A stretch of DNA of 64,000 nt from contig JAQUVW010000002.1 of the NCBI GenBank assembly GCA_028693235.1, forward strand, positions 124,001 through 188,000. The letters run 5' to 3'. A program made the translations under genes and the position numbers. The notes under the pieces are model-generated. The model searched no databases, was not told the DNA's origin, and saw nothing but the letters and a program-made list of their open reading frames with translations. This document shows positions 1 through 64,000 of this stretch, piece after piece (within the stretch, counting starts at the first letter, position 1; each line of letters starts with the position of its first letter). Origin of the DNA: Candidatus Gastranaerophilales bacterium (GTDB lineage: Bacteria; Cyanobacteriota; Vampirovibrionia; Gastranaerophilales; Gastranaerophilaceae).

Positions 1-227
1 AAAGATGATGATTCTTGAATTGACACATTGCCTATAGGTATTTTAACTACCTTAACCAATATATTTTTATTTGCTTGAACAATTTTTATAACATCACCCT
101 CTTTTAGTTGTTTTGAGGGCTTTGCGACATTATCATTGACATATATTCGCCCTTGGTCAGATACATCGTTAGCAACCGTTCTTCGTTTTATAAGTCTTGA
201 TACTTTTAAATATTTATCTAATCTCAT
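1..227 (-). CDS. S4-domain RNA-binding protein, RqcP/Hsp15-like (3' part cut by window edge)
   Basis: The visible N-terminal part, about 75 residues, begins [19 protein letters not shown] and continues with [20 protein letters not shown], which is the S4 RNA-binding fold of the RqcP (YabO)/Hsp15 family. Known members bind the 50S subunit and take part in ribosome-associated quality control. The ATG overlaps the stop of the upstream DciA-like gene by one base (TAATG), which implies translational coupling in an mnmE-dciA-like-rqcP operon read leftwards. The C-terminus runs off the window, so full length is unknown. Confidence 0.75.
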
Positions 228-553
228 TATTTTTTCCAATTTTTATAATCAAATCTAATATCTTCAACTTTTAAATCCAGTTCTTCTGCCTTTTGAGAAA
301 TAATTTCCATCAAATTTTTTTTTGATAAAAAAAGTTCATTTGCAATAAAAGAATTAGCACATAAAACTGTCAAAACATTTTTATCGTTTAATTCAATAGG
401 TCTTGAAAGTTTAGAAATCTTTTCACCGACCAAATCTGCCCAAGAATTAAAAAAAATATCCTTATTGGTTTCCTTTGGTGCATTATAGCTAATGCCTAGG
501 GCTCCAATAATATCTTTTATCGATTCAAAATCACTATATAAGATTTTTTTCAT
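227..553 (-). CDS. DUF721/DciA-like protein
   Basis: This 108-residue protein has the DUF721 pattern: a W-x2-LVG core ([19 protein letters not shown]), a short basic stretch, and a terminal [11 protein letters not shown]721 includes DciA, the ancestral loader of the replicative helicase DnaB in bacteria without DnaC/DnaI. A helicase-loading role is likely but inferred from family only. It lies one base downstream of mnmE and overlaps the S4 gene, so the three are co-transcribed. A candidate origin lies about 6.5 kb to the right. Confidence 0.7.
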
Positions 554-554
554 T

Positions 555-1892
555 TTATTTTCCTATACAGAAGTTTTCAAAAATATTATCCAAAACTTCG
601 TCTGTAATAACTTCGCCCGAGACCTCACTCACATGCATTAAGGCTGTTTTTATATCAATAGAAATTAAATCCTGAATTTCCATTAATTGAGTAGCCTTCA
701 AAGCTTGTATAAGGGCTTCTTTTGAACGTTCTAAACATTCTTGTTGTCGCTGATTGGTGATAAATTCACCTTCTAAATCATTATTTTCTATAACTATTTT
801 TTTAATTTCTTTTTTCAAATTTTCAATATTTTCGCCTGTTTTTACAGAAACAGAAAGAACATTATCTGTAGATTTTTTATGCAAATCAAATTTTGAAGCA
901 ATTTTTATAAATGGCTTATCTTGAATTAAATTGAAAATTTCTTCATCTTCAGTTGTTATTCCTTTCACAATATCAAAAAGGAAAAGCACAATGTCAGCTT
1001 CAGCTATACATTTTTTTGTATAATCTATTCCGATAGATTCAACTTTGTCGATATTTTCCGCATCTCTAATTCCTGCAGTATCAATGATTGTAGCGGAAAT
1101 ACCATCTAAATCAATCGTTTCTTGGATTATATCACGTGTTGTCCCGGCAATCTCAGTGACTATTGCTCTATCTAAATTTAAAAGGGTATTAAATAAAGAA
1201 GATTTCCCGACATTAGGACGACCAACAACTGCAATTTTTATGCCTTGTCTTAGAATATTAGAACTTTTTGAAAATTTCAAAATATAATCAATTGAGTCAA
1301 TTGCTGATTTTATTTTTTCTTCTAAAACATTGTAATCAGGCTCTTTAACATCTTCGGGAAAATCAACCGCCGCAATAATTAAAGAATATAAATTAAAAAG
1401 AATATCTTTTATTTTATTAACTTCTTGAGATAATTTTCCTGATAAATTTTTAGCACTTTTCATTGCAAAAGTAGTTGTTTTCGCATGTATTAAATCCAAT
1501 ACAGCTTCTGCTTGTGACAAATCGAGTTTTTTATTAAGAAAAGCTCTTTTAGTATATTCTCCTCGTTCGGCAAGTCTTGCTCCGTTTTTTATTGTTAAAT
1601 CGAGAATTTTCCTTACAACATTAATACCGCCATGGCATTGAATTTCTATAACATCTTCACCTGTATAGCTGTTGGGTTTTTGAAATGGCAAAACTACCAC
1701 TTCGTCAACAAAATCGCCACCATCTATAATCCAACCATGTGCGATTTTTCCTGTTTTAATTTTTTTATTGGAAAAGATTTTTTGAATTATATCAAAAGCT
1801 TTTGTTCCGGAAACCCTTATAATACCAACTCCGCCCACTCCTAAAGGGGTGGCAATCGCACTAATTGTATCCATTTCATATTTTATAGCCAT
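555..1892 (-). CDS. mnmE: tRNA modification GTPase MnmE
   Basis: MnmE works with MnmG to add the carboxymethylaminomethyl group to U34 of certain tRNAs. The 445 residues are full length. The N-terminal folate-binding part starts DTISAIATPLGVGGVGIIRVSG, the G domain near residue 220 has GRPNVGKSS and DTAGIRD, and the protein ends in the invariant FCIGK whose Cys is functional. An alternative ATG lies six codons in. Neither start has a clear Shine-Dalgarno. TTGTTA-N17-TATTAT ends six bases before the first ATG, so the message may be leaderless. Confidence 0.95.
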   Translation of the reverse strand: MAIKYEMDTISAIATPLGVGGVGIIRVSGTKAFDIIQKIFSNKKIKTGKIAHGWIIDGGDFVDEVVVLPFQKPNSYTGEDVIEIQCHGGINVVRKILDLTIKNGARLAERGEYTKRAFLNKKLDLSQAEAVLDLIHAKTTTFAMKSAKNLSGKLSQEVNKIKDILFNLYSLIIAAVDFPEDVKEPDYNVLEEKIKSAIDSIDYILKFSKSSNILRQGIKIAVVGRPNVGKSSLFNTLLNLDRAIVTEIAGTTRDIIQETIDLDGISATIIDTAGIRDAENIDKVESIGIDYTKKCIAEADIVLFLFDIVKGITTEDEEIFNLIQDKPFIKIASKFDLHKKSTDNVLSVSVKTGENIENLKKEIKKIVIENNDLEGEFITNQRQQECLERSKEALIQALKATQLMEIQDLISIDIKTALMHVSEVSGEVITDEVLDNIFENFCIGK

Positions 1893-1928
1893 AATACAAT
1901 AATATAATTAAATCTTATATTTAACAAG

Positions 1929-1955
1929 AAGCGGACGATTTTTGCTCGCCCGCTT
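1929..1955 (-). terminator. Hairpin after the 1971-2633 gene
   Basis: AAGCGGACG and CGCCCGCTT pair as a 9 bp stem with one mismatch around a 9-base loop, 15 bases beyond the stop of the hypothetical gene. The U tract is weak, so this is a probable rather than certain intrinsic terminator. Confidence 0.45.
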
Positions 1956-1970
1956 GAGTTGTAAGGTTTA

Positions 1971-2633
1971 TTATGCCGCTAACAAGGTTATCAATTGAGC
2001 AATATCTGCGGCACTTAATGTCGGTGTTGTATTGCTTTTGTTTAAAGCATTGTATAATTGCGTTTGATAACTATTGTTTGTAGATAAACCTGATTGATTA
2101 TTTTTTCCCATGTTATAAAGATTTTGTTGATAATTATTCAAATAATCAGTTAAAAAACTTAAATAATTATATTGATTTTGAAGTTCATCATTAACAAGTT
2201 CATTTCTTTTTGACTGAATATTTTCAGCAAGAGTTGCCATAGAATCCGCTCTTTTAGACTCAAGAGAATTCAAATTCTCTAAGAAAATAGAATTGTCTAA
2301 ATTTCCAAATCTTGAAGCTGAATCATTTTGCAAATTTTTAATCATTGGAGAATAGATATCATCAATGCTTTTTGCACCTTTTTTAGTATAAGCATCAATT
2401 TGTGAATTCAAATTTTGAATAGTTTCTGGCAAAAATGTGTTTACCTTGGGCAAATTTTCCAACAAAGAATTTTGAGCATAAGAGTTCAAGGCTTTTTGCT
2501 CCGGAGTTTCATTGTAATTTGTGTAAATAGTTCCACCATCAATGTAAGAGTTTACAACAGGGACTCCATTGACAGATGTAACACTTTGAGTTGCTGAAGG
2601 CAACATTTGTGATGTTTTTGAGGTTTTTCCCAT
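1971..2633 (-). CDS. Hypothetical protein, possibly phage-virion-like
   Basis: I chose the ATG at 2633 because AAGGA sits just before it; the frame opens 17 codons earlier without a good site. The 220-residue product starts MGKTSKTSQMLPSATQ, has no signal peptide or membrane segment, and is rich in Asn, Gln and Ser. Its middle (TPEQKAL, later SASRFGNLDNS and a long helical LESKRADSMATLAENIQ) resembles the helical repeats of some podovirus-type tail or adaptor proteins. That likeness is recalled from pattern only. No other phage gene is nearby. Function unknown. Confidence 0.65.
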   Translation of the reverse strand: MGKTSKTSQMLPSATQSVTSVNGVPVVNSYIDGGTIYTNYNETPEQKALNSYAQNSLLENLPKVNTFLPETIQNLNSQIDAYTKKGAKSIDDIYSPMIKNLQNDSASRFGNLDNSIFLENLNSLESKRADSMATLAENIQSKRNELVNDELQNQYNYLSFLTDYLNNYQQNLYNMGKNNQSGLSTNNSYQTQLYNALNKSNTTPTLSAADIAQLITLLAA

Positions 2634-2804
2634 TATTTTTCCTTTCTTTTGACAAGGAAAAAAAGAAAAACAAGAAGTTTGCATTTGACCTAACTATTGT
2701 AACATTTGAATACTATTTTTGTAAACTTAGAAAATATATTAATTAAATATTGCAGACCTTGAATAAATGTTATATTATAAAAACATACACAAAAAGGTTT
2801 CCAA

Positions 2805-3140
2805 ATGTCTAAAGATTGTATTTTTTGTAAAATAGCAAATAAAGAAATTCCTTGTGATTTTATTTATGAAAATGAAAACGTTGTTGCTTTTAATGATTTG
2901 AATCCTCAAGCACCTACTCATTTTTTAGTCATTCCGAAAAAACATTTTGCTTCTCTTAATGAAACTAATGACGACAAAATATTGTCAGAAGTTTTAAATG
3001 GAGTAAAAGAAACCGTTAAAAAACTTGGAATTAATGAATATAGAACGGTTATTAACACTGGTGAAAAAGCAGGTCAAACGGTTTTTCATCTCCATGCACA
3101 CGTTCTTGCCGATAGAGATTTAAAATGGCCTCCGGGCTAG
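2805..3140 (+). CDS. HIT-family (HinT-like) nucleotide hydrolase
   Basis: The 111-residue protein has the histidine triad HLHAH at residues 95-99 and the terminal WPPG typical of HinT, which hydrolyses AMP-linked phosphoramidates. CIFCKI near the N-terminus gives the two Cys found in zinc-containing members. AAAAAGG precedes the ATG. The last codons overlap or abut the next small gene, so the two are probably co-transcribed. Confidence 0.92.
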   Translation: MSKDCIFCKIANKEIPCDFIYENENVVAFNDLNPQAPTHFLVIPKKHFASLNETNDDKILSEVLNGVKETVKKLGINEYRTVINTGEKAGQTVFHLHAHVLADRDLKWPPG

Positions 3141-3454
3141 AAATAAGAGAAATGCAATATCTAAGATGGTATGACAAAGACCCTGTATTAAAAGAATTTA
3201 TGAATATTCTGGAAGCTCTTCCCAAAGATACAGTAAATATGGTCGCTCAGGACTTTATACAAATTATAATGGAATCAGGTTTAATTGATGCTGATTACAC
3301 TATTTCTATGCTTGATAAAACTTCTCCTCGTCAATATAACAGATGGTACGATAAAGACTACAATCTGCATACCTGTATAGAATTGTTAAAAAATCTTGAT
3401 GAACAAAAAAAAGAATTCTTCTTGATACTTTTAAAGAATCCTTTTTTCACTTGA
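3125..3454 (+). CDS. Small protein with a duplicated RWYDKD motif
   Basis: The frame gives 109 residues if it starts inside the end of the HIT gene, or 100 from the ATG at 3152; both starts have only weak AGAGA-type sites. The protein is built of two similar halves, each opening with RWYDKD (around residues 14 and 72) followed by a helical stretch of about 40 residues. It is cytosolic by appearance, with no signal peptide. I do not recognise a function. It sits tightly between hinT-like and SDR genes on the same strand. Confidence 0.7.
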   Translation: MASGLEIREMQYLRWYDKDPVLKEFMNILEALPKDTVNMVAQDFIQIIMESGLIDADYTISMLDKTSPRQYNRWYDKDYNLHTCIELLKNLDEQKKEFFLILLKNPFFT

Positions 3455-3469
3455 TAACGGATATCTATT

Positions 3470-4207
3470 ATGAACAAAAATAAAAATATACTTATAACAG
3501 GCTCCTCCAAGGGGATTGGACTTGCTATAGCAAAAGTTTTAAATACAAAAAATAATAATGTTATTATCACAGGGCGTGACAAAGACCGCTTGTTTAAAGT
3601 AATAAATGAACACAAGTTCAGTGCTTTTTTTGCATTTGATTTAACAAAAGAAAATGCACCCCAAGAGCTAATCCAAATAATAGAAAACACATACGGGTCA
3701 ATAGATATTCTCATAAATAATGCCGGTGAGTATGTATATAATCCTATCGAAAAAACGACTGAAGCAGAAATTGAAAGATTGTTTAAACTTAATTCGATAG
3801 CTCCTTATCTTTTAACAAGAGCCGTTATTCCTAAAATGAAAGAAAAAAAATGGGGAAGAATTATAAATATAGGTTCAATATCCGGTGCTGTAGGTGAGGG
3901 AAATGCGTCACTATACTCAATGACAAAATCTGCTTTTTCAGGTTTTACAAAAGCTCTTGCTCTTGAACTTGCTCAAGATAATATAACCGTAAACACTATT
4001 AACCCCGGCTGGGTTGATACAGAACTTGTAAATAATGATAATCTTGAAGATACTTTTTCCAAAGAAGAAATAATAGAAATGATTCCCCAAAGAAGATTTG
4101 TACACCCTGACGAAGTCGGAAACTTGTGTAAATATCTTATTTCTGATAATGCTAAAGGTTTGACAGGGCAATCAATTAACCTATGTGCAGGATTATCTAT
4201 CGGATAA
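3470..4207 (+). CDS. SDR-family oxidoreductase, FabG-like
   Basis: This is a classical short-chain dehydrogenase/reductase of 245 residues. The NAD(P) site is TGSSKGIG at 10-17, NNAG follows at 83-86, catalytic Ser is near 136-138, and Y149-x3-K153 forms the catalytic pair. PGWVDTEL follows the active site as in 3-oxoacyl-ACP reductases. Substrate cannot be told from sequence: FabG-like reductase or a sugar/alcohol dehydrogenase are both possible. It begins 15 bases after the preceding gene, so it is likely in the same transcript. Confidence 0.85.
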   Translation: MNKNKNILITGSSKGIGLAIAKVLNTKNNNVIITGRDKDRLFKVINEHKFSAFFAFDLTKENAPQELIQIIENTYGSIDILINNAGEYVYNPIEKTTEAEIERLFKLNSIAPYLLTRAVIPKMKEKKWGRIINIGSISGAVGEGNASLYSMTKSAFSGFTKALALELAQDNITVNTINPGWVDTELVNNDNLEDTFSKEEIIEMIPQRRFVHPDEVGNLCKYLISDNAKGLTGQSINLCAGLSIG

Positions 4208-4278
4208 AATAACACTTTTCGTCAATGTTTTTATTGACTGATAAATTTATAGTCTTACTATAGGGGCTACCGTTTTAG

Positions 4279-4488
4279 ATGAATAATAATCTTCTTTTAA
4301 ACAATCCGTCTGATAATTCTAAAAAGGCTGAAAAATATATATACAAATATCTGAATGAATTAAAAATCCATTTTAATCTATCAGATAAATGTATAATAAA
4401 AATTTTATCGAAATGCCTTTCTAATATAAAAAAAACATCAATGAAAGAATCTTGGTGGAAAAAAGCCTTTCAAAAAACAGAAGAATAA
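4279..4488 (+). CDS. Small hypothetical protein
   Basis: A 69-residue basic protein with a predicted helical core (KKAEKYIYKYLNELKIHFNL) and a C-terminal SWWKKAF. AGGGG lies about ten bases before the ATG, somewhat far for a ribosome site. The gene ends 11 bases before the convergent site-2 protease gene. I do not recognise it; the conserved-looking Trp pair suggests it is real. Confidence 0.55.
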   Translation: MNNNLLLNNPSDNSKKAEKYIYKYLNELKIHFNLSDKCIIKILSKCLSNIKKTSMKESWWKKAFQKTEE

Positions 4489-4499
4489 TTTTTCAAATA

Positions 4500-5873
4500 C
4501 TAAATTTGTTTTGTAACAAGAGCAAAAACGTCATTAAATATAATCAAAATCATTAAAATAACAAGCAAATAGAAGAATAAATTCCCTACAACTTCCATTG
4601 CCTTTTCATTTAACGGTTTTCCTCTCATTTTTTCTACCAACAAGAAAAACACATGCCCGCCATCTAAAGCCGGTATAGGCAAAAGATTAATAATTGCAAG
4701 ATTTAAACTGATTATAGCAGTCAACAACAGTCCTTTAAACAAACCTTGATACTGAATAACATCAGAGCCAATTTTTGTTATAGCAACAATTCCGTGCATT
4801 TCTTGAACAGGCACTTTTCCCATAATCATTTTACTCAATCCGTATATCATCATAGATGTGTTGTAATAAATATAATCAGATGTATTTTTCATAACTTTTA
4901 TTGGATTTCTGGTTTTATTCATATTTTCTTTGATTTTTTTCTCAATACCAATCATACCGTTTTCATCGGGATAAATATCGTTTAATTTAATTTGTTGACC
5001 ATTTCTCAAAACTATTATTTGCAATGGTTTATAGGTATCACTCATAGCTGTTGCTATATCTTTTACAGAAATATTTTCATCTTCAACGGTATAATATTTT
5101 TTATTTTTTATATCATTTCTTATTTTAAGTTGTTTTTCGTCCAAATTTATTTCGTTTTCTGATTTTTTAACTTTTTCAAAACCTAAAAGCTCATCATAGG
5201 TAAAATGAACAGGTTGTTCAGCATCAAATTGAGGTAATTTTATAGTAGTTCCTTTTCTAATATATTCACCTCTGCTTATGTCGTTAATCTTAAGCAGTTC
5301 TGTTTCTTTTTTATTAACAAGCCTAAGGTCAGTAGTACCATCATAAGATTTAGACGCATTCAAATATTTATTCATAACGATAGGCAAATTGTCTTTAGAG
5401 CCATTAATAGAATAAATTATATCTTCTGATTGAAGCCCGGAAACGACTGTAGAAGGAGTTGCCGTTTGCAAAATTTTTGCAACAGATGTTTGGTAACTGT
5501 TAGATGGCAAATAACCCCAAATCATTCCTGCTAAATATACTATTAAAACAGCAAACAAAAAATTAGAAATAACGCCGGCTAAAACAACAGCAAGACGTTG
5601 CCTTATAGGTTTATTCATAAATCTTTCCGGAGAATCTTTAGGAAGTTCTGAATTTTCATCATCATCTGGAAAAGAAACATATCCGCCTAACAAAAAAGCG
5701 TGGATTAAAAATTCTGTATCTCCGAATTTTTTACTATACAAAGTTGGACCGAAAGGAAGCCCGAAACCAAATTTATCAACTTTCATTTTAAACAGTTTTG
5801 CAACGAAAAAATGACCTGCTTCATGAACTAATATCAACAAACTTATTAGTAATATCATTATAATCAGGTTCAT
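4500..5873 (-). CDS. rseP: Site-2 protease (RseP/MmpA-type intramembrane metalloprotease)
   Basis: A 457-residue M50 protease. The zinc motif HEAGH is at 17-21 in the first membrane helix, and the LDGGH motif that supplies the third ligand is near residue 405 in a C-terminal helix, preceded by NLLPIPA. Several hydrophobic segments lie at the N- and C-ends. The roughly 250-residue middle is extracytoplasmic, holds at least one PDZ-like part (VVSGLQSEDIIYSING) and is larger than usual. Homologues cut anti-sigma factors and remnant signal peptides in the membrane. The substrate here is unknown. Confidence 0.9.
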   Translation of the reverse strand: MNLIIMILLISLLILVHEAGHFFVAKLFKMKVDKFGFGLPFGPTLYSKKFGDTEFLIHAFLLGGYVSFPDDDENSELPKDSPERFMNKPIRQRLAVVLAGVISNFLFAVLIVYLAGMIWGYLPSNSYQTSVAKILQTATPSTVVSGLQSEDIIYSINGSKDNLPIVMNKYLNASKSYDGTTDLRLVNKKETELLKINDISRGEYIRKGTTIKLPQFDAEQPVHFTYDELLGFEKVKKSENEINLDEKQLKIRNDIKNKKYYTVEDENISVKDIATAMSDTYKPLQIIVLRNGQQIKLNDIYPDENGMIGIEKKIKENMNKTRNPIKVMKNTSDYIYYNTSMMIYGLSKMIMGKVPVQEMHGIVAITKIGSDVIQYQGLFKGLLLTAIISLNLAIINLLPIPALDGGHVFFLLVEKMRGKPLNEKAMEVVGNLFFYLLVILMILIIFNDVFALVTKQI

Positions 5874-5916
5874 ATATGCCTCTTCAATCCTTATTTATTT
5901 GTACTTATCTTTTTAC

Positions 5917-5928
5917 TATAATCATTCT
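5917..5928 (+). promoter_or_regulatory. -10 element directly before comF-like start
   Basis: TATAAT lies at 5917-5922 with exactly six bases before the ATG at 5929 and no Shine-Dalgarno. The transcript would begin at or next to the start codon. The -35 region is poor. Confidence 0.5.
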
Positions 5929-6594
5929 ATGATAAATTTGATAAAAAAACTACTTGATTACCTTTATAAACAAAAGTGCTATTTTTGTTCTCAATCTCTC
6001 GAAAATACGATTTTTTGTTCAAAATGCTATGATAAAATTAAATTTTTAGAATATAAAAAGCTTAATAATATTGATAGTTGTGCTATATATGGTGCAGTAT
6101 ATTACAAAGATATTATTAAAAAATTAATAAGAGGAGTCAAATATCACAATCAAAAAGAGCTTGCAAAATATCAAGCTAAATTGATGTTTGAATATTGGAA
6201 AAAAATACAATGCAAAAATGAAATTTATACAGTTGTTCCTGTTCCTTTACATAAAAACAGAATAAAAAAAAGAAAATACAACCACATGGATTTAGTAGGG
6301 GAAGAATTTTGCAAACTAACCGGATATTATTTCTGCCCTGATTTTGTTATCCGAGAAAAAGACACAAAACCACAATACAAATTAAATAAAGAAGAAAGAG
6401 AAAATAACCTGAAAAATGCTTTTTCTATAAATAAAGAACATAAACCCAAATCTCCCATCTTATTAATAGATGACATAACAACGACAGGCTCAACTTTTTA
6501 TGAAATAATTAAATTATTAAACAAAAATAGCATAAAGGATGTAACGGCTTTTGCAACAGCAATTCCCGAGCATAATAATTTTTACATACAATGA
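5929..6594 (+). CDS. ComF-family phosphoribosyltransferase-like protein
   Basis: ComF proteins are needed for DNA uptake in competent bacteria but are also widespread in others. The 221-residue product has four Cys in two pairs (C17, C20, C30, C33) that match the zinc finger at the ComF N-terminus, then VVPVPLH, KRKYNH, and the PRPP loop ILLIDDITTTGST near the C-terminus. I chose the ATG at 5929; a TTG ten codons upstream is in frame but lies before the -10 element. It overlaps the next gene by four bases (ATGA). Confidence 0.85.
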   Translation: MINLIKKLLDYLYKQKCYFCSQSLENTIFCSKCYDKIKFLEYKKLNNIDSCAIYGAVYYKDIIKKLIRGVKYHNQKELAKYQAKLMFEYWKKIQCKNEIYTVVPVPLHKNRIKKRKYNHMDLVGEEFCKLTGYYFCPDFVIREKDTKPQYKLNKEERENNLKNAFSINKEHKPKSPILLIDDITTTGSTFYEIIKLLNKNSIKDVTAFATAIPEHNNFYIQ

Positions 6595-6890
6595 TATTAA
6601 AAGAATTTGCAGAATATTTACAAAATAATATAGAAGACTCATCGGTATATCTTTTAAACAAATGGATAAAAGATATACTAGAAACGCCTCCTCAATCAAA
6701 AGTAGAACAAGTTATCCATGCAGAAATATATATAGCAAAAAATAAATATAACGACACATTGCTAATAGGAAAAAGTGACAGCGGAAGAAAACTAATAGAC
6801 ACTTTATACAATTTTGCATTGAGTTTTGAACAACAAAAACTTGCTCGATGGTTACATACAAAAAAACCTGATGATTTTAAAAATTGTTAA
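6591..6890 (+). CDS. Hypothetical protein downstream of comF
   Basis: The 99-residue protein overlaps comF by ATGA and so is translationally coupled to it. It is mainly helical, without signal peptide or membrane segment (AEYLQNNIEDSSVYLLNKW, then IYIAKNKYNDTLLIGKSDSG). I do not recognise a domain. A hairpin follows its stop codon, marking the end of the transcript. Confidence 0.65.
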   Translation: MILKEFAEYLQNNIEDSSVYLLNKWIKDILETPPQSKVEQVIHAEIYIAKNKYNDTLLIGKSDSGRKLIDTLYNFALSFEQQKLARWLHTKKPDDFKNC

Positions 6891-6927
6891 AACATGCACT
6901 ATGAGCATGTTTCCATGCCTTTTTTTT
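6891..6927 (+). terminator. Probable terminator of the comF operon
   Basis: AACATGC (6891-6897) and GCATGTT (6905-6911) form a 7 bp stem with a 7-base loop right after the stop codon. A run of eight T follows at 6920-6927, eight bases beyond the stem. Confidence 0.5.
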
Positions 6928-6970
6928 GTATTATAATAAATTATTTTATTTTAACGACTTGTTCAAAACC

Positions 6971-7039
6971 TGTGTATAACTGTTTATAAATTATTTTTTT
7001 CTGTTTAAATTTTTATATTTTTTCAGATACTTATAAACA
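6971..7039. other. Cluster of DnaA-box-like sites, candidate oriC
   Basis: TGTGTATAA at 6971-6979 is an exact match, on the minus strand, to the TTATNCACA DnaA box. TGTTTATAA at 6981-6989 and TTATAAACA at 7031-7039 each differ from it at one position. They sit in an AT-rich non-coding stretch (6891-7371) directly before dnaN, the place where some cyanobacteria have their origin. I see nothing else in the gap except a doubtful short frame at 7089-7298. Confidence 0.4.
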
Positions 7040-7371
7040 CCCCTTTTGCAAAAAATAATAAGCTTGTACAAAAAAACCAAATAATAAAATGTTTTCTACA
7101 AGTTTTAAAAAAAGCTATACGGTTGATTTAATTGAAAGACATGGTTTTTTCTACAGCTTTTTGATTCTTTATTACTTATTATTATTTTATTTTATTTATT
7201 TAAGAGAACTACTTTTTAAAGATAAAAATATAACCTTCAAAAGTTACCTTTTTGAAAATTCTGATTTATGGTTAATTTTTTTTAAAAAGTTTATATAATA
7301 CCATGTTTCGGTTATAATTTTTTAATAAAGCTTTAATATTTGTTTAAAGAGAAGATTATAGAGGGAAAAAT

Positions 7372-8490
7372 ATGCTTTTTACAATTGATAGAGATTCGTT
7401 GCTAAATAAATTGAAAATTGTTGAAAAAATAACAATACCACGTGGTATTCAACCTGTTTTAGCAAACATATTGTTTGAAGCAACGGAAGGTACCCTCAAG
7501 TTAAGTGCTACAGACCTTGATATTTCTATAATTACTAATACAATGGCTTCTGTAAAAGAGGAAGGAAAAATTACACTTCCAGCTAAAAAAACTTTTGAAA
7601 TTGTTTCTAAACTACCTGACAAACCGGTTGATTTTTCATTGAATAAAGATACAAATGTAGTAACAATAACATGCGGACATTCAAAATTTGATATAATAGG
7701 TATTTCCGCAGAGGAATTTCCTGTTTTAAGCACAGAAGAAGAACTTTCCAAAAAAGAATCTATCGAAATTGATATGGAACCTTTTGTTAAATCAATAAAA
7801 CATACAGTTTATGCTGCAGCAAATTATGAAAACAGAAATATAATAAGTGGTGTTTTTTGTAACATTGCAGATGAAAAGCTAGAAATGGCAGCAACAGATG
7901 GTAATAGATTAACAAGAATTATTGAAAATATTAAAAATAAAGACGAAAAAACAGCAAAAATTGTTATTCCGTCAAAAACATTGCAAGAATTTTTAAGAGT
8001 CAGCTCTTTTGTAGCAGAAGAAAAAGTTGCATTGCACGTAGATTCTGCAAAAGTTATTATTCAAACAAAGAGCTTTTTGATTATATCAAGATTGTTAGAG
8101 GGCGAATATCCTCCTTATAAACAATTAATTCCTGCAAAAACAGAAAAAACAGCCATAGTTAAAAGAGATGATTTGATAAGTGCATTAGAGAGAGTCTCTT
8201 GTATGGTTAATGATAGAACCAGCATTGTAAAATTTGTATTTGAAGAAGGAAAATTGTTATTGAAAGCGGAAACTCCAGATTCAGGTACATCAGAAGATAT
8301 GATTGATGTAGAGTATGAAGGTGAAGAACTTGCAATCGCATTTAATTATAAATATGTATTGGATTCAGTTAAAATAATGGAAAGTAAAAATACTCAAATA
8401 GGATTAGGTGGAAGTCTTTCTGCAACTATATTTAAACCAGATAGTGAAGAAGATTATTTGTGCTTGATAATGCCGATTCAAATTAGATAA
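7372..8490 (+). CDS. dnaN: DNA polymerase III beta subunit (sliding clamp)
   Basis: The 372 residues are full length for the three-domain clamp that tethers polymerase III to DNA. Clear family marks are SATDLDISI near residue 45, the GEYPPYKQLIP segment of domain two-three, and the conserved C-terminal LIMPIQIR. AGAGGG lies a few bases before the ATG. No dnaA is visible in the window; the gene follows the DnaA-box cluster and leads into thrB, pgk and typA on the same strand. Confidence 0.97.
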   Translation: MLFTIDRDSLLNKLKIVEKITIPRGIQPVLANILFEATEGTLKLSATDLDISIITNTMASVKEEGKITLPAKKTFEIVSKLPDKPVDFSLNKDTNVVTITCGHSKFDIIGISAEEFPVLSTEEELSKKESIEIDMEPFVKSIKHTVYAAANYENRNIISGVFCNIADEKLEMAATDGNRLTRIIENIKNKDEKTAKIVIPSKTLQEFLRVSSFVAEEKVALHVDSAKVIIQTKSFLIISRLLEGEYPPYKQLIPAKTEKTAIVKRDDLISALERVSCMVNDRTSIVKFVFEEGKLLLKAETPDSGTSEDMIDVEYEGEELAIAFNYKYVLDSVKIMESKNTQIGLGGSLSATIFKPDSEEDYLCLIMPIQIR

Positions 8491-8511
8491 ATTTAGAAAG
8501 TAAGAATAGAG

Positions 8512-9438
8512 ATGAAAGTTACAGTTAGAGTGCCGGCTACAACGGCTAATATAGGACCGGGATTTGATTGTATGGGAATGGCTCTTCCTATATATAATGA
8601 AGTGACAATTGAAGAAACTGTTTTACCGGGAACAGGCGTCGAGATAAATATTATCGACGAAGAACAAGAATTTGATACTCTTTCTATTCCGACAGATGAA
8701 AATAACATAGTTTATAAAGCAGTTGACCTTTTGTATAATTCTATAGGTCAAACAGCAAGTGAACTCAAAATTTCAATAAAAACACACATTCCGATTGCAA
8801 AAGGATTAGGTAGTAGTGCTTCTGTTATTGTAGGCGGATTAATAGCAGCAAATGAACTTTTAGGAAGACCTGCAGATGAAGCAGCACTTCTTTCTATAGC
8901 TACAGAAGTTGAGGGACATCCTGATAATATAGCACCTGCTATTTTGGGCGGATTTGTTTTGTCTTCACAAGAAGAAGATGGAAGTGTTTTGTATAGAAAA
9001 TTGCCATGGCCAAAAGATTGGAAAATAACAGTTTGTATCCCTGATTACGAATTGGCGACTGAAATTTCTCGTTCTGTTTTGCCTGAAAAAGTTGAAATAA
9101 AAGACGCGGCATTTAATGCAAGACGTTGTGCAATGCTTGTTAATGCTTTATATACAGAAGATTCTGAACTAATGTCTGCTGCTTTACACGATAAACTTCA
9201 CCAACAATACAGAGTTAAATTGGTTCCAGGGTTAAAAGAAATTACAGATAAATTGAAACACGAAGATAATGTATTAGGTAGCGTGTTGAGTGGTGCAGGT
9301 CCTGCAATGATAGTAATATCAAAGGGCGGTTCTTTGGATAAAATAAAAGAAATCGTATCTCAAACTTGGTTTGATCTGAATGTAAAATGTGTTATAAAAA
9401 CATTAGATATAGAAGAAAATGGTGCAGTAATAATATAA
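8512..9438 (+). CDS. thrB: Homoserine kinase
   Basis: ThrB phosphorylates homoserine on the path to threonine. The 308-residue GHMP kinase begins VPATTANIGPGFDCMGMAL, diagnostic of ThrB, and carries the ATP loop PIAKGLGSSAS near residue 90 and GHPDNIAPA after it. SGAGPAM near the C-terminus is the third GHMP motif. It follows dnaN by 21 bases and precedes pgk by 11, so the three probably share a message although their functions differ. Confidence 0.95.
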   Translation: MKVTVRVPATTANIGPGFDCMGMALPIYNEVTIEETVLPGTGVEINIIDEEQEFDTLSIPTDENNIVYKAVDLLYNSIGQTASELKISIKTHIPIAKGLGSSASVIVGGLIAANELLGRPADEAALLSIATEVEGHPDNIAPAILGGFVLSSQEEDGSVLYRKLPWPKDWKITVCIPDYELATEISRSVLPEKVEIKDAAFNARRCAMLVNALYTEDSELMSAALHDKLHQQYRVKLVPGLKEITDKLKHEDNVLGSVLSGAGPAMIVISKGGSLDKIKEIVSQTWFDLNVKCVIKTLDIEENGAVII

Positions 9439-9449
9439 AGGAGAACTTT

Positions 9450-10652
9450 ATGAAAAAGTCAATTAAAGATTTGAATGACATCAAAGGAAAAAGAGCATTA
9501 GTTAGAGTAGATGTAAATGTTCCATTGGACGAAAATCACAACGTGACAGATGATACAAGAATTCAAGCTATTTTACCAACAGTAAAAATGCTAAAAGATA
9601 AAGGTGCAAAAATTATCCTTATGGCTCACTTAGGCAGACCAAAAGGTGAAGTAAAACCTGAATTTTCATTGGCTCCGGTTGCTAAATATTTAGCTAAAGT
9701 TTTAGGAGAAGATGTTAAATTTGTATCAACTTCTATTGGTGAAGGTGCCGAAAAAGAATTAGTAGATTTAAAAGACGGAGAAGTTGCATTGTTTGAAAAT
9801 ATCCGTTTTTATAAAGCAGAAGAAGCAAAAGATGACGATATGACATTTGCAAATGAACTTGCAAAACTTGGAGATTTTTATGTAAATGATGCCTTTGGTG
9901 CAGCTCATAGAAATCATACTTCAACAGCAAAATTAGCAAAAGTTTTGAAACCTGCTGTATCAGGATTGTTGATGGAAAAAGAATTAAGATGTTTATCTCA
10001 AGCACTTGATAATCCTGTAAGACCTTTTACTGCAGTAGTTGGCGGTGCAAAAGTTTCATCAAAAATCGGTGTTTTAGAAAATTTACTTGATAAAGTAGAC
10101 AATATGATTATCGGCGGTGGAATGGCTTATACATTTGTTAAGGCAAACGGCGGAAAAATCGGTAATTCAATTTGTGAAGATGACCAAATTGAAGTAGCTA
10201 AAGCAATCGAAAAGAAGGCTAAAGAAAAAGGTGTAAAACTTGTAATGGCTACAGATGTTTTGGTTGCTGATGATTTTTCAGGTAATGGAACAAACAAATT
10301 TGTTAAAATAAATGAAATACCTGATGGGTTTGAAGGAGTTGATGCTGGTCTTGATTCAAGAAAATCATTTGCTGATGTATTAAAATCTTCAAAAACAATA
10401 TTGATGAATGGACCGGTTGGTGCGTTTGAAAATCCTAAATTTGCCGAAGGTACAAAAGCTGTATTAGAAGCAATTGTAGAAGCTACAAAAAACGGTGCAG
10501 TTTCTGTTATCGGCGGTGGAGATTCGGTTTCTGCAGCTAAAAAGTTTGCAAAAGCTGAAGATTTTACCCATGTTTCAACTGGTGGCGGTGCTTCTCTTGA
10601 ATTTATCGAAGGGAAAGTATTACCAGGAGTTGCTGCTTTAGATGAAGCTTAA
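9450..10652 (+). CDS. pgk: Phosphoglycerate kinase
   Basis: The enzyme makes ATP from 1,3-bisphosphoglycerate in glycolysis. I set the start at 9450 because AAAGGAG precedes it; the frame runs 21 codons further upstream into thrB but reads nonsense. The 400-residue product shows VRVDVNVPLD at the N-terminus, AHLGRPKG, ENIRFYKAEE, FVNDAFGAAHR-like text, and the GGGDSVSA and STGGGASLE nucleotide-site motifs. A strong terminator follows. Confidence 0.97.
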   Translation: MKKSIKDLNDIKGKRALVRVDVNVPLDENHNVTDDTRIQAILPTVKMLKDKGAKIILMAHLGRPKGEVKPEFSLAPVAKYLAKVLGEDVKFVSTSIGEGAEKELVDLKDGEVALFENIRFYKAEEAKDDDMTFANELAKLGDFYVNDAFGAAHRNHTSTAKLAKVLKPAVSGLLMEKELRCLSQALDNPVRPFTAVVGGAKVSSKIGVLENLLDKVDNMIIGGGMAYTFVKANGGKIGNSICEDDQIEVAKAIEKKAKEKGVKLVMATDVLVADDFSGNGTNKFVKINEIPDGFEGVDAGLDSRKSFADVLKSSKTILMNGPVGAFENPKFAEGTKAVLEAIVEATKNGAVSVIGGGDSVSAAKKFAKAEDFTHVSTGGGASLEFIEGKVLPGVAALDEA

Positions 10653-10682
10653 AAAATAAAAAAATATGTAATTTAAAAAAGT

Positions 10683-10716
10683 GGGTTATTAAGTCATGTT
10701 AATAACCCCTTTTTTT
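10683..10716 (+). terminator. Intrinsic terminator after pgk
   Basis: GGGTTATTA (10683-10691) pairs perfectly with TAATAACCC (10700-10708) and is followed by seven T. This ends the dnaN-thrB-pgk transcript. Confidence 0.9.
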
Positions 10717-10789
10717 GAACTTTATTTTGTAATAAAATATTTTTGGAAGTAAATATTTTACAATTTTATATAACTAGGAAACATTAATA

Positions 10790-12586
10790 ATGAAAAACCA
10801 AAAAATAAGAAATATAGCAATTATTGCTCACGTTGACCATGGTAAAACTACACTTGTTGATTGTATGCTTAAGCAAGCAGGAGTTTTTAGAGAAAATCAA
10901 CAAGTTCAAGAAAGAGTTTTAGACAGTAATGATATTGAAAGAGAAAGAGGAATAACCATTCTTTCTAAAAATATATCAATAAATTACAACGGATATAAAA
11001 TAAATGTTGTGGACACCCCGGGGCACGCAGATTTTGGTGGTGAAGTTGAACGTGTATTAGGTATGGTTGATGGAGCGTTGCTTATTGTTGATGCAGCAGA
11101 AGGACCAATGCCTCAAACAAGATTTGTATTGTCAAAAGCGTTAGAGCTTGGAATTAGAATTATTGTTGTTATTAATAAAATTGATAAACCAGCAGCAGAC
11201 CCGGCGAAAGCACTGGACGATGTTTTTGATTTGTTTACAGAATTAACAGAAGATGAATATTTGCTAGATTTTCCGTTTATATATGCAAGTAGCTTAGATG
11301 GCTTTGCTAAAAAAGAATTAGAAGACGATTCTGATAATATTATACCTTTGTTGGATTGTATTGTTGAAAATATAAATCCACCTGAAGGTGACGCTGAAAA
11401 GAAACTTCAATTCCAAGCTACTACACTTGATTATAACGATTATGTAGGAAGAATAGCAATTGGTAGAGTTGTAAACGGTGTAATTCACTCTCAAGAACAA
11501 GTAAGTCTTATAAAAGTTGATGGAAGTATTGAACGTGGAAAAATAATGAAATTATATGGTTTCCACGATTTAGGAAGAACGGAAATAGAAGAAGCTTATG
11601 CAGGTGATATCGTTGGAATAGCAGGATTTTCTGAAATTCAAATAGGTGAAACAATTTCCTGTTTGAATGAACCTGAAGCTTTACCTTTAATCCACGTTGA
11701 TGAACCAACATTACAAATGAATTTTTCCGTAAACGCAAGCCCATTTGCAGGACAAGAAGGGAAATTTGTTACAAGTAGACAAATAAGAAAAAGATTGTAT
11801 GATGAACTTGAAAAAAACGTAAGTTTAAGAGTTGAAGATACAGATACTACAGATGTTTTCAGAGTTTCAGGACGTGGAGAACTTCATTTAAGTATTTTGA
11901 TTGAAACCATGCGTAGAGAAGGTTTTGAGTTTGAAGTTTCAAAACCGGAAGTTATTTATAAAAATATAGACGGAAAACAATACGAACCTTATGAAAATTT
12001 GTTGATTGATGTTCCAGAGGAAAATGCAGGCACTTGCATAGAACGTTTAGCAGGCAGAAAAGGTGAAATGCTTGATATGCAAGTTGTAGGCAATAGAACA
12101 AATATGAATTTTTCAATACCTGCAAGAGGATTGATAGGTTTTAGAAGTGAATTTATCAGATTAACTCGTGGTGAAGGTATTATGAATCATACTTTTGACT
12201 CATATAAACCATTTGCAGGAGATATTCCAAAACAAAGAAGCGGTTCTTTGATTTCTTTTGAAACAGGTGCAGCAATTCCTTATGCATTAAATCAGTTTGA
12301 AGATAGAGGCGTTTTCTTTATAACACCGAAAACAAAAGTATATAGAGGAATGATTGTTGGTGAATGCAATAGACCTCAAGATGTTGAAATCAATGTATGT
12401 AAAACAAAAAAATTGACCAATACTCGTAGTGCTACAGCAGACGTTATGGTTACGTTACAAGCTTCTCGCCAAATGGTTTTAGAAGATTGCTTGGAATATA
12501 TCACAGATGACGAACTTGTTGAAGTCACACCAGATAGTGTTAGAATGAGAAAAGCTGATTTAACATTAAGAAGATATAACAAGTAA
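10790..12586 (+). CDS. typA: Ribosome-associated GTPase TypA/BipA
   Basis: A 598-residue translational GTPase. The G domain has AHVDHGKTT (about residue 14), the switch [15 protein letters not shown] and NKID. The middle has the EF-G-like domains ([19 protein letters not shown]), and the C-terminal part carries the TypA-specific [12 protein letters not shown]. Known homologues act in ribosome assembly and stress growth. AGGAAA precedes the ATG. It stands alone between the pgk terminator and the CheW-CZB gene. Confidence 0.96.
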
Positions 12587-12625
12587 AAATTAACCATTTT
12601 TGGGACTTTAAATACTTAATCAATA

Positions 12626-12634
12626 TGCTATAAT
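12626..12634 (+). promoter_or_regulatory. Extended -10 before the CheW-CZB gene
   Basis: TGCTATAAT is an extended -10 (TGnTATAAT). Six bases separate it from the ATG at 12641 and no ribosome-binding site is present, so a leaderless message is likely. Confidence 0.55.
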
Positions 12635-12640
12635 ATCATA

Positions 12641-13450
12641 ATGGTTAGTTATTTAGAAACAAAAGAGTGGCTTGTTTTCAGGCTTTATAATAATAAATAT
12701 GCAATTCCAGGGAAAGAAGTAAGTTCGCTTTTTCAAATTCCTGATGTTACGGTTTTACAAAATTATGATAAAAAAGTCAGAGGATTAATAAAATATCAAA
12801 ATAAAATTATTCAATTAATTGATATTAAAAAAGTTCTTAATATAAAATCAACACAAGATGAAATAAAAGAATTTGAAGAGTTAATGGATGCAAGGCTTCA
12901 AGACCATGTTGTCTGGTTAAAAAGACTGGAAGAAAAAGTTTTAAACGATTCGAATGACGAATTAGTGACAGACCCACACGAATGTGCCTTTGGCAAATGG
13001 TATGATTCTTATAATCCAGAATCATATAATATTTTATTTATTTCTACCTTTAAAAAATTTGATAGACCTCATAAAGCAATTCATCAAATTGCTCATAAAG
13101 TTGATGAATTATTAAAAACAGGCGAAAAACAAAAAGCAATAGACTTGATAAAAGCTGTGAAAGATACTGATTTAAAACAGATGATTGAGTATTTTGATAT
13201 AATAAAACAATCTTTTAAGGAAAGTAAAAAAGAAATTGTCATAGCTTTTACAAACGGGGATACAATTTTAAGCTTTCCCGTTGATGAAGTTATGTCTATT
13301 GAAGATATAAAAGATATTTCAGAAGAAACGGTTACTAATTCAAGTGTAAATTCTAATTTTATTACGGCGGTCGGTAAAAGAAAGAATGAAGAAGTCGTTT
13401 TTATAATCAATCAAAAAATATTTTTTGAGCAATACGGATATAAAAAATAA
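12641..13450 (+). CDS. CheW-like protein with an inserted CZB zinc-binding domain
   Basis: Residues 1-67 look like the first half of CheW (WLVFRLYNNKYAIP, then VRGLIKYQNKIIQLIDIKKVL), and residues 198-265 like its second half (EIVIAFTNGDTILSFPVDEV, then VVFIINQKIFF). Between them lies a CZB domain with the expected ligands H89, C115 in the motif ECAFGKWY, H144 and H148. CZB domains bind zinc and, in known chemoreceptors, sense zinc or hypochlorous acid through the Cys. CheW couples receptors to CheA. No che genes adjoin it; the flagellar operon lies just beyond. It converges on the PpiC gene with one base between. Confidence 0.8.
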   Translation: MVSYLETKEWLVFRLYNNKYAIPGKEVSSLFQIPDVTVLQNYDKKVRGLIKYQNKIIQLIDIKKVLNIKSTQDEIKEFEELMDARLQDHVVWLKRLEEKVLNDSNDELVTDPHECAFGKWYDSYNPESYNILFISTFKKFDRPHKAIHQIAHKVDELLKTGEKQKAIDLIKAVKDTDLKQMIEYFDIIKQSFKESKKEIVIAFTNGDTILSFPVDEVMSIEDIKDISEETVTNSSVNSNFITAVGKRKNEEVVFIINQKIFFEQYGYKK

Positions 13451-13451
13451 A

Positions 13452-13838
13452 CTAAATTTTGTTATAAACTTTTATTATATGCCAGCCATATTGTGTTTTA
13501 ACAGGTTTTGAAACTTCACCTATATTCATATTAAAAGCTGCATTTTCAAATTCTTTGACCATTTGACCACGGCTAAAATAACCTAAATCGCCACCGGATG
13601 TACCTGATGGGCATTTAGAGTATTCTTTAGCTAATAATTGAAAATTAGCACCTTCATCTAATTTTTGTTTTATGATTTCTGCTTGTTCTTTTGAATCAAC
13701 TAAAATATGACTTGCTTTTACTTGTGAACAATTGGTTTGAAAAGCGATTGCTTTTGAATAATCGGAATTATTTAAAGAAGATAAGAAGCAAAAAGCACCT
13801 AAAAATAATAGTAAAAACAATTTAAAAACATTTTTCAT
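13452..13838 (-). CDS. Exported parvulin-type peptidyl-prolyl isomerase
   Basis: The start at 13838 is chosen because GAGG lies nine bases upstream; that GAGG falls inside the first codons of the longer frame. The 128-residue product has a signal peptide (MKNVFKLFLLLFLGAFCFL) and a complete rotamase domain: ASHILV, GDLGYFSRGQM, and YGWHIIKV at the end. It should assist folding of exported proteins. It is short, with no SurA-like chaperone part. It lies downstream of fliI on the same strand, with its own signals possible in the 67-base gap. Confidence 0.9.
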   Translation of the reverse strand: MKNVFKLFLLLFLGAFCFLSSLNNSDYSKAIAFQTNCSQVKASHILVDSKEQAEIIKQKLDEGANFQLLAKEYSKCPSGTSGGDLGYFSRGQMVKEFENAAFNMNIGEVSKPVKTQYGWHIIKVYNKI

Positions 13839-13905
13839 AAAAATAATCCTCATCTTTTATCAGATGATTATAATCTAAAAGCAGGAAAAAGCATAGTTAA
13901 AAAGG

Positions 13906-15219
13906 CTATATTTTAGAGGCAATATCTACAAGTAATTTTGTAGATGTTTCAAAGTCTATTTTTTCGTCAGTGGATTGTATTAAGAAATTATTAATTTCGT
14001 CCATAAAGTTGATAGACCTATCAATCAATGGGTCAGAGCCTTTAACATAAGCCCCAATATTTATAAGGTCTTCATTTTTTTTGTAAACAGCCAAAAGGTT
14101 TCTTATTTTAGCAGCAGCTGATTTGTGTTCTTTTTCTACAACATCATTCATAACACGAGAAATACTTTGCAGAACATCAATAGCAGGATAGTGATTTTTG
14201 TGAGCCAAATCTCTTGAAAGCATAATGTGCCCGTCGAGAATACTTCTTGCTGTGTCAGAAATTGGTTCATTGAAGTCGTCACCTTCTACTAAAACAGTAT
14301 ATAAACCAGTGATGGTACCATTTTCATTGCTGCCTGCTCTTTCTAAAAATTTTGGCATTAAAGCAAATACAGAAGGAGTGTAGCCTCTTGTTGCAGGGGG
14401 TTCTCCTACGGCAAGGCCGACTTCTCTTTGTGCCATTGCAATTCTGGTTACACTGTCAAGCATAAACAAAACGTCTTTACCTTTATCTCTAAAATATTCA
14501 GCAATAGATATAGCCACAAAAGCTGCTTTAATTTTAACCAAAGAAGGCTGTTCAGAAGTTGCTACAACCACAACGGTTCGTTTCATTCCCTCGGGTCCTA
14601 GTATTGCGTCAATAAATTCTCTAACTTCTCTTCCACGTTCTCCTATAAGGGCTATAACGTTTAGGTCAGCGTTTGTGTTTTTTGCCATCATAGCAAGAGT
14701 TGTGCTTTTTCCTACACCAGAACCTGCAAAAACGCCCATTCTTTGACCTTTTCCAAGAGTGCAAAATCCATCAATAGCTTTAATACCTAGAGATAAAGGG
14801 CTTCTTATTAAGGAGCGAGCCATAGGATTGATTAGTTTTCCTTGTGTGGAATATAATTCTTGAGAATTTATTTCGCCTAAAGTATCAATAGGTTTTCCTA
14901 AACCGTCTAAAACTCTACCTATAAGCTGGTCACTTACTTGAATTTTCATAGGAGCACCAGTTGAAACAACAGTAGCACCAGGGCGAAGTCCTTCCATAGA
15001 ACCTAAAGGCATTAATAAAATTCTTGATTCTTTAAAACCTACAACCTCGGCAAAAATAGGAGAGTCACCTTGTTTATTGTATATATGACAAAGGTCACCA
15101 ATACTTGCTTCAGGGCCGTCAGCTTCTATTATTAAACCAATTATTTCAAGAACTTTGCCTATTTTACGGAGAGTTTTTGTTTCGATAATGGTTTTTTTGT
15201 AATTATCAAAAGTTGTCAT
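13906..15219 (-). CDS. fliI: Flagellar export ATPase FliI
   Basis: FliI is the hexameric ATPase of the flagellar type III export gate. The 437 residues include the P-loop GSGVGKST at 166-173, GERGREVREF, and the DSVTR Walker B region, with PPATRGYTPSVF as in FliI rather than F1 beta. It overlaps fliH by 14 bases and is the last flagellar gene of the operon read leftwards. Confidence 0.96.
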   Translation of the reverse strand: MTTFDNYKKTIIETKTLRKIGKVLEIIGLIIEADGPEASIGDLCHIYNKQGDSPIFAEVVGFKESRILLMPLGSMEGLRPGATVVSTGAPMKIQVSDQLIGRVLDGLGKPIDTLGEINSQELYSTQGKLINPMARSLIRSPLSLGIKAIDGFCTLGKGQRMGVFAGSGVGKSTTLAMMAKNTNADLNVIALIGERGREVREFIDAILGPEGMKRTVVVVATSEQPSLVKIKAAFVAISIAEYFRDKGKDVLFMLDSVTRIAMAQREVGLAVGEPPATRGYTPSVFALMPKFLERAGSNENGTITGLYTVLVEGDDFNEPISDTARSILDGHIMLSRDLAHKNHYPAIDVLQSISRVMNDVVEKEHKSAAAKIRNLLAVYKKNEDLINIGAYVKGSDPLIDRSINFMDEINNFLIQSTDEKIDFETSTKLLVDIASKI

Positions 15220-16030
15220 TGTTAGAGTCCGTGAGTTCAGTATCGATTGTGTTATTAGTTAAAAAATCGTCTGCTTCTTTTACTAAAAGCTCCTCTGATT
15301 GAGTTTTTATTTCTGATAGCAATTTTTCTGTCAGTTCGTCTATTTGCGAGCTTATTCTTGAATCTACTCTTGAGTCTATACTTTCAACAATTGAGCCGTC
15401 CGGAGAAATAGAAGAATCTTCGGTTATTTTTATGTTAGAGATAAGAGAGTTTTGATTTTTTATTAAGTCTAAAACAGCCATTATTTCATTCCTGATTTGA
15501 GGATTTACAATAATTGTTATGTCTTCTTTTTCTTTAAGCTCGTTAATAGCAGATTCAGTAAGATTTAATAAAATATTTTTGTCCAAATCAAGTTTTTTAT
15601 GGCAAATTTTGTCTGTAATTAAGACTATTAAATTAATCATATCAAGGTGCATAGATTTTATTATTCTTTTTTTTATATCAAAAGAATTTTCAACAAAAGA
15701 GTTAAATATTTCAATTTTGTTGTTAAATTCACCTTTAATATTACTCAAACCTTCTTCTTTGCCAGCTAAAAAACCGGCATCATAGCCTTCTTTTTGAGCA
15801 GCTTGTTTTATTTCTTCTGAAAGAGCTAAAGCTTCTTGTTGAGCTTGAGTTTTAGCTTCGTTGACAATATTAATTGCTTCTTGTTTTGCCGTTTCAATTA
15901 TAGAAAGAGCCTTTATGTTATTTTCTTCAAGAGCGTGTTGTATTTTTGAAGAAACACTTTGGGGGTCTTTTTCAATTTTTAAAACGAAAGAATTGCCAAG
16001 ATTTACGTTGTCGCTATCAATTCTACTCAA
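15206..16030 (-). CDS. fliH: Flagellar export regulator FliH
   Basis: Placed between fliG and fliI and overlapping both, this 274-residue acidic, strongly helical protein fits FliH, the FliI-binding stator. It shows the long Ala/Glu/Lys coiled coil with small-residue spacing (AKQEAINIVNEAKTQAQQEA, then GFLAGKEEG) and a C-terminal globular part with ITIIVNPQIRNEI. Sequence identity to well-known FliH is low by nature. The call rests on position plus this architecture. Confidence 0.85.
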   Translation of the reverse strand: MSRIDSDNVNLGNSFVLKIEKDPQSVSSKIQHALEENNIKALSIIETAKQEAINIVNEAKTQAQQEALALSEEIKQAAQKEGYDAGFLAGKEEGLSNIKGEFNNKIEIFNSFVENSFDIKKRIIKSMHLDMINLIVLITDKICHKKLDLDKNILLNLTESAINELKEKEDITIIVNPQIRNEIMAVLDLIKNQNSLISNIKITEDSSISPDGSIVESIDSRVDSRISSQIDELTEKLLSEIKTQSEELLVKEADDFLTNNTIDTELTDSNNDNF

Positions 16031-17051
16031 TTAATTCATCCTCTTCCATGCCACGGAATATAACGATTTCGCCAGCTGTTTCAAGAGTTCTTATAATACC
16101 TACAATTTTGGATTGAGCAAGTTGAACATCTTTTGCTCTGACAGGCCCCATATATTCCATGTCGTCAACCAACATTTGTTGAGCACGTTCAGACATATTT
16201 TTCAAGATTTTATCTTTAACGTCATCTTTCATACCTTTGAGGGACATAGCGATATCTTTTGTTTCAACTTCTCTCAATACACGTTGAATAGACCTGTCAT
16301 CAAGGTTTACAATATCTTCAAATACAAACATGAGAGATTTGACTTCTTCTACCAAATCGGCGTTGTAATCTTTCAAAAGCTCGACAACATTTTTTTCTGT
16401 AGCTCGGTCTGCTCTGTTCAAGATATTTGCAAGAGTTTGGATACCGCCTGCTTTTGAGAAGTCTTGAACAACAATAGAGGAGAATTTGCTCTCAACAATT
16501 TTTTCGATATCAGCAAGAACCTCAGGATTTGTAGAGTTCATTTCTGCTATTTTGATAGCAACTTGAACTTGAATACGAGGCGGCAAGAAATTCAATACTT
16601 GAGCAGAATTTTCAGGTTTTAAATAAGCTAAAATCAAAGCAATCAATTGAGGATTTTCATTTTGAAAAGAAGTTGCAAGTTGAGACGGGTCAGCGTCATT
16701 AAAAAATTGAAAAGGATTAGCACCAAGCAAAGATACCAATTTGTCTAAAATTGTTTGAGCATGTTCTGTTCCATAAGCTTTTTCTAGGAGTTGTTTTGCA
16801 TAATTCATACCACCTGAAAGCAAGTAATCGCTAGCCAGGAAAAGTGAGTAAAATTCTTTTAAGACGTCATTTAAAACATCAACAGAAACTTTGTTTAAGC
16901 TTGCAATATCCAAAGTAATTTGCCCTAAAAGCTCATCATCAGTGATATTTTTTAAAATTTCAGAAGCAGTAGTTGGCCCAAGAGCAATTAAAAGAGCGGC
17001 AACCTTTTGGGTTGAAGTCATATATTCTATTGAAATATTTGTACTGTCCAT
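16023..17051 (-). CDS. fliG: Flagellar motor switch protein FliG
   Basis: FliG forms the rotor ring that meets the stator. The 342 residues have the N-terminal FliF-binding part (TSTQKVAALLIALGPTTASE), the middle EHAQTILDKL and PQLIALILAYLKPENSAQVL armadillo segments, and the C-terminal charged torque helix (DDRSIQRVLREVETKDIAMSL, then MSERAQQMLVDDMEYMGPVR). It overlaps fliH by eight bases and follows fliF by three. Confidence 0.97.
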   Translation of the reverse strand: MDSTNISIEYMTSTQKVAALLIALGPTTASEILKNITDDELLGQITLDIASLNKVSVDVLNDVLKEFYSLFLASDYLLSGGMNYAKQLLEKAYGTEHAQTILDKLVSLLGANPFQFFNDADPSQLATSFQNENPQLIALILAYLKPENSAQVLNFLPPRIQVQVAIKIAEMNSTNPEVLADIEKIVESKFSSIVVQDFSKAGGIQTLANILNRADRATEKNVVELLKDYNADLVEEVKSLMFVFEDIVNLDDRSIQRVLREVETKDIAMSLKGMKDDVKDKILKNMSERAQQMLVDDMEYMGPVRAKDVQLAQSKIVGIIRTLETAGEIVIFRGMEEDELIE

Positions 17052-17054
17052 TTT

Positions 17055-18638
17055 CTATTCCTTAATATATGAAATCAAAATTTTTGTAGCTTCGCTAGGG
17101 TCTGAAAGTATAGAATCGCTCAATTCTTGTTTAATTCGGTCAAATTCAGGGTCAACTTTAACATCCAATTCAGGTAAAGGTTCAATAGCCAAGCCATCTG
17201 TCATATCGTTATTTAGAGCAGGCATGGCAGGATTATCATAAGCAGGGAGGAAGTTTTCGTTACCTGAGTTTTCAAGAGCAGGAGTAGCATCTCCCATTTT
17301 TCTTATAAACATTCCTATTACTGCAAGAGCACCACCGCCTAGAATTAATACAATAATCATTGGCAATATTTTGTTATACAACAATTCTTGTTGCATTGCT
17401 TTGTCATATTCTGCTTGAGCTTTTGTTTGAGCAGCTTTTTCTTCGTCTAAAGAAGCGAATTGAAGGCTTGTTATATTAACGACGTCACCTCTATCGGCAT
17501 TTAAACCGCTAGCTGACATAACGAGATTTTTTAATTCTGTTTTTTCTTCATCTGTTAAAATTTTATTTACAGCAACAGCAATTGTCATTCTTTTAACGGC
17601 ACCAGGTGCGTAAACAATTTGTTTAACTTCTTTTGAAACGCTATATGTAGCAGAGGATCTTTGTTTTTGATAGTTCAAATTTTTATTTGCAGCTTTTTCG
17701 CCCTCTGTTTGAGCAGGGGCACCGTTTGGATTATCGTAAACCTCAGTTTCAGTTTGTTCTGTTGTTAAAACGCCTTCTTTTGCATTTTCATTGACGGGGA
17801 CATAGCTTTCGATAGTAGAGCGAGTTGAGTTGAAATCCATATCGGCACTAACTTGCACGGTGACATTATCTTTGCCGACAATTTTTTCTAAAACGCTTTG
17901 GACTTTTTTAGCAGTGTCATTTTCAAAATTTGCTCTAAAGCTTTCAATATCGCTGGAGCTTTTTTCAACTTCATCTGTCAAACTGTTACCGCTTTGGTCA
18001 GTAATGAAAACTTTTTCAGGAGTAAGTCTTGGAACAGAATAAGCAACAAGATTTTTAATAGCTTTAACTTGAGCTGTTTTAAGCTTGATACCGGGTTGTA
18101 GTATTAGCATAACAGAAGCGGAGGGGATTTCATCTTTATCTTGAAAAACAGAGCGTTCCGGTTCAGCGATTTGGACTCTTGCTTTAGTAACTCCTTGTAT
18201 TCTTTCGATAGAGCGAGTAATTTCTCCTTGAAAAATTCTTTGTTTTGTCAATTGATTTTTAAAATCTGTAGAACCGAGTTGCATGTTATCCAACAATTCA
18301 AACCCAGGGTTGCTGTCTTTAATCAATTCGTTTTCAGCAACAAAAAGTCTTAGTTCGTCTTGTTTTTCAACAGGAACTAAAATTGATTTTTTATCTTTAC
18401 TTAACTTGTAGGCATATCCGCTTTTTTTCAAACTTTCAGTAATAGCGACGGAATCTTGTTCTGAAAGGTCAGAATATAAAGTTGTCCAATTTGGTTCAGT
18501 AGATTTAAACAAGAAATAAGAACCTGCAACGAGAGTAATAACAACCAAAACAACGAGCCCGAATTTTTTAGATAGGTCTAAGCCTTTCCACAAACGGGAC
18601 AAATCATCTTTTAGCAATTTAAAATAATTATTACTCAA
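17055..18638 (-). CDS. fliF: Flagellar MS-ring protein FliF
   Basis: FliF builds the membrane MS ring. The 527 residues have an N-terminal membrane helix (FGLVVLVVITLVAGSYFLF), the ring-building motif RIFQGEITRSIERIQGVTKA, a variable periplasmic middle, and a second membrane helix (ILPMIIVLILGGGALAVIG) followed by a cytoplasmic tail. The last residues, EATKILISYI, fit the FliG-binding end. Confidence 0.97.
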   Translation of the reverse strand: MSNNYFKLLKDDLSRLWKGLDLSKKFGLVVLVVITLVAGSYFLFKSTEPNWTTLYSDLSEQDSVAITESLKKSGYAYKLSKDKKSILVPVEKQDELRLFVAENELIKDSNPGFELLDNMQLGSTDFKNQLTKQRIFQGEITRSIERIQGVTKARVQIAEPERSVFQDKDEIPSASVMLILQPGIKLKTAQVKAIKNLVAYSVPRLTPEKVFITDQSGNSLTDEVEKSSSDIESFRANFENDTAKKVQSVLEKIVGKDNVTVQVSADMDFNSTRSTIESYVPVNENAKEGVLTTEQTETEVYDNPNGAPAQTEGEKAANKNLNYQKQRSSATYSVSKEVKQIVYAPGAVKRMTIAVAVNKILTDEEKTELKNLVMSASGLNADRGDVVNITSLQFASLDEEKAAQTKAQAEYDKAMQQELLYNKILPMIIVLILGGGALAVIGMFIRKMGDATPALENSGNENFLPAYDNPAMPALNNDMTDGLAIEPLPELDVKVDPEFDRIKQELSDSILSDPSEATKILISYIKE

Positions 18639-18711
18639 CGTTAATTCCTTATATTACGCCTATTAAAAATATACCCTCTAATGTCAATATTTTCAAATAT
18701 GTAAACTTAAA

Positions 18712-19248
18712 TTAAAATCTCATTTGGTATAATTCGTTGTAGGCATTAATCATTTTGTTCCTGACTTGGATTGCCATTTGCATATTCAAACTGGCTTTTT
18801 CGCTTGCTATCATTACATCGTGGACACTTATATTTCCGCCAGAAGCAAGAGTTTCAACAGCTTTATTTGCTTCAACTTGGGTGTTATTTATGGAGTTCAA
18901 ACTGTTACTAAAAGCGTTAGAAATGCTACCGGCTGTATTTTGAACCAGTGAACTTTCTTTTGCGGAAGCGACTTTTAAATGAGGATTGTCAGAATTTTGG
19001 TTAGCATTAAATTGCATAGCGTTAGCGTTGACATCCATTGTTATTCCCATATTGATAGGTTCAGGTTTTTGGTTTGGGTGTTCGATGGCAGAGATTTGAT
19101 TGTCCAAAATATTTTGAAAATCATTAACCGAATCGTTTGAACCATTTATATTTGTTTTGCCCAAACTGTTTTCAAGAATTTTATTATAATTTGAAATTGG
19201 AGTATAATTCATTCCGAACTTACCTATACCTCCTATTGCATCACTCAT
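18712..19248 (-). CDS. fliE: Flagellar hook-basal body protein FliE
   Basis: FliE links the MS ring to the rod. The C-terminal 80 residues match the family (VSVHDVMIA-type text, here ISVHDVMIASEKASLNMQMA, then RNKMINAYNELYQMRF). With 178 residues it is longer than the usual 100-110, the surplus being an Asn-rich N-terminal extension. It lies between flgC and fliF as in many flagellar operons. Confidence 0.93.
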   Translation of the reverse strand: MSDAIGGIGKFGMNYTPISNYNKILENSLGKTNINGSNDSVNDFQNILDNQISAIEHPNQKPEPINMGITMDVNANAMQFNANQNSDNPHLKVASAKESSLVQNTAGSISNAFSNSLNSINNTQVEANKAVETLASGGNISVHDVMIASEKASLNMQMAIQVRNKMINAYNELYQMRF

Positions 19249-19282
19249 GATAAAAATGTTACCTCATTGTCTTGTTTAAACA

Positions 19283-19789
19283 TTATATTTTCATTGCAGC
19301 TGAAATCATAGATTTTGTTGTTTCAGCGGCTGCAGCATTAGCCTCGTAAGCTCTTGAGGCTCCTACCATGTTGACCATTTCCTCAACCACATTTACATTT
19401 GGTAAAGTCACGTACCCGTCAGCGTTTGCGTCAGGGTGAGAGGGGTCATATACGACTTTGTAAGGGTCTTTGCTTTCAGCTATAGAAGCTACTTGAACGC
19501 CTTGAGAGAGTTTTTTTTCGTCAAAAAACACACCGCCTCTTAAAACCATGGAGTTTTCACTGGGGCTGAAAACAGCTTGATGAGCACCATTTGGAAAAGC
19601 AGGGGCATTATCTTCAAGTTTATCCATATAAACAGCTCTGAAAGTAACGTCTTTTTTTGCATAAACACCGGGTGTTCCATCAGGTTTTCTTGTTGTGTTT
19701 ATGTTTGCAATGTTGCTGGAAATTGTATCCAGTTTAATTCTTTGAGCGTTCATGCCGGAGGCAGAAACATCAAAAACATCAAAACTCAT
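19283..19789 (-). CDS. flgC: Flagellar rod protein FlgC
   Basis: A proximal rod protein. It starts FDVFDVSASGMNAQRIKLDTI with the rod/hook N-terminal pattern and SNIANINTT, and ends with VEEMVNMVGASRAYEANAAA, the typical C-terminal coiled coil. Length 168 is slightly above normal. The start is two bases after the flgB stop. Confidence 0.96.
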   Translation of the reverse strand: MSFDVFDVSASGMNAQRIKLDTISSNIANINTTRKPDGTPGVYAKKDVTFRAVYMDKLEDNAPAFPNGAHQAVFSPSENSMVLRGGVFFDEKKLSQGVQVASIAESKDPYKVVYDPSHPDANADGYVTLPNVNVVEEMVNMVGASRAYEANAAAAETTKSMISAAMKI

Positions 19790-19791
19790 TA

Positions 19792-20268
19792 TTAATTACC
19801 TCCTCCTTTAATTACTGTCCCCAAACCGGAAAGCATTTTACCTTCGAGTTGGGCGAGAATGCCATATTGAGTGCCGGCTTTTGCCATATCCATCATTTCT
19901 GTTTCAATATCAACGTTGTTGTCGGTTTCAGGATTATATTTGGAAAAATCTCTGATGACTTCAGGTTTATAGGCTTCAAATGAGTTTTTATTTAATAAAG
20001 CCATTTGTTGGGCATCAGGTTTTGTGACAATATCAAGAGAGGTTGCGTTGTAGGATAGAGCGGCACTATTTCTGCGTTTAATATCTTCTTTTGAAGTTTC
20101 TTCGCTTAAGATATTTCTCAATTGGTCTTCAAAAGCTACAACTTTTCTTTGATAGCCAGGAGTCATAACGTTGGCGGTATTTGCAGCAATAGCTTTTTCT
20201 CTTTGCATAAGGCCGTCCATTGCCAATTTAGTTATTTCTATCGAGCGAGTGCTTCCGAGTTGTTCCAT
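19792..20268 (-). CDS. flgB: Flagellar rod protein FlgB
   Basis: The most proximal rod protein. Residues near the start, LAMDGLMQREKAIAANTANV and TPGYQRKVVAFED, are the FlgB signature, and NNVDIETEMMDMAKAGTQY forms the C-terminal helix. Its 158 residues fit the family. It is the first structural gene after the two-component pair, 12 bases from the kinase gene. Confidence 0.95.
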   Translation of the reverse strand: MEQLGSTRSIEITKLAMDGLMQREKAIAANTANVMTPGYQRKVVAFEDQLRNILSEETSKEDIKRRNSAALSYNATSLDIVTKPDAQQMALLNKNSFEAYKPEVIRDFSKYNPETDNNVDIETEMMDMAKAGTQYGILAQLEGKMLSGLGTVIKGGGN

Positions 20269-20280
20269 TTTTTCTCCAAT

Positions 20281-21546
20281 TTAAATTGTTGGGATTAAAA
20301 GTTCCCAGCTGGTTCCGTTTACATCTGATTTTAGAAGGTTTATGGTTCCGTATTGTTCTTTCATCATTGTTTGGCAGTTATATAGACCGAGCCCGCTACC
20401 AGTTATTTTGGTAGTAAACCCTTTTTCAAAAATTTTATCTTGTATTTCTTCCGGAATACCTTCTCCATTATCAGTGATGATAATTTGAGCCATATTATTT
20501 ATTTTTCCTTCAAAAGACACGGTAATTTTTCCGCCTTTTTGAAGAGCTTCGATAGCGTTATAAAGAACGTTTAAAAGAACGCTTTGAAACTTGACCTCAT
20601 CTATATGAATTCGTGCTTCTTCTTTAAAAATCGCATCTATTTTAATATTTTTTTCTTCCGCCTTAGCAGTTGATAGATTTATCGCTTCTTCTACTACGGG
20701 GATAAGTTTTTTTTCAACGAGGATTGGCTTTGCGTTGTATTTTAGTTCTTCAATGAATTGAGTAATAGAGTAGGTTGCGTTTTTAATATTTTTAGCTGAA
20801 TTTTGAATAGATTCTATAGTTTGACTGTCGCATGAAATTTTTTCAAATCTTTTTTCCATAATTTTTGTATAAAGGTCAATAATGGAGAGGTGATTTTTAA
20901 TTTCATGAGCAATAAATTTAGCATTGTCAGATGAATATTCGTATTTAAGCAGCTTCTTTTCAGATTTAGCCAAATCATCTTTTTCTGCTTGGTTAATTCT
21001 CATTTCTTCGTTTACAGAATTAAGGCAGCCGACAATTTTGTTGATGCTTACGTTTAAAAGTTCATTTTCACGTCTATCCGGAGCAAAGTTGGCTAAATAT
21101 TCATCTAGGGGAATATTTGCATTTTCGAAAATTGCTTTTGCAACATCACCAACACTTCTTGAGTTAAAAATGAGGCAAATTTGAGAAAAGTTTTGTAATT
21201 GAGAATCGGAATAATCCCAAACCAAAACAGCGGAATATCTGGGAGCCAAGACCAAAATAAACTCTATGTTTTCCCAGATTTTTTCTTTTTCGACGTTTAT
21301 TATTTTGTTGCTTGTTAAAGTATCATTAAAAGAATAAATTTTAGCGTTAGAAAACTCTAATCTTTTGATAGAAGCTTCCATGCCTTTGGTATCCAAAAGC
21401 CTGAAAGCAATGAATCCATCTTGAGAGGGAGCTTCTACAAGCGGTTCAACAATTGAGCGAAACAGACCGACGATGGTCTGTTTGCTGCATTCTTTAGAAG
21501 AACCGTTTAATATAAAAGATTTTAGAGTATTTTTTTGCTTTTTCAT
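20281..21546 (-). CDS. Soluble sensor histidine kinase at the head of the flagellar operon
   Basis: The C-terminal 220 residues form a kinase: H-box HEIKNHLS with phospho-acceptor H214, N-box NVLYNAIEALQKGG, G1 ITDNGEGIPEEI, F-box and GSGLGLYNC. The N-terminal 200 residues have no membrane helix and no domain I recognise, so the input is probably cytosolic. It sits one base downstream of a NarL-type regulator and 12 bases before flgB. A role in checking or timing flagellar assembly is inferred from position. Confidence 0.9.
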   Translation of the reverse strand: MKKQKNTLKSFILNGSSKECSKQTIVGLFRSIVEPLVEAPSQDGFIAFRLLDTKGMEASIKRLEFSNAKIYSFNDTLTSNKIINVEKEKIWENIEFILVLAPRYSAVLVWDYSDSQLQNFSQICLIFNSRSVGDVAKAIFENANIPLDEYLANFAPDRRENELLNVSINKIVGCLNSVNEEMRINQAEKDDLAKSEKKLLKYEYSSDNAKFIAHEIKNHLSIIDLYTKIMEKRFEKISCDSQTIESIQNSAKNIKNATYSITQFIEELKYNAKPILVEKKLIPVVEEAINLSTAKAEEKNIKIDAIFKEEARIHIDEVKFQSVLLNVLYNAIEALQKGGKITVSFEGKINNMAQIIITDNGEGIPEEIQDKIFEKGFTTKITGSGLGLYNCQTMMKEQYGTINLLKSDVNGTSWELLIPTI

Positions 21547-21547
21547 T

Positions 21548-22258
21548 TTATAAAGCGACTTTCAATTTTCTTTTGTTAGCAAAACCGTTATTTAAAGCGT
21601 AAAGTACGGCTTGCGTTCTATCATTTACTTGTAATTTTTGGAAAATATTATTTACGTGTGTTTTTACGGTTGTTTCACTGATAAATAATTGTTGAGCTAC
21701 GCCTTTGTAGGTTATACCTTGAGTTAGCAAGTCTAAAACTTCTTCTTCTCTTTGAGTTAAGTAAGACAAAAGATTTTCGCCGTCTTGAATATTTTCTGCT
21801 TCTTCTTTAAATGATTTTTGGAAATATTCAAAGAATTTGGAAGATAAAACTGCAGGTAAATAAACTTTACCTTGGTTTACTTCTTCAATAGCTCTGATTA
21901 ATTGAGCAGAAGCCATTGTTTTTAAGACATAACCTTTAGCACCTATTTTCATTGCACGGAAAATCAAATCAGGGTCATCATAAGCGGTAAGAGCAACAAC
22001 TTTTGTTTCCAGATTTAATTTTTCAATATCACAAATTGCTGTCAAACCATCTTTTTCAGGCATGTTGATGTCCATAAGAACGATATCCGGTTGATATTTT
22101 TTTACCAAGCTAATACCGATATTAGCGTTAGTTGCAGTTGCTATTACATCAAAATCACTTTCAAGATTAATAAGCTCTCTAATGCCTGATAAATGGTCAT
22201 AGTTGTCATCTATCAACACAATTTTTGCTTTTTTCTTGAACTCCACGCCTCTTCTCAT
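21548..22258 (-). CDS. NarL/FixJ-type response regulator
   Basis: Residues 11-130 are a receiver with acid pair D17/D18 and phospho-acceptor D63 in MDINMPEKDG. The C-terminus is a LuxR-type HTH: LTQREEEVLDLLTQG, then ISETTVKTHVNNIFQKL. GGGGGA lies seven bases before the ATG. With the adjoining kinase it makes a two-component pair that opens the flagellar operon, so it may control this operon or later flagellar genes. Confidence 0.93.
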   Translation of the reverse strand: MRRGVEFKKKAKIVLIDDNYDHLSGIRELINLESDFDVIATATNANIGISLVKKYQPDIVLMDINMPEKDGLTAICDIEKLNLETKVVALTAYDDPDLIFRAMKIGAKGYVLKTMASAQLIRAIEEVNQGKVYLPAVLSSKFFEYFQKSFKEEAENIQDGENLLSYLTQREEEVLDLLTQGITYKGVAQQLFISETTVKTHVNNIFQKLQVNDRTQAVLYALNNGFANKRKLKVAL

Positions 22259-22570
22259 TTGTTTTCCCCCAAATCTTTTATTAAAATGTTTGTAAATACA
22301 TCGATTACACTATGCATATTACCCCTAAATGTATGAGGCTCTCATCAACTGAAAGGTCGATATTCAGGGGGTTGGGGGTGTATTTAAGGGTGTAGACCAC
22401 ATGGTCTAAAAAGTCTTGTAAAACCAGATGTGATAAGACTTTTCATCAAGTCAATATTCTACAACACATATTCTAGTCTGAATGAATTATGTTTGCTCTT
22501 GATGGAGGATTTTTTAAATAAAAATTTTACCACAAATGAAGTATTGCACAGAAAGCAAAAAACCGATAGA
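22259..22570. promoter_or_regulatory. Regulatory gap before the flagellar operon, with palindromes
   Basis: This 312-base gap holds no gene. It contains the perfect palindrome TAGACC-ACAT-GGTCTA (22393-22408), then AAAGTCTT (22410-22417) pairing with AAGACTTT (22435-22442). A G-rich stretch on the plus strand (GGGGG, GGGGG, GGG between 22367 and 22390) is unusual in this AT-rich sequence. The gap must hold the promoter of the leftward regulator-kinase-flagellar operon and the end of the CpaE-CpaF transcript. Confidence 0.5.
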
Positions 22571-23803
22571 TTATTCTTTAATTTGTTTTAATTTTTTCAG
22601 TTTGTTTAATGTTTTAGAGCGTTTTTCGGTTATGTCTGTAGAAAACGAGTCATAGGTATCGATATAGTTGTGTTTGTAAGTTTTTTCAAAGTAATTATCT
22701 GAGAAGCTTAATGACGAGCAAATATCAGAACTAAAGAATTTAGATTTCGCACCTGTTGAAATATGGTGAGCTTTGGTGCGAGTGGTTTTGCCAGAGCTTT
22801 CTTTCCAGATAAAAATGTCTTCTGACTTGATTGTTGATTTTGTTTCGTCAATTTCACTGATAGCAATAATTCTTTCTTGCTCGTCTGCTGTTTTTGCTAC
22901 TTGCACAACTATGTCTATTGAAGATGAGATTAAAGTGTCTGTGTTTTCTTTAGACATGTTTGGGTGGTTAAGCAAAATTAAACTTTGAACAGAAGATAAA
23001 AAACTATTGCAAGATTTTGTTGAAAAGCTTGTTACGAAACCGTTATAGCCTTGATTAATATATTCAAAAACGGTTATTAATTCGTTTATTTCACAATTAG
23101 AAATAGCAAAGCGGTCAAAATTTAACTTCAAAGCTTTTTTGATAGTTTTTTGTATGTTTCCGTGGTGTTTTATTAGGTTTACAATCTTTTCTGTTTTAGG
23201 TTTCAGTTCTGGAATAGCCTCAAGAGTAATCAAACTGTTTTCTTTGTTTGATAGATTTAAAATAAAGTTCAAAACACTTGTTTTGTCGACGTTTGCGTCA
23301 CCCGTTATGAAGATATTGAGCTTGTTTTTCAAGCATTCTTTGAGGAACAATATCATTTCATTGCTAATTGCTTTTTCTTTTATAAAATCAGTCTTTTTTT
23401 TGTTTATGGAATTATTTTTTTTAATAGACAAAAAAGCCCCGTTTTCAATGAGAGGTGGGATTATTGCGTCAACTTTGACTCCGTTAGACAGGATAAGACT
23501 AAAAGTTGGGTTTTGGGCATTGATAATTTTGTCAAATTTATTAGCAATAGCGTTAATTTCTTTTAAAATGCTTTCGTCTGTCGGAAAAAACAAATCAGTT
23601 TCAACAGGTAGATTGTTCTTTTCGCAATATATTTTATCTACGCCATAAATGGTAATGGAGTCGATATCGTTGTGCATTTCAAAATAGTTTAAAAGGTCAA
23701 TTTTGGCAGGTTCAACAGACTCAATAGGTTTTTGAATAATAAAAGAGTCTTCTTCTTTTGGTTGATTATTTTTTTTATTTAACAATCTGCTTTTTAGTGA
23801 CAT
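22571..23803 (-). CDS. CpaF/TadA-like secretion ATPase with degenerate active site
   Basis: The overall order matches CpaF: an N-terminal globular part, VDAIIPPLIENGAFLSIKK (the usual SIRK/SIRR segment), a P-loop, and a Walker B region followed by EYINQGYNGFVTSF, where CpaF has MNTGHDGSLSTIHANS. Key residues are lost. The P-loop reads GDANVDKTS at 168-176, with Asp in place of the last Gly. The Walker B GEVRG is replaced by SNCEI, so the catalytic Glu position is N236. It may still bind but is unlikely to hydrolyse ATP normally. It follows the CpaE gene by two bases. No pilin, secretin or TadB/TadC gene is nearby. Confidence 0.75.
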   Translation of the reverse strand: MSLKSRLLNKKNNQPKEEDSFIIQKPIESVEPAKIDLLNYFEMHNDIDSITIYGVDKIYCEKNNLPVETDLFFPTDESILKEINAIANKFDKIINAQNPTFSLILSNGVKVDAIIPPLIENGAFLSIKKNNSINKKKTDFIKEKAISNEMILFLKECLKNKLNIFITGDANVDKTSVLNFILNLSNKENSLITLEAIPELKPKTEKIVNLIKHHGNIQKTIKKALKLNFDRFAISNCEINELITVFEYINQGYNGFVTSFSTKSCNSFLSSVQSLILLNHPNMSKENTDTLISSSIDIVVQVAKTADEQERIIAISEIDETKSTIKSEDIFIWKESSGKTTRTKAHHISTGAKSKFFSSDICSSLSFSDNYFEKTYKHNYIDTYDSFSTDITEKRSKTLNKLKKLKQIKE

Positions 23804-23805
23804 AG

Positions 23806-24936
23806 TTATTCTCTGTTAATTAATTCTCGGGCTAAATCTTGATAATTTTGAGTAATATTAGAGGTTGGATTTAACTCTTGTAAAGTTAAACCTTTGTTAA
23901 TAGATTCAATCACGACGAAGTAGTTGTTAGGTATTTTCCAAAAAATATCTTTGTTTAAAACAGCAGTAATATCTTCGATTTTATAGTTTTCGGTGTTGAT
24001 ATATCTGTTCAAGACAAGTTTGAGCTTGTCATTTTTATAGCCGAGTTTGTCAATAATATCGAGGCATCTTTTGCAGTTTCTAAGGGTTGGCAAATTAGCG
24101 GCAGTGATGAACAAAATCAAATCAGACTCATTAAAAACAGTTGTAGTTTTTGTATCCAATACAGAATTATTGTCAACAACCACGTAAGAAAAAGATTCTT
24201 TTAATTTTTTGATTAAGTTGGCGAATTGTTGAGGTGAAGGTTCATCCGAGGGTTCTCTGTAGGGAGAATCCGCAAGGATAAAAAGATTAGAATCTTTATA
24301 CTGTTCCAAAGTGCCTAAGAAAAAGTCTTTATTAGCTTTATCTAAATTGTCAATAACATATTTAATGTCATAATTCGGGTTAATATCTAAAAATGCAGTT
24401 ATATCGCCAAGGTGCATGTTTAAATCAACAAGTACAACTTTTTCCTTCGAAATATCAGCTAATTCTTGAGCAAGATTTACCGCAACGGTTGTTTTTCCAA
24501 GTCCCCCTTTATTTGAGAAGGTTGAAATAACCTTGCTTGTTGAATATGGAGAGGCTTCTCCGAATAAGATAGATTTTGTATTTTTTATTATTTTAATAAA
24601 TTCTTCTTTGATTATCGGTTTTGCAAGAAATTCTTTAGCCCCGGTTCTCAAGGCATCAACAATGAAATTTGTTGAAAGATTGTAAGAAATCAATACAAAT
24701 TTGCATTGATTATTTTTTTCAATAACCTGTTTTATAAAATCCAAAGACGGTTTTGTATTTTCCGAAATATCAATCACGACAATAGTTGGTGTCGCCGTCT
24801 TGTCGAGATTGCCAACTTGTTCGAAAGAGTCAAAAGTCGAAATATCGCTGACAGAATCGATTTCTTTCAAATAGTTTTCAATAAGCGTTTTAGAGACTTC
24901 TTCTTTGTCTATAACTATAATATTAATTTTATTCAT
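23806..24936 (-). CDS. CpaE-like protein: receiver plus MinD/ParA ATPase
   Basis: Residues 1-125 form a receiver-like domain with D56 and the conserved AKP (K106). Residues 134-376 form a MinD/ParA ATPase with the deviant Walker A SNKGGLGKTT at 141-150 and VVLVDLNMHLGDITAFLDI, typical of CpaE/TadZ. Such proteins place Tad pili at a cell site, and relatives (FlhG, MinD) place flagella. Here the partner is a degenerate CpaF and the neighbours are flagellar, so polar placement of the flagellum is a plausible role. That is inference. Confidence 0.85.
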   Translation of the reverse strand: MNKINIIVIDKEEVSKTLIENYLKEIDSVSDISTFDSFEQVGNLDKTATPTIVVIDISENTKPSLDFIKQVIEKNNQCKFVLISYNLSTNFIVDALRTGAKEFLAKPIIKEEFIKIIKNTKSILFGEASPYSTSKVISTFSNKGGLGKTTVAVNLAQELADISKEKVVLVDLNMHLGDITAFLDINPNYDIKYVIDNLDKANKDFFLGTLEQYKDSNLFILADSPYREPSDEPSPQQFANLIKKLKESFSYVVVDNNSVLDTKTTTVFNESDLILFITAANLPTLRNCKRCLDIIDKLGYKNDKLKLVLNRYINTENYKIEDITAVLNKDIFWKIPNNYFVVIESINKGLTLQELNPTSNITQNYQDLARELINRE

Positions 24937-25066
24937 AAGTTTTATTTTACTATATGTATATCAATTTTACCAGTTTAAAATAATTTTTTGAATATCCTCT
25001 AAACGAAGCGTTTTAAAAACAGAAGCAAAAGCTATAATATCAGAGTACAATTAGGGTTTTTTGTAT

Positions 25067-26143
25067 ATGCAAAAAGTTTTGATAGAAGATTTAGTAGAAC
25101 AAAAAATTCTTCCGTTTAGTATTTTTAACGAGGCGGGAGAGAAGTTGTTTGCCTCAGGAGATGTTTTAACCCCGGGTAAACTTATGGAGTTGAAACAAAT
25201 TCCTGATATATATACAGATGTTGAAGATTATAAACAAAAATTGGCAGAGGCAAAGGAAGCCCCGAAACAGGAGGCTCTTGCTGACATGATAAATGAAAAT
25301 GGCGACAATCAATCTCAGGCTGTAACAGATGAAGACGAGCAAGAAGAAACAGAAAACGAAGAAGTCATTTATACTCTTGATGACGTTGATATCGGTAGCG
25401 TAAAAGGTGCTTTAAATAGGAAGGCAAAAATTGACCCAGAATTGCAACTTAAAATTAAGGCATTTCATGTTTATACGCAAAACTCAATAAAAACAAAAAA
25501 AGTTTCTGAATTAGCTCAAATGTACACGCATTTAAAGGACAGAATAATTTCTGATATTATAATGCATAGTGATGAGTTTAATTGTTATTCAGAGCTTAGA
25601 ATTATGGGTGATTATAAAGATTGCCACGCTTTGAATGTTGCCATTTTGAGTGGTTTTTTAGCATATAAAATGCAGGTTAAAGAAAGTATTTTGTCCGATG
25701 TGATTTTAGGAGCTTTAATGCATGATATCGGCAAGGTTAAAATTCCTGAATCTATTTTAGAACAACAAATTTTAACAGATAAAGAACAAAAAGTTATACA
25801 GACTCATACAAAAATCGGATATCAATTACTAAAAGAAGAGTTTAAAGTTTCAGAAAATATTGCCAGAGTTGCACTTGAGCACCACGAAAATAGTAACGGC
25901 TCAGGTTATCCATATGGCAAATCAGGTGATTTTATTAGTAAAGAAAGCTGTATTGTGTCTGTTTGCAACCATTTTGACAATTTGATATCAAATGTGACAA
26001 ACCAAAAAATACATAATTGTCACGAAGCATGCAAAATAATGTTAGAACTCGGCTCACGAAGATTTTCAGCAGATGCTTTATATACATTTATACACATGCT
26101 AAGCTATAATGACATAGATTATTTAGAGGAATTGTCAATTTAA
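25067..26143 (+). CDS. HD-GYP domain protein (c-di-GMP phosphodiesterase-like)
   Basis: The C-terminal half has HDIGKVKIP and HHENSNGSGYPYG, the HD and GYP motifs of c-di-GMP-hydrolysing proteins. The N-terminal part (LPFSIFNEAGEKLFASGDVL) resembles the small domain in front of many HD-GYP modules, followed by an acidic low-complexity linker near residues 75-100. I use the ATG at 25067; a TTG two codons upstream is possible, and TTAGGG precedes both. Divergent from cpaE and overlapping trmFO by one base (TAATG). Confidence 0.88.
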   Translation: MQKVLIEDLVEQKILPFSIFNEAGEKLFASGDVLTPGKLMELKQIPDIYTDVEDYKQKLAEAKEAPKQEALADMINENGDNQSQAVTDEDEQEETENEEVIYTLDDVDIGSVKGALNRKAKIDPELQLKIKAFHVYTQNSIKTKKVSELAQMYTHLKDRIISDIIMHSDEFNCYSELRIMGDYKDCHALNVAILSGFLAYKMQVKESILSDVILGALMHDIGKVKIPESILEQQILTDKEQKVIQTHTKIGYQLLKEEFKVSENIARVALEHHENSNGSGYPYGKSGDFISKESCIVSVCNHFDNLISNVTNQKIHNCHEACKIMLELGSRRFSADALYTFIHMLSYNDIDYLEELSI

Positions 26144-27462
26144 TGAAAGTAAAAGTTATCGGTGGGGGACTGGCTGGCTCAGAAGCTGCGTTGCAACTGG
26201 CTAAACAAGGTATAGAAGTTGATTTATATGAAATGCGACCTCTTTTTGAAACAGGGGCACACAAAACTAAAAAATTTGCTGAATTTGTTTGCTCAAATAG
26301 CCTTGGTGCGTTTGATGAAACCAATGCCTCCGGTCTATTGAAAGCCGAACTAAAAACCCTTGGTTCTTTTTTGATAAGAACGGCTTTTGAATATCAAGTT
26401 CCGGCAGGGGGTGCTCTTGCGATTGATAGAGAGGCTTTTTCTCAAGCGGTGACAAATATGATAGAGGAAAATCCAAATATCAATGTTATTAGGGAGAAAG
26501 TTACGGATATTGACGAAGAAGCTCCGACCATTATCGCCTCAGGACCTTTAACCTCGCTTGATTTGTCTGAAAAAATAAAAGAGTTTACAGGCGAAAATCA
26601 TCTTTATTTCTTTGACGCTATCGCTCCTATTGTTGAAAAAGATTCTATAAATTTCGATAAAGCATTTTATATGAACAGATATGGCAAAGGCGACGATGAT
26701 TACATCAACTGTCCTATGGATAAGGCTGAATATGAAAATTTTTATCAAATATTAACTACCGCAGAAAAAATAGAGCTAAAAGATTTTGAAAAAGATGCCA
26801 AGTTTTTTGAATCGTGCCTTCCTGTTGAAGTTTTGGCGTCAAGAGGGTTTGATACCTTGCGTTTTGGACCAATGAAGCCTATCGGACTTGTGGATGAAAG
26901 AACAAATAATGAAAATTATGCTGTAGTTCAACTTCGACAAGATGACAAAGCGGCAACTTTATATAATATAGTTGGCTTCCAAACTAACTTAAAATGGCCT
27001 GCTCAAAAAGAACTTATTCATTCTATTCCGGGGCTTGAAAACGCTAATATTGTTAAGTTTGGCGTAATGCACAGGAATACTTTTATAAATAGTCCAAAAG
27101 TTTTAAACCCGACTTTGCAAACAAGAAAAAATCCAAAAATATTTTTTGCAGGTCAAATAACAGGAACAGAGGGTTATACAGAGTCAATCGCTTCAGGTGT
27201 TTTAGCAGGTATAAATATGGCTCGATTTATTAAGAAGGAACCTTTAATTGAATTGCCTCAAGAAACAATTTTGGGTGCACTAACGCATTATATTTCATTT
27301 GACGGGCATAAATCTTTTCAGCCGATTAATTCTAATTGGGGAATTGTGGCAGAAATGCAGATGGATAGAAAAACTAAAAAGAATAAAAAGCTTAAAAATG
27401 AACTTTTATCAAAACGTTCTCTTGAAGTGTTGAAGAATTTTGTTGATGAAAAATTAAAATAG
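26143..27462 (+). CDS. trmFO: Folate-dependent tRNA m5U54 methyltransferase TrmFO
   Basis: TrmFO methylates U54 of the T loop using methylenetetrahydrofolate and FAD. The 439 residues open with the FAD-binding VIGGGLAGSEAALQLAKQG and continue with YEMRP and EFVCSNSLG, which are TrmFO marks and separate it from MnmG. QITGTEGYTESIASG occurs near residue 345. The ATG overlaps the HD-GYP stop codon by one base, so the two are translationally coupled. Confidence 0.96.
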   Translation: MKVKVIGGGLAGSEAALQLAKQGIEVDLYEMRPLFETGAHKTKKFAEFVCSNSLGAFDETNASGLLKAELKTLGSFLIRTAFEYQVPAGGALAIDREAFSQAVTNMIEENPNINVIREKVTDIDEEAPTIIASGPLTSLDLSEKIKEFTGENHLYFFDAIAPIVEKDSINFDKAFYMNRYGKGDDDYINCPMDKAEYENFYQILTTAEKIELKDFEKDAKFFESCLPVEVLASRGFDTLRFGPMKPIGLVDERTNNENYAVVQLRQDDKAATLYNIVGFQTNLKWPAQKELIHSIPGLENANIVKFGVMHRNTFINSPKVLNPTLQTRKNPKIFFAGQITGTEGYTESIASGVLAGINMARFIKKEPLIELPQETILGALTHYISFDGHKSFQPINSNWGIVAEMQMDRKTKKNKKLKNELLSKRSLEVLKNFVDEKLK

Positions 27463-27612
27463 ATTAGTTTTTTGATTTAATAAAGAGCTTTAAAATATTC
27501 AAGTAATCGAACCGTTCTTATCTATGATTATTGTTAAACTCAAGTCAAGAGTGCTTAACTTAAAATACCTAACCTTGCACAAACATAAGCTTTAAAGTTA
27601 ATTGTTATTTAA

Positions 27613-27640
27613 AAATGCCGAGCTGTTAAACTCGGCATTT
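27613..27640. terminator. Bidirectional terminator between trmFO and dnaK
   Basis: AAATGCCGAG (27613-27622) pairs perfectly with CTCGGCATTT (27631-27640) around an 8-base loop. It lies between two convergent genes with A and T runs on its flanks, so it can serve both. The 150 bases before it (27463-27612) hold no gene; GTTAAACTC and GAGT..TTAAC (27533-27559) form a weaker hairpin. Confidence 0.8.
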
Positions 27641-27644
27641 AATG

Positions 27645-27677
27645 TTTTCGTTGTGGCAAAGCCACGTTAAAAATCCG
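27645..27677 (-). repeat. Inverted copy of the head of the 109 bp repeat, abutting the dnaK stop
   Basis: From 27653 the text GTGGCAAAGCCACG-T-TAAAAATCCGC is the reverse complement, with one mismatch, of 29619-29644 on the other side of dnaK. The upstream GTTTTCG also matches with a two-base gap. It contains the palindrome GTGGC-AAA-GCCAC and ends exactly at the dnaK stop codon. Confidence 0.8.
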
Positions 27678-29516
27678 CTATTCTTTAGTATATTCAGCGT
27701 CTATGACGTCGTCATCAGCGGGTTTTTGTTCTTCTTGAGCTTGTTCTTGACCGGCTTCACCTGAGGCTGGAGCTTCTTGTTGAACTTGGCTGTAAGCGGC
27801 TTGAGAGATAGCGTACATTGTTTGTTGAAGTTCTTCTGATAATTTTTTGATTTCATCAGCAGATTTTTCAGCTTTCAATGCTTCTTCAAGAGCTTTCTTT
27901 TGTTCATCAAGTTTAGTCTTGTCGGTGTCAGCGATTTTACCTTCGAAGTCTTTTACAATTCTTTCAGCAGAAGTGATTAAGCTGTTAGCATTATTTTTGA
28001 TTTCAGCTTCTTCTTTGTGTTTTTTATCTTCTTCGGCGTTAGCTTCAGCTTCTTTGACCATTCTGTCAATATCAGATTCAGACAAGTTAGAACCGTTTGT
28101 AATAGTGATTTTTTGTTCTTTGTTAGTAGCTTTATCTTTAGCTGAAACGTTTACAATACCGTTTGCGTCGATATCAAAAGTAACTTCGATTTGAGGAAGA
28201 CCTCTCATAGCAGGCGGAATACCGTCTAATCTAAACATACCTAAAGATTTGTTGTCTTTAGACATTGGTCTTTCACCTTGTAGAACGTGAACGTCAACGG
28301 CGGTTTGGTTGTTTTCAGCAGTTGAGAAAACTTGTGATTTAGAGACAGGAATAGTAGTGTTACGAGGAACTAAAGGAGTCATAACGCCACCTAAAGTTTC
28401 GATACCCAAAGTTAAAGGAGTAACATCTAAAAGGACGATATCTTTAACTTCACCTGCTAAAACACCTGCTTGAACAGCTGCACCAACAGCAACAACTTCA
28501 TCAGGGTTTACTGATTGGTTTGGTTCTTTACCTGTATATTCTTTAACCAAAGCTTGAACGGCAGGAATACGAGTAGAACCACCGACCAAAACTACTTCAT
28601 TAATTTCACCTTTAGAAAGTCCGGCATCTTTAATCGCTTGTTCTACAGGAGTTTTACATCTTTCGAGTAAATCGTGAGATAATTCTTCGAACTTAGCTCT
28701 TGAAAGTTGGATATCCAAGTGTTTAGGACCATTTGCATCTGCTGTGATGAAAGGCAAGTTAATGTTGGTTTCAACAACAGAAGACAATTCACATTTAGCT
28801 TTTTCGGCAGCTTCTTTTAGACGTTGCATAGCTTGTTTGTCGCTTCTAAGGTCTATGCCTTCTTGTTTTTTGAACTCATCAGCTAACCAATCCATAACTT
28901 TTTGGTCAAAGTCATCACCACCTAATTGAGTATCACCAGAAGTTGAAAGAACTTCGTGAACGCCGTCGCCGATTTCAAGGATAGATACATCGAAAGTACC
29001 ACCACCTAAGTCGAAAACTAAAACTTTTTCAGGTTTATCTTTTTCTAACCCGTAAGCCAAAGCAGCGGCAGTTGGTTCATTCACAATACGAAGAACGTCC
29101 AAACCAGCGATTTTACCTGCATCTTTTGTAGCTTGACGTTGAGCGTCGTTAAAGTAAGCAGGAACGGTAATTACGGCAGAAGTAACTTTTTCGCCCAAAT
29201 AGTTTGAAGCGTCGTCAGCTAATTTTCTCAAAATCATAGCTGAGATTTCTTGAGGTGTATAGTTTTTTCCGTCGATATCTTTTTTATAATCTTCACCCAT
29301 GTGTCTTTTGATAGAAGCTACAGTTTTGTCTGGGTTAAGAATAGCTTGACGTTTAGCTAATTGACCTACTAATTTTTCACCGGTTTTAGAAAAACCTACG
29401 ATAGAAGGAGTGGTTCTTGAGCCTTCAGCGTTAGCGATGACGTTTGGTTTACCACCTTCCATGACAGCGACTACAGAGTTTGTTGTTCCCAAGTCGATAC
29501 CTATTGTTTTTGCCAT
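27678..29516 (-). CDS. dnaK: Chaperone DnaK (Hsp70)
   Basis: The start at 29516 has AAGGAGA upstream and gives the canonical [20 protein letters not shown]; the frame continues ten meaningless codons further. The 612 residues include [14 protein letters not shown], the substrate domain text [14 protein letters not shown], and a Glu/Ala/Gln-rich tail ending [12 protein letters not shown] like other DnaK C-termini. No grpE or dnaJ adjoins it. Copies of one repeat lie at both ends of the gene in inverted orientation. Confidence 0.97.
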
Positions 29517-29618
29517 TTTATTATCTCCTTTGATTATTTTATGCAATCACAATTTTACATTACTATTAAATCACCGATTTCAGGAAATAATAAAAAAATA
29601 AACAAAAAATTAATAATT

Positions 29619-30044
29619 GCGGATTTTTACCGTGGCTTTGCCACATGGCGAAAACTTTACCGAAAAGAAGCAAGTGTAACTTGCGGAATGAAGTGCAAAA
29701 AGTTTGAGCGGGTAAATAATCCAAGAGGCGGATTTTTACCGTGGCTTTGCTTAATGGCGAAAACATTACCGAAAAGAAGCAAGTGTAGCTTGCGGAAAGA
29801 AGTGCAAAAAGTTTGAGCGGGTAAATAATCCAAGAGGCGGATTTTTACCGAGGCTTTGCTTAATGGCGAAAACATTACCGAAAAGAAGCAAGTGTAGCTT
29901 GCGGAAAGAAGTGCAAAAAGTTTGAGCGGGTAAATAATCCAAGAGGCGGATTTTTACCGAGGCTTTGCTTAATGGCGAAAACATTACCGAAAAGAAGCAA
30001 GTGTAGCTTGCGAAATGAAGTGCAAAAAGTTTGAGCGGGTAAAT
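29619..30044. repeat. Four tandem copies of a 109 bp repeat
   Basis: Units start at 29619, 29728, 29837 and 29946, all opening GCGGATTTTTACCG, and differ from each other at only a few positions. Each holds the hairpin GCAAG-TGTAG-CTTGC (loop TGTAA in unit 1), for example 29780-29794. Unit 1 alone has the palindrome GTGGC-TTT-GCCAC; the others have TTAA there. Unit 4 ends at 30044, where a 5-base insertion breaks the match. Open frames through the array are a consequence of the period and look non-coding. This fills most of the dnaK-nitrilase gap (29547-30109). Confidence 0.95.
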
Positions 30045-30109
30045 GAAGTAATCCGGTTATAAAGTTTGACGAAAAAAACATCCCAAATAGTCCCAATTTA
30101 TGAATAAAT

Positions 30110-30916
30110 TTAATTTGCCAAAAAGTGTTTCATATTAAAATTATTTCTTAAATTTTCTATCATAATCGGGTCTAAAGTTGCGACTATGGCTTCGTCTTCG
30201 TTTCCGGCTTCAGCTATAATATTGTTGTTGGGAGCGACAATCATGGAATGTCCGCAGCTGACAATTTCAGGGTTTATTCTTCCTGAGATATCGGCTGAAA
30301 CCAAATAAGCAAAGGAGTCAAAGGACCTGCTTTTATTCAATAAAATCCAATCATTTCGCCATTCTTTTTCTAATTCGTTTGGCATGCCCCATGCTGCAGG
30401 AAGTGCAATAATTTCAGCTCCTTTTTGTAAAAGTTTTAAAAAATGTTGCGGATATCTGATATCAAAACAAATTGCTAAACCCAGCTTCCCAAAATCAGTG
30501 TTTACAACAACAATATCTTCTCCTCTTGAAATCACTTCGTGTTCAGTTCCACCAAAAGAGTCAAAAAGGTTAATTTTTCTATATTTTGCGATGATTTTGC
30601 CACTTCTGTCTATCAAAAAAGAGGTGTTATAAAAATTTTGATTTTCTTTAATTATTATTGAGCCGCAAACAATGTATGTTTTATATTGTTGAGCTAATTT
30701 TGAAAAATATTCAAGAGTTGGCGAGTTGTTTTCTTCTTCTGCTGTTGAAGTAAATACATCGTGGTTGATTCCTGTTGAAAAAAATTCACTCATAACAATT
30801 AAGTCGAGATTGTTCGGAGCTTTTTGTTCAACAAGTTTGGAGATTTTTTCATAGTTTGTTTTTTTATCTCCTAAAATCGGCTCAATTTGAACACTCATGA
30901 CAGTTGCTTTTTTCAT
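30110..30916 (-). CDS. Nitrilase-superfamily amidohydrolase (omega-amidase-like)
   Basis: The 268-residue protein carries the catalytic triad of the carbon-nitrogen hydrolases: E44 in VMSEFFSTG, K114 in KYRKINLFD and C150 in LAICFDIRYP. The SEFF and DIRYP contexts resemble the YafV/omega-amidase and Nit2 branch, which repairs or deamidates small amides, but the substrate is not determined. It stands alone and diverges from the csoR operon. Confidence 0.88.
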   Translation of the reverse strand: MKKATVMSVQIEPILGDKKTNYEKISKLVEQKAPNNLDLIVMSEFFSTGINHDVFTSTAEEENNSPTLEYFSKLAQQYKTYIVCGSIIIKENQNFYNTSFLIDRSGKIIAKYRKINLFDSFGGTEHEVISRGEDIVVVNTDFGKLGLAICFDIRYPQHFLKLLQKGAEIIALPAAWGMPNELEKEWRNDWILLNKSRSFDSFAYLVSADISGRINPEIVSCGHSMIVAPNNNIIAEAGNEDEAIVATLDPIMIENLRNNFNMKHFLAN

Positions 30917-30957
30917 AAATCCTCATTTCTTTTATAAAGGTTAACACAAATCGGAGG

Positions 30958-30987
30958 TTTACAAAATAGGGTATAGGGGTATATACT
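30958..30987 (+). promoter_or_regulatory. csoR-dmeF promoter with overlapping GGGG operator
   Basis: TTTACA (30958-30963) and TATACT (30982-30987) are separated by 18 bases. The spacer holds TAGGGTATAGGGGTATA, the G-tract with TA-rich arms found in CsoR/RcnR operators. Repressor bound here would block polymerase, giving autoregulation of the two downstream genes. Confidence 0.65.
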
Positions 30988-31021
30988 ATATTGTGATGAG
31001 ATGATTAATTAGGATAATAAA

Positions 31022-31300
31022 ATGACTCTTTGCGGAACAGATGATGATAAAAAAAAATTGATTGTAAGACTAAATAGGATAGAAGGTCAGGTTCGAGGGC
31101 TATCAAAAATGATAACAGAGGATAGAGATTGTATGGAGGTCTTGAATCAGGTGGTGTCTGTTCAATCGGCGATAAAAGGCGTGTGGAAAGAGGTTGTCAA
31201 AGACCATCTTCAAGGTTGTGTTTCTACAGCTATGAAAGATGGAAAAAACAGCAAAGAACTCATTGATGAATTAGTTAATCATATTGAAAAATTAAGATAG
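31022..31300 (+). CDS. CsoR/RcnR-family metal-responsive repressor
   Basis: A 92-residue all-helical repressor with LIVRLNRIEGQVRGLSKMI, the family N-terminal helix. Putative metal ligands are C37, H62 and C66, the C-H-C set of Cu(I)-sensing CsoR rather than the His-rich set of RcnR; C4 is an extra Cys. It releases its operator on metal binding in known members. Eight bases separate it from the CDF exporter gene, which it should regulate. Confidence 0.9.
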   Translation: MTLCGTDDDKKKLIVRLNRIEGQVRGLSKMITEDRDCMEVLNQVVSVQSAIKGVWKEVVKDHLQGCVSTAMKDGKNSKELIDELVNHIEKLR

Positions 31301-31308
31301 GATTTTTT

Positions 31309-31953
31309 ATGCAACAAACAGAAGTAAAAAACAGAACATTAATTGTTGTAGTATTCACATTGATAACAATGGTCGCCGAGATTGCTTTTGGGCTGATGAC
31401 GCACTCAATGGCACTGACAGCTGATGGTATTCACATGGGAACGCATGCGTTTGCGTTGTTTGTTACGTTTTTTATTTGCTTAATAGCTGTAAATAATGCA
31501 GATAAAGAGGAAAAGTTAAACGCTTTAGGCGGATATACAAATTCTATTTTACTTGGATTAACGGCATTTGGAATTTTGTTTGAATCTTTAAGACGGATTT
31601 TTCACCCAGAGCAAATTGCTTTTAGTGAGGCGATTTTGGTGGCTGTAATCGGTCTTGCTGTGAATGTTCTTTGTATTATGGTAATGGGACCGGAGCATCA
31701 TCATCATCAAGCTCATGACGGAATTGAAGATGACGAACATCACCATGAACATGAAAATTTAAACTTTAAATCAGCGTATCTTCATATTTTGGCAGACGCA
31801 TTCACCTCTTTGCTTGCTATTTCGGCTCTTTTGCTCGGAAAATATCTTGGTTGGACGGTTTTAGACCCGTTGATTGGTGTTCTCGGAGCTGTTGTAATTT
31901 TGAAATGGACAGTTGAACTTATTACTGCTTCGTATAAGGTTTTGATAAGATAA
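31309..31953 (+). CDS. Cation diffusion facilitator, DmeF-like
   Basis: A 214-residue membrane exporter with six predicted helices. HSMALTADGIHMGTHA holds the helix 2 metal site, and a His-rich loop (HHHHQAHDG, then EHHHEHEN) separates helices 4 and 5. HILADAFTSLLAI and GWTVLDPLIGVLGAVVI are close to DmeF, which exports Co and Ni. The C-terminal cytoplasmic domain of larger CDF proteins is absent. Regulation by the upstream CsoR-like protein is implied by the operator. Confidence 0.88.
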   Translation: MQQTEVKNRTLIVVVFTLITMVAEIAFGLMTHSMALTADGIHMGTHAFALFVTFFICLIAVNNADKEEKLNALGGYTNSILLGLTAFGILFESLRRIFHPEQIAFSEAILVAVIGLAVNVLCIMVMGPEHHHHQAHDGIEDDEHHHEHENLNFKSAYLHILADAFTSLLAISALLLGKYLGWTVLDPLIGVLGAVVILKWTVELITASYKVLIR

Positions 31954-31995
31954 AATTTTGTATGATAGAAAAGAAATAGAATATATTTAATATAC

Positions 31996-32044
31996 GTATC
32001 AAAAGCTTGATACAATTGCAATACATAAAAAATAGCTATATAAT
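31996..32044 (+). promoter_or_regulatory. nanE promoter with palindromic operator
   Basis: GTATCAA-AAGC-TTGATAC (31996-32013) is a perfect 7 bp inverted repeat. Just after it lie TTGCAA (32016-32021), a 17-base spacer and TATAAT (32039-32044). The -10 ends six bases before the nanE ATG. A repressor bound to the palindrome would touch the -35 region. Confidence 0.6.
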
Positions 32045-32050
32045 CAGGTT

Positions 32051-32731
32051 ATGAAAATAATTGATAAATTAAAAGGACAAGTTGTTGTATCGGTTCAGGC
32101 AATGCCAAATGAACCTTTATATCAAGAAGAATGCTTAATTGCGATGATGAAATCTGTAGTAAAAGGCGGAGCAAAGGCATTAAGACTTGCAGGTGCAAGA
32201 GATGTCAAGAATGCAAAGGCTCTTTTTGATGTTCCTGTCATTGGTCTTACAAAACCAGATGTGATTCCTCAAAATTGGAAACAAATCGTTTATATTACAC
32301 CTACTATTAAAGATGTCAAAAATCTTATAGTTGCAGGTGCAGATATTGTCGCATTTGATGGAACTCCTCGCCCAAGACCAGAAGATGATTTGAGAAAAAT
32401 AATCAAATATATAAAAATAAATAATAAGCTTTCAATGGCGGATATTTCGACTCTTGAAGAAGGTGTTGCAGCCCGTGCGTTGGGTGCAGATATTATTTCT
32501 ACAACACTTTCGGGTTATACTAAGGAGTCTGATTCTGATTCTACGGAACCTGATTTTGAGCTTTTAGAAAGATTAACAAAAATTCTTGATTGCCCTGTTG
32601 TCTTGGAAGGTAGAATTTGGACTCCGGAGCAGGTCAATCGTGCGTTTGAACTTGGAGCTCATTCTGTGGTTATCGGTTCAGCAATTACAAGACCACAATT
32701 AATTGTTAAAAGATTTTGCAATAGAAAATAG
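32051..32731 (+). CDS. nanE: N-acetylmannosamine-6-phosphate 2-epimerase
   Basis: NanE converts ManNAc-6-P to GlcNAc-6-P. The 226-residue TIM barrel has VSVQAMPNEPLYQ at the start (with KLKGQ before it), GAKALRLAG, and MADISTLEEG followed by GADIISTTLSGYT, all NanE marks. Paired with a ROK kinase it makes a ManNAc salvage module. No lyase (NanA) or transporter is in view. The message is probably leaderless. Confidence 0.93.
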   Translation: MKIIDKLKGQVVVSVQAMPNEPLYQEECLIAMMKSVVKGGAKALRLAGARDVKNAKALFDVPVIGLTKPDVIPQNWKQIVYITPTIKDVKNLIVAGADIVAFDGTPRPRPEDDLRKIIKYIKINNKLSMADISTLEEGVAARALGADIISTTLSGYTKESDSDSTEPDFELLERLTKILDCPVVLEGRIWTPEQVNRAFELGAHSVVIGSAITRPQLIVKRFCNRK

Positions 32732-32739
32732 GACTTGAG

Positions 32740-33666
32740 ATGAAAAAAGTATTGGGAATTGATGTTGGTGGTACAAAAATCTGTTATGCTGTTTTTGATG
32801 AAAATGGATGTGAGATTTCAAAAATTAATAAAATACAAACCCCGAAAACAACGCCCGAAATAATTGCTGTTTTTAAACAAGTTATACAAGAACATGAGAG
32901 CGATATAGATGCCGTGGCTTTTGCAACAGCTGGTGCAATAAACCTTGAAAACACGAGAGTTGCTTCATCTACACCAAATTTGCCTGAGGGTTATCCGGAT
33001 ATTGAGTTTGAAAAATTAACAAAAAAACCTGTTTATGTTGAAAATGATGCTAATGCAGCAGCTTATGCTGAATATAAAATCGGAGCTGCAAAAGGCGATG
33101 AAAACACAATAACTATAACCTTGGGAACAGGAATTGGCGGCGGAATTATTATTAATGGTAATCTTTTAAGAGGCAAATCAGGTCGTGGAGGAGAGGTTGG
33201 AAGCATAAAAATTTATCCCGACAAAAGGCGGGAATGCACTTGTCATAACTATGATTGCTGGGAAAGTTACGCATCAGGAACGGGATTGAAAAAAACAGCA
33301 GAAGAAATAGCTCAATCAGACCCTGTTTTTAAATCAAGTATGTTTAATTCAAAAAAACCAAACCAAATTACGACCTATGATATAACCAAAGGCGTTAAAG
33401 AAAATGATTTGTATTCCAAAAAAGTTTTTGACTTGTGGCAATCCCATCTAGTTGCAGGATTAATCAGCCTGACGAATATTTTTGATACAGAAAGCATTGT
33501 TATATCAGGAGGAATGGGCGAATTCATTGATGTTCAAAAAATTGAAAATGAAATCAATAATACGATAGTTGTTTCACCAATCAAAGTAAAGCTGGCAAAA
33601 ATGAAAAATAATGCTGGCATGGTCGGAGCAGCACTCTTGGCGGTTAAAAAGTTGTATGTTGAATGA
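32740..33666 (+). CDS. nanK: ROK-family sugar kinase, probable ManNAc kinase
   Basis: A 308-residue ROK kinase: IDVGGTKICYAVFD phosphate loop, TLGTGIGGGIIING, and a zinc cluster ECTCHNYDCWESYASG of the C-x-C-x4-C type, with the HisxxCys spacing altered. Its position eight bases after nanE suggests ManNAc as substrate, though glucokinase activity cannot be excluded. The last three codons and stop lie inside the first copy of a 254 bp direct repeat. Confidence 0.82.
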   Translation: MKKVLGIDVGGTKICYAVFDENGCEISKINKIQTPKTTPEIIAVFKQVIQEHESDIDAVAFATAGAINLENTRVASSTPNLPEGYPDIEFEKLTKKPVYVENDANAAAYAEYKIGAAKGDENTITITLGTGIGGGIIINGNLLRGKSGRGGEVGSIKIYPDKRRECTCHNYDCWESYASGTGLKKTAEEIAQSDPVFKSSMFNSKKPNQITTYDITKGVKENDLYSKKVFDLWQSHLVAGLISLTNIFDTESIVISGGMGEFIDVQKIENEINNTIVVSPIKVKLAKMKNNAGMVGAALLAVKKLYVE

Positions 33667-34136
33667 ATCAAAGATAAGTAAAAACTAAAAATCTTCCCCT
33701 TTGGCTATGATATTAATGTTCAGTAATTTTTCTGTTGAAGCCTCACAACACGTAAACTCAAACAAGTTCGGCTTTGCAGTTTTGTAAAATAACTGAACCT
33801 AAACACCTCCGCAGAGGTTACGTTTTTTACTTTCACTTTTTCAAGTCATTGCGAACGAAATGAATCAATCCAGTCGAGTGATAATAGAGATTGCTATATG
33901 TAAGCGTGTATGTTGAATAAATCAAAGGTAAGTGAAAACTAAAAATCTTCCCCTTTGGCTATGATATTAATGTTCAGTAATTTTTCTGTTGAAGCCTCAC
34001 AACACGTAAACTCAAACAAGTTCGGCTTTGCAGTTTTGCAAAATAACTGAACCTAAACATCTCCGCAGAGGTTACGTTTTTTACTTTCACTTTTTCAAGT
34101 CATTGCGAACGAAATGATGCAATCCAGAGGAATGAT
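33654..34136. repeat. 254 bp direct repeat, two copies
   Basis: Copy 1 is 33654-33907 and copy 2 is 33908 to about 34136, nearly identical. Copy 2 starts by repeating the last codons of the ROK gene (TATGTTGAATAA against TATGTTGAATGA), so the duplication took in the gene end. Each copy has GTTCAGT pairing with ACTGAAC 68 bases later (33718-33724, 33792-33798), an inner AAGCC/GGCTT, and a small ACCTC-CGCA-GAGGT hairpin. Each closes with CATTGCGAACGAAATGA..CAATCCAG, like the ATTGCGA..GCAATC palindromes common in interspersed bacterial repeats. No gene lies in this gap. Confidence 0.92.
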
Positions 34137-34141
34137 AAAAA

Positions 34142-34549
34142 TTATTTATTTAAAGCCGCTTTTAGTCTTGCCATAGCTTTAGCCAAGGCAATATTTGCAC
34201 GTTCAGCGTCAATTTTTTCATTTATATTATCTATTCTTGCTTCGGCACGTTCTTTGGCATGTTGAGCTCTTGTGACGTCAATATCTTGACCCCTCTCAGC
34301 TGCTTCTGTTAAAATAACAGCCTCATTGTTTTTGAATTGAAAAACTCCGCCCATAGTTGAAATAAATTCAATTTTAGACTCTTTTTCTACCCTTGTAACG
34401 CCGATATCAAGAGCACTCATTAAAGGTGTATGGTCAAATAAGATACCAAATTCACCATCAACACCTTTAGTATAGATGGCATCAACATCATCTTCATAAA
34501 CAATTTTATCGTGAGTGATTATTTTAATGTGAATTTTTTTTTCTGCCAT
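34142..34549 (-). CDS. atpC: ATP synthase epsilon subunit
   Basis: The 135-residue protein has the N-terminal beta sandwich (IHIKIITHDKIVYEDDVDAI, GEFGILFDHTPLMSALDIG) and the C-terminal two-helix hairpin (AQHAKERAEARIDNINEKI). It couples rotation and can inhibit ATP hydrolysis. It lies 11 bases after atpD; the rest of the ATP synthase genes are not here. Confidence 0.95.
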   Translation of the reverse strand: MAEKKIHIKIITHDKIVYEDDVDAIYTKGVDGEFGILFDHTPLMSALDIGVTRVEKESKIEFISTMGGVFQFKNNEAVILTEAAERGQDIDVTRAQHAKERAEARIDNINEKIDAERANIALAKAMARLKAALNK

Positions 34550-34560
34550 TTGAACCTACT

Positions 34561-35976
<1,416 letters not shown>

Positions 35977-36058
35977 CTAATTAAATACAAACCGTCGATA
36001 TGCAAAAAAGCAAAATCTGACATGCTATTATACAATTTTCTTAAAAAATTAGCAAACA

Positions 36059-36084
36059 AAAATCCCCAAATAAAAGGGGATTTT
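36059..36084 (-). terminator. Terminator at the end of the rpoA-rpsI operon
   Basis: AAAATCCCC (36059-36067) and GGGGATTTT (36076-36084) form a perfect 9 bp stem. Read leftwards it is followed by a T-rich stretch, 43 bases after the rpsI stop. Confidence 0.85.
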
Positions 36085-36126
36085 GTAAAATGAATAAAAG
36101 AAAATATTTTCCAAAAAACAAACGTA

Positions 36127-36522
36127 TTAACGTTTTGAGAATTGGAATCTTTTTCTTGCTCTTTTTCTACCGTATTTTTTACGTTCTTTTTCACGAGCAT
36201 CTCTGGTTAAAAGACCTTCAGCTTTCAAAACAGCTTTATATTCTTCGTTGAATTTTAATAAAGCTCTTGAAATACCGTGTTTGATAGCTCCTGCTTGAGC
36301 AGAAATGCCACCGCCAACAGCCTTAACTCTTACATCAAAGTTATCTTGATTGTCAGTTAAAGCAAGAGGTCTATACATCATCATTTCTAAAGCAGGTCTG
36401 TTGCCGAAGTATTGAGCAAAAGTTTTGCCGTTGACAAAAATTCTGCCTTTGCCTTTAACAAGTTTTACAACTGCGATAGAAGTTTTTCTTCTGCCTGTAG
36501 CCATTACTTCATTATTAGCCAT
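36127..36522 (-). CDS. rpsI: Ribosomal protein uS9
   Basis: 131 residues: TGRRKTSIAVVKLVKGKGRI at the start, GGGISAQAGAIKHGISRALL in the middle, and the basic tail DAREKERKKYGRKRARKRFQ that reaches the P site. It shares one base with the stop of rplM (last base of TAA is the first of ATG). Confidence 0.98.
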   Translation of the reverse strand: MANNEVMATGRRKTSIAVVKLVKGKGRIFVNGKTFAQYFGNRPALEMMMYRPLALTDNQDNFDVRVKAVGGGISAQAGAIKHGISRALLKFNEEYKAVLKAEGLLTRDAREKERKKYGRKRARKRFQFSKR

Positions 36523-36962
36523 TATTTAGCCTCCACTTCATCAAATTTAACAGGTTTTTGAGCTTCATGCGGATGTTCAGCACCGGCATACACATTGAGT
36601 TTGTTGAATTGGTCTTGACCCAATGTATTATGAGGCAACATACCTTTTACAGCTTTTTCAATAGCGGCAACAGGATTTTTTTCCATTAATTCTTTGAAGC
36701 TTGTTATTTTCAAACCACCTGGGTAACCAGTGTGTCTATAGTATTTTTTGTCTGTTTCTTTGTTTCCGGTAACCTTAATTTTATCCGCATTAACAACGAT
36801 AACGAAGTCACCGGTGTCGATATGAGGAGTATATTGAGGTTTGTGCTTTCCTCTTAATAAGTTAGCGATTACAACAGCCAATCTACCTAAAGTTTTACCT
36901 TCAGCATCGATTAAATACCATTTTCTTTCAACTTCAAGAGGTTTAGCCGAATAAGTTTTCAT
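36522..36962 (-). CDS. rplM: Ribosomal protein uL13
   Basis: 146 residues. [37 protein letters not shown] and the conserved [12 protein letters not shown] identify uL13. It overlaps truA by four bases (ATGA), as expected for the truA-rplM-rpsI run. Confidence 0.98.
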
Positions 36963-37771
36963 AAGCTATCTCCATATTTTTCATTATTGTATATTACTTT
37001 CATTAAAGTTAAGCCGTTAGGGCTTATCGTAGGACCTGCTTGGTTTCTATCCTTACTGTTGAGAATTTCTTTAAGTGCCGACGGGGCTAAAGAATTTCTT
37101 TCAATCATCAGGAGAGTTCCTACTATGGACCTTACCATATTGTACAAAAACCTGTTTGCAATTAAGTCAATATAAATTTCATCATTATTTCTAAAGCATT
37201 GAGCTTTATACATTGTGCAAACTTTCGCAGGATTTAAGGTTTTAACCTTTTTGAAGGTGGAGAAATCATGTTCCCCTACCAGATAGGAAAGGGCTTCATT
37301 CATTTTATCAACATTCAAATTATCTCTAACGAATAAACAATTTTCGTCCCAAGCACTACGTTGATTACGATTGACGATTTTGTATCGATACCATCTTGCG
37401 GTAGCACTTTTTTGGGCGTGGAAGTTTTTTGGGACTTCTTTAATCTTCTTAATGCTGATGTCTTTTGGCAAAAGCCCGTTCATAGAGTTTATGAATTTCG
37501 GATTTAAGCAATCGAAATCAGAATCGAAATGGATAATCTGACCTTTGGAGTGGACTCCTGCGTCAGTTCGCCCAGAGAAAAATGTTTTTATAGGTTTTTT
37601 TGTCAATGTGCTAAGAGTTTTTTCAATCTCATCTTGGATTGTTTTAGGGGGATTCGGGTTTTTATCGGTTTTCAGCGTTACCGCCTTGTCCTTAGACTTA
37701 CGAGCCCCCTGGGTTTGGCTTCCTGCATAATTTGTACCTATATATTCAATAACAAGTACAAATCTTTGCAT
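36959..37771 (-). CDS. truA: tRNA pseudouridine synthase TruA
   Basis: TruA makes pseudouridine at tRNA positions 38-40. The 270-residue protein has [17 protein letters not shown] with the catalytic Asp, [22 protein letters not shown] and PNGLTLMKV. An insertion of about 15 residues near position 25 ([20 protein letters not shown]) is not usual in the family. Its start overlaps the rplQ stop by one base. Confidence 0.95.
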
Positions 37772-38199
37772 TATACCAACTGAATTAATGCCATTTCAGT
37801 AGCGTCACCGCGTCTTGGAGGCATATTGTAGATACGAGTGTAACCACCGTTTCTGCTTTCGTATTTCTTACCGATTTGGCTGAAAAGTTTTCTCAAAACG
37901 GTTTCAGGCATCATTTTCTTACCTTCTTGAGCAGATTCGAAAACTTCACCTGATTCAGCGTCCATAAATTTTCCTGTTTCAACATCGAAAATAAAGTTAG
38001 CTGCTTGTCTTCTAGAGTGCAAGTCACCTTTTTTAGCCAAAGAAATAATACTTTCAGCGTAAGGTTTCAAAGCTTTAGCTCTAGAGATGGTAGTTTTGAT
38101 TTCGCCATGTAAGAATAATTCAGTTGCTAAAGATCTCAATAACGCTTTGCGTTGGTCTTGAGGTCTGCCTAGTCTGTTTTTGTTACATTGGTGTCTCAT
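37771..38199 (-). CDS. rplQ: Ribosomal protein bL17
   Basis: The N-terminal 70 residues are classical: LGRPQDQRKALLRSLATELF, then ISRAKALKPYAESIISLAK. The 142-residue length exceeds the 117 of short forms because of a middle insertion (NFIFDVETGKFMDAESGEVF). The C-terminus YTRIYNMPPRRGDATEMALI is typical. Confidence 0.97.
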   Translation of the reverse strand: MRHQCNKNRLGRPQDQRKALLRSLATELFLHGEIKTTISRAKALKPYAESIISLAKKGDLHSRRQAANFIFDVETGKFMDAESGEVFESAQEGKKMMPETVLRKLFSQIGKKYESRNGGYTRIYNMPPRRGDATEMALIQLV

Positions 38200-38232
38200 T
38201 TTATTTGTCCTTTTGTTTTATTTTGTATTAAT

Positions 38233-39207
38233 CTAAACTTCTTCGAGTTCAACGCCTTCTGGGTTAGGCATTAAGTCTAAACCGACTTGGTGAAGTTTTT
38301 CGATAACTTCATCAGATGATTTTTTACCGAAGTTTTTAATATTTAGTAAGTCGTGTTCAGATTTTTTGAGCAATTCAGGTAAAGAATTGATGCTTGCTCT
38401 TTTCAAGCAATTGTATGCTCTTACAGAAAGTTCGAGGTCTTCAATTGTGATACTTGGAGCAGGTTCTTCTTCAACTTCTTCTTCAACGACTTGTTGAGTA
38501 GTCAAAATAGCAGGTTGACCTGTTATTGAGGCGATTTGCATGAAGTGTTCGATAAGCAAATTAGCAGATTGGCTCAAAGCATTGCTAACGTCAATGCTAC
38601 CGTTAGACCAGATTTCAAGAGTTAATTTGTCATAGTCGATAACGTCGCCTACACGAGTGCTTTCAACGTTATAGCTTACTCTTTTAATCGGCATAAATGA
38701 AGCATCAATTGGAAGCATGTCAATTGGCAAGTTGCCTTTATTTTCTTTAAGAACATCAACTGTTACATAGCCTTTGCCTGTTTCAACGATGATGTCAGCG
38801 TGAATGCTACCGCCTTCAGCGATTGTGCAAACAAGCCAATCGGGGTTGACGATTTTAACGCCGGCCGGCAATTGGATATCGCTACCCAAGACAGGTCCTG
38901 GTTTGTCGATATCTAATCTTAAATGTTGAGCTTCTTTGCTGTCAGTTTTGACAATAAGTCCTTTTAAGTTCAACATAATATCGATAACATCTTCAACGAT
39001 ACCGGGGATTGAAGTATATTCGTGTGTGATACCTTCAATTCTGATAGAAGTAGCAGCAGCACCTTCAAGTGAAGATAAAAGCACTCTTCTCAAAGCGTTA
39101 CCGATAGTAGTACCAAAACCTCTTTCAAGCGGTTCAACGACGAATTTGCCGTATTGAGAACCGTCAGAATCGGTTGTTGTATTTACGCATTTAATTTTTA
39201 GTTCCAT
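38233..39207 (-). CDS. rpoA: RNA polymerase alpha subunit
   Basis: The start at 39207 is preceded by GGAGAG; the frame runs on 13 codons without meaning. The 324-residue protein has the assembly domain (VEPLERGFGTTIGNALRRVL, EGITHEYTSIPGIVEDV) and the DNA- and activator-binding C-terminal domain (LSVRAYNCLKRASINSLPEL, then LLNIKNFGKKSSDEV). Placed between rpsD and rplQ. Confidence 0.98.
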   Translation of the reverse strand: MELKIKCVNTTTDSDGSQYGKFVVEPLERGFGTTIGNALRRVLLSSLEGAAATSIRIEGITHEYTSIPGIVEDVIDIMLNLKGLIVKTDSKEAQHLRLDIDKPGPVLGSDIQLPAGVKIVNPDWLVCTIAEGGSIHADIIVETGKGYVTVDVLKENKGNLPIDMLPIDASFMPIKRVSYNVESTRVGDVIDYDKLTLEIWSNGSIDVSNALSQSANLLIEHFMQIASITGQPAILTTQQVVEEEVEEEPAPSITIEDLELSVRAYNCLKRASINSLPELLKKSEHDLLNIKNFGKKSSDEVIEKLHQVGLDLMPNPEGVELEEV

Positions 39208-39226
39208 TATAGATTCTCTCCTACAA

Positions 39227-39829
39227 TTACTTAGAGTAGTACTCAATTACAAGTTGTTCCTTGAATTCAGGGTCTAATTCTTCTCTTTCGGGGATTCTGT
39301 CGAAAGTAACTTTCAAGTTATCTTTATCGATAGTCATCCACGCAGGAGCGATAGCCGCGTCGATAGTTTCAACGACAGTTTTAAGGAAGTTGTTACTTTT
39401 GTCTTTAATAGTAACAACGTCTTGAGGTTTTACTAAGTAAGAAGGGATATCAACTCTCTTACCGTTAACAAGAACGTGACCGTGATTAACGATTTGACGA
39501 GCTTGTTTTCTGGTTATTGCTAAACCTGATTTAAACAAAATGTTGTCCAATCTTGATTCAAGAATTTGAAGAAGGATGGTGCCTGTGACGCCTTTTCTTC
39601 TAGCAGCTTCGTTGTAATATTTAGCAAATTGTTTTTCGCTTACTAAGTAAGTAAGACGAATTTTTTGTTTTTCATTTAAGTGAATAGCGTAATCAGAAAG
39701 TTTTTTTCTAGCAGCACCGTGTTGACCTGATGCGTTTTGTCTCATAGAGGAGACTAGCTTTCTGTTTGATAAATCCGTAACACCAAAGTTACGAAATAAC
39801 TTATTACTGGGTCCTGTATATCTAGCCAA
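39227..39829 (-). CDS. rpsD: Ribosomal protein uS4
   Basis: 200 residues with the S4 RNA-binding fold: ESRLDNILFKSGLAITRKQA, then RQIVNHGHVLVNGKRVDIPS. The N-terminal Cys zinc knuckle of some uS4 proteins is absent. It is a primary 16S binder and, in many bacteria, a repressor of its own operon. Lies between rpsK and rpoA. Confidence 0.97.
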   Translation of the reverse strand: MARYTGPSNKLFRNFGVTDLSNRKLVSSMRQNASGQHGAARKKLSDYAIHLNEKQKIRLTYLVSEKQFAKYYNEAARRKGVTGTILLQILESRLDNILFKSGLAITRKQARQIVNHGHVLVNGKRVDIPSYLVKPQDVVTIKDKSNNFLKTVVETIDAAIAPAWMTIDKDNLKVTFDRIPEREELDPEFKEQLVIEYYSK

Positions 39830-39856
39830 TTTATGACTCCTTTTCCTTTTTGGTTA

Positions 39857-40243
39857 TTAAACTCTACGTTTTTTCGGAGGACGGCATCCGTTGTGAGGAA
39901 TTGGTGTTACGTCCTTAATTAGTGTAATTTCAAGTCCTGCGGCTTGGATAGCTCTGATAGCAGTTTCTCTTCCTGAGCCGGGTCCTTTTATATAGACTTC
40001 AACTTTTTTCATACCTTGATCGATTGATTGCTTAGCAACTTTTTCAGCAGCTGATTGAGCAGCAAAAGGAGTACCTTTTCTGGCACCTTTAAATCCGCAT
40101 CCACCTGCAGAAGCCCAAGCAACAGCGTTACCTTGAGTATCTGTTGAAGTTACGATTGTATTATTGAATGTTGACTGAATATGAACAACACCTTGTAATA
40201 CATTCTTCTTTTCTTTCTTTTTAGTTTTAACTGGTCTAGCCAT
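39857..40243 (-). CDS. rpsK: Ribosomal protein uS11
   Basis: 128 residues. [40 protein letters not shown] and the C-terminal [15 protein letters not shown] are diagnostic. It follows rpsM in the usual order. Confidence 0.98.
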
Positions 40244-40264
40244 TGTTCTATATTACTCCTTTAA

Positions 40265-40630
40265 TTATTTCTTTTTAGAAACTGGTCCTGTTTTCTTACC
40301 ACGTCTTGTTCTAGCGTTTGTTTTAGTTCTTTGACCTCTGCAAGGAAGTTTACGTCTGTGACGCATTCCTCTGTATGAACCGATTTCACCCAATCTTTTG
40401 ATGAATAGAGATTCTTCACGTCTCAAGTCACCTTCGATAGTGTAGTTAGCAAGTTCATTTCTAAGTTTTTTAATATCTTCATCAGTCAAATCGTCAGATC
40501 TTAGATCTTCAGAAATACCACAAGCCGCTAAAATTTTCGCAGAGCGAGCAGGTCCTATACCGAAAATATAGGTCAATGCTATGATCATTCTTTTGTTACG
40601 AGGTAAATCTACCCCAGCGAGTCTTGCCAT
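40265..40630 (-). CDS. rpsM: Ribosomal protein uS13
   Basis: 121 residues. It starts [20 protein letters not shown], has [19 protein letters not shown], and ends with [15 protein letters not shown], which contacts tRNA in the P site. Confidence 0.98.
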
Positions 40631-40679
40631 TGTGTCTCCTTTATTGTGATTTGTGTAATTTGTTCGTAATTAGGATAAA

Positions 40680-40793
40680 TTATCCTTGTCTTTGTTTGTG
40701 TTTAGGGTTTTCGCAGATAACCGCTACTCTACCTTTTCTTTTGATGACTTTGCATTTATCACAAAGTTTTTTTACAGATGTTCTAACTTTCAT
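40680..40793 (-). CDS. rpmJ: Ribosomal protein bL36
   Basis: A 37-residue gene that is easily missed because of size. It reads [20 protein letters not shown] and continues with [17 protein letters not shown]. Zinc ligands C11, C14, C27 and H32 are all present, so it is the zinc-binding C+ form. It lies between infA and rpsM, the standard place. Confidence 0.97.
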
Positions 40794-40815
40794 CGTAGAT
40801 TCCTTATATTGTTTG

Positions 40816-41031
40816 CTACTTTAATCTATATGTAATTCTGCCTCTAGTAAGGTCGTATGGTGTCATTTCTACTTTTACTTTGTCGCCCGGCAATATTCTA
40901 ATGAAATTTTTTCTTATTTTGCCTGAAATGTGGGCTAATATTTCGTGACCGTTTTCGAGCTCGACTCTAAACATTGCGTTCGGGAGTGATTCGAGAATCG
41001 TTCCTTCAAATTCTATTACATCTTTTGACAT
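40816..41031 (-). CDS. infA: Translation initiation factor IF-1
   Basis: 71 residues of an S1-type OB fold: [20 protein letters not shown], then [19 protein letters not shown] and [11 protein letters not shown] at the end. It is the first gene of the leftward rpmJ-rpsM-rpsK-rpsD-rpoA-rplQ-truA-rplM-rpsI run. The 256 bases before it (41032-41287) hold no gene; I could not assign a clear promoter. Confidence 0.98.
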
Positions 41032-41287
41032 TTAGACCTCATGACTATCTTATCTTATACTATCGTACATGTTCAAGATTTGTAATCAAGTCCTTTTTTC
41101 CTTGAATTTCAACGTTTTAAAGAGAAAAGAGAAAAATATCATCAAATTGTTTTTTTAATCTAGCGAAATGCACAATAATTGCAAGCATGCTAAAAAGTCA
41201 CACCATGTGCGGACTTACGGATTTAGTGTAACAATTTCTTAATAAATCAATTATTATTATATTTATAAAAACATTTTGAAAACGAGC

Positions 41288-42415
41288 TTATTTTCTTCTC
41301 TTTTTTTGTTTTTTTTCAGCTTCAAGTTGTCTTTTTGCGTTATCTATAGAGATTTTTGCAACAGGTTTTCTTGTTTGTCTGTCGTAAAAAACAAGCCAAA
41401 ATTTTCTTTTGGGATTATCTACTCCAAAAGCCAATCTTCCTGCGACTCTGTCACCGATTTTTATTTGTGTAAAGGCAAGAGAATTTTCTTCTGCGAACAC
41501 TGATGGGAAAAAGCATGCTCCTAAATCATTAACTAGGGAAACGTCGAAACTTGAAAAATTCTTTTTAGAGTTATTTTGAATTAATAAATTTAAAGCGATA
41601 GTATTTTCTTCACCGAAGGGGTCTTTTTCAAGATTTATGTTGTTGATTTTAACGGTTAAGCCATCATATTTTTGTTCATCTTGTTTCATTGCATTAAATG
41701 AGATTACAGGAAGCTTTATGTCGCTTTTCATTTTTACTTTTATTAAATCTCCTGGAGAAATCAGAGCATCTTTTCCTTTTCTGAAAAGGCTTATGCCTAG
41801 ACCAACGCCGGCTCCAACACCTGCCCCACCCATTAGTGTGTAGCCTTGGCTGGCAATAGCACCTTCGAGTCCGAACATATTTGCAGCGAGCACGCCACCA
41901 ACGACGCCACCTGCTACTGTGTAGGCTGCATCTGTTGCGACAGCTTTTGCTACACCGGCAACCGGGTGTAATCTTGTTGTCATTTTTCCGTCAATAGGGA
42001 TTTCACGGCCATCAGGAGTAACAAGGTAGTCAAAAGAAAGCTCAATCCAGCCGTCACGCCCGAGTCTTTTTGAGGGTTGAACGCCTCTAATTGTTCCATG
42101 TGCTATTGTTCCGAGAGGTAGAAGCACCCCTTTGTCGCCAATAACTTCATTGGTAACTTCGGCGAAAAATTCATCTCCTTCTTGAGAAATGCCTGCACTG
42201 AGAACTTGAGAAACGGTCATATCTATCGTGTCTTTAGTTTCAATTTTTTCGGTTTCACCTGAAAAAATGGTGTCAGGTTTTTGGTCAGCTTTGTCAGTTA
42301 TTTCAGCATGTCCTTCAAAGACTGTTCCCTGAGTTGTTTCAGCATGAGCTGATAGACAAAACAAGTTCATGCTTATTATGCATAGTCCTATTAATGTTGC
42401 AAAAAACTTTTTCAA
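41288..42415 (-). CDS. Exported hypothetical protein (TTG start)
   Basis: I place the start at a TTG at 42415 because GGGAG lies six bases upstream and the product then opens with a clean signal peptide, (M)KKFFATLIGLCIISMNLFC ending SAHA. The mature part has a domain resembling extracytoplasmic beta-rich proteins (VLLPLGTIAHGTIRGVQPSK, then GWIELSFDYLVTPDGREI), a Gly/Ala-rich stretch near residues 165-215, and a Lys/Arg-rich C-terminus. I do not recognise the family. It follows accC on the same strand, past a terminator. Confidence 0.8.
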   Translation of the reverse strand: MKKFFATLIGLCIISMNLFCLSAHAETTQGTVFEGHAEITDKADQKPDTIFSGETEKIETKDTIDMTVSQVLSAGISQEGDEFFAEVTNEVIGDKGVLLPLGTIAHGTIRGVQPSKRLGRDGWIELSFDYLVTPDGREIPIDGKMTTRLHPVAGVAKAVATDAAYTVAGGVVGGVLAANMFGLEGAIASQGYTLMGGAGVGAGVGLGISLFRKGKDALISPGDLIKVKMKSDIKLPVISFNAMKQDEQKYDGLTVKINNINLEKDPFGEENTIALNLLIQNNSKKNFSSFDVSLVNDLGACFFPSVFAEENSLAFTQIKIGDRVAGRLAFGVDNPKRKFWLVFYDRQTRKPVAKISIDNAKRQLEAEKKQKKRRK

Positions 42416-42431
42416 CTCTCGCTCCCGATTA

Positions 42432-42468
42432 AAAAATGGTGTATTCAATTAAATGATACACCATTTTT
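42432..42468 (-). terminator. Terminator after accC
   Basis: AAAAATGGTGTAT (42432-42444) pairs perfectly over 13 bp with ATACACCATTTTT (42456-42468), loop 11. Read leftwards it ends in a T run. It separates the efp-accB-accC transcript from the exported-protein gene, whose upstream in-frame TTG inside the hairpin is therefore not the start. Confidence 0.9.
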
Positions 42469-42485
42469 GCAATAAAATCATTAAA

Positions 42486-43862
42486 TTACAATTTTGCTTC
42501 TGTTGTTTCTTCTGCTTTTTTCTTTTTATCAAGATATTCAGCAATAAAACCGGTGTTAAAGTTGCCACTGATAAAGGTTTCATTTTCAATCAATTCTTGA
42601 TGGAAAGGAATGGTAGTTTTAATACCAGTAACCACATATTCTTTTAAGGCTCTGTACATTCTTCTGCGGGCTTCTTCTCTATCTCTGCCCCAGCAGATTA
42701 GTTTGCCAATCATTGAGTCGTAGAATGGAGGGATTTTATACCCGGGGTATGAGTGAGAATCTACTCTTACTCCGAAACCGCCCGGTGCAATGTAGCCTTT
42801 TATTTCTCCGGGGCAAGGCATAAAGCCTTTTTCAGGGTCTTCAGCATTAATTCTGCATTCTATGGCGTGTCCTTTAAGTTCAATATCTTCTTGCGTAAAG
42901 GATAGAGGCATACCGGCTGCAACTTTGATTTGTTCTTTTACTAAATCTACGTTAGAAATCATTTCAGAAACGCAATGTTCAACTTGAATTCTGGTGTTCA
43001 TTTCCATAAAGTAGAAACTTCCGTCGTGGTCTAAAAGGAACTCAATAGTGCCGGCACCTTCGTAGTTAATAGCTTTTGCGGCTGTAACAGCAGCTTCACC
43101 CATTTTTCTGCGAGTTTCAGCGTCGATAGCAGGAGAGGGAGCTTCTTCCAAGAGTTTTTGATGTCTTCTTTGAATAGAGCAATCTCTTTCGCCTAAATGA
43201 ACTACGTTACCAAATTTGTCGCCGATAATTTGAACTTCGATATGTCGTGGATTAACGAGATATTTTTCGATATAAACGCCTGCGTTACCGAAGGAGTTTT
43301 GAGCTTCGGTTTTGCAAAGACGCATATTGTCTTCCATTTCGTCAGGATTGTTGACGATTCTCATTCCTTTTCCGCCGCCGCCTGCTGTTGCTTTAATAAT
43401 AATGGGGTAGCCTACTTTTTCAGCAAAAGCTTTAGCGTCTTCAACGGAGTCAATGAGGTCGGTTCCGGGTGTAATAGGAACGCCGTGTTCTCTCATTGTT
43501 TTTCTTGCTGTTGCTTTGTCGCCCATTTTGTTCATTTGTTCAGAAGTCGGCCCGATAAATTTAATACCGTGTTCTGTGCAAATGTCTACAAAATCGGAGC
43601 GTTCAGACATAAAACCGTATCCGGGGTGGATTGCATCAGCTTCAGAAGTCAAAGCGGTTGAAATTATAGTAGGTATGTTAAGATAACTTTTCGCACTGGA
43701 AGCAGGTCCGATGCAATAAGCTTCTGTTGCCAAGCTTACGTGGAGAGAGTCGGCATCAGCTTGGGAATATATAGCTACAGTGGGGATTCCTATTTCTCTG
43801 CAAGCTCTAATTATTCTAACAGCGATTTCACCTCTGTTAGCGATTAATACTTTTTTAAACAT
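42486..43862 (-). CDS. accC: Acetyl-CoA carboxylase biotin carboxylase subunit
   Basis: AccC carboxylates biotin on AccB in the first step of fatty-acid synthesis. The 458 residues have [20 protein letters not shown], the Gly-rich ATP loop [35 protein letters not shown], and [13 protein letters not shown]. Gene order efp-accB-accC supports the call. Confidence 0.98.
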
Positions 43863-43944
43863 TGTAAAAATTTCCTTATATAAAATATAAAAGTAATAGA
43901 ATTATACATTTTGATTAGCAAATATCTATTACTTTTAAATAAAT

Positions 43945-44412
43945 TTATTCTACATACATCAAGACTTGACCGAATTCAACGGTTTGTCCGTTTTCAACGC
44001 AAATTTCAGTAACTTTTCCTGAAACTTCCGCTTCGATTTCGTTCATTAATTTCATTGCCTCAATTATGCAGACAACTTGTCCTTTAGCTACAGTATCACC
44101 GACTTCAACGAAAGCTTTGCTGTCAGGAGAAGGCGAGCCGTAGAAAGTTCCAACCATAGGTGAAGTTATAGCTTTACCTTTTGGAGCTTCTGCTTTTGGC
44201 TCATCTTTTTTAGTTTCAATGACCTGAGAAGTAACTGTAGATACAGGAGCAGCAGGAGTTGCAATCATTTGTGGTGCAGCTTGAGCTGTTATATAATTTT
44301 TTTCTCTTTTTAGGACAATCGCTTTATCAGTGTCTTCCAACGTGATTTCTGTCAAATCGCTCTTTGTCAAGACTTCAGCGAGTTTTTCGATATAATCAAT
44401 ATCAAATTTCAT
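43945..44412 (-). CDS. accB: Biotin carboxyl carrier protein
   Basis: The start at 44412 has AAAGGAA upstream and gives [20 protein letters not shown], the normal AccB N-terminus; the frame continues 30 codons into the gap after efp. The 155-residue protein has an Ala/Pro linker and the biotinyl domain with EAMKLMNE, whose Lys carries biotin. It lies between efp and accC. Confidence 0.97.
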
Positions 44413-44511
44413 GTTTAATTCCTTTTCTGATTTGACGCAAAGTAATCCAGCGGGCTTACTTTTTGCCTTATTAAATAGGTTTTTAAAGAGATTTTCTTTC
44501 ACGAAAAGCCT

Positions 44512-45069
44512 TTATACTTTATTCAAATATTCATTAGTTCTTGTGTCAACTCTAATGACATCGCCGTTCACAACGAAGAAAGGAACGTTTACGATGGCAC
44601 CGGTTTCAAGTTTTGCAGGTTTAGTTCCGCCTTGAGAGGTGTTTCCTTTTTCAGAAGGAGGGGTGTCGACGACTTCAAGTTCGACGTGGTTAGGGATATC
44701 TACGCCAATAATTCTGTTATCATGAAGTAGAATAGAAACATTCATATTTTCTTTTAGATATTTAACGCCGTCGCCGATCTGGACTTCGGTGACAGGTAGT
44801 TGTTCGTAAGATTCCAAATCCATCATTACGTAGTCATTACCTTCTTTGTAAAGGTATTGCATATCACGGCGATCAAGAGTTGCTTTTGCAACTTTTTCGC
44901 CTGCTCTAAAAGTTTTTTCTATAACGTTACCGCTTTCAGCATTTTTAAGTTTTGTTCTTACAAAAGCAGCACCTTTTCCCGGTTTGACGTGTAAGAATTC
45001 AATAACGGACCACAAATTTCCGTCAATTTCAAGAGTTAATCCTGTTTTTAAATCATTTACTGAAATCAT
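44512..45069 (-). CDS. efp: Elongation factor P
   Basis: EF-P relieves ribosome stalling at proline runs. The 185 residues show the three beta domains, with VKPGKGAAFVRTKLKNAESG around the loop that is modified in some bacteria (Lys here), and TGAIVNVPFFVVNGDVIRVD near the end. It heads the operon with accB and accC, an arrangement common in cyanobacteria. Confidence 0.97.
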   Translation of the reverse strand: MISVNDLKTGLTLEIDGNLWSVIEFLHVKPGKGAAFVRTKLKNAESGNVIEKTFRAGEKVAKATLDRRDMQYLYKEGNDYVMMDLESYEQLPVTEVQIGDGVKYLKENMNVSILLHDNRIIGVDIPNHVELEVVDTPPSEKGNTSQGGTKPAKLETGAIVNVPFFVVNGDVIRVDTRTNEYLNKV

Positions 45070-45243
45070 TTAGTTTTCCTTATATTCTTAGCTTCGTTGA
45101 TAATACCATAAAAATATTTATTTTGAGAAGTAGGAAATAAAAATTGTAGTTTTATTACGTTTCTAATCGAAAGATATTTGTTTTAGATTTGTCATAATAC
45201 CTATTGGCGTAGGCAATAATGAATCTTGCAACTTGAAAATGTA

Positions 45244-45271
45244 TTGACAAAATCAAAAAGCGAGTTATACT
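45244..45271 (+). promoter_or_regulatory. Near-consensus sigma-70 promoter of the His/Cys-rich gene
   Basis: TTGACA (45244-45249) and TATACT (45266-45271) are separated by 16 bases, the closest match to consensus I found in the window. AAGGAG follows before the ATG at 45306, so strong expression is expected. TATTG and CAATA form a small inverted repeat around 45201-45217. Confidence 0.75.
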
Positions 45272-45305
45272 TAAAGTAAAAGAAATGTAAAGTAAGGAGT
45301 TTGTT

Positions 45306-45773
45306 ATGCAAAATTGTAACCATCAAGGTTGCCGAAACGGGCAACATCATGGGGACTCTTGTAATCATCATGGGCAACACGGGTGTGGTAATGGACAAGG
45401 AGAAGGTTGCCAAAAGCGTCAGGGGCGTGGAAATCGAAGAAAACTTTTTGAAGAAAAATATACTAAATACCTTTTGACCAATTCAATTCCTAATTTCGAT
45501 ACTGATTTAGCTTTTGATGAATGGCTTTTGACAGAGGATGGAAAAAAATACAAGTTTGATATTGAACAAATTTGGAAAGAAGTCGAATTGGCCCATCCTT
45601 GGGGCGGAAAAAGACAATTTGCAGGTAGAAGAAAAACCTGTGCCAAAAAAATTCCTTTTACACGCAGAATAAATGAAGAAGTTTTAAATGTCCTTAAAAA
45701 TTATAGTGAAAAACATAATATTACTGAAACAGAGGCACTTGAAAAAGCAATAATGCTTTTAGAAGAAATATAA
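45306..45773 (+). CDS. Protein with His/Cys-rich N-terminus and RHH-like C-terminus
   Basis: The first 36 residues hold five Cys and six His in CNHQGC, GQHHGDSCNHHGQHGCGNG and EGC segments, strongly suggesting metal binding. A basic stretch follows (KRQGRGNRRK). The C-terminal 35 residues (FTRRINEEVLNVLKNYSEKH, then TETEALEKAIMLLEE) look like a ribbon-helix-helix or similar short helical module. I know no characterised homologue. A metal-responsive regulator or a metal store are both possible. It converges on the MpaA-like gene. Confidence 0.75.
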   Translation: MQNCNHQGCRNGQHHGDSCNHHGQHGCGNGQGEGCQKRQGRGNRRKLFEEKYTKYLLTNSIPNFDTDLAFDEWLLTEDGKKYKFDIEQIWKEVELAHPWGGKRQFAGRRKTCAKKIPFTRRINEEVLNVLKNYSEKHNITETEALEKAIMLLEEI

Positions 45774-45775
45774 TA

Positions 45776-46423
45776 TTAAATAATTTCTATACTTAAAAAG
45801 TCAAAAACAGGTTCATTTTCTATCCAAAGTTGTTCAAAAGACTCATTGTCGGGGAGCTCCAACGTGATTGTGGGAATTTTTCTTTCAATTCCTGCGTATG
45901 TCCCGAAACTGCCGGGAGTTGGGTAGCCGATAGATGCTTCAATCTTATAACCGGTGAGCTTTGAGATTTTTTCGGCAATTTCCTTTGCGTCGCCGTCATA
46001 ATTTACTATTTTGTAAGGTGTGTGCAAAGATAAAATCATATCGGGCTTGTATTTTTCGATTATTTTGACCATAAATTGAGTTTCGGCTTCGCTGTTAGGC
46101 TCGTCACCGCCGAAATAATTTTTATCTTCGACTTTTTCCCAGTTTTTGGTCGGGAAATTCCTGTTTAAATCAACCATATTAGCATTTTGACGGGTTTTTG
46201 CTTCTTTGCCGTCAGGGTTCAGGCATGGCAAAATTAAAAGCCTGTTTTTTAAAGATAAATAGTCCACTTTTTCATTTAAAAATTTGCTAATAAGCTGTTC
46301 TCCTTCAGGTTCATCTCCGTGGAAAACGCCAATGATGAGTATAGTTTTGTCATATTTTTCAGGAGATTTTTCCAATAAGAATATCTCACGCCCCAGCGTG
46401 CTTGTGGTTTTTTCTACAATCAT
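45776..46423 (-). CDS. M14-family zinc carboxypeptidase, MpaA-like
   Basis: The 215-residue enzyme has zinc ligands H35 and E38 in HGDEPEGE, H134 in LSLHTPY, the substrate Arg/Asn pair in [14 protein letters not shown], and catalytic E189 in TITLELPD. This fits MpaA, which cuts the gamma-D-Glu-diaminopimelate bond of murein peptides during recycling, or the related aspartoacylase-type enzymes. It overlaps the YjbQ gene by four bases. Confidence 0.82.
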
Positions 46424-46833
46424 TCGCCCATAACCTTTATAATCAGTCTTTTTCTTCTTTGTCCGTCAAATTCAGCGTAAAAGATTTGTTGCCAAGGACC
46501 TAAGTCCAGAGTACCTTTTGTTATCGGAACAATAACCTCGTGCCCAATTAAAAGGCTTTTTAAATGGCTATCGCCATTGGTTTCACCGGTTCTATGGTGG
46601 TTGTAGTTTATATCAAAAGGGGCAATTTCTTCCGCCCATTTGTCGATATCTGAAATCAGACCGTTTTCGTCGTCATTTACATATACACCTGCTGTAATAT
46701 GCATTGCACTGACAAGAACCATTCCTTCTTGGATTTTGCTCTCTCTTAGTGCATCTTCGACTTCATCTGTTATATTTATGTATTCTCTATGGTGTTCTGT
46801 GTTGAACCAAAGGTATTTTGTATGCGATTTCAT
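46420..46833 (-). CDS. YjbQ/UPF0047 family protein
   Basis: 137 residues with the family marks [34 protein letters not shown] and [19 protein letters not shown]. Members show weak thiamin phosphate synthase activity, but the true role is not settled. ATGA overlap couples it to the MpaA-like peptidase downstream. Confidence 0.92.
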
Positions 46834-46933
46834 ATAAGCCTCCTTTTGGAGTTAATATACCAAACTGAAACGCAAAAGAGAACAATTTAATATTGTGTAA
46901 CTCTAAGCTGTTTTAGAAAAGTTCATCTGATTA

Positions 46934-47152
46934 TCAAAAAAGATTTTTCACATCAGTTTCAAGTGCAGAAGCAATCGCTGCGAGTCTGTATATAGTTATA
47001 TTTACGTTACCTTTTTCAAGTTTACTTATATATGAATTATCAAACCCTAAAATCAGAGATAATTCTTCACGTGTCATTTTCTTTTTGACACGGTAAACTT
47101 TTATATTTTTCGCAAGTGTTTGCCTGATATTTATATTTAAATCTTGACTCAT
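46934..47152 (-). CDS. XRE-family HTH regulator
   Basis: A 72-residue single-domain Cro/C1-type protein: KNIKVYRVKKKMTREELSLI, then NSYISKLEKGNVNITIYRLA, and ALETDVKNLF at the end. It is small enough to be only the DNA-binding domain. It diverges from the small gene at 47218, which it may regulate. Confidence 0.9.
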   Translation of the reverse strand: MSQDLNINIRQTLAKNIKVYRVKKKMTREELSLILGFDNSYISKLEKGNVNITIYRLAAIASALETDVKNLF

Positions 47153-47217
47153 GTTCCAATAATGATTTAATACGATATTAATTTACAGGAATGACATTCC
47201 CTTTTTGGAGGAGTACA

Positions 47218-47394
47218 ATGACTCAAGTATTTTCTTTGCTACTAATCAATATTCACGAAATACAGGCATTGATAGATTACAAAAGCCTAAATTTGACTCA
47301 AGCCGAAGCAAAAATCCTTTTGAGAGGGACTTTAAAAAATATTGAAGAAGAGTTTGATGAATATCTGTGCGATAAATCCATGTTACAAAATTAA
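47218..47394 (+). CDS. Small hypothetical protein
   Basis: 58 residues starting MTQVFSLLLINIHEIQALID, preceded by GGAGGAG at proper spacing; the upstream in-frame ATG at 47191 lacks a site. Two predicted helices, acidic C-terminal half (TLKNIEEEFDEYLCDKSML). Function unknown. It diverges from the XRE regulator. Confidence 0.65.
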   Translation: MTQVFSLLLINIHEIQALIDYKSLNLTQAEAKILLRGTLKNIEEEFDEYLCDKSMLQN

Positions 47395-47440
47395 ACTTAC
47401 ATGTTGCTTTTAAAACATGTTTTGCATAATATAATCATAC

Positions 47441-47548
47441 GAACCTTAGAAAACAGGGGGCGAAAGGGTACAGTTTTGATGAAGATTAAAACGATTCCCA
47501 ATAGCAAATACAAGCTAAAGCCTTAAAAAACAACCCCGTTCAGGATTA
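47441..47548 (+). ncRNA. Probable ribosomal protein L10 leader
   Basis: The leader before rplJ has CCTTAGAAAACAGGGG paired in two steps with CCCCGTTCAGG (47533-47543): GGGG/CCCC and CCT/AGG flank an internal loop rich in A with possible A-G pairs, the kink-turn plan bound by the L10-L12 complex. A second helix region lies between. TATAAT at 47430-47435 would start the RNA near 47441. The fit to the known L10 leader is by eye. Confidence 0.5.
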
Positions 47549-47587
47549 GTAAAATACATTTAAAAACTAAATTTATTTTATAATTCG

Positions 47588-47618
47588 ATTTTTACGGTTC
47601 CATACGTAAAAATTTTTT
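47588..47618 (+). terminator. Attenuator hairpin in the rplJ leader
   Basis: ATTTTTACG (47588-47596) pairs perfectly with CGTAAAAAT (47605-47613), followed by five more T. It lies between the L10-leader-like structure and the rplJ start 57 bases on, so read-through must be regulated, presumably by L10-L12. Confidence 0.75.
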
Positions 47619-47674
47619 GTTATATAAAGATTTTTACAAAAAAATAGGTCGATATAAAAAATAAAGGAGATAAT

Positions 47675-48196
47675 ATGGCAACTAAAGCCTTTAAACAAGA
47701 AAAAATTGATGCTATCAAAGAAAAAGTCAGCAAAGCAAAAGTAGCCATAGTAACTGAGTACAAAGGTTTCACTGTTGAAGAAATCACAAACTTACGCCGT
47801 GCTCTTCAAAAAGAAAACGGTGACTACATGGTTACTAAAAATACTTTAGCAAAACTTGCTATCAAAGACACTGAATTTGAAGTATTAGCAGACAAAATGA
47901 CAGGTCCTATCGCAATCGCTTTCGGTTACGAAGATCAAGCCGCTCCTGCAAAAGTACTTGAAAAATTCATCAAAGCAACTAAAAAAGGCGAAATCGTAGC
48001 CGCAGCTTTGGATGGTCAACTCTTAGACGCCGACCAAGTAAAAGCTCTCGCAAGCATTCCTTCAAGAGAAGAACTCTATGCAAAAATGCTTGGCTGCGTA
48101 AATTCACCTGCAACCGGTATCGCCGGTGCTGTCAATGCTGTAATGAGCAGCTTGGTCAGAGCTATCGACGCCGTTGCAAAACAAAAAGCAGCTTAA
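47675..48196 (+). CDS. rplJ: Ribosomal protein uL10
   Basis: 173 residues with [39 protein letters not shown] and [19 protein letters not shown]. It is the stalk base that carries bL12 dimers and, in other bacteria, represses its own operon through the leader. AAAGGAG precedes the ATG. No rplK-rplA genes lie immediately upstream, unlike the common rplKAJL order. Confidence 0.97.
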
Positions 48197-48251
48197 TTGC
48201 CGCTTAAATTTATTTACAAAAAATACACAAAAACATAAAAGGAGAATTAAA

Positions 48252-48623
48252 ATGAGTGTACAAGAAATCTTAGAATCAATCGAAAAATTGACTTTAATCG
48301 AAGCAGCTGAATTAGTAAAAGCTATGGAAGAAAAATTCGGCGTTTCTGCAGCAGCTCCAGTAGCAGTTGCAGCAGCAGCTCCTGCAGCAGCAGGCGAAGC
48401 AGCAGCTGAAGCTAGCGAAGTTACTGTTGTTTTAGCATCAGCAGGTGCTAACAAAATCGCTGTTCTTAAAGAAGTTAGAGCTATCACAGGTCTTGGCTTG
48501 AAAGAAGCTAAAGACTTAGTTGACGCTGCTCCAAAACCAATCAAAGAAGGCGTTAAAAAAGAAGAAGCTGAAGAAATTAAAAAGAAACTTGAAGCTGCCG
48601 GTGCTGCTGTTGAATTGAAGTAG
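48252..48623 (+). CDS. rplL: Ribosomal protein bL12
   Basis: The start at 48252 follows AAAGGAG and gives [20 protein letters not shown]; upstream codons of the frame are spurious. The 123 residues have the N-terminal dimer domain, the Ala-rich hinge ([16 protein letters not shown]) and the factor-binding domain ([20 protein letters not shown]). Base and codon use is more GC-rich than its neighbours, as usual for highly expressed genes. Confidence 0.98.
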
Positions 48624-48652
48624 TTCAACAAAGTATTGGAAAGTAAAACTTT

Positions 48653-48683
48653 AAGAGAGATGGTATTTGCCATCTCTCTTTTG
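48653..48683 (+). terminator. Terminator of rplJ-rplL
   Basis: AAGAGAGATGG (48653-48663) pairs perfectly over 11 bp with CCATCTCTCTT (48670-48680), loop 6, followed by T. Confidence 0.92.
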
Positions 48684-48807
48684 TTATGAAATAGCCGACT
48701 AACCTATTTGAATATTGCCGAAAGTTCTATAGGAAAATTCAAAAAAGTTGTGGATACTAAACATGTCAAACATAGCCAAAAACTGATTGAAAAGGAGAAA
48801 GAAGAAA

Positions 48808-49413
48808 ATGAAAAAATTATCTGTTATGTTATGTACTTTTGTGTTGCTAAGTGCAGCCTCTTATGCGGCGTGTCCATTGAACAATTGTGCAACTCCAAAG
48901 GCCGCTCCGTGTTGTGAAACACCAAAACCTACAGCTTGTGAAGCTCCAAAACCATGTTGTGATAGTCCTGAACCTTGTTGCCAAGATGACAAACCTACTT
49001 GTTGCAATACTCCGGACCCTGTTGTTATTAAACAAGAGTCTTGTTGTTGGGGATTGTCACAAACAGATTTGTTTAAAAAATTATGCTTAGACAAATGCCA
49101 AATGGATAAAGCTTGTTGCCTTTATAACAAATATAAATGCGACGTCAAAGAATTAAAAGAACAATTGAAATGTAAACAAGACAAATTGTGTGAAATGGTC
49201 AAGTGCGGTGCTTCTTGCTGCGATATTAAACAACAAAAGAAAGATATTAAATGCTTGAAGAAAGACATCAAAGAAAAATGGGCGACTTATCAAGATGATT
49301 TCAAATGCATGTTGACAAAAGACCAAAAGAAAAATTTCAATAAATTTTCAGGAGAAGAAAATAAAAAATACAAACAGCTAATGAAAAATAAATGTTGTTG
49401 TAAATTAAAATAA
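48808..49413 (+). CDS. Exported Cys-rich protein (28 Cys)
   Basis: The ATG at 48808 follows AAGGAG with ten-base spacing. The product has a signal peptide (MKKLSVMLCTFVLLSAASYA, cut before ACP). The mature 181 residues contain 28 Cys. Part one has repeated CC pairs separated by Pro/Glu/Lys (CCETPKPTACEAPKPCC and similar, residues 30-75). Part two is a helical Lys-rich region with C-x6-8-C spacing (DIKCLKKDIKEKW). It ends KNKCCCKLK. Export with this many Cys implies disulphides or metal binding at the cell surface. No known family comes to mind. Confidence 0.8.
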   Translation: MKKLSVMLCTFVLLSAASYAACPLNNCATPKAAPCCETPKPTACEAPKPCCDSPEPCCQDDKPTCCNTPDPVVIKQESCCWGLSQTDLFKKLCLDKCQMDKACCLYNKYKCDVKELKEQLKCKQDKLCEMVKCGASCCDIKQQKKDIKCLKKDIKEKWATYQDDFKCMLTKDQKKNFNKFSGEENKKYKQLMKNKCCCKLK

Positions 49414-49425
49414 CCCAATAAAATT

Positions 49426-49482
49426 AAGCCTCCGACAAGGGGGCTTTTTTTAATCCCTAAATGGCTCTAAAGGGCTATTTTT
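49426..49482 (+). terminator. Two tandem terminators after the Cys-rich gene
   Basis: AAGCCTCC (49426-49433) and GGGGGCTT (49439-49446) form the first stem, followed by a T run. AAATGGC (49459-49465) and GGCTATTT (49473-49480) form a second, followed by TT. The pair suggests a strongly expressed gene. Confidence 0.75.
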
Positions 49483-49576
49483 CTAAAACTCGTGCATGTA
49501 AACGGTTTACTTTTTAAAAAAGATTATTAAAATGTAAATACAATATAAATTTACAAAATATAAAATAGGGGGCAAT

Positions 49577-50128
49577 ATGAGCCAATTAAGCGGACAAAGT
49601 TTTATTTCATCTGCTGTTGCAGGTTTAACCAATACTTACGGAACAGTTTCAAAATACAAAGGGTCTTCATCTCTTTCATTGGAAGATTTATCTAATCCAT
49701 CGTCAGAATTGTTGAGCACTCTTGGAAATAATAATTCATTTTTGAGTTATATGACGAGCAATTTTTCTAATTTGGATTCTGATGGAGATGGCTCAATTTC
49801 CGCAAATGATGTCAGCAAACTAACTCAAACCATGCAATCTCAAGGATTGACTTACAATGAGATTTCACAACTTGCAGCTTCCGGTGCAATAAGCTCCAGT
49901 TTGACAGAAACCGTTTTGAATTATTTTAACAAAATTGATAAAAACGGTGATGGTCGTATAACGAGTGCTGAAATCTCTGCATTTGGGTTTGAATCCGACA
50001 GACAAAAAATGGATACAAAATACAATTCATTTAAAGGGTCAAGCATAAGTACGTTTTATGTTGATTCTGATAATGAAGATGAACCCTCAAGCGTCGTTGA
50101 CAGTTTATATCCCACATCTGAATCATAA
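49577..50128 (+). CDS. EF-hand calcium-binding protein
   Basis: Two EF-hand loops are complete enough to bind calcium. Loop 1 is DSDGDGSISAND at 67-78, with Asp rather than Glu at position 12. Loop 2 is DKNGDGRITSAE at 121-132. The rest is Ser/Asn-rich with no signal peptide or membrane segment; 183 residues. AGGGGG lies before the ATG. The partner or process is unknown. Confidence 0.85.
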   Translation: MSQLSGQSFISSAVAGLTNTYGTVSKYKGSSSLSLEDLSNPSSELLSTLGNNNSFLSYMTSNFSNLDSDGDGSISANDVSKLTQTMQSQGLTYNEISQLAASGAISSSLTETVLNYFNKIDKNGDGRITSAEISAFGFESDRQKMDTKYNSFKGSSISTFYVDSDNEDEPSSVVDSLYPTSES

Positions 50129-50152
50129 TCTCGCATAGAGAATGGCTAAAAG

Positions 50153-50183
50153 AAGCGTGGCTAGAGGAATGTCACGCTTTTTG
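50153..50183 (+). terminator. Terminator of the EF-hand gene
   Basis: AAGCGTG (50153-50159) and CACGCTT (50173-50179) form a 7 bp stem followed by TTTT, 25 bases past the stop. Confidence 0.8.
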
Positions 50184-50241
50184 TATGAGTTGAAAATTGC
50201 TTAAATCGCTAAAGCCTTTGTTTGCAAGGGTTGAAGGATAA

Positions 50242-50381
50242 AAACAACTTAAAAAATTATGACATAAAATGCTATACCTCTTGGGTAGCTTGACGATTGG
50301 GTGAACTAATTAATACAAAAAAGATTCATTTTTTTGCATTGTACCTCTCAAGGTAGGCAAAGATTGATTATAAAGTTGTTT
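50242..50381. other. 140 bp folded element between convergent genes
   Basis: AAACAACTT (50242-50250) and AAGTTGTTT (50373-50381) are a perfect 9 bp inverted repeat that encloses two hairpins, GCTATACC-TCTT-GGGTAGC (50271-50289) and TACC-TCTCAA-GGTA (50342-50355). Both inner hairpins share a TACCTCT/GGTA core. The arrangement looks like a three-way-junction RNA or a small palindromic element. There is no gene here. Confidence 0.5.
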
Positions 50382-50386
50382 CTTGA

Positions 50387-50563
50387 TTATTCTTTTATGA
50401 TTATAAGGTTGTGAGCGATTTTCATTTTAGTGGTTGGTAAAACAACATCTTGCAATCCGTTTGCAATGCTCAAAACACTTCCTGCTTTAAGAGTAACCTC
50501 TTCACTTTTGTAAGTAAAAGAGTAATCCGTTTGTCTGTCTGACCTGATGGTGATTTTATCCAT
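50387..50563 (-). CDS. Small hypothetical protein after recR
   Basis: 58 residues starting MDKITIRSDRQTDYSFTYKS and ending LIIIKE, with a beta-strand-rich pattern (EEVTLKAGSVLSI). AGGA lies 11 bases before the ATG, a little far. It starts 23 bases after the recR stop on the same strand, so it is likely the last gene of the ybaB-recR operon. Function unknown. Confidence 0.6.
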   Translation of the reverse strand: MDKITIRSDRQTDYSFTYKSEEVTLKAGSVLSIANGLQDVVLPTTKMKIAHNLIIIKE

Positions 50564-50586
50564 AAGAATTCATGTCCTTTTTTTAT

Positions 50587-51186
50587 TTAATCTAATTCTC
50601 GTCTACCTTCAATCGCTCTTGCGAGTGTAATCTCGTCGGCATATTCAAGGTCTGAGCCAATCGGAATTCCGAAGGCAATTCTTGAAATTTTTATATTGAA
50701 AGGTTTTATAAGTTTGTTCAAATAAAGGCAAGTTGCTTCGCTTTCAACAGAAGGTCCGAGGGCAAGAATAATTTCTTTGATATCTTCTTTTGCTATTCGT
50801 TGCAAGAGTTCTTTAATCCTTATGTCTTCGGCTCCAATCCCGTCTATAGGCGACAAAACGCCTTGCAAAACGTGATATTGTCCTTTATATTCGTTTGTTT
50901 TTTCAATAGCTATCAAGTCTTTGGTTTCAGCAACAACACAAATTGTCGATTTATCTCGATTTGGATTTTGACATATTTCGCAAGGGTTTGAGGCAGACAT
51001 ATTGAAACAAACATCACAATAATGAATGGTTTGTTTTGAGTCTACTAAAATATTTGCAAATCTTTCAACTTCCCCCAAGGGCATTTTTAAAAGGTGAAAA
51101 GCCATGCGTTGAGCTGACTTGGGACCTATGCCGGGAAATTTTTGAAAAAATTCAACCAAATTTGATAGAGGTTTGGTGTATTGCAT
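50587..51186 (-). CDS. recR: Recombination mediator RecR
   Basis: RecR, with RecO, loads RecA at gaps. The 199 residues have FQKFPGIGPKSAQRMAFHLL (helix-hairpin-helix), a four-Cys zinc finger in CDVCFNMSASNPCEIC, and the Toprim part (ICVVAETKDLIAIEKT, later RIAFGIPIGSDLEYADEITL). Its start shares one base with the ybaB stop, the usual ybaB-recR coupling. Confidence 0.97.
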   Translation of the reverse strand: MQYTKPLSNLVEFFQKFPGIGPKSAQRMAFHLLKMPLGEVERFANILVDSKQTIHYCDVCFNMSASNPCEICQNPNRDKSTICVVAETKDLIAIEKTNEYKGQYHVLQGVLSPIDGIGAEDIRIKELLQRIAKEDIKEIILALGPSVESEATCLYLNKLIKPFNIKISRIAFGIPIGSDLEYADEITLARAIEGRRELD

Positions 51187-51518
51187 TAGAACAAACCAGG
51201 TATGTTAATTCCGCCAGTAATTGTTTTCATTCTGGCTTCCATTTGAGATGAAGCATCTTTGCTTGCTTGAGTCATTGCAGTTGAGATTAAATCTTCAAGC
51301 ATTTCGATAGTGTCTTCGTCAACGTTTTCAGGGTTTTCAGGGTTAATAGCTTGAGCTGTTAATTTTATTGATTTAAATTTTCCTTGTCCGTCACAAATTA
51401 CTTTTACCGCACCGTTGCCTGATTCAGCTGAAACTTCTATATTTGCCAAATCTGCTTGAGCGTCTTGCAATTTCTTTTGCATTTGTTGAGCTTGTTTCAT
51501 CATAGCTGCTATATTCAT
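51186..51518 (-). CDS. YbaB/EbfC nucleoid-associated protein
   Basis: I use the ATG at 51518, which has GGGAG eight bases upstream; the ATG five codons earlier has none. The 110-residue protein begins MNIAAMMKQAQQMQKKLQDA and has SGNGAVKVICDGQGKFKSI, the YbaB core. It ends ITGGINIPGLF. Members bind DNA as dimers. Confidence 0.95.
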   Translation of the reverse strand: MNIAAMMKQAQQMQKKLQDAQADLANIEVSAESGNGAVKVICDGQGKFKSIKLTAQAINPENPENVDEDTIEMLEDLISTAMTQASKDASSQMEARMKTITGGINIPGLF

Positions 51519-51614
51519 ACCAAATTCTCCCATTATAATCTTGTAAGGTATCTATAATTATAGGACAACTTACATTTATAAACAAGAGTTTAATTATTAA
51601 TATCAGTGTTTAAA

Positions 51615-51785
51615 TTAATAAGAACGACGCATCAGGTCGGATATTTTTAGGTCTGATTTTTTCATCACGGGTTTGGGCTGTTTAATCGGTTGTTTTGCGT
51701 ATTTAAATTGAGTTAAGCCTACTCTTGCGGTATCTTCTTGTTTCAGCATCAAGATTTCTTGAATAAAATTCCATATTTCTCTCAT
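51615..51785 (-). CDS. Small hypothetical protein
   Basis: 56 residues from the ATG at 51785, preceded by GAGAGG; a longer frame from 51827 lacks a site. It starts MREIWNFIQEILMLKQEDTA and is basic and Pro-containing after residue 25 (KQPIKQPKPVMKKSDLK), ending LMRRSY. Likely disordered in its second half. Not recognised. Confidence 0.55.
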   Translation of the reverse strand: MREIWNFIQEILMLKQEDTARVGLTQFKYAKQPIKQPKPVMKKSDLKISDLMRRSY

Positions 51786-51878
51786 GGGGTGCCTCTCTTT
51801 ATTATAATTTAAACCGTAAACTTTCATTTGATATCCTATATTAAAACCATTTTTTATATAAAATATAATCCCCGATTA

Positions 51879-51887
51879 TGCTATATT
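51879..51887 (+). promoter_or_regulatory. Extended -10 directly before the 51894 gene
   Basis: TGCTATATT (51879-51887) is an extended -10 ending six bases before the ATG, with no ribosome-binding site. It matches the placement at comF, CheW-CZB and nanE. Confidence 0.5.
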
Positions 51888-51893
51888 TAGATT

Positions 51894-52613
51894 ATGACAG
51901 ATTACCTAGAATTGAATAAAGAACAAAATATCAAGATGACAAATCTTGCCTATGACCATTGCTCTAAGGATTTGAACCATGAAGAGTTGATTTGTGAGCT
52001 GTTTTCTGATGATGAATTGAAAAAACAAGTTTGCATTTTAAATTTAAAATCCGTTTTTTCTCAAAAAGAAGCAGATGCTTTGGTTGATAATTTGACGGGT
52101 AAGGGGGGGCCGGTTCGAGAGGTTGCGTCATTAAAAATTAATGAGTTTATTAAATCCGATAGCTCGCATCAATTTTTTCAGACGGAAAAAATTATTGATA
52201 CTCTTTTGCAGGCGACGACTGATGTAAATCCTGCCGTGTGCCGTAATATTATTGAAATTATGGATAAAATTGACAATATTAAATATTTAAACCAAATTTT
52301 GTATCAAAAAATTACGGCTACTTTTGAGGAGCTTAAAGTATTTAAGGATTACAAAAGTCATCTTTTAAATAAAAAAACTTTCAAGTTATATTGGAGTTTA
52401 GAAACGTTGACATATTTGCTTCTAAGCGTCAAAAAAGATGCGATATTTTTTCAAATAGTGAAGCAAGCAGCTGAGTTCAACGATTACACTATTAGAGAAA
52501 AAGCGTCTAAAATAATATCATCCTTAACCCCCGTTCCTGCAGAGTTTAAGTCCTTATCAGAAAAATTGAAATCTGATGAAAATCTCTATGTCAGGAGGTT
52601 TTTTGAACAATAA
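51894..52613 (+). CDS. Helical-repeat (HEAT-like) hypothetical protein
   Basis: The 239-residue protein is nearly all helical, in pairs of about 35 residues: LVDNLTGKGGPVREVASLKI, then LLQATTDVNPAVCRNIIEIM and QAAEFNDYTIREKASKIISS. PVREVA and TIREKA are the Arg/Asp-type turns of HEAT repeats. No signal peptide. Such proteins are usually protein-interaction scaffolds. It converges on the GspE-like gene, which belongs to a signalling operon. Confidence 0.7.
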   Translation: MTDYLELNKEQNIKMTNLAYDHCSKDLNHEELICELFSDDELKKQVCILNLKSVFSQKEADALVDNLTGKGGPVREVASLKINEFIKSDSSHQFFQTEKIIDTLLQATTDVNPAVCRNIIEIMDKIDNIKYLNQILYQKITATFEELKVFKDYKSHLLNKKTFKLYWSLETLTYLLLSVKKDAIFFQIVKQAAEFNDYTIREKASKIISSLTPVPAEFKSLSEKLKSDENLYVRRFFEQ

Positions 52614-52644
52614 TCTTCGACAAAAGCTTGCGAAAAACAAATAA

Positions 52645-54027
52645 CTATGAAATATACTTTTTTAAATCATCTTTGTCGAAAACTTCAATGCTGTCTTTGC
52701 TGTGAATGAAGACTAGGCAATTCAGCAACGGTTTAAACATCGTGAAATCATCAAAAGAGAATTTTTTGTTTAAATCAGCCATATTGTCGGTTAAAAATTC
52801 TGTTATAAGTGTTTTGTTTTTGAAAACAAGAGAGCTGAAATAATCTAAGCCTGTTTTTGTTGTTATGCCTTCAAAGTAAACAATATCAGGCGATTGAAAT
52901 TCAATAAAACGCATTGCTTTGTCCATATTGAATCCGATATTTTCGTTTAATTCTGATTGATGGACATTTTCTAAATTATATTTCGAAATGGATTCGATTG
53001 TCATAACATTTTTTTGCGAATTGGCAATATCAGACAAAATAGAATATATTATGTGAGTTTTTCCGCTCAATGAAGAACCGCAAACAAGTGTTATACCCGG
53101 TGTTGAGAGTGCTTCTTTTATTATTTTTATCTGTTTGTCGTCAAATCCGACTTCTGATAATTTCTTTGGAGGTTTGTATATTTTTAAAGAAATCCTTTCC
53201 CCTTGAATTGTCGGGAAAGCGGAAATGCTGGCTACAAGGGTTATTTCTTCCACTTTAAAGATAAGTTTTCCGAGTTGTGGAAGTTCTGAAACGGTAGGGT
53301 CAAGTGATGATAGTGTTTTTAGTTTGGAAATAAATGGTGCAACTAAAACGCTCGGAATTGCTCCTGTTGATACTACTTGAGATGGGCTTCTGAAATTGAC
53401 GCTCAATCCGTTGGGGACGTGTTCAAAAAATAGTTCATGAATATCCTCTGCAATTGCTTGTTTTAAAATAGCTCTTATAAGTAGTTGGATATGTTCATCG
53501 GACATGCTTTCGTTGTGGAGCTCTTCTCGCCAATCATATTTTACGGTGTTTTCGTCTATATAAATTTGTCCAACTGTATTGTCATTTTTGTAATATTCCT
53601 CAATCTTTTGCAGGACAAGGCTTTCAGCAGAAATTACAGGTTCAATGTCGCAACCTGTTTTTTCTACAATTTTGTCTATTGCAAACAAGTCTAATGGGTC
53701 TGCCATTGCAACAGTTAAGACATCTTCAATTTTAAACAGCGGAATAATTCTGTATTTTTGTGCATCTGCTGCATTAATCAGGCTTAAACATTTTTTATCT
53801 AGTGCGTAATCTTTCAAATCCACGTATGGTATGTGGAGTTTCGTTTCTAAAAATTTTAATAATTTTTCCTCGGTAATCAGTCCCGAATTTATCAAAACTT
53901 GACCAATGTTGACATTTTGAGCAATAGCAATCTCTTGTGCTTTTTCAATGTCATCATAGCCGATAAGCCCGTCACGAACGAGGTCGTATTTTAATTTTTC
54001 GAGTGTTTTATTTGTTACCGATTCCAT
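52645..54027 (-). CDS. GspE/PilB-like ATPase with MshEN domain, diverged
   Basis: Residues 10-145 are an MshEN (GspE N-terminal) domain: AIAQNVNIGQVLINSGLITE, then IPLFKIEDVLTVAMADPLDL; MshEN can bind c-di-GMP. Residues 175-455 follow the ATPase plan with P-loop GSSLSGKT (317-324) intact. However, the Asp box reads AEDIHELFFEH, Walker B is SPDIVYFEGI instead of DPDIIMVGEIRD, and the four-Cys zinc module is absent. It may be a regulatory or scaffold ATPase. It is the last gene of an operon with a CheY-like regulator and a hybrid kinase, and has no pilus genes around. Confidence 0.8.
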   Translation of the reverse strand: MESVTNKTLEKLKYDLVRDGLIGYDDIEKAQEIAIAQNVNIGQVLINSGLITEEKLLKFLETKLHIPYVDLKDYALDKKCLSLINAADAQKYRIIPLFKIEDVLTVAMADPLDLFAIDKIVEKTGCDIEPVISAESLVLQKIEEYYKNDNTVGQIYIDENTVKYDWREELHNESMSDEHIQLLIRAILKQAIAEDIHELFFEHVPNGLSVNFRSPSQVVSTGAIPSVLVAPFISKLKTLSSLDPTVSELPQLGKLIFKVEEITLVASISAFPTIQGERISLKIYKPPKKLSEVGFDDKQIKIIKEALSTPGITLVCGSSLSGKTHIIYSILSDIANSQKNVMTIESISKYNLENVHQSELNENIGFNMDKAMRFIEFQSPDIVYFEGITTKTGLDYFSSLVFKNKTLITEFLTDNMADLNKKFSFDDFTMFKPLLNCLVFIHSKDSIEVFDKDDLKKYIS

Positions 54028-54039
54028 TTGTTTCTTTCT

Positions 54040-54402
54040 TTATCCCAAATAGCTTTTTATGCGTTCCATAACAAAATCAATTTCAAAAGGCTTTGTGATG
54101 TATTCATTAACGCCTGTTTCTTCTCCAATGATTTTGTCTTCTTCTTGAGAGCGAGCCGTCACCATTATAATCGGAATGTCCTTGTATTTGTTGTCATATT
54201 TGAGCAAACGGCTGATTTTATAACCGTTGATTTTGGGCATCATGACATCTAAAATTATTAAATCGGGAACTATTTCTTTTGCTTTGTTTAGCCCTTCTTC
54301 GCCGTCAAAAGCACTATGGCATTCGTAGCCTTCTGCTTCAATCATAAATTGCAGCGTTTCTACTATATCTTGTTCATCGTCAACTATTAATACTTTTTTC
54401 AT
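54040..54402 (-). CDS. CheY-like single-domain response regulator
   Basis: 120 residues, receiver only: acid pair D8/D9 in VDDEQD, phospho-acceptor D52 in ILDVMMPKING, T82 and K104 in YITKPFE. As it lacks an output domain it should act by protein contact, perhaps on the GspE-like protein encoded 12 bases downstream. Its first codons overlap the kinase gene by 23 bases. Confidence 0.95.
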   Translation of the reverse strand: MKKVLIVDDEQDIVETLQFMIEAEGYECHSAFDGEEGLNKAKEIVPDLIILDVMMPKINGYKISRLLKYDNKYKDIPIIMVTARSQEEDKIIGEETGVNEYITKPFEIDFVMERIKSYLG

Positions 54403-56464
54403 ATTCTACCTCTTTAAAAGATAATTTTGCTTTTTTAATCAATTCATCTGCACTTAGTGCGTCGTTAGGATAAAGTGCCGTTGAGTACAATATAGCACAC
54501 TCTTCGAACTCTTTTCCACAAAGTTTTATGTATCCTTCAAGTTTCTTTTTATTAAAATCTAATGCAAACGAATCCATTTCGATTGAGTAATAAAAATAAT
54601 ACCTGAAATCGCCGTCTATATATATAAAATCACGGCTGTTGGTGGTTTTTTTAATAAGTTTTTCCGCAACAACTTTGTCCAAGAAAGAAGCTGATGCTAT
54701 AATCTTTTCTTTCAAAGCTATTAATCCGAGTGATGTATGGTTTTGTTTTGCTCTTGAAATGTCTTGTCCCATTTGCATAATAAAGGTTTCTTCTTCGTTC
54801 ATTATAGGGATTGCGAGTGAAAATTTTGAGCCAACATTTACTTCGCTTTCAAGCCAAATAAGACCTTTGTGAGTTTCCATAAGTTGTCTTGCAATTGGAA
54901 GCCCCAAGCCTGTTCCTCCGATTTTTCGGCTTAATGAGTTTTCAATTTGTTCAAATTTGTCAAAAACTTTGTTCAAATCTTCATGTGCGATACCGATTCC
55001 TGTATCTGCGACTTCAACTTTTACATATTCTCTAAACAAATTTTTTGGTAATTCGGCAAAAAACGGGACTTTTAATATATCTTCTCTTTTAATTTTTGAT
55101 GTGGAAATTGTAATCTTTCCGTTTTCCGGGGTGAATTTTATTGCGTTAGAAACAAGGTTTGTTAAGACCTGCTCTATTCTTTGAGAGTCTATATAAACAG
55201 AATCAATATCTCTTTCAAGATTTAAAATAAGTTCAATATTTTTGTCTTTGGCTAAATTTTCAAAAGTATTTTTGACAAATTCAATCGGCGAGTTTACATT
55301 AGCTTTTTCAAATCTGAAATCCATTTTCCCTGCTTCGATTTTAGACAAGTCCAAAAGGTCGTTTATTATGGCGGAAAGTCTTGTTACATTTCGTTTTGCC
55401 ATATTTAAAAACTTGTCCATGTTTTTAGTTATTTCGCCTGATTTTCCGCTCAATACTATGTCTAAGGAGTTTTTTATCGCAGTTAAAGGCGTTCTCAATT
55501 CGTGTGAAACTATCGAAATAAATTCTGATTTTAGACGCTCTAACTTTTCAAGTTTTATGTTTGTGTCTTTAATTTCTTCGTATAAAATGGCACTTTCAAG
55601 TGGCAAAGATGCTTGTTTTACAAGTGTTTGGAAACAGGTTGTGTCTTCTTGCCCAAAGTCGTTTTCTCTAAAAACTTCGATAATTCCGAAAAATTTGTCT
55701 TTTATATTAATCGGGGCAAAAAGATTGTCAAAATTAAACACGTTAAGGTCGTATTCTTCAAATTGGTGTTTGATATTTTTTATGACTTTAATATCAGCAA
55801 CGGCAGGATTTATGGAAAACAAGGTTTTGTAGCTCAAAATTGCCCGAAGTTTTATTGCATCTTCCAGTCTTTTTGAAATTGGGTATAAAGAGTTTATTAA
55901 CAGGGTTATATCCGTTGGGTCATTGAAAACAAGCGAATAACACAGAGAAAAACTCAAACTTTTTTCCAACCCGTCCATCATTATGTCAATAAGTTTCGTT
56001 TTATCAAGAGAGCCCGCCAGTTGTGTGCTTGTGTTGTATAAAACATTTAGTTGGTAAAGGCTTTTTGCCAAATCCTTATTGTTCGCCGACAAGCCTTCTA
56101 AAGATTCTTTGTGTTGCAATGAAGCATTAATCGTTGCAAGAAGCAAACTATCCTCGAAAGGTTCTTGTATATATGCGTTTGCATATTTTAAAATCTCATT
56201 TTCAAGTTTTCCTTCATTAAATATCAAAATGGTTTGGATATTTTTTGTTTGAGTTTGGATTTTAATTTTTCGGCAAACATTATTTATGTCATATTTTTTG
56301 GTCGCCAAATCGATTAAAATAACATCAACGTCGTTTGCTTTTACAGTTTCAAAAATTTCCTCATCGCTATTGAATGAGATTAGTTCGTGCCCGTGCTTGT
56401 AAAACAGCTCACTTGCCTTATTGATTTTTTTGTTATTGTCTGTAATAAGTAATATTTTAGCCAT
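54380..56464 (-). CDS. Hybrid sensor kinase: receiver-like, GAF, HisKA, HATPase, degenerate GGDEF-like tail
   Basis: Of 694 residues, 1-120 are receiver-like (DVILIDLATKKYD, with the Asp kept) and about 130-290 look like GAF (LYNTSTQLAGSLDKTKLIDI). SHELRTPLTAIKNSLDIVL is the H-box near 320, and NLVSNAIKFTPENGKITIST plus GGTGLGLPIARQLMETHKG form the ATP-binding domain. After residue 550 a further domain follows the GGDEF pattern (FIMQMGQDISRAKQNHTSLG, later SADELIKKAKLSFKEV) but has IDGDF where GGDEF should be, so it cannot be a normal cyclase. No membrane segment. Confidence 0.9.
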   Translation of the reverse strand: MAKILLITDNNKKINKASELFYKHGHELISFNSDEEIFETVKANDVDVILIDLATKKYDINNVCRKIKIQTQTKNIQTILIFNEGKLENEILKYANAYIQEPFEDSLLLATINASLQHKESLEGLSANNKDLAKSLYQLNVLYNTSTQLAGSLDKTKLIDIMMDGLEKSLSFSLCYSLVFNDPTDITLLINSLYPISKRLEDAIKLRAILSYKTLFSINPAVADIKVIKNIKHQFEEYDLNVFNFDNLFAPINIKDKFFGIIEVFRENDFGQEDTTCFQTLVKQASLPLESAILYEEIKDTNIKLEKLERLKSEFISIVSHELRTPLTAIKNSLDIVLSGKSGEITKNMDKFLNMAKRNVTRLSAIINDLLDLSKIEAGKMDFRFEKANVNSPIEFVKNTFENLAKDKNIELILNLERDIDSVYIDSQRIEQVLTNLVSNAIKFTPENGKITISTSKIKREDILKVPFFAELPKNLFREYVKVEVADTGIGIAHEDLNKVFDKFEQIENSLSRKIGGTGLGLPIARQLMETHKGLIWLESEVNVGSKFSLAIPIMNEEETFIMQMGQDISRAKQNHTSLGLIALKEKIIASASFLDKVVAEKLIKKTTNSRDFIYIDGDFRYYFYYSIEMDSFALDFNKKKLEGYIKLCGKEFEECAILYSTALYPNDALSADELIKKAKLSFKEVEYEKSINS

Positions 56465-56566
56465 ACTAATAGTATTTTAGCAGTTTTTTAAAAATACATT
56501 TATTTTTCAACAAAACTTAATTAATTACCCAAGAAGCAGTAAAATAAACGTGAAAGAGGGCATGTA

Positions 56567-56594
56567 TTAACTTTTGTAAACAAAAGTATATAAA
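56567..56594 (+). promoter_or_regulatory. Possible promoter of ncRNA 1, with palindrome
   Basis: TTAACT (56567-56572) and TATAAA (56589-56594) are 16 bases apart. Between them is the perfect palindrome ACTTTTGT-AA-ACAAAAGT (56570-56587), which could be an operator. No coding sequence follows on this strand. Confidence 0.4.
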
Positions 56595-56600
56595 ATGAAT

Positions 56601-56937
56601 ATAAAAAAGCAATATTTAAAGATAAAAATACTTTATTAAAGTACGAGAGATGAAAAAAGAGAGAACCACAAACCCACACCACGAGAGAGTTTCGAGAACG
56701 AGAGAAATTAACCACACGAGAGATTAGAGAAAACAAAAATTTAAAACCACGAATGAAATCGATTAAGTCTACAACATATTAGAGGGAGTAATAGAGAGAC
56801 AAAAGCCAAAAAGCTTTTTAAAACAAATTTTTTAACCACACACACTCCACACTACTTACTAACCTTACACTTTACTTTTACACACACGAGGAATCAAAAC
56901 AGATTCAAAACCCTTTCATTAGAAAGGGCTTTTTTTT
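56601..56937 (+). ncRNA. Putative ncRNA 1, GAGAGA-rich, with terminator
   Basis: CCCTTTC-ATTA-GAAAGGG followed by C and eight T (56911-56937) is a strong plus-strand terminator, yet no plus-strand gene precedes it; the kinase to the left is on the other strand. The transcript it ends would carry six GAGAGA boxes (56645, 56659, 56683, 56700, 56718, 56794), repeated ACCACAC runs, and 56763-56800, which is complementary to 57421-57460. A 25-codon frame from 56651 is the only notable reading frame and has no proper ribosome site. ACTCCACAC (56844-56852) resembles the cyanobacterial Yfr1 core but lacks two bases. The 5' end is a guess. Confidence 0.5.
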
Positions 56938-57340
56938 GCCTTCTTTTCAAGGCTAGTTACGAGCCGTAGAAAATGGCGTCACGATAAACAAAAGAGCTTC
57001 TCTTGTGATAAGAACTTAGAATAGTGACCGGATTTTAGCAAGAGCCGAGTCGAGAGAAAGTGAGCGAGCTCGTCCCAGTGAACAATTTAATGAAGCAAAA
57101 TGAAAGATTTTCAACTGCAAATAATCCAAGACGTGGTTATATTTAAACAAAGATAAAAAAACAGTAAATAAAAATCAAAACCTTTACAGCAAATATTCCT
57201 CTATAATATCAGGATTATTTACACGCAACAATGCTGATGATAAATAATTTACAGCCGCAGTAATGGTTGTTTTTATAACAATGTAAATTTTATTAAGTTT
57301 TTAATAAATAATTCGCTTTTTATTAAGAATTGTAACTTAA
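56938..57340. other. Non-coding stretch between the two putative ncRNAs
   Basis: I see no gene here. AAGAG-CTT-CTCTT (about 56991-57003) forms a small hairpin. CGAGCTCG (57065-57072) is a palindrome in a locally GC-richer patch (57045-57080). AAATAATCCAAGA near 57120 also occurs at each junction of the 109 bp tandem repeat at 29.6-30.0 kb, so a decayed relative of that repeat may lie here. Confidence 0.4.
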
Positions 57341-57347
57341 GTCAAGC

Positions 57348-57389
57348 ACATGTGTTTAGATAATCCTACATGTGGAATTACATACATGT
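57348..57389 (+). promoter_or_regulatory. Three ACATGT palindromes before ncRNA 2
   Basis: ACATGT occurs at 57348-57353, 57368-57373 and 57384-57389, spaced 20 and 16 bases, immediately before TATAAA at 57396-57401. This could be a multi-site operator for the short RNA that follows. Confidence 0.4.
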
Positions 57390-57407
57390 AAGGAATATAA
57401 ACAAGAT

Positions 57408-57483
57408 GTAAATAAGTTTCTCTCTCTCTAATTCCTCTCTCTAATATGTGGTAGACTTAACCGGCTTCAGTCGGTTTTTTTTT
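57408..57483 (+). ncRNA. Putative ncRNA 2, CU-rich, complementary to ncRNA 1
   Basis: AACCG-GCTTCAGT-CGGTT followed by nine T in all (57459-57483) is a plus-strand terminator with no gene in front of it. The preceding 50 bases are almost pure pyrimidine (TTTCTCTCTCTCTAATTCC, then TCTCTCTAATATGTGG). Bases 57421-57460 pair with 56763-56800 of ncRNA 1 at 34 of about 38 positions, plus a G-U wobble. The repeated CUCUCU can also pair with each GAGAGA box of ncRNA 1. The 5' end is inferred from TATAAA at 57396. Confidence 0.5.
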
Positions 57484-57502
57484 GCGTATTTTTTCATAAA
57501 TA

Positions 57503-57533
57503 AAAAACCGCCTGCAAAATACAAGCGGTTTTT
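57503..57533 (-). terminator. Terminator of the DegT aminotransferase gene
   Basis: AAAAACCGC (57503-57511) and GCGGTTTTT (57525-57533) form a perfect 9 bp stem with a 13-base loop; T and A runs on both sides make it usable in both directions. Confidence 0.85.
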
Positions 57534-57558
57534 AAAATATTGTTATACGTTTTTTGTT

Positions 57559-58686
57559 TTATGCTTTAGCACAAGCAGTGTCTGCTTTTTTAATACAATC
57601 TATAACTGTATCTACAACAGTTTTTTGTTCTTCTGCTTTTAGTTCAGGGAACATTGGAAGTGAAAGAACGCATTTTGTGTCTTTTTCGGTTTTTGGCAAT
57701 GAACCTTCTTTTTGTGGCAAGTGAGCGTGTACTTTTTGTAAGTGTAACGGTACCGGATAGTATAACATTGCCCCAATTCCTGCTTCTTGCAATAGCTTAT
57801 GAACAGCATCTCTGTTTTCAATTTTTACTGTGTATTGGTGATAAACACAATATGTATTATCTAATTCTTTAGGTGTTTGAACTTCAGGATGTGATTTGAA
57901 TAATTCATTGTATCTGTATGCGTTAGTACGTCTTTTTTCGTTCCATTCGTCAATGTATTGCATTTTAATACGTAAAATTGCCGCTTGGATTTCGTCTAGT
58001 CTGCTGTTTACGCCGATTTCGTCGTGATAATAACGAACTGCTCCGCCGTGATTTCTTAGTGATGTCATTCTGTCTTTTAGATATTCGCTGTTGGTAACTG
58101 CTATACCACCATCACCCATTGCTCCAAGGTTTTTTGTCGGGAAGAAACTAAAACATCCGATATCACCAAATGAGCCCACTTTTTTGCCATTAAATTTTGC
58201 ACCGACGGCTTGGCAACAATCTTCAATTACGTATAAATTATGACGTTTTGCAATGTCCATGATTGTGTCCATATCGCAAGGTTGACCGTATAAATGAACA
58301 GGAATTATCGCTTTTGTTTTAGGTGTAATAGCTGCTTCAATTTTGCTTGCATCAAGGTTGAAGGTGTTTTCATCTATATCAACAAATACCGGTGTTGCAC
58401 CAACTATGCCGATAGCTTCTGTTGTTGCAACAAATGTAAATGCAACAGTGATAACTTCATCTCCAGCACCGATATCTAGGGCTCTAAGTGCTAAGTGTAG
58501 GGCATCTGTACCTGAATTTAATGTTACAGAGTGTTTTACTCCGATAAAATTCGCAAATTCTTCTTGCAATCCTTTGTTGTGTTTACCCATTATATAGGCA
58601 CCTGATTGCAAAATATCCAAAACTTCTTTTTCTATTTCTTTTCCTGTTTGTTTATATTGTCTTTTTAAGTCCAAAATAGGAATCAT
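57559..58686 (-). CDS. DegT/DnrJ/EryC1/StrS sugar aminotransferase
   Basis: A 375-residue PLP enzyme. SGTDALHLALRAL binds the cofactor phosphate, IEDCCQAVGAKFNGKKVGS contains the conserved Asp, and K185 in FFPTKNLGAMGDGG forms the internal aldimine. IPVHLYGQPCDMD is close to enzymes that aminate nucleotide 3-keto or 4-keto sugars for surface polysaccharides. The exact sugar is unknown since no other glycan genes adjoin. GGAGGAG precedes the ATG. Confidence 0.93.
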   Translation of the reverse strand: MIPILDLKRQYKQTGKEIEKEVLDILQSGAYIMGKHNKGLQEEFANFIGVKHSVTLNSGTDALHLALRALDIGAGDEVITVAFTFVATTEAIGIVGATPVFVDIDENTFNLDASKIEAAITPKTKAIIPVHLYGQPCDMDTIMDIAKRHNLYVIEDCCQAVGAKFNGKKVGSFGDIGCFSFFPTKNLGAMGDGGIAVTNSEYLKDRMTSLRNHGGAVRYYHDEIGVNSRLDEIQAAILRIKMQYIDEWNEKRRTNAYRYNELFKSHPEVQTPKELDNTYCVYHQYTVKIENRDAVHKLLQEAGIGAMLYYPVPLHLQKVHAHLPQKEGSLPKTEKDTKCVLSLPMFPELKAEEQKTVVDTVIDCIKKADTACAKA

Positions 58687-58795
58687 CTTTTTCTCCTCCT
58701 AAATATTAATTTTCCACAATTCGATTGTAGCACATTATTTATATGCCTTTATAAAATCTTTATAAAGGAAAAGGTGATGATAATTAAGATTTGAA

Positions 58796-59476
58796 CTAGG
58801 CTATAGCCCCCATATCAAGCAATTTTTTTACATCAGATACGATGATTTTGTGGATTTCTTTCGGTTTTAAAGTTCCATCGATTGAAATAAAATTATTTTT
58901 TTCGATAATTTTTCTATATTCATCAAGACATTTGCCTTGATACATTTGAAAACTTTTGTAGAAATCAGAACTTAGCCCGATGTCACGTCCTGACTCCCAA
59001 TAATCGAGTCCGGTTGTGCCGATAATTCTTTTTAGAAGCATTTCAACGGGGACATCTAAATAGAAAACCAAATCAGGTTCAGGGGCATAATTATATAGGT
59101 TTTCAACCCATTCAACATCATGTCCTCTTACGACATCTCTAACACAAGCCGTATATGTATATCTGTCTAAAAGAACTACAAAACCTGCTTTTAGTGCGGG
59201 TAAAATTGTTGTTTCGAGCCTATCAGTAAAATCTGCTGCGTACAACAGGCTAAAAGTAGTTGCGTTAAGCAGGTTTCTGTCTTTGGCGTCATCAATAGCG
59301 TCTGCTATAAATCGAGAGGTCTTCCACTCACTAACCATTGCACCGTAGGATTGATCTTCAATCCAGCGTTTTAAAAGTTCAATTTGAGTAGATTTCCCAG
59401 AGCCGTCTGTACCCTCGATTACTATTAGCAATCCGTCGTATCCGTGTTTTGATTTGTATTTTGAAACTTTTTCCAT
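58796..59476 (-). CDS. Thymidylate-kinase-like P-loop kinase, paralogue B
   Basis: 226 residues. P-loop EGTDGSGKST at 21-30, then DFTDRLETTILPALKAGFVV and LLDRYTYTACVRDVVRG, the DRY segment of TMP kinases, and DLVFYLDVPVEMLLKRI. The usual thymidylate-kinase REPGGT is replaced by SEWKTSRF, so substrate preference may differ. It is adjacent, with no spacer, to a clear paralogue on the same strand. Confidence 0.85.
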   Translation of the reverse strand: MEKVSKYKSKHGYDGLLIVIEGTDGSGKSTQIELLKRWIEDQSYGAMVSEWKTSRFIADAIDDAKDRNLLNATTFSLLYAADFTDRLETTILPALKAGFVVLLDRYTYTACVRDVVRGHDVEWVENLYNYAPEPDLVFYLDVPVEMLLKRIIGTTGLDYWESGRDIGLSSDFYKSFQMYQGKCLDEYRKIIEKNNFISIDGTLKPKEIHKIIVSDVKKLLDMGAIA

Positions 59477-60211
59477 TTATAGATTGATTCCTTTTTTTGC
59501 AAGAACTTGTTTTACTTTTTCCCTGAATATAATTTGTTTTGCATGGATTGAATCGCAAGCATCAATTTCTACAAGTCCATATTCGCTGACCATTTTTTTA
59601 TATTCCGCATTGACCCTGCTTTGGAAAATTTTGTAACTTTCATAAGGGTCGTTGCTGATTTTTAAATCCATGCCTGCTTCGTAGAATTTAGGTGTTCTAT
59701 TAGAGCAAATTCTCTCTAATGAAACTTCAACCGGAACATGGAAATAAAGAGTTAAATCGGGTTTAACCGCAAAACCGTACATATTTCGAACCCAATCAGG
59801 GTCAGCTCCTCTTGCTACATCTCTTGCGAAGGCGGTATAAACATATCTGTCTGCCAGTACGATGAAGCCAGCTTTTAGTGCAGGAATTATGATTTGCTCA
59901 AGTCTGTCTGCAAAATCAACAGCGTGCAAAAGGCTGAATGTTTTTGGGCTTAGCAGATTTTTCTTTTTCGCCATTTTAGTTGTTTGAGAGATTAAATCAG
60001 AAGAATTCCATTCTGTAAAAATTACATCTTGTTTTCGAGATTTGAGCCAATCTCTTAATATAACAAGTTGAGTTGATTTCCCCGAGCCGTCAATCCCCTC
60101 TACGCAAATAAGCGTCCCCGGAAGATTATGCAATTCATCTAGTCTCAATTTTAATTCCTCTATTCCAATAAAGCTTCTAACCAGTATCGCATATTTTTTC
60201 GCTCCTTTCAA
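59477..60211 (-). CDS. Thymidylate-kinase-like P-loop kinase, paralogue A
   Basis: 244 residues with the same plan as its neighbour: CVEGIDGSGKSTQL near 37-50, DFADRLEQIIIPALKAGFIV, LADRYVYTAFARDVARG and DLTLYFHVPVEVSLERI. TEWNSSDL stands where TMP kinases have REPGGT. An N-terminal extension of about 30 residues precedes the P-loop. The two genes probably arose by tandem duplication; they may form a heteromer or split substrates. No other tmk is in the window. Confidence 0.85.
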   Translation of the reverse strand: MKGAKKYAILVRSFIGIEELKLRLDELHNLPGTLICVEGIDGSGKSTQLVILRDWLKSRKQDVIFTEWNSSDLISQTTKMAKKKNLLSPKTFSLLHAVDFADRLEQIIIPALKAGFIVLADRYVYTAFARDVARGADPDWVRNMYGFAVKPDLTLYFHVPVEVSLERICSNRTPKFYEAGMDLKISNDPYESYKIFQSRVNAEYKKMVSEYGLVEIDACDSIHAKQIIFREKVKQVLAKKGINL

Positions 60212-60289
60212 GTCACCTGTAAAATAAGTCTGCTTTTTAGAACTTTAGGCTATTGTCAGTTTTGTCATTATGGCTTAATAAATTGAATT

Positions 60290-61618
60290 ATGATGAAAAA
60301 AATATTCGTAATTTTTCTATTAATTCTATTTTGTTTTTTACCTGCTTTCGCAGAAGGAACTCTTACCGGCACTCTATCTTTGGACGAAGCTTTGGAGCTT
60401 GTTTCGACAAATAATCTTGATATTTTTATTTCATCAAAAAACGTTGATAAAAGTAAAAAAGACATCAAAATCGTAAATGCCTTGAAAAACCCCAAATTTG
60501 AAACGTTTTTTTACCTCGGAAATACTTCAATCGGTAACCCTCAACAAGGCGGAATAACTCTCCCCATCGAGGTTATGAAAAGAAAACCGCGAAAGGAAAA
60601 AGCTATTTCTAATTTTGGGTCTGCAAATATTGTTTTGCAACAAGATATTTTTAAAATAAAAATGACTGTTCGGTCAAGATATATTGAGTATGCCGGTTAT
60701 AAATCTATTTTGAAAGATTTATTGATTCAACAAAAACTTTTAGAAAAAACACTTGCTGTTTCTAAAAATAAATTGAATAAAACTGATGCTGCTGAAATTG
60801 AATATTTGCAGGCGAAAATTATATATAATCAAATAATTACGCAAATAAAAGGGGCTGAAAATGAGGAAAAATTGGCTCAAATCTTATTTAACAAATCCTT
60901 GAATTTAATCGAAGACAGCCTATTTGATATAATAGATGACGGGCTTGAAGAAGACAGTGATTATGAAAAATTTGCGACTCCAAAACCTGATACAAATCCC
61001 TTATCCCTTGAAGACGCAGAAAAAATTGCGTTTGAAAAAAGATTGGATATTCAACTTGCTAAAAGTGATATTGATACTGCTCAAAAAGAATTAAAAATAG
61101 CAGAAAGTAAAAAAATCCCTGATATTTCTGTTTCTTCAGGTTATATGTATCTTTCTGATTTCCAAAATAATGATTTTGGAATTTCTGATGGGGGAGTTCT
61201 TCAAGGTGCATTTGTCGGAGGAAGTATTGATTTACCGATATTATACAGGTATAATCCTGAAATTCAAAAGGCAAAAATAAATATTGAACAAAAAAAACTT
61301 GTTTTAAAGTCTGTTCAAAACAAGGCAAGACAAGATGTCCGCAAGGCATACTTGGATTTTGTAAATTCAAGAGATATTTTAAACTATTATCATACAGGTG
61401 TTTTAGAAGATTCTGATAAGGTTATCAAATATTCTCATAAAGCTTATGCTACAAACGAAATGTCATTGACCACTTTAATTGTTTCTCAGCAAACTCATTT
61501 GAATCTCTTACGCTCATATATGCTTGCATTGATTGATTATTATGACGATTGGCTGAATTTGTTGTCTGAGATGAATGTTGAAAATATCGACTTTACAAAA
61601 ACTCCTTGTTTGCCTTAG
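60290..61618 (+). CDS. TolC-family outer-membrane efflux protein
   Basis: 442 residues with a signal peptide (MMKKIFVIFLLILFCFLPAF, ending AFA). Two similar halves start LSLDEALELVSTNNLDIFIS and LSLEDAEKIAFEKRLDIQLA, the repeat pattern of TolC/OEP channels, each followed by long helices and short strands. It forms the outer part of type I or RND-type export. No inner-membrane partner is adjacent. It diverges from the kinase pair and overlaps radA by four bases at the 3' ends. Confidence 0.93.
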   Translation: MMKKIFVIFLLILFCFLPAFAEGTLTGTLSLDEALELVSTNNLDIFISSKNVDKSKKDIKIVNALKNPKFETFFYLGNTSIGNPQQGGITLPIEVMKRKPRKEKAISNFGSANIVLQQDIFKIKMTVRSRYIEYAGYKSILKDLLIQQKLLEKTLAVSKNKLNKTDAAEIEYLQAKIIYNQIITQIKGAENEEKLAQILFNKSLNLIEDSLFDIIDDGLEEDSDYEKFATPKPDTNPLSLEDAEKIAFEKRLDIQLAKSDIDTAQKELKIAESKKIPDISVSSGYMYLSDFQNNDFGISDGGVLQGAFVGGSIDLPILYRYNPEIQKAKINIEQKKLVLKSVQNKARQDVRKAYLDFVNSRDILNYYHTGVLEDSDKVIKYSHKAYATNEMSLTTLIVSQQTHLNLLRSYMLALIDYYDDWLNLLSEMNVENIDFTKTPCLP

Positions 61619-62994
61619 TTCATTGCGTTTTCTTTACAAACGCATGCACTTATTGCATCCATAAGACGAGAAACTTCGATAATTGTTATCTCGTATTTGT
61701 TTTCAAGTTTTTGGTTCAATTTTGGGATAATTACTTTTTTAAATCCTAATTTTTGAGCTTCCATTATTCTTTTTTCGATATTATTAACTTGTCTTATTTC
61801 GCCAGAAAGCCCTATTTCACCTATTATAACGGTATCAGGGCTTACAATTACATCTCTTGCACAAGTTGCAATAGCAAGAGCTATGCCGAGGTCAGCTGCC
61901 GGCTCATCAATTTCTATTCCGCCGATAATATTGACGTAAACATCATATTTGCTAAGGTTTAGCCCAATTCGTTTTTCTAAAACGGCAAGGATTTGCAAAA
62001 CACGGTTGTATTCAACACCCGTAGAAACCCTGCGAGGTGTGTTGTAAGAGGTTGAACCGACAAGTGCTTGTATTTCTACTAAAAGTGCCCTTGTTCCTTC
62101 GTTTGTCGCAATTATTACGCTCCCCGGGGTGATATTCTTGGTTCTGTCGTGAATAAATAGTTCACTCGGATTTGTTACTTCGACAAGACCTGATTCTACC
62201 ATATTAAAAACGCCGACTTCATTTGTACTTCCGAATCGGTTTTTATTGCATCTTAAGAGTCTGTAAGATTTATACCTGTCACCTTCAAAATAAACAACAG
62301 TATCTACCATGTGCTCAAGTATTTTGGGTCCTGCAATGTTGCCGTCTTTTGTGACGTGTCCGATTATTACTATTGTTATATTTTTACTTTTTGCAATGTC
62401 CATCAGGTAGTTTGTGCATTCTCTTATTTGAGATACGCTCCCTGCAGAGCTCGTAATTGCTCCCGTGTATATGGCTTGGATACTGTCAACCACTATAACT
62501 TGTGGCTCAAGTTTGTCGATTTGCTCTTTTATGCTTTCAAAATTGGTTTGAGAATATACATAAAGGTTGTCAGAATTTACATTTAATCTTTGGGCTCTTA
62601 GCTTTATTTGTGAGCTTGATTCTTCAGCACATACGTATAAGAGTTTTTTTCCGTTTTCGCAAATGGTTTTGCTGGTTTGAAGAACAAGAGTCGATTTACC
62701 TATCCCGGGGTCACCTGCCAAAAGCACCATTGAGCCCTGCACTAAGCCGTTTCCTAAGACTCTGTCAAATTCTTCAAAGCCTGTTGAAAATCTTATGGAT
62801 TTAGTTATTTCGATTTCGTTAATAAGGCACACAGGCGAGTCATCTCGAAAAGTTGTTATTTTGCTTGTTGCTTGAGGTAGTTCTTTTTCTTCTGTAAAAG
62901 AGCCCCATGAGTTACACTCGGGGCATTTGCCCAAAGAGCGTGCAGTTTCGTAGCCACAGTTTTGGCAAATCCATTTCGTTTTTATTTTAGCCAT
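61615..62994 (-). CDS. radA: DNA repair protein RadA
   Basis: RadA (Sms) is a RecA-like branch-migration helicase. The 459 residues begin with a four-Cys zinc finger (C10, C13, C24, C27), followed by the P-loop AGDPGIGKST near 93-102, the RadA motif NKNRFGSTNEVGVF, and the C-terminal Lon-protease-like domain (YDVYVNIIGGIEIDEPAADL). It overlaps the upstream gene by eight bases. Confidence 0.97.
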   Translation of the reverse strand: MAKIKTKWICQNCGYETARSLGKCPECNSWGSFTEEKELPQATSKITTFRDDSPVCLINEIEITKSIRFSTGFEEFDRVLGNGLVQGSMVLLAGDPGIGKSTLVLQTSKTICENGKKLLYVCAEESSSQIKLRAQRLNVNSDNLYVYSQTNFESIKEQIDKLEPQVIVVDSIQAIYTGAITSSAGSVSQIRECTNYLMDIAKSKNITIVIIGHVTKDGNIAGPKILEHMVDTVVYFEGDRYKSYRLLRCNKNRFGSTNEVGVFNMVESGLVEVTNPSELFIHDRTKNITPGSVIIATNEGTRALLVEIQALVGSTSYNTPRRVSTGVEYNRVLQILAVLEKRIGLNLSKYDVYVNIIGGIEIDEPAADLGIALAIATCARDVIVSPDTVIIGEIGLSGEIRQVNNIEKRIMEAQKLGFKKVIIPKLNQKLENKYEITIIEVSRLMDAISACVCKENAMN

Positions 62995-63997
62995 CTAATT
63001 TTTCTTTTCTTGATTCTGTAAGGTCATAATTTTTATCAATTCCGATAATTGTTTTTATAACAGCTTGTGCCATTAAAATCAAGAAAGGATTAACTCCGGG
63101 GCTTGTATTTAGTGTCACTTCGGTTTTTGTTTTATCTTCTTTTGTTTTGCTGAAATTTTCTCTTTCTTCAAAGGCGATTTCTGTTTGGACGTTATAGTTT
63201 AAGGCTTCGCCTGAGAGATTTTTTTCAACTTCATTTTTGGGAAATTCTTTGCTGCATGTAATTTGCATAGCGATAGCTTTTTGAGGTGCTTTGAACAACA
63301 CAACTTGCACGTTGCCGAAATGTTTAGTTGCAATCAAAATCGTAACAGAGTCGTCACTTTCACCGTTTCCGCCTGTAGTTTTTTCATTTATTTCAAGGCT
63401 AAAGCCGTTTTCTTCACCTAAAGGAAGCCACGGAAGGTAAAGCAACAAAATATTTTTTATCATTTGAGTCTGAGAAGTACCTGTGGTTGGAATACAAGCA
63501 TTTATAACGGCAGACAATTCATTTAGTTGGGCTGTTTTCATAGATGTGCCCATTTGATTAAAGTTAGCTATCATTTGATAAAGCTTTGATAGTGCTTCTT
63601 TCCCGTTTTGTTGCATAAATTGAATTAATTTTGAAATATCAAGATTTGAATTCATCATTAAAGTTTCAAGCTGTGAGGCTGTTGTTTCAGCGGTTACGCT
63701 AGATGTCATCATCAACAAAAAATCTTTAAGGTTTTGCGGTAAATTCAGTAAATCTCTAAGCAATACACCTTTGTCACCACTATTTAATTGGGCTAATTGT
63801 GTATTTATATATTTCGTTTGGGCCGCTATTTGTTGATAAGTAATAGTTGGTGCAGGCGTTGGGGTCTGCGGCATAGCGTTATTTTGTGAAGATTTGAAAT
63901 TTACCCCGTCTGCATTTTTGGCATTGCTTGCGGAGTTATTTACAAAATTTTGTGAATTAAAATTATTGGAGGATTGTCCGATATTCATATCACTCAT
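62987..63997 (-). CDS. Hypothetical protein, possibly FliK-like
   Basis: 336 residues. The N-terminal 60 are Asn/Ser/Pro-rich and disordered, the middle is helical (LLRDLLNLPQNLKDFLLMMT), and residues 190-290 are beta-rich (LLLYLPWLPLGEENGFSLEI, then ATKHFGNVQVVLFKAPQKA). A disordered N-part with a compact beta-rich C-part recalls hook-length-control FliK, but I see no decisive motif. It ends three bases inside the window, so the ATG at 63997 is complete but its promoter is not visible. Co-transcribed with radA. Confidence 0.55.
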   Translation of the reverse strand: MSDMNIGQSSNNFNSQNFVNNSASNAKNADGVNFKSSQNNAMPQTPTPAPTITYQQIAAQTKYINTQLAQLNSGDKGVLLRDLLNLPQNLKDFLLMMTSSVTAETTASQLETLMMNSNLDISKLIQFMQQNGKEALSKLYQMIANFNQMGTSMKTAQLNELSAVINACIPTTGTSQTQMIKNILLLYLPWLPLGEENGFSLEINEKTTGGNGESDDSVTILIATKHFGNVQVVLFKAPQKAIAMQITCSKEFPKNEVEKNLSGEALNYNVQTEIAFEERENFSKTKEDKTKTEVTLNTSPGVNPFLILMAQAVIKTIIGIDKNYDLTESRKEKLDG

Positions 63998-64000
63998 AGT

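Follow-up and report, generated by a model that had tools for sequence, protein, structure and literature searches.

The locus studied here raises the question of where chromosome replication begins in a gut relative of the cyanobacteria whose dnaA and dnaN genes lie apart, and of which DNA motif its initiator would read there. The draft genome comprises 2,099,696 bases (2.10 Mb) in 7 unordered contigs, and the window, the whole 64,000-nucleotide stretch analyzed, corresponds to C2:124001-188000. In this genome dnaA follows aspS on contig C7, and dnaN is distant, on C2; by DnaN identity (up to 74%), the closest named records are MAGs of Candidatus Gastranaerophilales. The terms order, class and phylum are used below as kinship labels assigned to the relatives' genomes. 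We take the class to be Vampirovibrionia, and most of the genomes from other classes are presumably Cyanobacteriia. The original prediction placed a candidate origin at 6971-7039, on the strength of three sites resembling TTATNCACA in the DNA preceding dnaN. The features discussed below are listed in window coordinates; bit scores come from a lineage matrix trained on 80 loci with this genome excluded.

227..553, minus strand: dciA-like helicase-operator gene (Pfam DciA, E = 1.2e-10)
6891..7371, no strand: intergenic region with the candidate oriC, 481 bp, 20% GC, from a 99-aa ORF to dnaN (sequence; skew minimum at 7099)
6960..6968, minus strand: DnaA-box-like TTTTGAACA of the minus wing (15.4 bits)
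6971..6979, minus strand: TTATACACA, the exact site of the original prediction, 11 bp from the 6960 box on the same strand (10.1 bits)
6981..6989, minus strand: TTATAAACA, weak box, 10 bp from the 6971 box (6.6 bits)
7031..7039, plus strand: TTATAAACA, very weak box-like site (4.1 bits)
7065..7073, minus strand: DnaA-box-like TTTTGTACA (12.4 bits)
7092..7100, plus strand: DnaA-box-like TTTTCTACA, exact lineage consensus and top score of the region (17.0 bits)
7147..7155, plus strand: DnaA-box-like TTTTCTACA adjoining the trios, box of the putative unwinding module (13.3 bits; the sole genome-wide match to box, spacer and trios)
7156..7168, plus strand: 13-nt spacer from box to trios (sequence; the mode in relatives is 12-14 nt, 52 loci)
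7169..7184, plus strand: DnaA-trio-like repeats TTATTA-C-TTATTATTA (complement 3'-AAT-5'; sequence, with trio enrichment at the same place in relatives)
7151..7340, no strand: AT-richest 150-bp windows of the whole stretch, with A+T up to 84%; presumed unwinding element (composition)
7372..8490, plus strand: dnaN, DNA polymerase III sliding clamp (Pfam DNA_pol3_beta, _2 and _3)

The gap is bounded on its far side by terminator-like hairpins on both strands (6889-6918) and by the 99-aa ORF (6591-6890, plus strand), which has no Pfam or NCBIfam match and overlaps the 3' end of a comF-like gene. This ORF contains a box-like TTTTGAACA at 6824-6832, and its GAGTTTTGAACA string recurs at a similar distance from dnaN in four of the six close relatives listed, which probably reflects common coding sequence. 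A promoter-like site lies at 7290-7318, upstream of dnaN. Generic repeat and promoter scans gave nothing decisive. One relative has a second, distant DnaN-like frame with 28% identity (G010:C3:35081-36133).

The original prediction held that cumulative GC skew should turn near 7.0 kb, and in the sequence covered it does. Over the contiguous 124 kb of C2:84001-208000, the raw cumulative minimum falls at window position 7099, inside the gap; the other contigs were sampled, so that skew was covered for 42% of bases across the draft. All four raw skew rows of C2 to the left of the window are negative (-0.151, -0.095, -0.095 and -0.028), and those from the window rightwards range from -0.002 to +0.153, nine of the ten being positive and the tenth being -0.002. 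The gene-based cumulative skew at four-fold sites also reaches its minimum at dnaN. At these sites, plus-strand genes have skews of -0.24 to -0.45 on the left of the window, as against -0.21 to +0.12 from its start rightwards, and minus-strand genes have -0.03 to +0.21 on the left and +0.11 to +0.51 on the right. On C3 the skew turns the opposite way near 20 kb, which marks a likely terminus. Raw skew hinted at a second minimum on C5, which was rejected: at four-fold sites counted separately for the genes of each strand, this contig keeps one sign. On C4, the final 20 kb have an ambiguous sign change (mean four-fold skew -0.10 to +0.10), and a second skew minimum may lie at that contig end. 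Two relatives were also inspected. In G046, from another family of the same order, the raw skew turns sharply at dnaN, from -0.167, -0.074, -0.104 and -0.107 on its left to +0.126, +0.160, +0.115 and +0.157 on its right. The turn is blunt in G077, within about 20 kb of dnaN (47.9-49.1 kb); in the first 80 kb, the raw minimum is at 31.2 kb and the gene-based minimum at about 38 kb, which is 10-18 kb from dnaN. The identification of the gap before dnaN as the chromosomal replication origin is well supported.

The three sites that first drew attention to the gap are present as placed: TTATACACA at 6971-6979 (minus strand) is exact, and the two copies of TTATAAACA, at 6981-6989 (minus strand) and 7031-7039 (plus strand), have one mismatch each. 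Their setting was also correctly described as non-coding, AT-rich (20% GC) and preceding dnaN (7372-8490, plus strand). With up to one mismatch, TTATNCACA occurs three times in the 481-bp gap, compared to 0.84 in 1000 dinucleotide shuffles (P = 0.045), and three such sites fall inside 69 bp in 0.1% of 1000 dinucleotide shuffles. They form a real, modest cluster that is part of a larger one, and by themselves they would not establish an origin. The accompanying caution that TTATNCACA is weak on its own was apt, as the window holds 95 copies with at most one mismatch versus 87 ± 10 expected, showing no enrichment. Scored with the lineage matrix, the exact site reaches 10.1 bits, and the TTATAAACA pair scores low (6.6 and 4.1). 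Stronger elements lie outside 6971-7039, at 6960-6968, 7065-7073, 7092-7100 and 7147-7184, the last being the likely unwinding site, about 110 bp past that interval. An origin before dnaN is upheld by the skew and the box cluster, but the three sites are not its core, and TTATNCACA is the wrong box for this lineage, whose relatives show TTTTCTACA together with TTTTGAACA and TTTTATACA.

Scored on the motif of the relatives, the gap reaches 68.2, compared to a maximum of 35.0 in 1000 shuffles, and it contains five sites of at least 9 bits, compared to a maximum of three in 1000 shuffles. Among 723,312 sampled bases, the best 300-bp box window is the dnaN gap, with 8 sites and 87.5 bits, and the next reaches 51.9. 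The minus-strand group at 6960, 6971 and 6981 includes two of the three original sites, and TTATACACA is the one exact TTWTNCACA-type site in the gap. No TTTTCCACA occurs in the gap, and its only occurrences in the window are at 54512 and 58710. Total counts are close to the controls: TTTTCTACA with one mismatch occurs 61 times versus 49 over the whole window, a count reached by 7 of 100 shuffles, and TTTTSWACA occurs 431 times genome-wide, barely more than the 380 of the reversed control. Therefore, the signal of the origin is clustering rather than total count.

The lineage motif itself was obtained by a de novo 9-mer search in the 28 of 30 fetched loci that have at least 300 bp before dnaN. 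The most over-represented 9-mer upstream of dnaN in these loci is TTTTCTACA, with 83 copies versus 0.57 expected. In the seven loci of this genome and its six close relatives, TTTTGAACA (21 versus 0.40) and TTTTCTACA (9 versus 0.17) are enriched. TTTTCTACA is found 81 times versus 0.38 in the rest of the family (27 usable loci of 29; present in 14 loci), and 54 times versus 0.15 in 16 loci from other families of the order (present in 14 loci), where CTACTACTA is also enriched (16 versus 0.03, in 9 loci). The matrix reads (A)(G)TTTT[C/A/G][T/A]ACA, with T at 0.76, A at 0.21 and C at 0.02 at position 6, C at 0.89 at position 8, and C or G at position 5 in 0.65 of the sites. Boxes occur at a density of 6.0 per 450 bp at dnaN (75 loci), compared to a background of 0.32.

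The arrays of the relatives show a regular design. In the 52 loci with the module described below and at least 600 bp of upstream sequence, boxes located 101-250 nt before the box of the module are on the minus strand in 162 of 180 cases, and those from 100 nt before that box through the module are on the plus strand in 150 of 164. The commonest distance between neighboring boxes on the same strand is 11 bp (61 of 226), followed by 22 bp (31). Two exact copies of TTTTCTACA within 30 bp of each other are found in 4 of 13 genomes (12 of these 13 lack a plus-oriented module at dnaN) and are absent from this genome. The region before dnaN contains two boxes or fewer in 12 of the 81 loci of the order. 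Two of these relatives, G001 (L275) and G007 (L276), have an array built in the same way at about 5.0 and 5.5 kb on the upstream side of dnaN, respectively, with other genes between, and the distant array of G007 carries a trio module. Because these arrays sit about 5 kb away, the origin would move inside the dnaN neighborhood, at least in G001 and G007; in some loci of the order it appears to have moved or degenerated. From its position, the trio geometry and the replacement of TTTTCCACA, TTTTCTACA is predicted to be the DnaA box of the order.

One element of the gap combines a box with DnaA-trio-like repeats. The available part of PMC8287927 defines the BUS (basal unwinding system) by a DnaA box and three or more trios with a central A (3'-NAN-5') that come no more than 16 bp after it, and gives 13 as the most common spacer. 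The pattern TTTTNTACA, 9-24 nt and YTAYTAYTA has a single match in 2.10 Mb, at C2:131147, which is window position 7147, and its reversed control has none in the genome. Within the 600 bp preceding dnaN, 56 of the 81 loci of the order carry a looser pattern in plus orientation; 40 rounds of shuffling gave 0.175 on average and never more than 1. The 81 exclude rows G004, G023, G053 and L188, all four too short, as well as G027 and G054. By genome set, the counts are 30 of 49 and 26 of 32, where species may recur across the two sets. The spacers of the relatives, 12-14 nt in 45 of 52 loci and 11-16 nt in 49 of 52, conform cleanly to the published BUS rule. In this genome, the box at 7147-7155 is followed by 13 nt, two TTA, one C and three TTA, so that the first trio lies within 16 bp and the uninterrupted run of three begins after 20 nt, beyond the published limit of 16. 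This AT-only run with its one-base interruption is weaker than the CTACTACTACTA of other families. Across the 64 kb, the 150-bp windows with the highest A+T content begin at 7151-7191. The plus-oriented module is absent at dnaN in 25 of the 81 loci, among which G018 and G033 carry a module in the opposite orientation. In G033 (L103, G033:C2:39401-41383), dnaA and dnaN are divergent neighbors, and the box and trio module between them points to dnaA.

The DnaA of this genome, a full-length match to the Bac_DnaA domain, has an altered recognition residue. We aligned domain IV of 54 DnaAs of the class (the best 30 loci of 56 matching genomes and 24 others) with that of E. coli. At E. coli position 433, the class has Lys in 43, Thr in 4, Arg in 3, Gln in 2, Asn in 1 and Gly in 1, and Asp in 0 of 54, while all 20 DnaAs of other classes (20 of the 32 other-class genomes of the phylum with a DnaA match) have Asp. 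The DnaA of this genome has Lys at this position, and the canonical Asp433 of domain IV is absent; the domain IV entries 3pvp (M. tuberculosis) and 1j1v (E. coli) both have D at the aligned position. Arg399 is kept in 50 and His434 in 52 of the 54 class DnaAs. Most DnaAs of family f1 have one residue fewer before the recognition helix (e.g., FGKKHTT versus FGGRDHTT), and in an f1 subgroup Pro at position 423 is often replaced by Glu. No DnaA match was found in 12 of 240 class genomes, four of them with a completeness of 90% or more and a contamination of 5% or less; dnaA loss or assembly gaps are possible explanations.

A corresponding shift is seen at position 6 of the box. In 18 loci before dnaN from other classes, TTWTNNACA has C at position 6 in 49 of 51 boxes (0.9 expected), T in 1, A in 0 and G in 1; TTTTCCACA occurs in 10 of these 18 loci, not all of which are origins. 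In the 81 loci of the order, the counts (expected) are 19 C (7.6), 365 T (28.3), 152 A (32.8) and 11 G (6.1), and 517 of 547 boxes have T or A. The lineage matrix does not fit the canonical TTWTNCACA with C at position 6. The shift extends to families f8/f13 (7 loci; 13 T, 3 A, 1 C and 3 G) and f9 (7 loci; 17 A, 4 T, 2 C and 1 G), and the 8 loci of families f10-f12, f14 and f15 show no clear box class at dnaN. We infer that the changes at residue 433 and at position 6 belong together. That the residue change caused the base change is a reasonable reading of the sequences, from one clade contrast representing one or few evolutionary events.

Taken as a whole, the data are very probably best explained by an origin before dnaN that uses lineage-specific DnaA boxes and a DnaA with an altered residue 433; binding, unwinding and loading are predicted from sequence. 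DnaA would bind the box array, with the consensus GTTTTCTACA alongside TTTTGAACA, TTTTATACA and TTTTGTACA, arranged in relatives as two wings, in which distal boxes are mostly minus and proximal boxes plus, often spaced by one helical turn (11 bp). Starting at the last plus box (7147-7155), DnaA would cross the 13-nt spacer onto the single-stranded triplets at 7169-7184 and open the AT-rich DNA towards dnaN. A DciA-type loader would then deliver the replicative helicase; the DciA-like gene reported near the locus is indeed present at 227-553 on the minus strand (Pfam DciA, E = 1.2e-10). In the DnaA of the class, Asp433 has given way to Lys or another non-Asp residue, and position 6 of the box has gone from C to T or A.

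The array could instead be a transcriptional control element for dnaN, bound by DnaA or another factor, with the true origin elsewhere. It does lie directly upstream of dnaN, near the promoter-like site at 7290-7318, but this reading leaves unexplained both the skew turn exactly at the array and the DnaA-trios at canonical spacing, and the array is about 5 kb away from the gene in two relatives that lack boxes at dnaN; we consider this reading improbable. An origin at dnaA, as in many bacteria, is barely credible: dnaA is the default indicator gene in the available text on Ori-Finder 2022, but here it sits on C7 beside aspS, no TTWTNNACA was found in the 500 bp before it, and the boxes preceding dnaA in 25 loci have a mean density of 0.24 per 450 bp, so that a dnaA-proximal origin was rejected. 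It is also quite improbable that some protein other than DnaA binds TTTTCTACA and has taken over initiation or nucleoid organization at the origin. TTTTCTACA differs from the published DnaA boxes with which it was compared, as given in the available parts of those papers, but upstream of dnaN it takes the place that TTTTCCACA, one base apart, has in other classes of the phylum, the geometry of box, spacer and trios is that of DnaA, and the full-length DnaA that is present has its recognition helix altered in the same clade.

Acceptance of a dnaN-proximal origin read by DnaA leaves the meaning of the position 6 change to be weighed. We lean slightly towards a class-wide rewiring, in which Asp433 was lost (mostly to Lys) and base 6 of the box went from C to T or A, a pairing that may not cross-talk with the canonical one and would have been kept across families. 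Mere drift in AT-rich genomes, with no relation to residue 433, is less likely but still to be reckoned with. The order is AT-rich (20-25% GC in the gaps), and a change from C to T or A is what such a composition would favor; against this, position 8 keeps its C (0.89), C or G makes up 0.65 of position 5, and the shift to T is 12.9-fold above shuffles of the same composition. AT-richness alone fails to explain the shift, because families f8/f13 and f9, with upstream stretches of about 40% GC, are shifted too.

The locus belongs to a known type of element, here with a lineage-wide switch in DnaA-box recognition that is apparently undescribed. No earlier description of the lineage box or of a DnaA-box switch was found in the open-licence literature, judged largely by title. 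The main text of the 2013 Melainabacteria genome paper does not mention GC skew, dnaA or replication; neither Melainabacteria nor Vampirovibrio is named in the available part of PMC7198777, which deals with cyanobacterial DnaA, and in that of PMC7111523 Melainabacteria appear only as one complete genome. The results would place an origin in a lineage represented mostly by draft genomes, and supply the right box for searching, where a search with TTATCCACA or TTTTCCACA would find at most one near match here. The motif could serve coverage-based growth estimates in gut metagenomes, and the clade would amount to a clean natural experiment in DNA recognition by DnaA.

Comparison with known systems, drawn from the available parts of the papers cited, sets the candidate origin among several relatives in design. 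In Synechococcus elongatus PCC 7942 and Cyanothece ATCC 51142, oriC adjoins dnaN and has TTTTCCACA boxes (PMC4674748, PMC7198777). The candidate origin resembles this cyanobacterial oriC in phylum, in its position upstream of dnaN with dnaA elsewhere, and in its TTTT...ACA box, but differs in having T or A rather than C at position 6 and, in this genome, Lys rather than Asp at residue 433 (PMC4674748, PMC7198777). Like the oriC of Thermotoga maritima, it combines non-canonical boxes with altered DnaA recognition residues, but it keeps the 9-mer frame, unlike the 12-mer AAACCTACCACC of that species (PMC4285127, PMC7561715). The TCATTCACA box of Helicobacter pylori and the Epsilonproteobacteria is likewise a class-wide variant accompanied by changes in helix 5 of domain IV, but there C is kept at position 6 and residues 433-434 are highly conserved (PMC5043019, PMC8235120, PMC4285127). 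Much as in the BUS of Bacillus subtilis and most bacterial origins, a box is followed by a spacer near 13 nt and trio-like repeats on the same side; unlike in the BUS, the box here is TTTTCTACA, two mismatches from TTATCCACA, and the trios are TTA in a run interrupted by one base, with the unbroken three beginning after 20 nt (PMC8287927).
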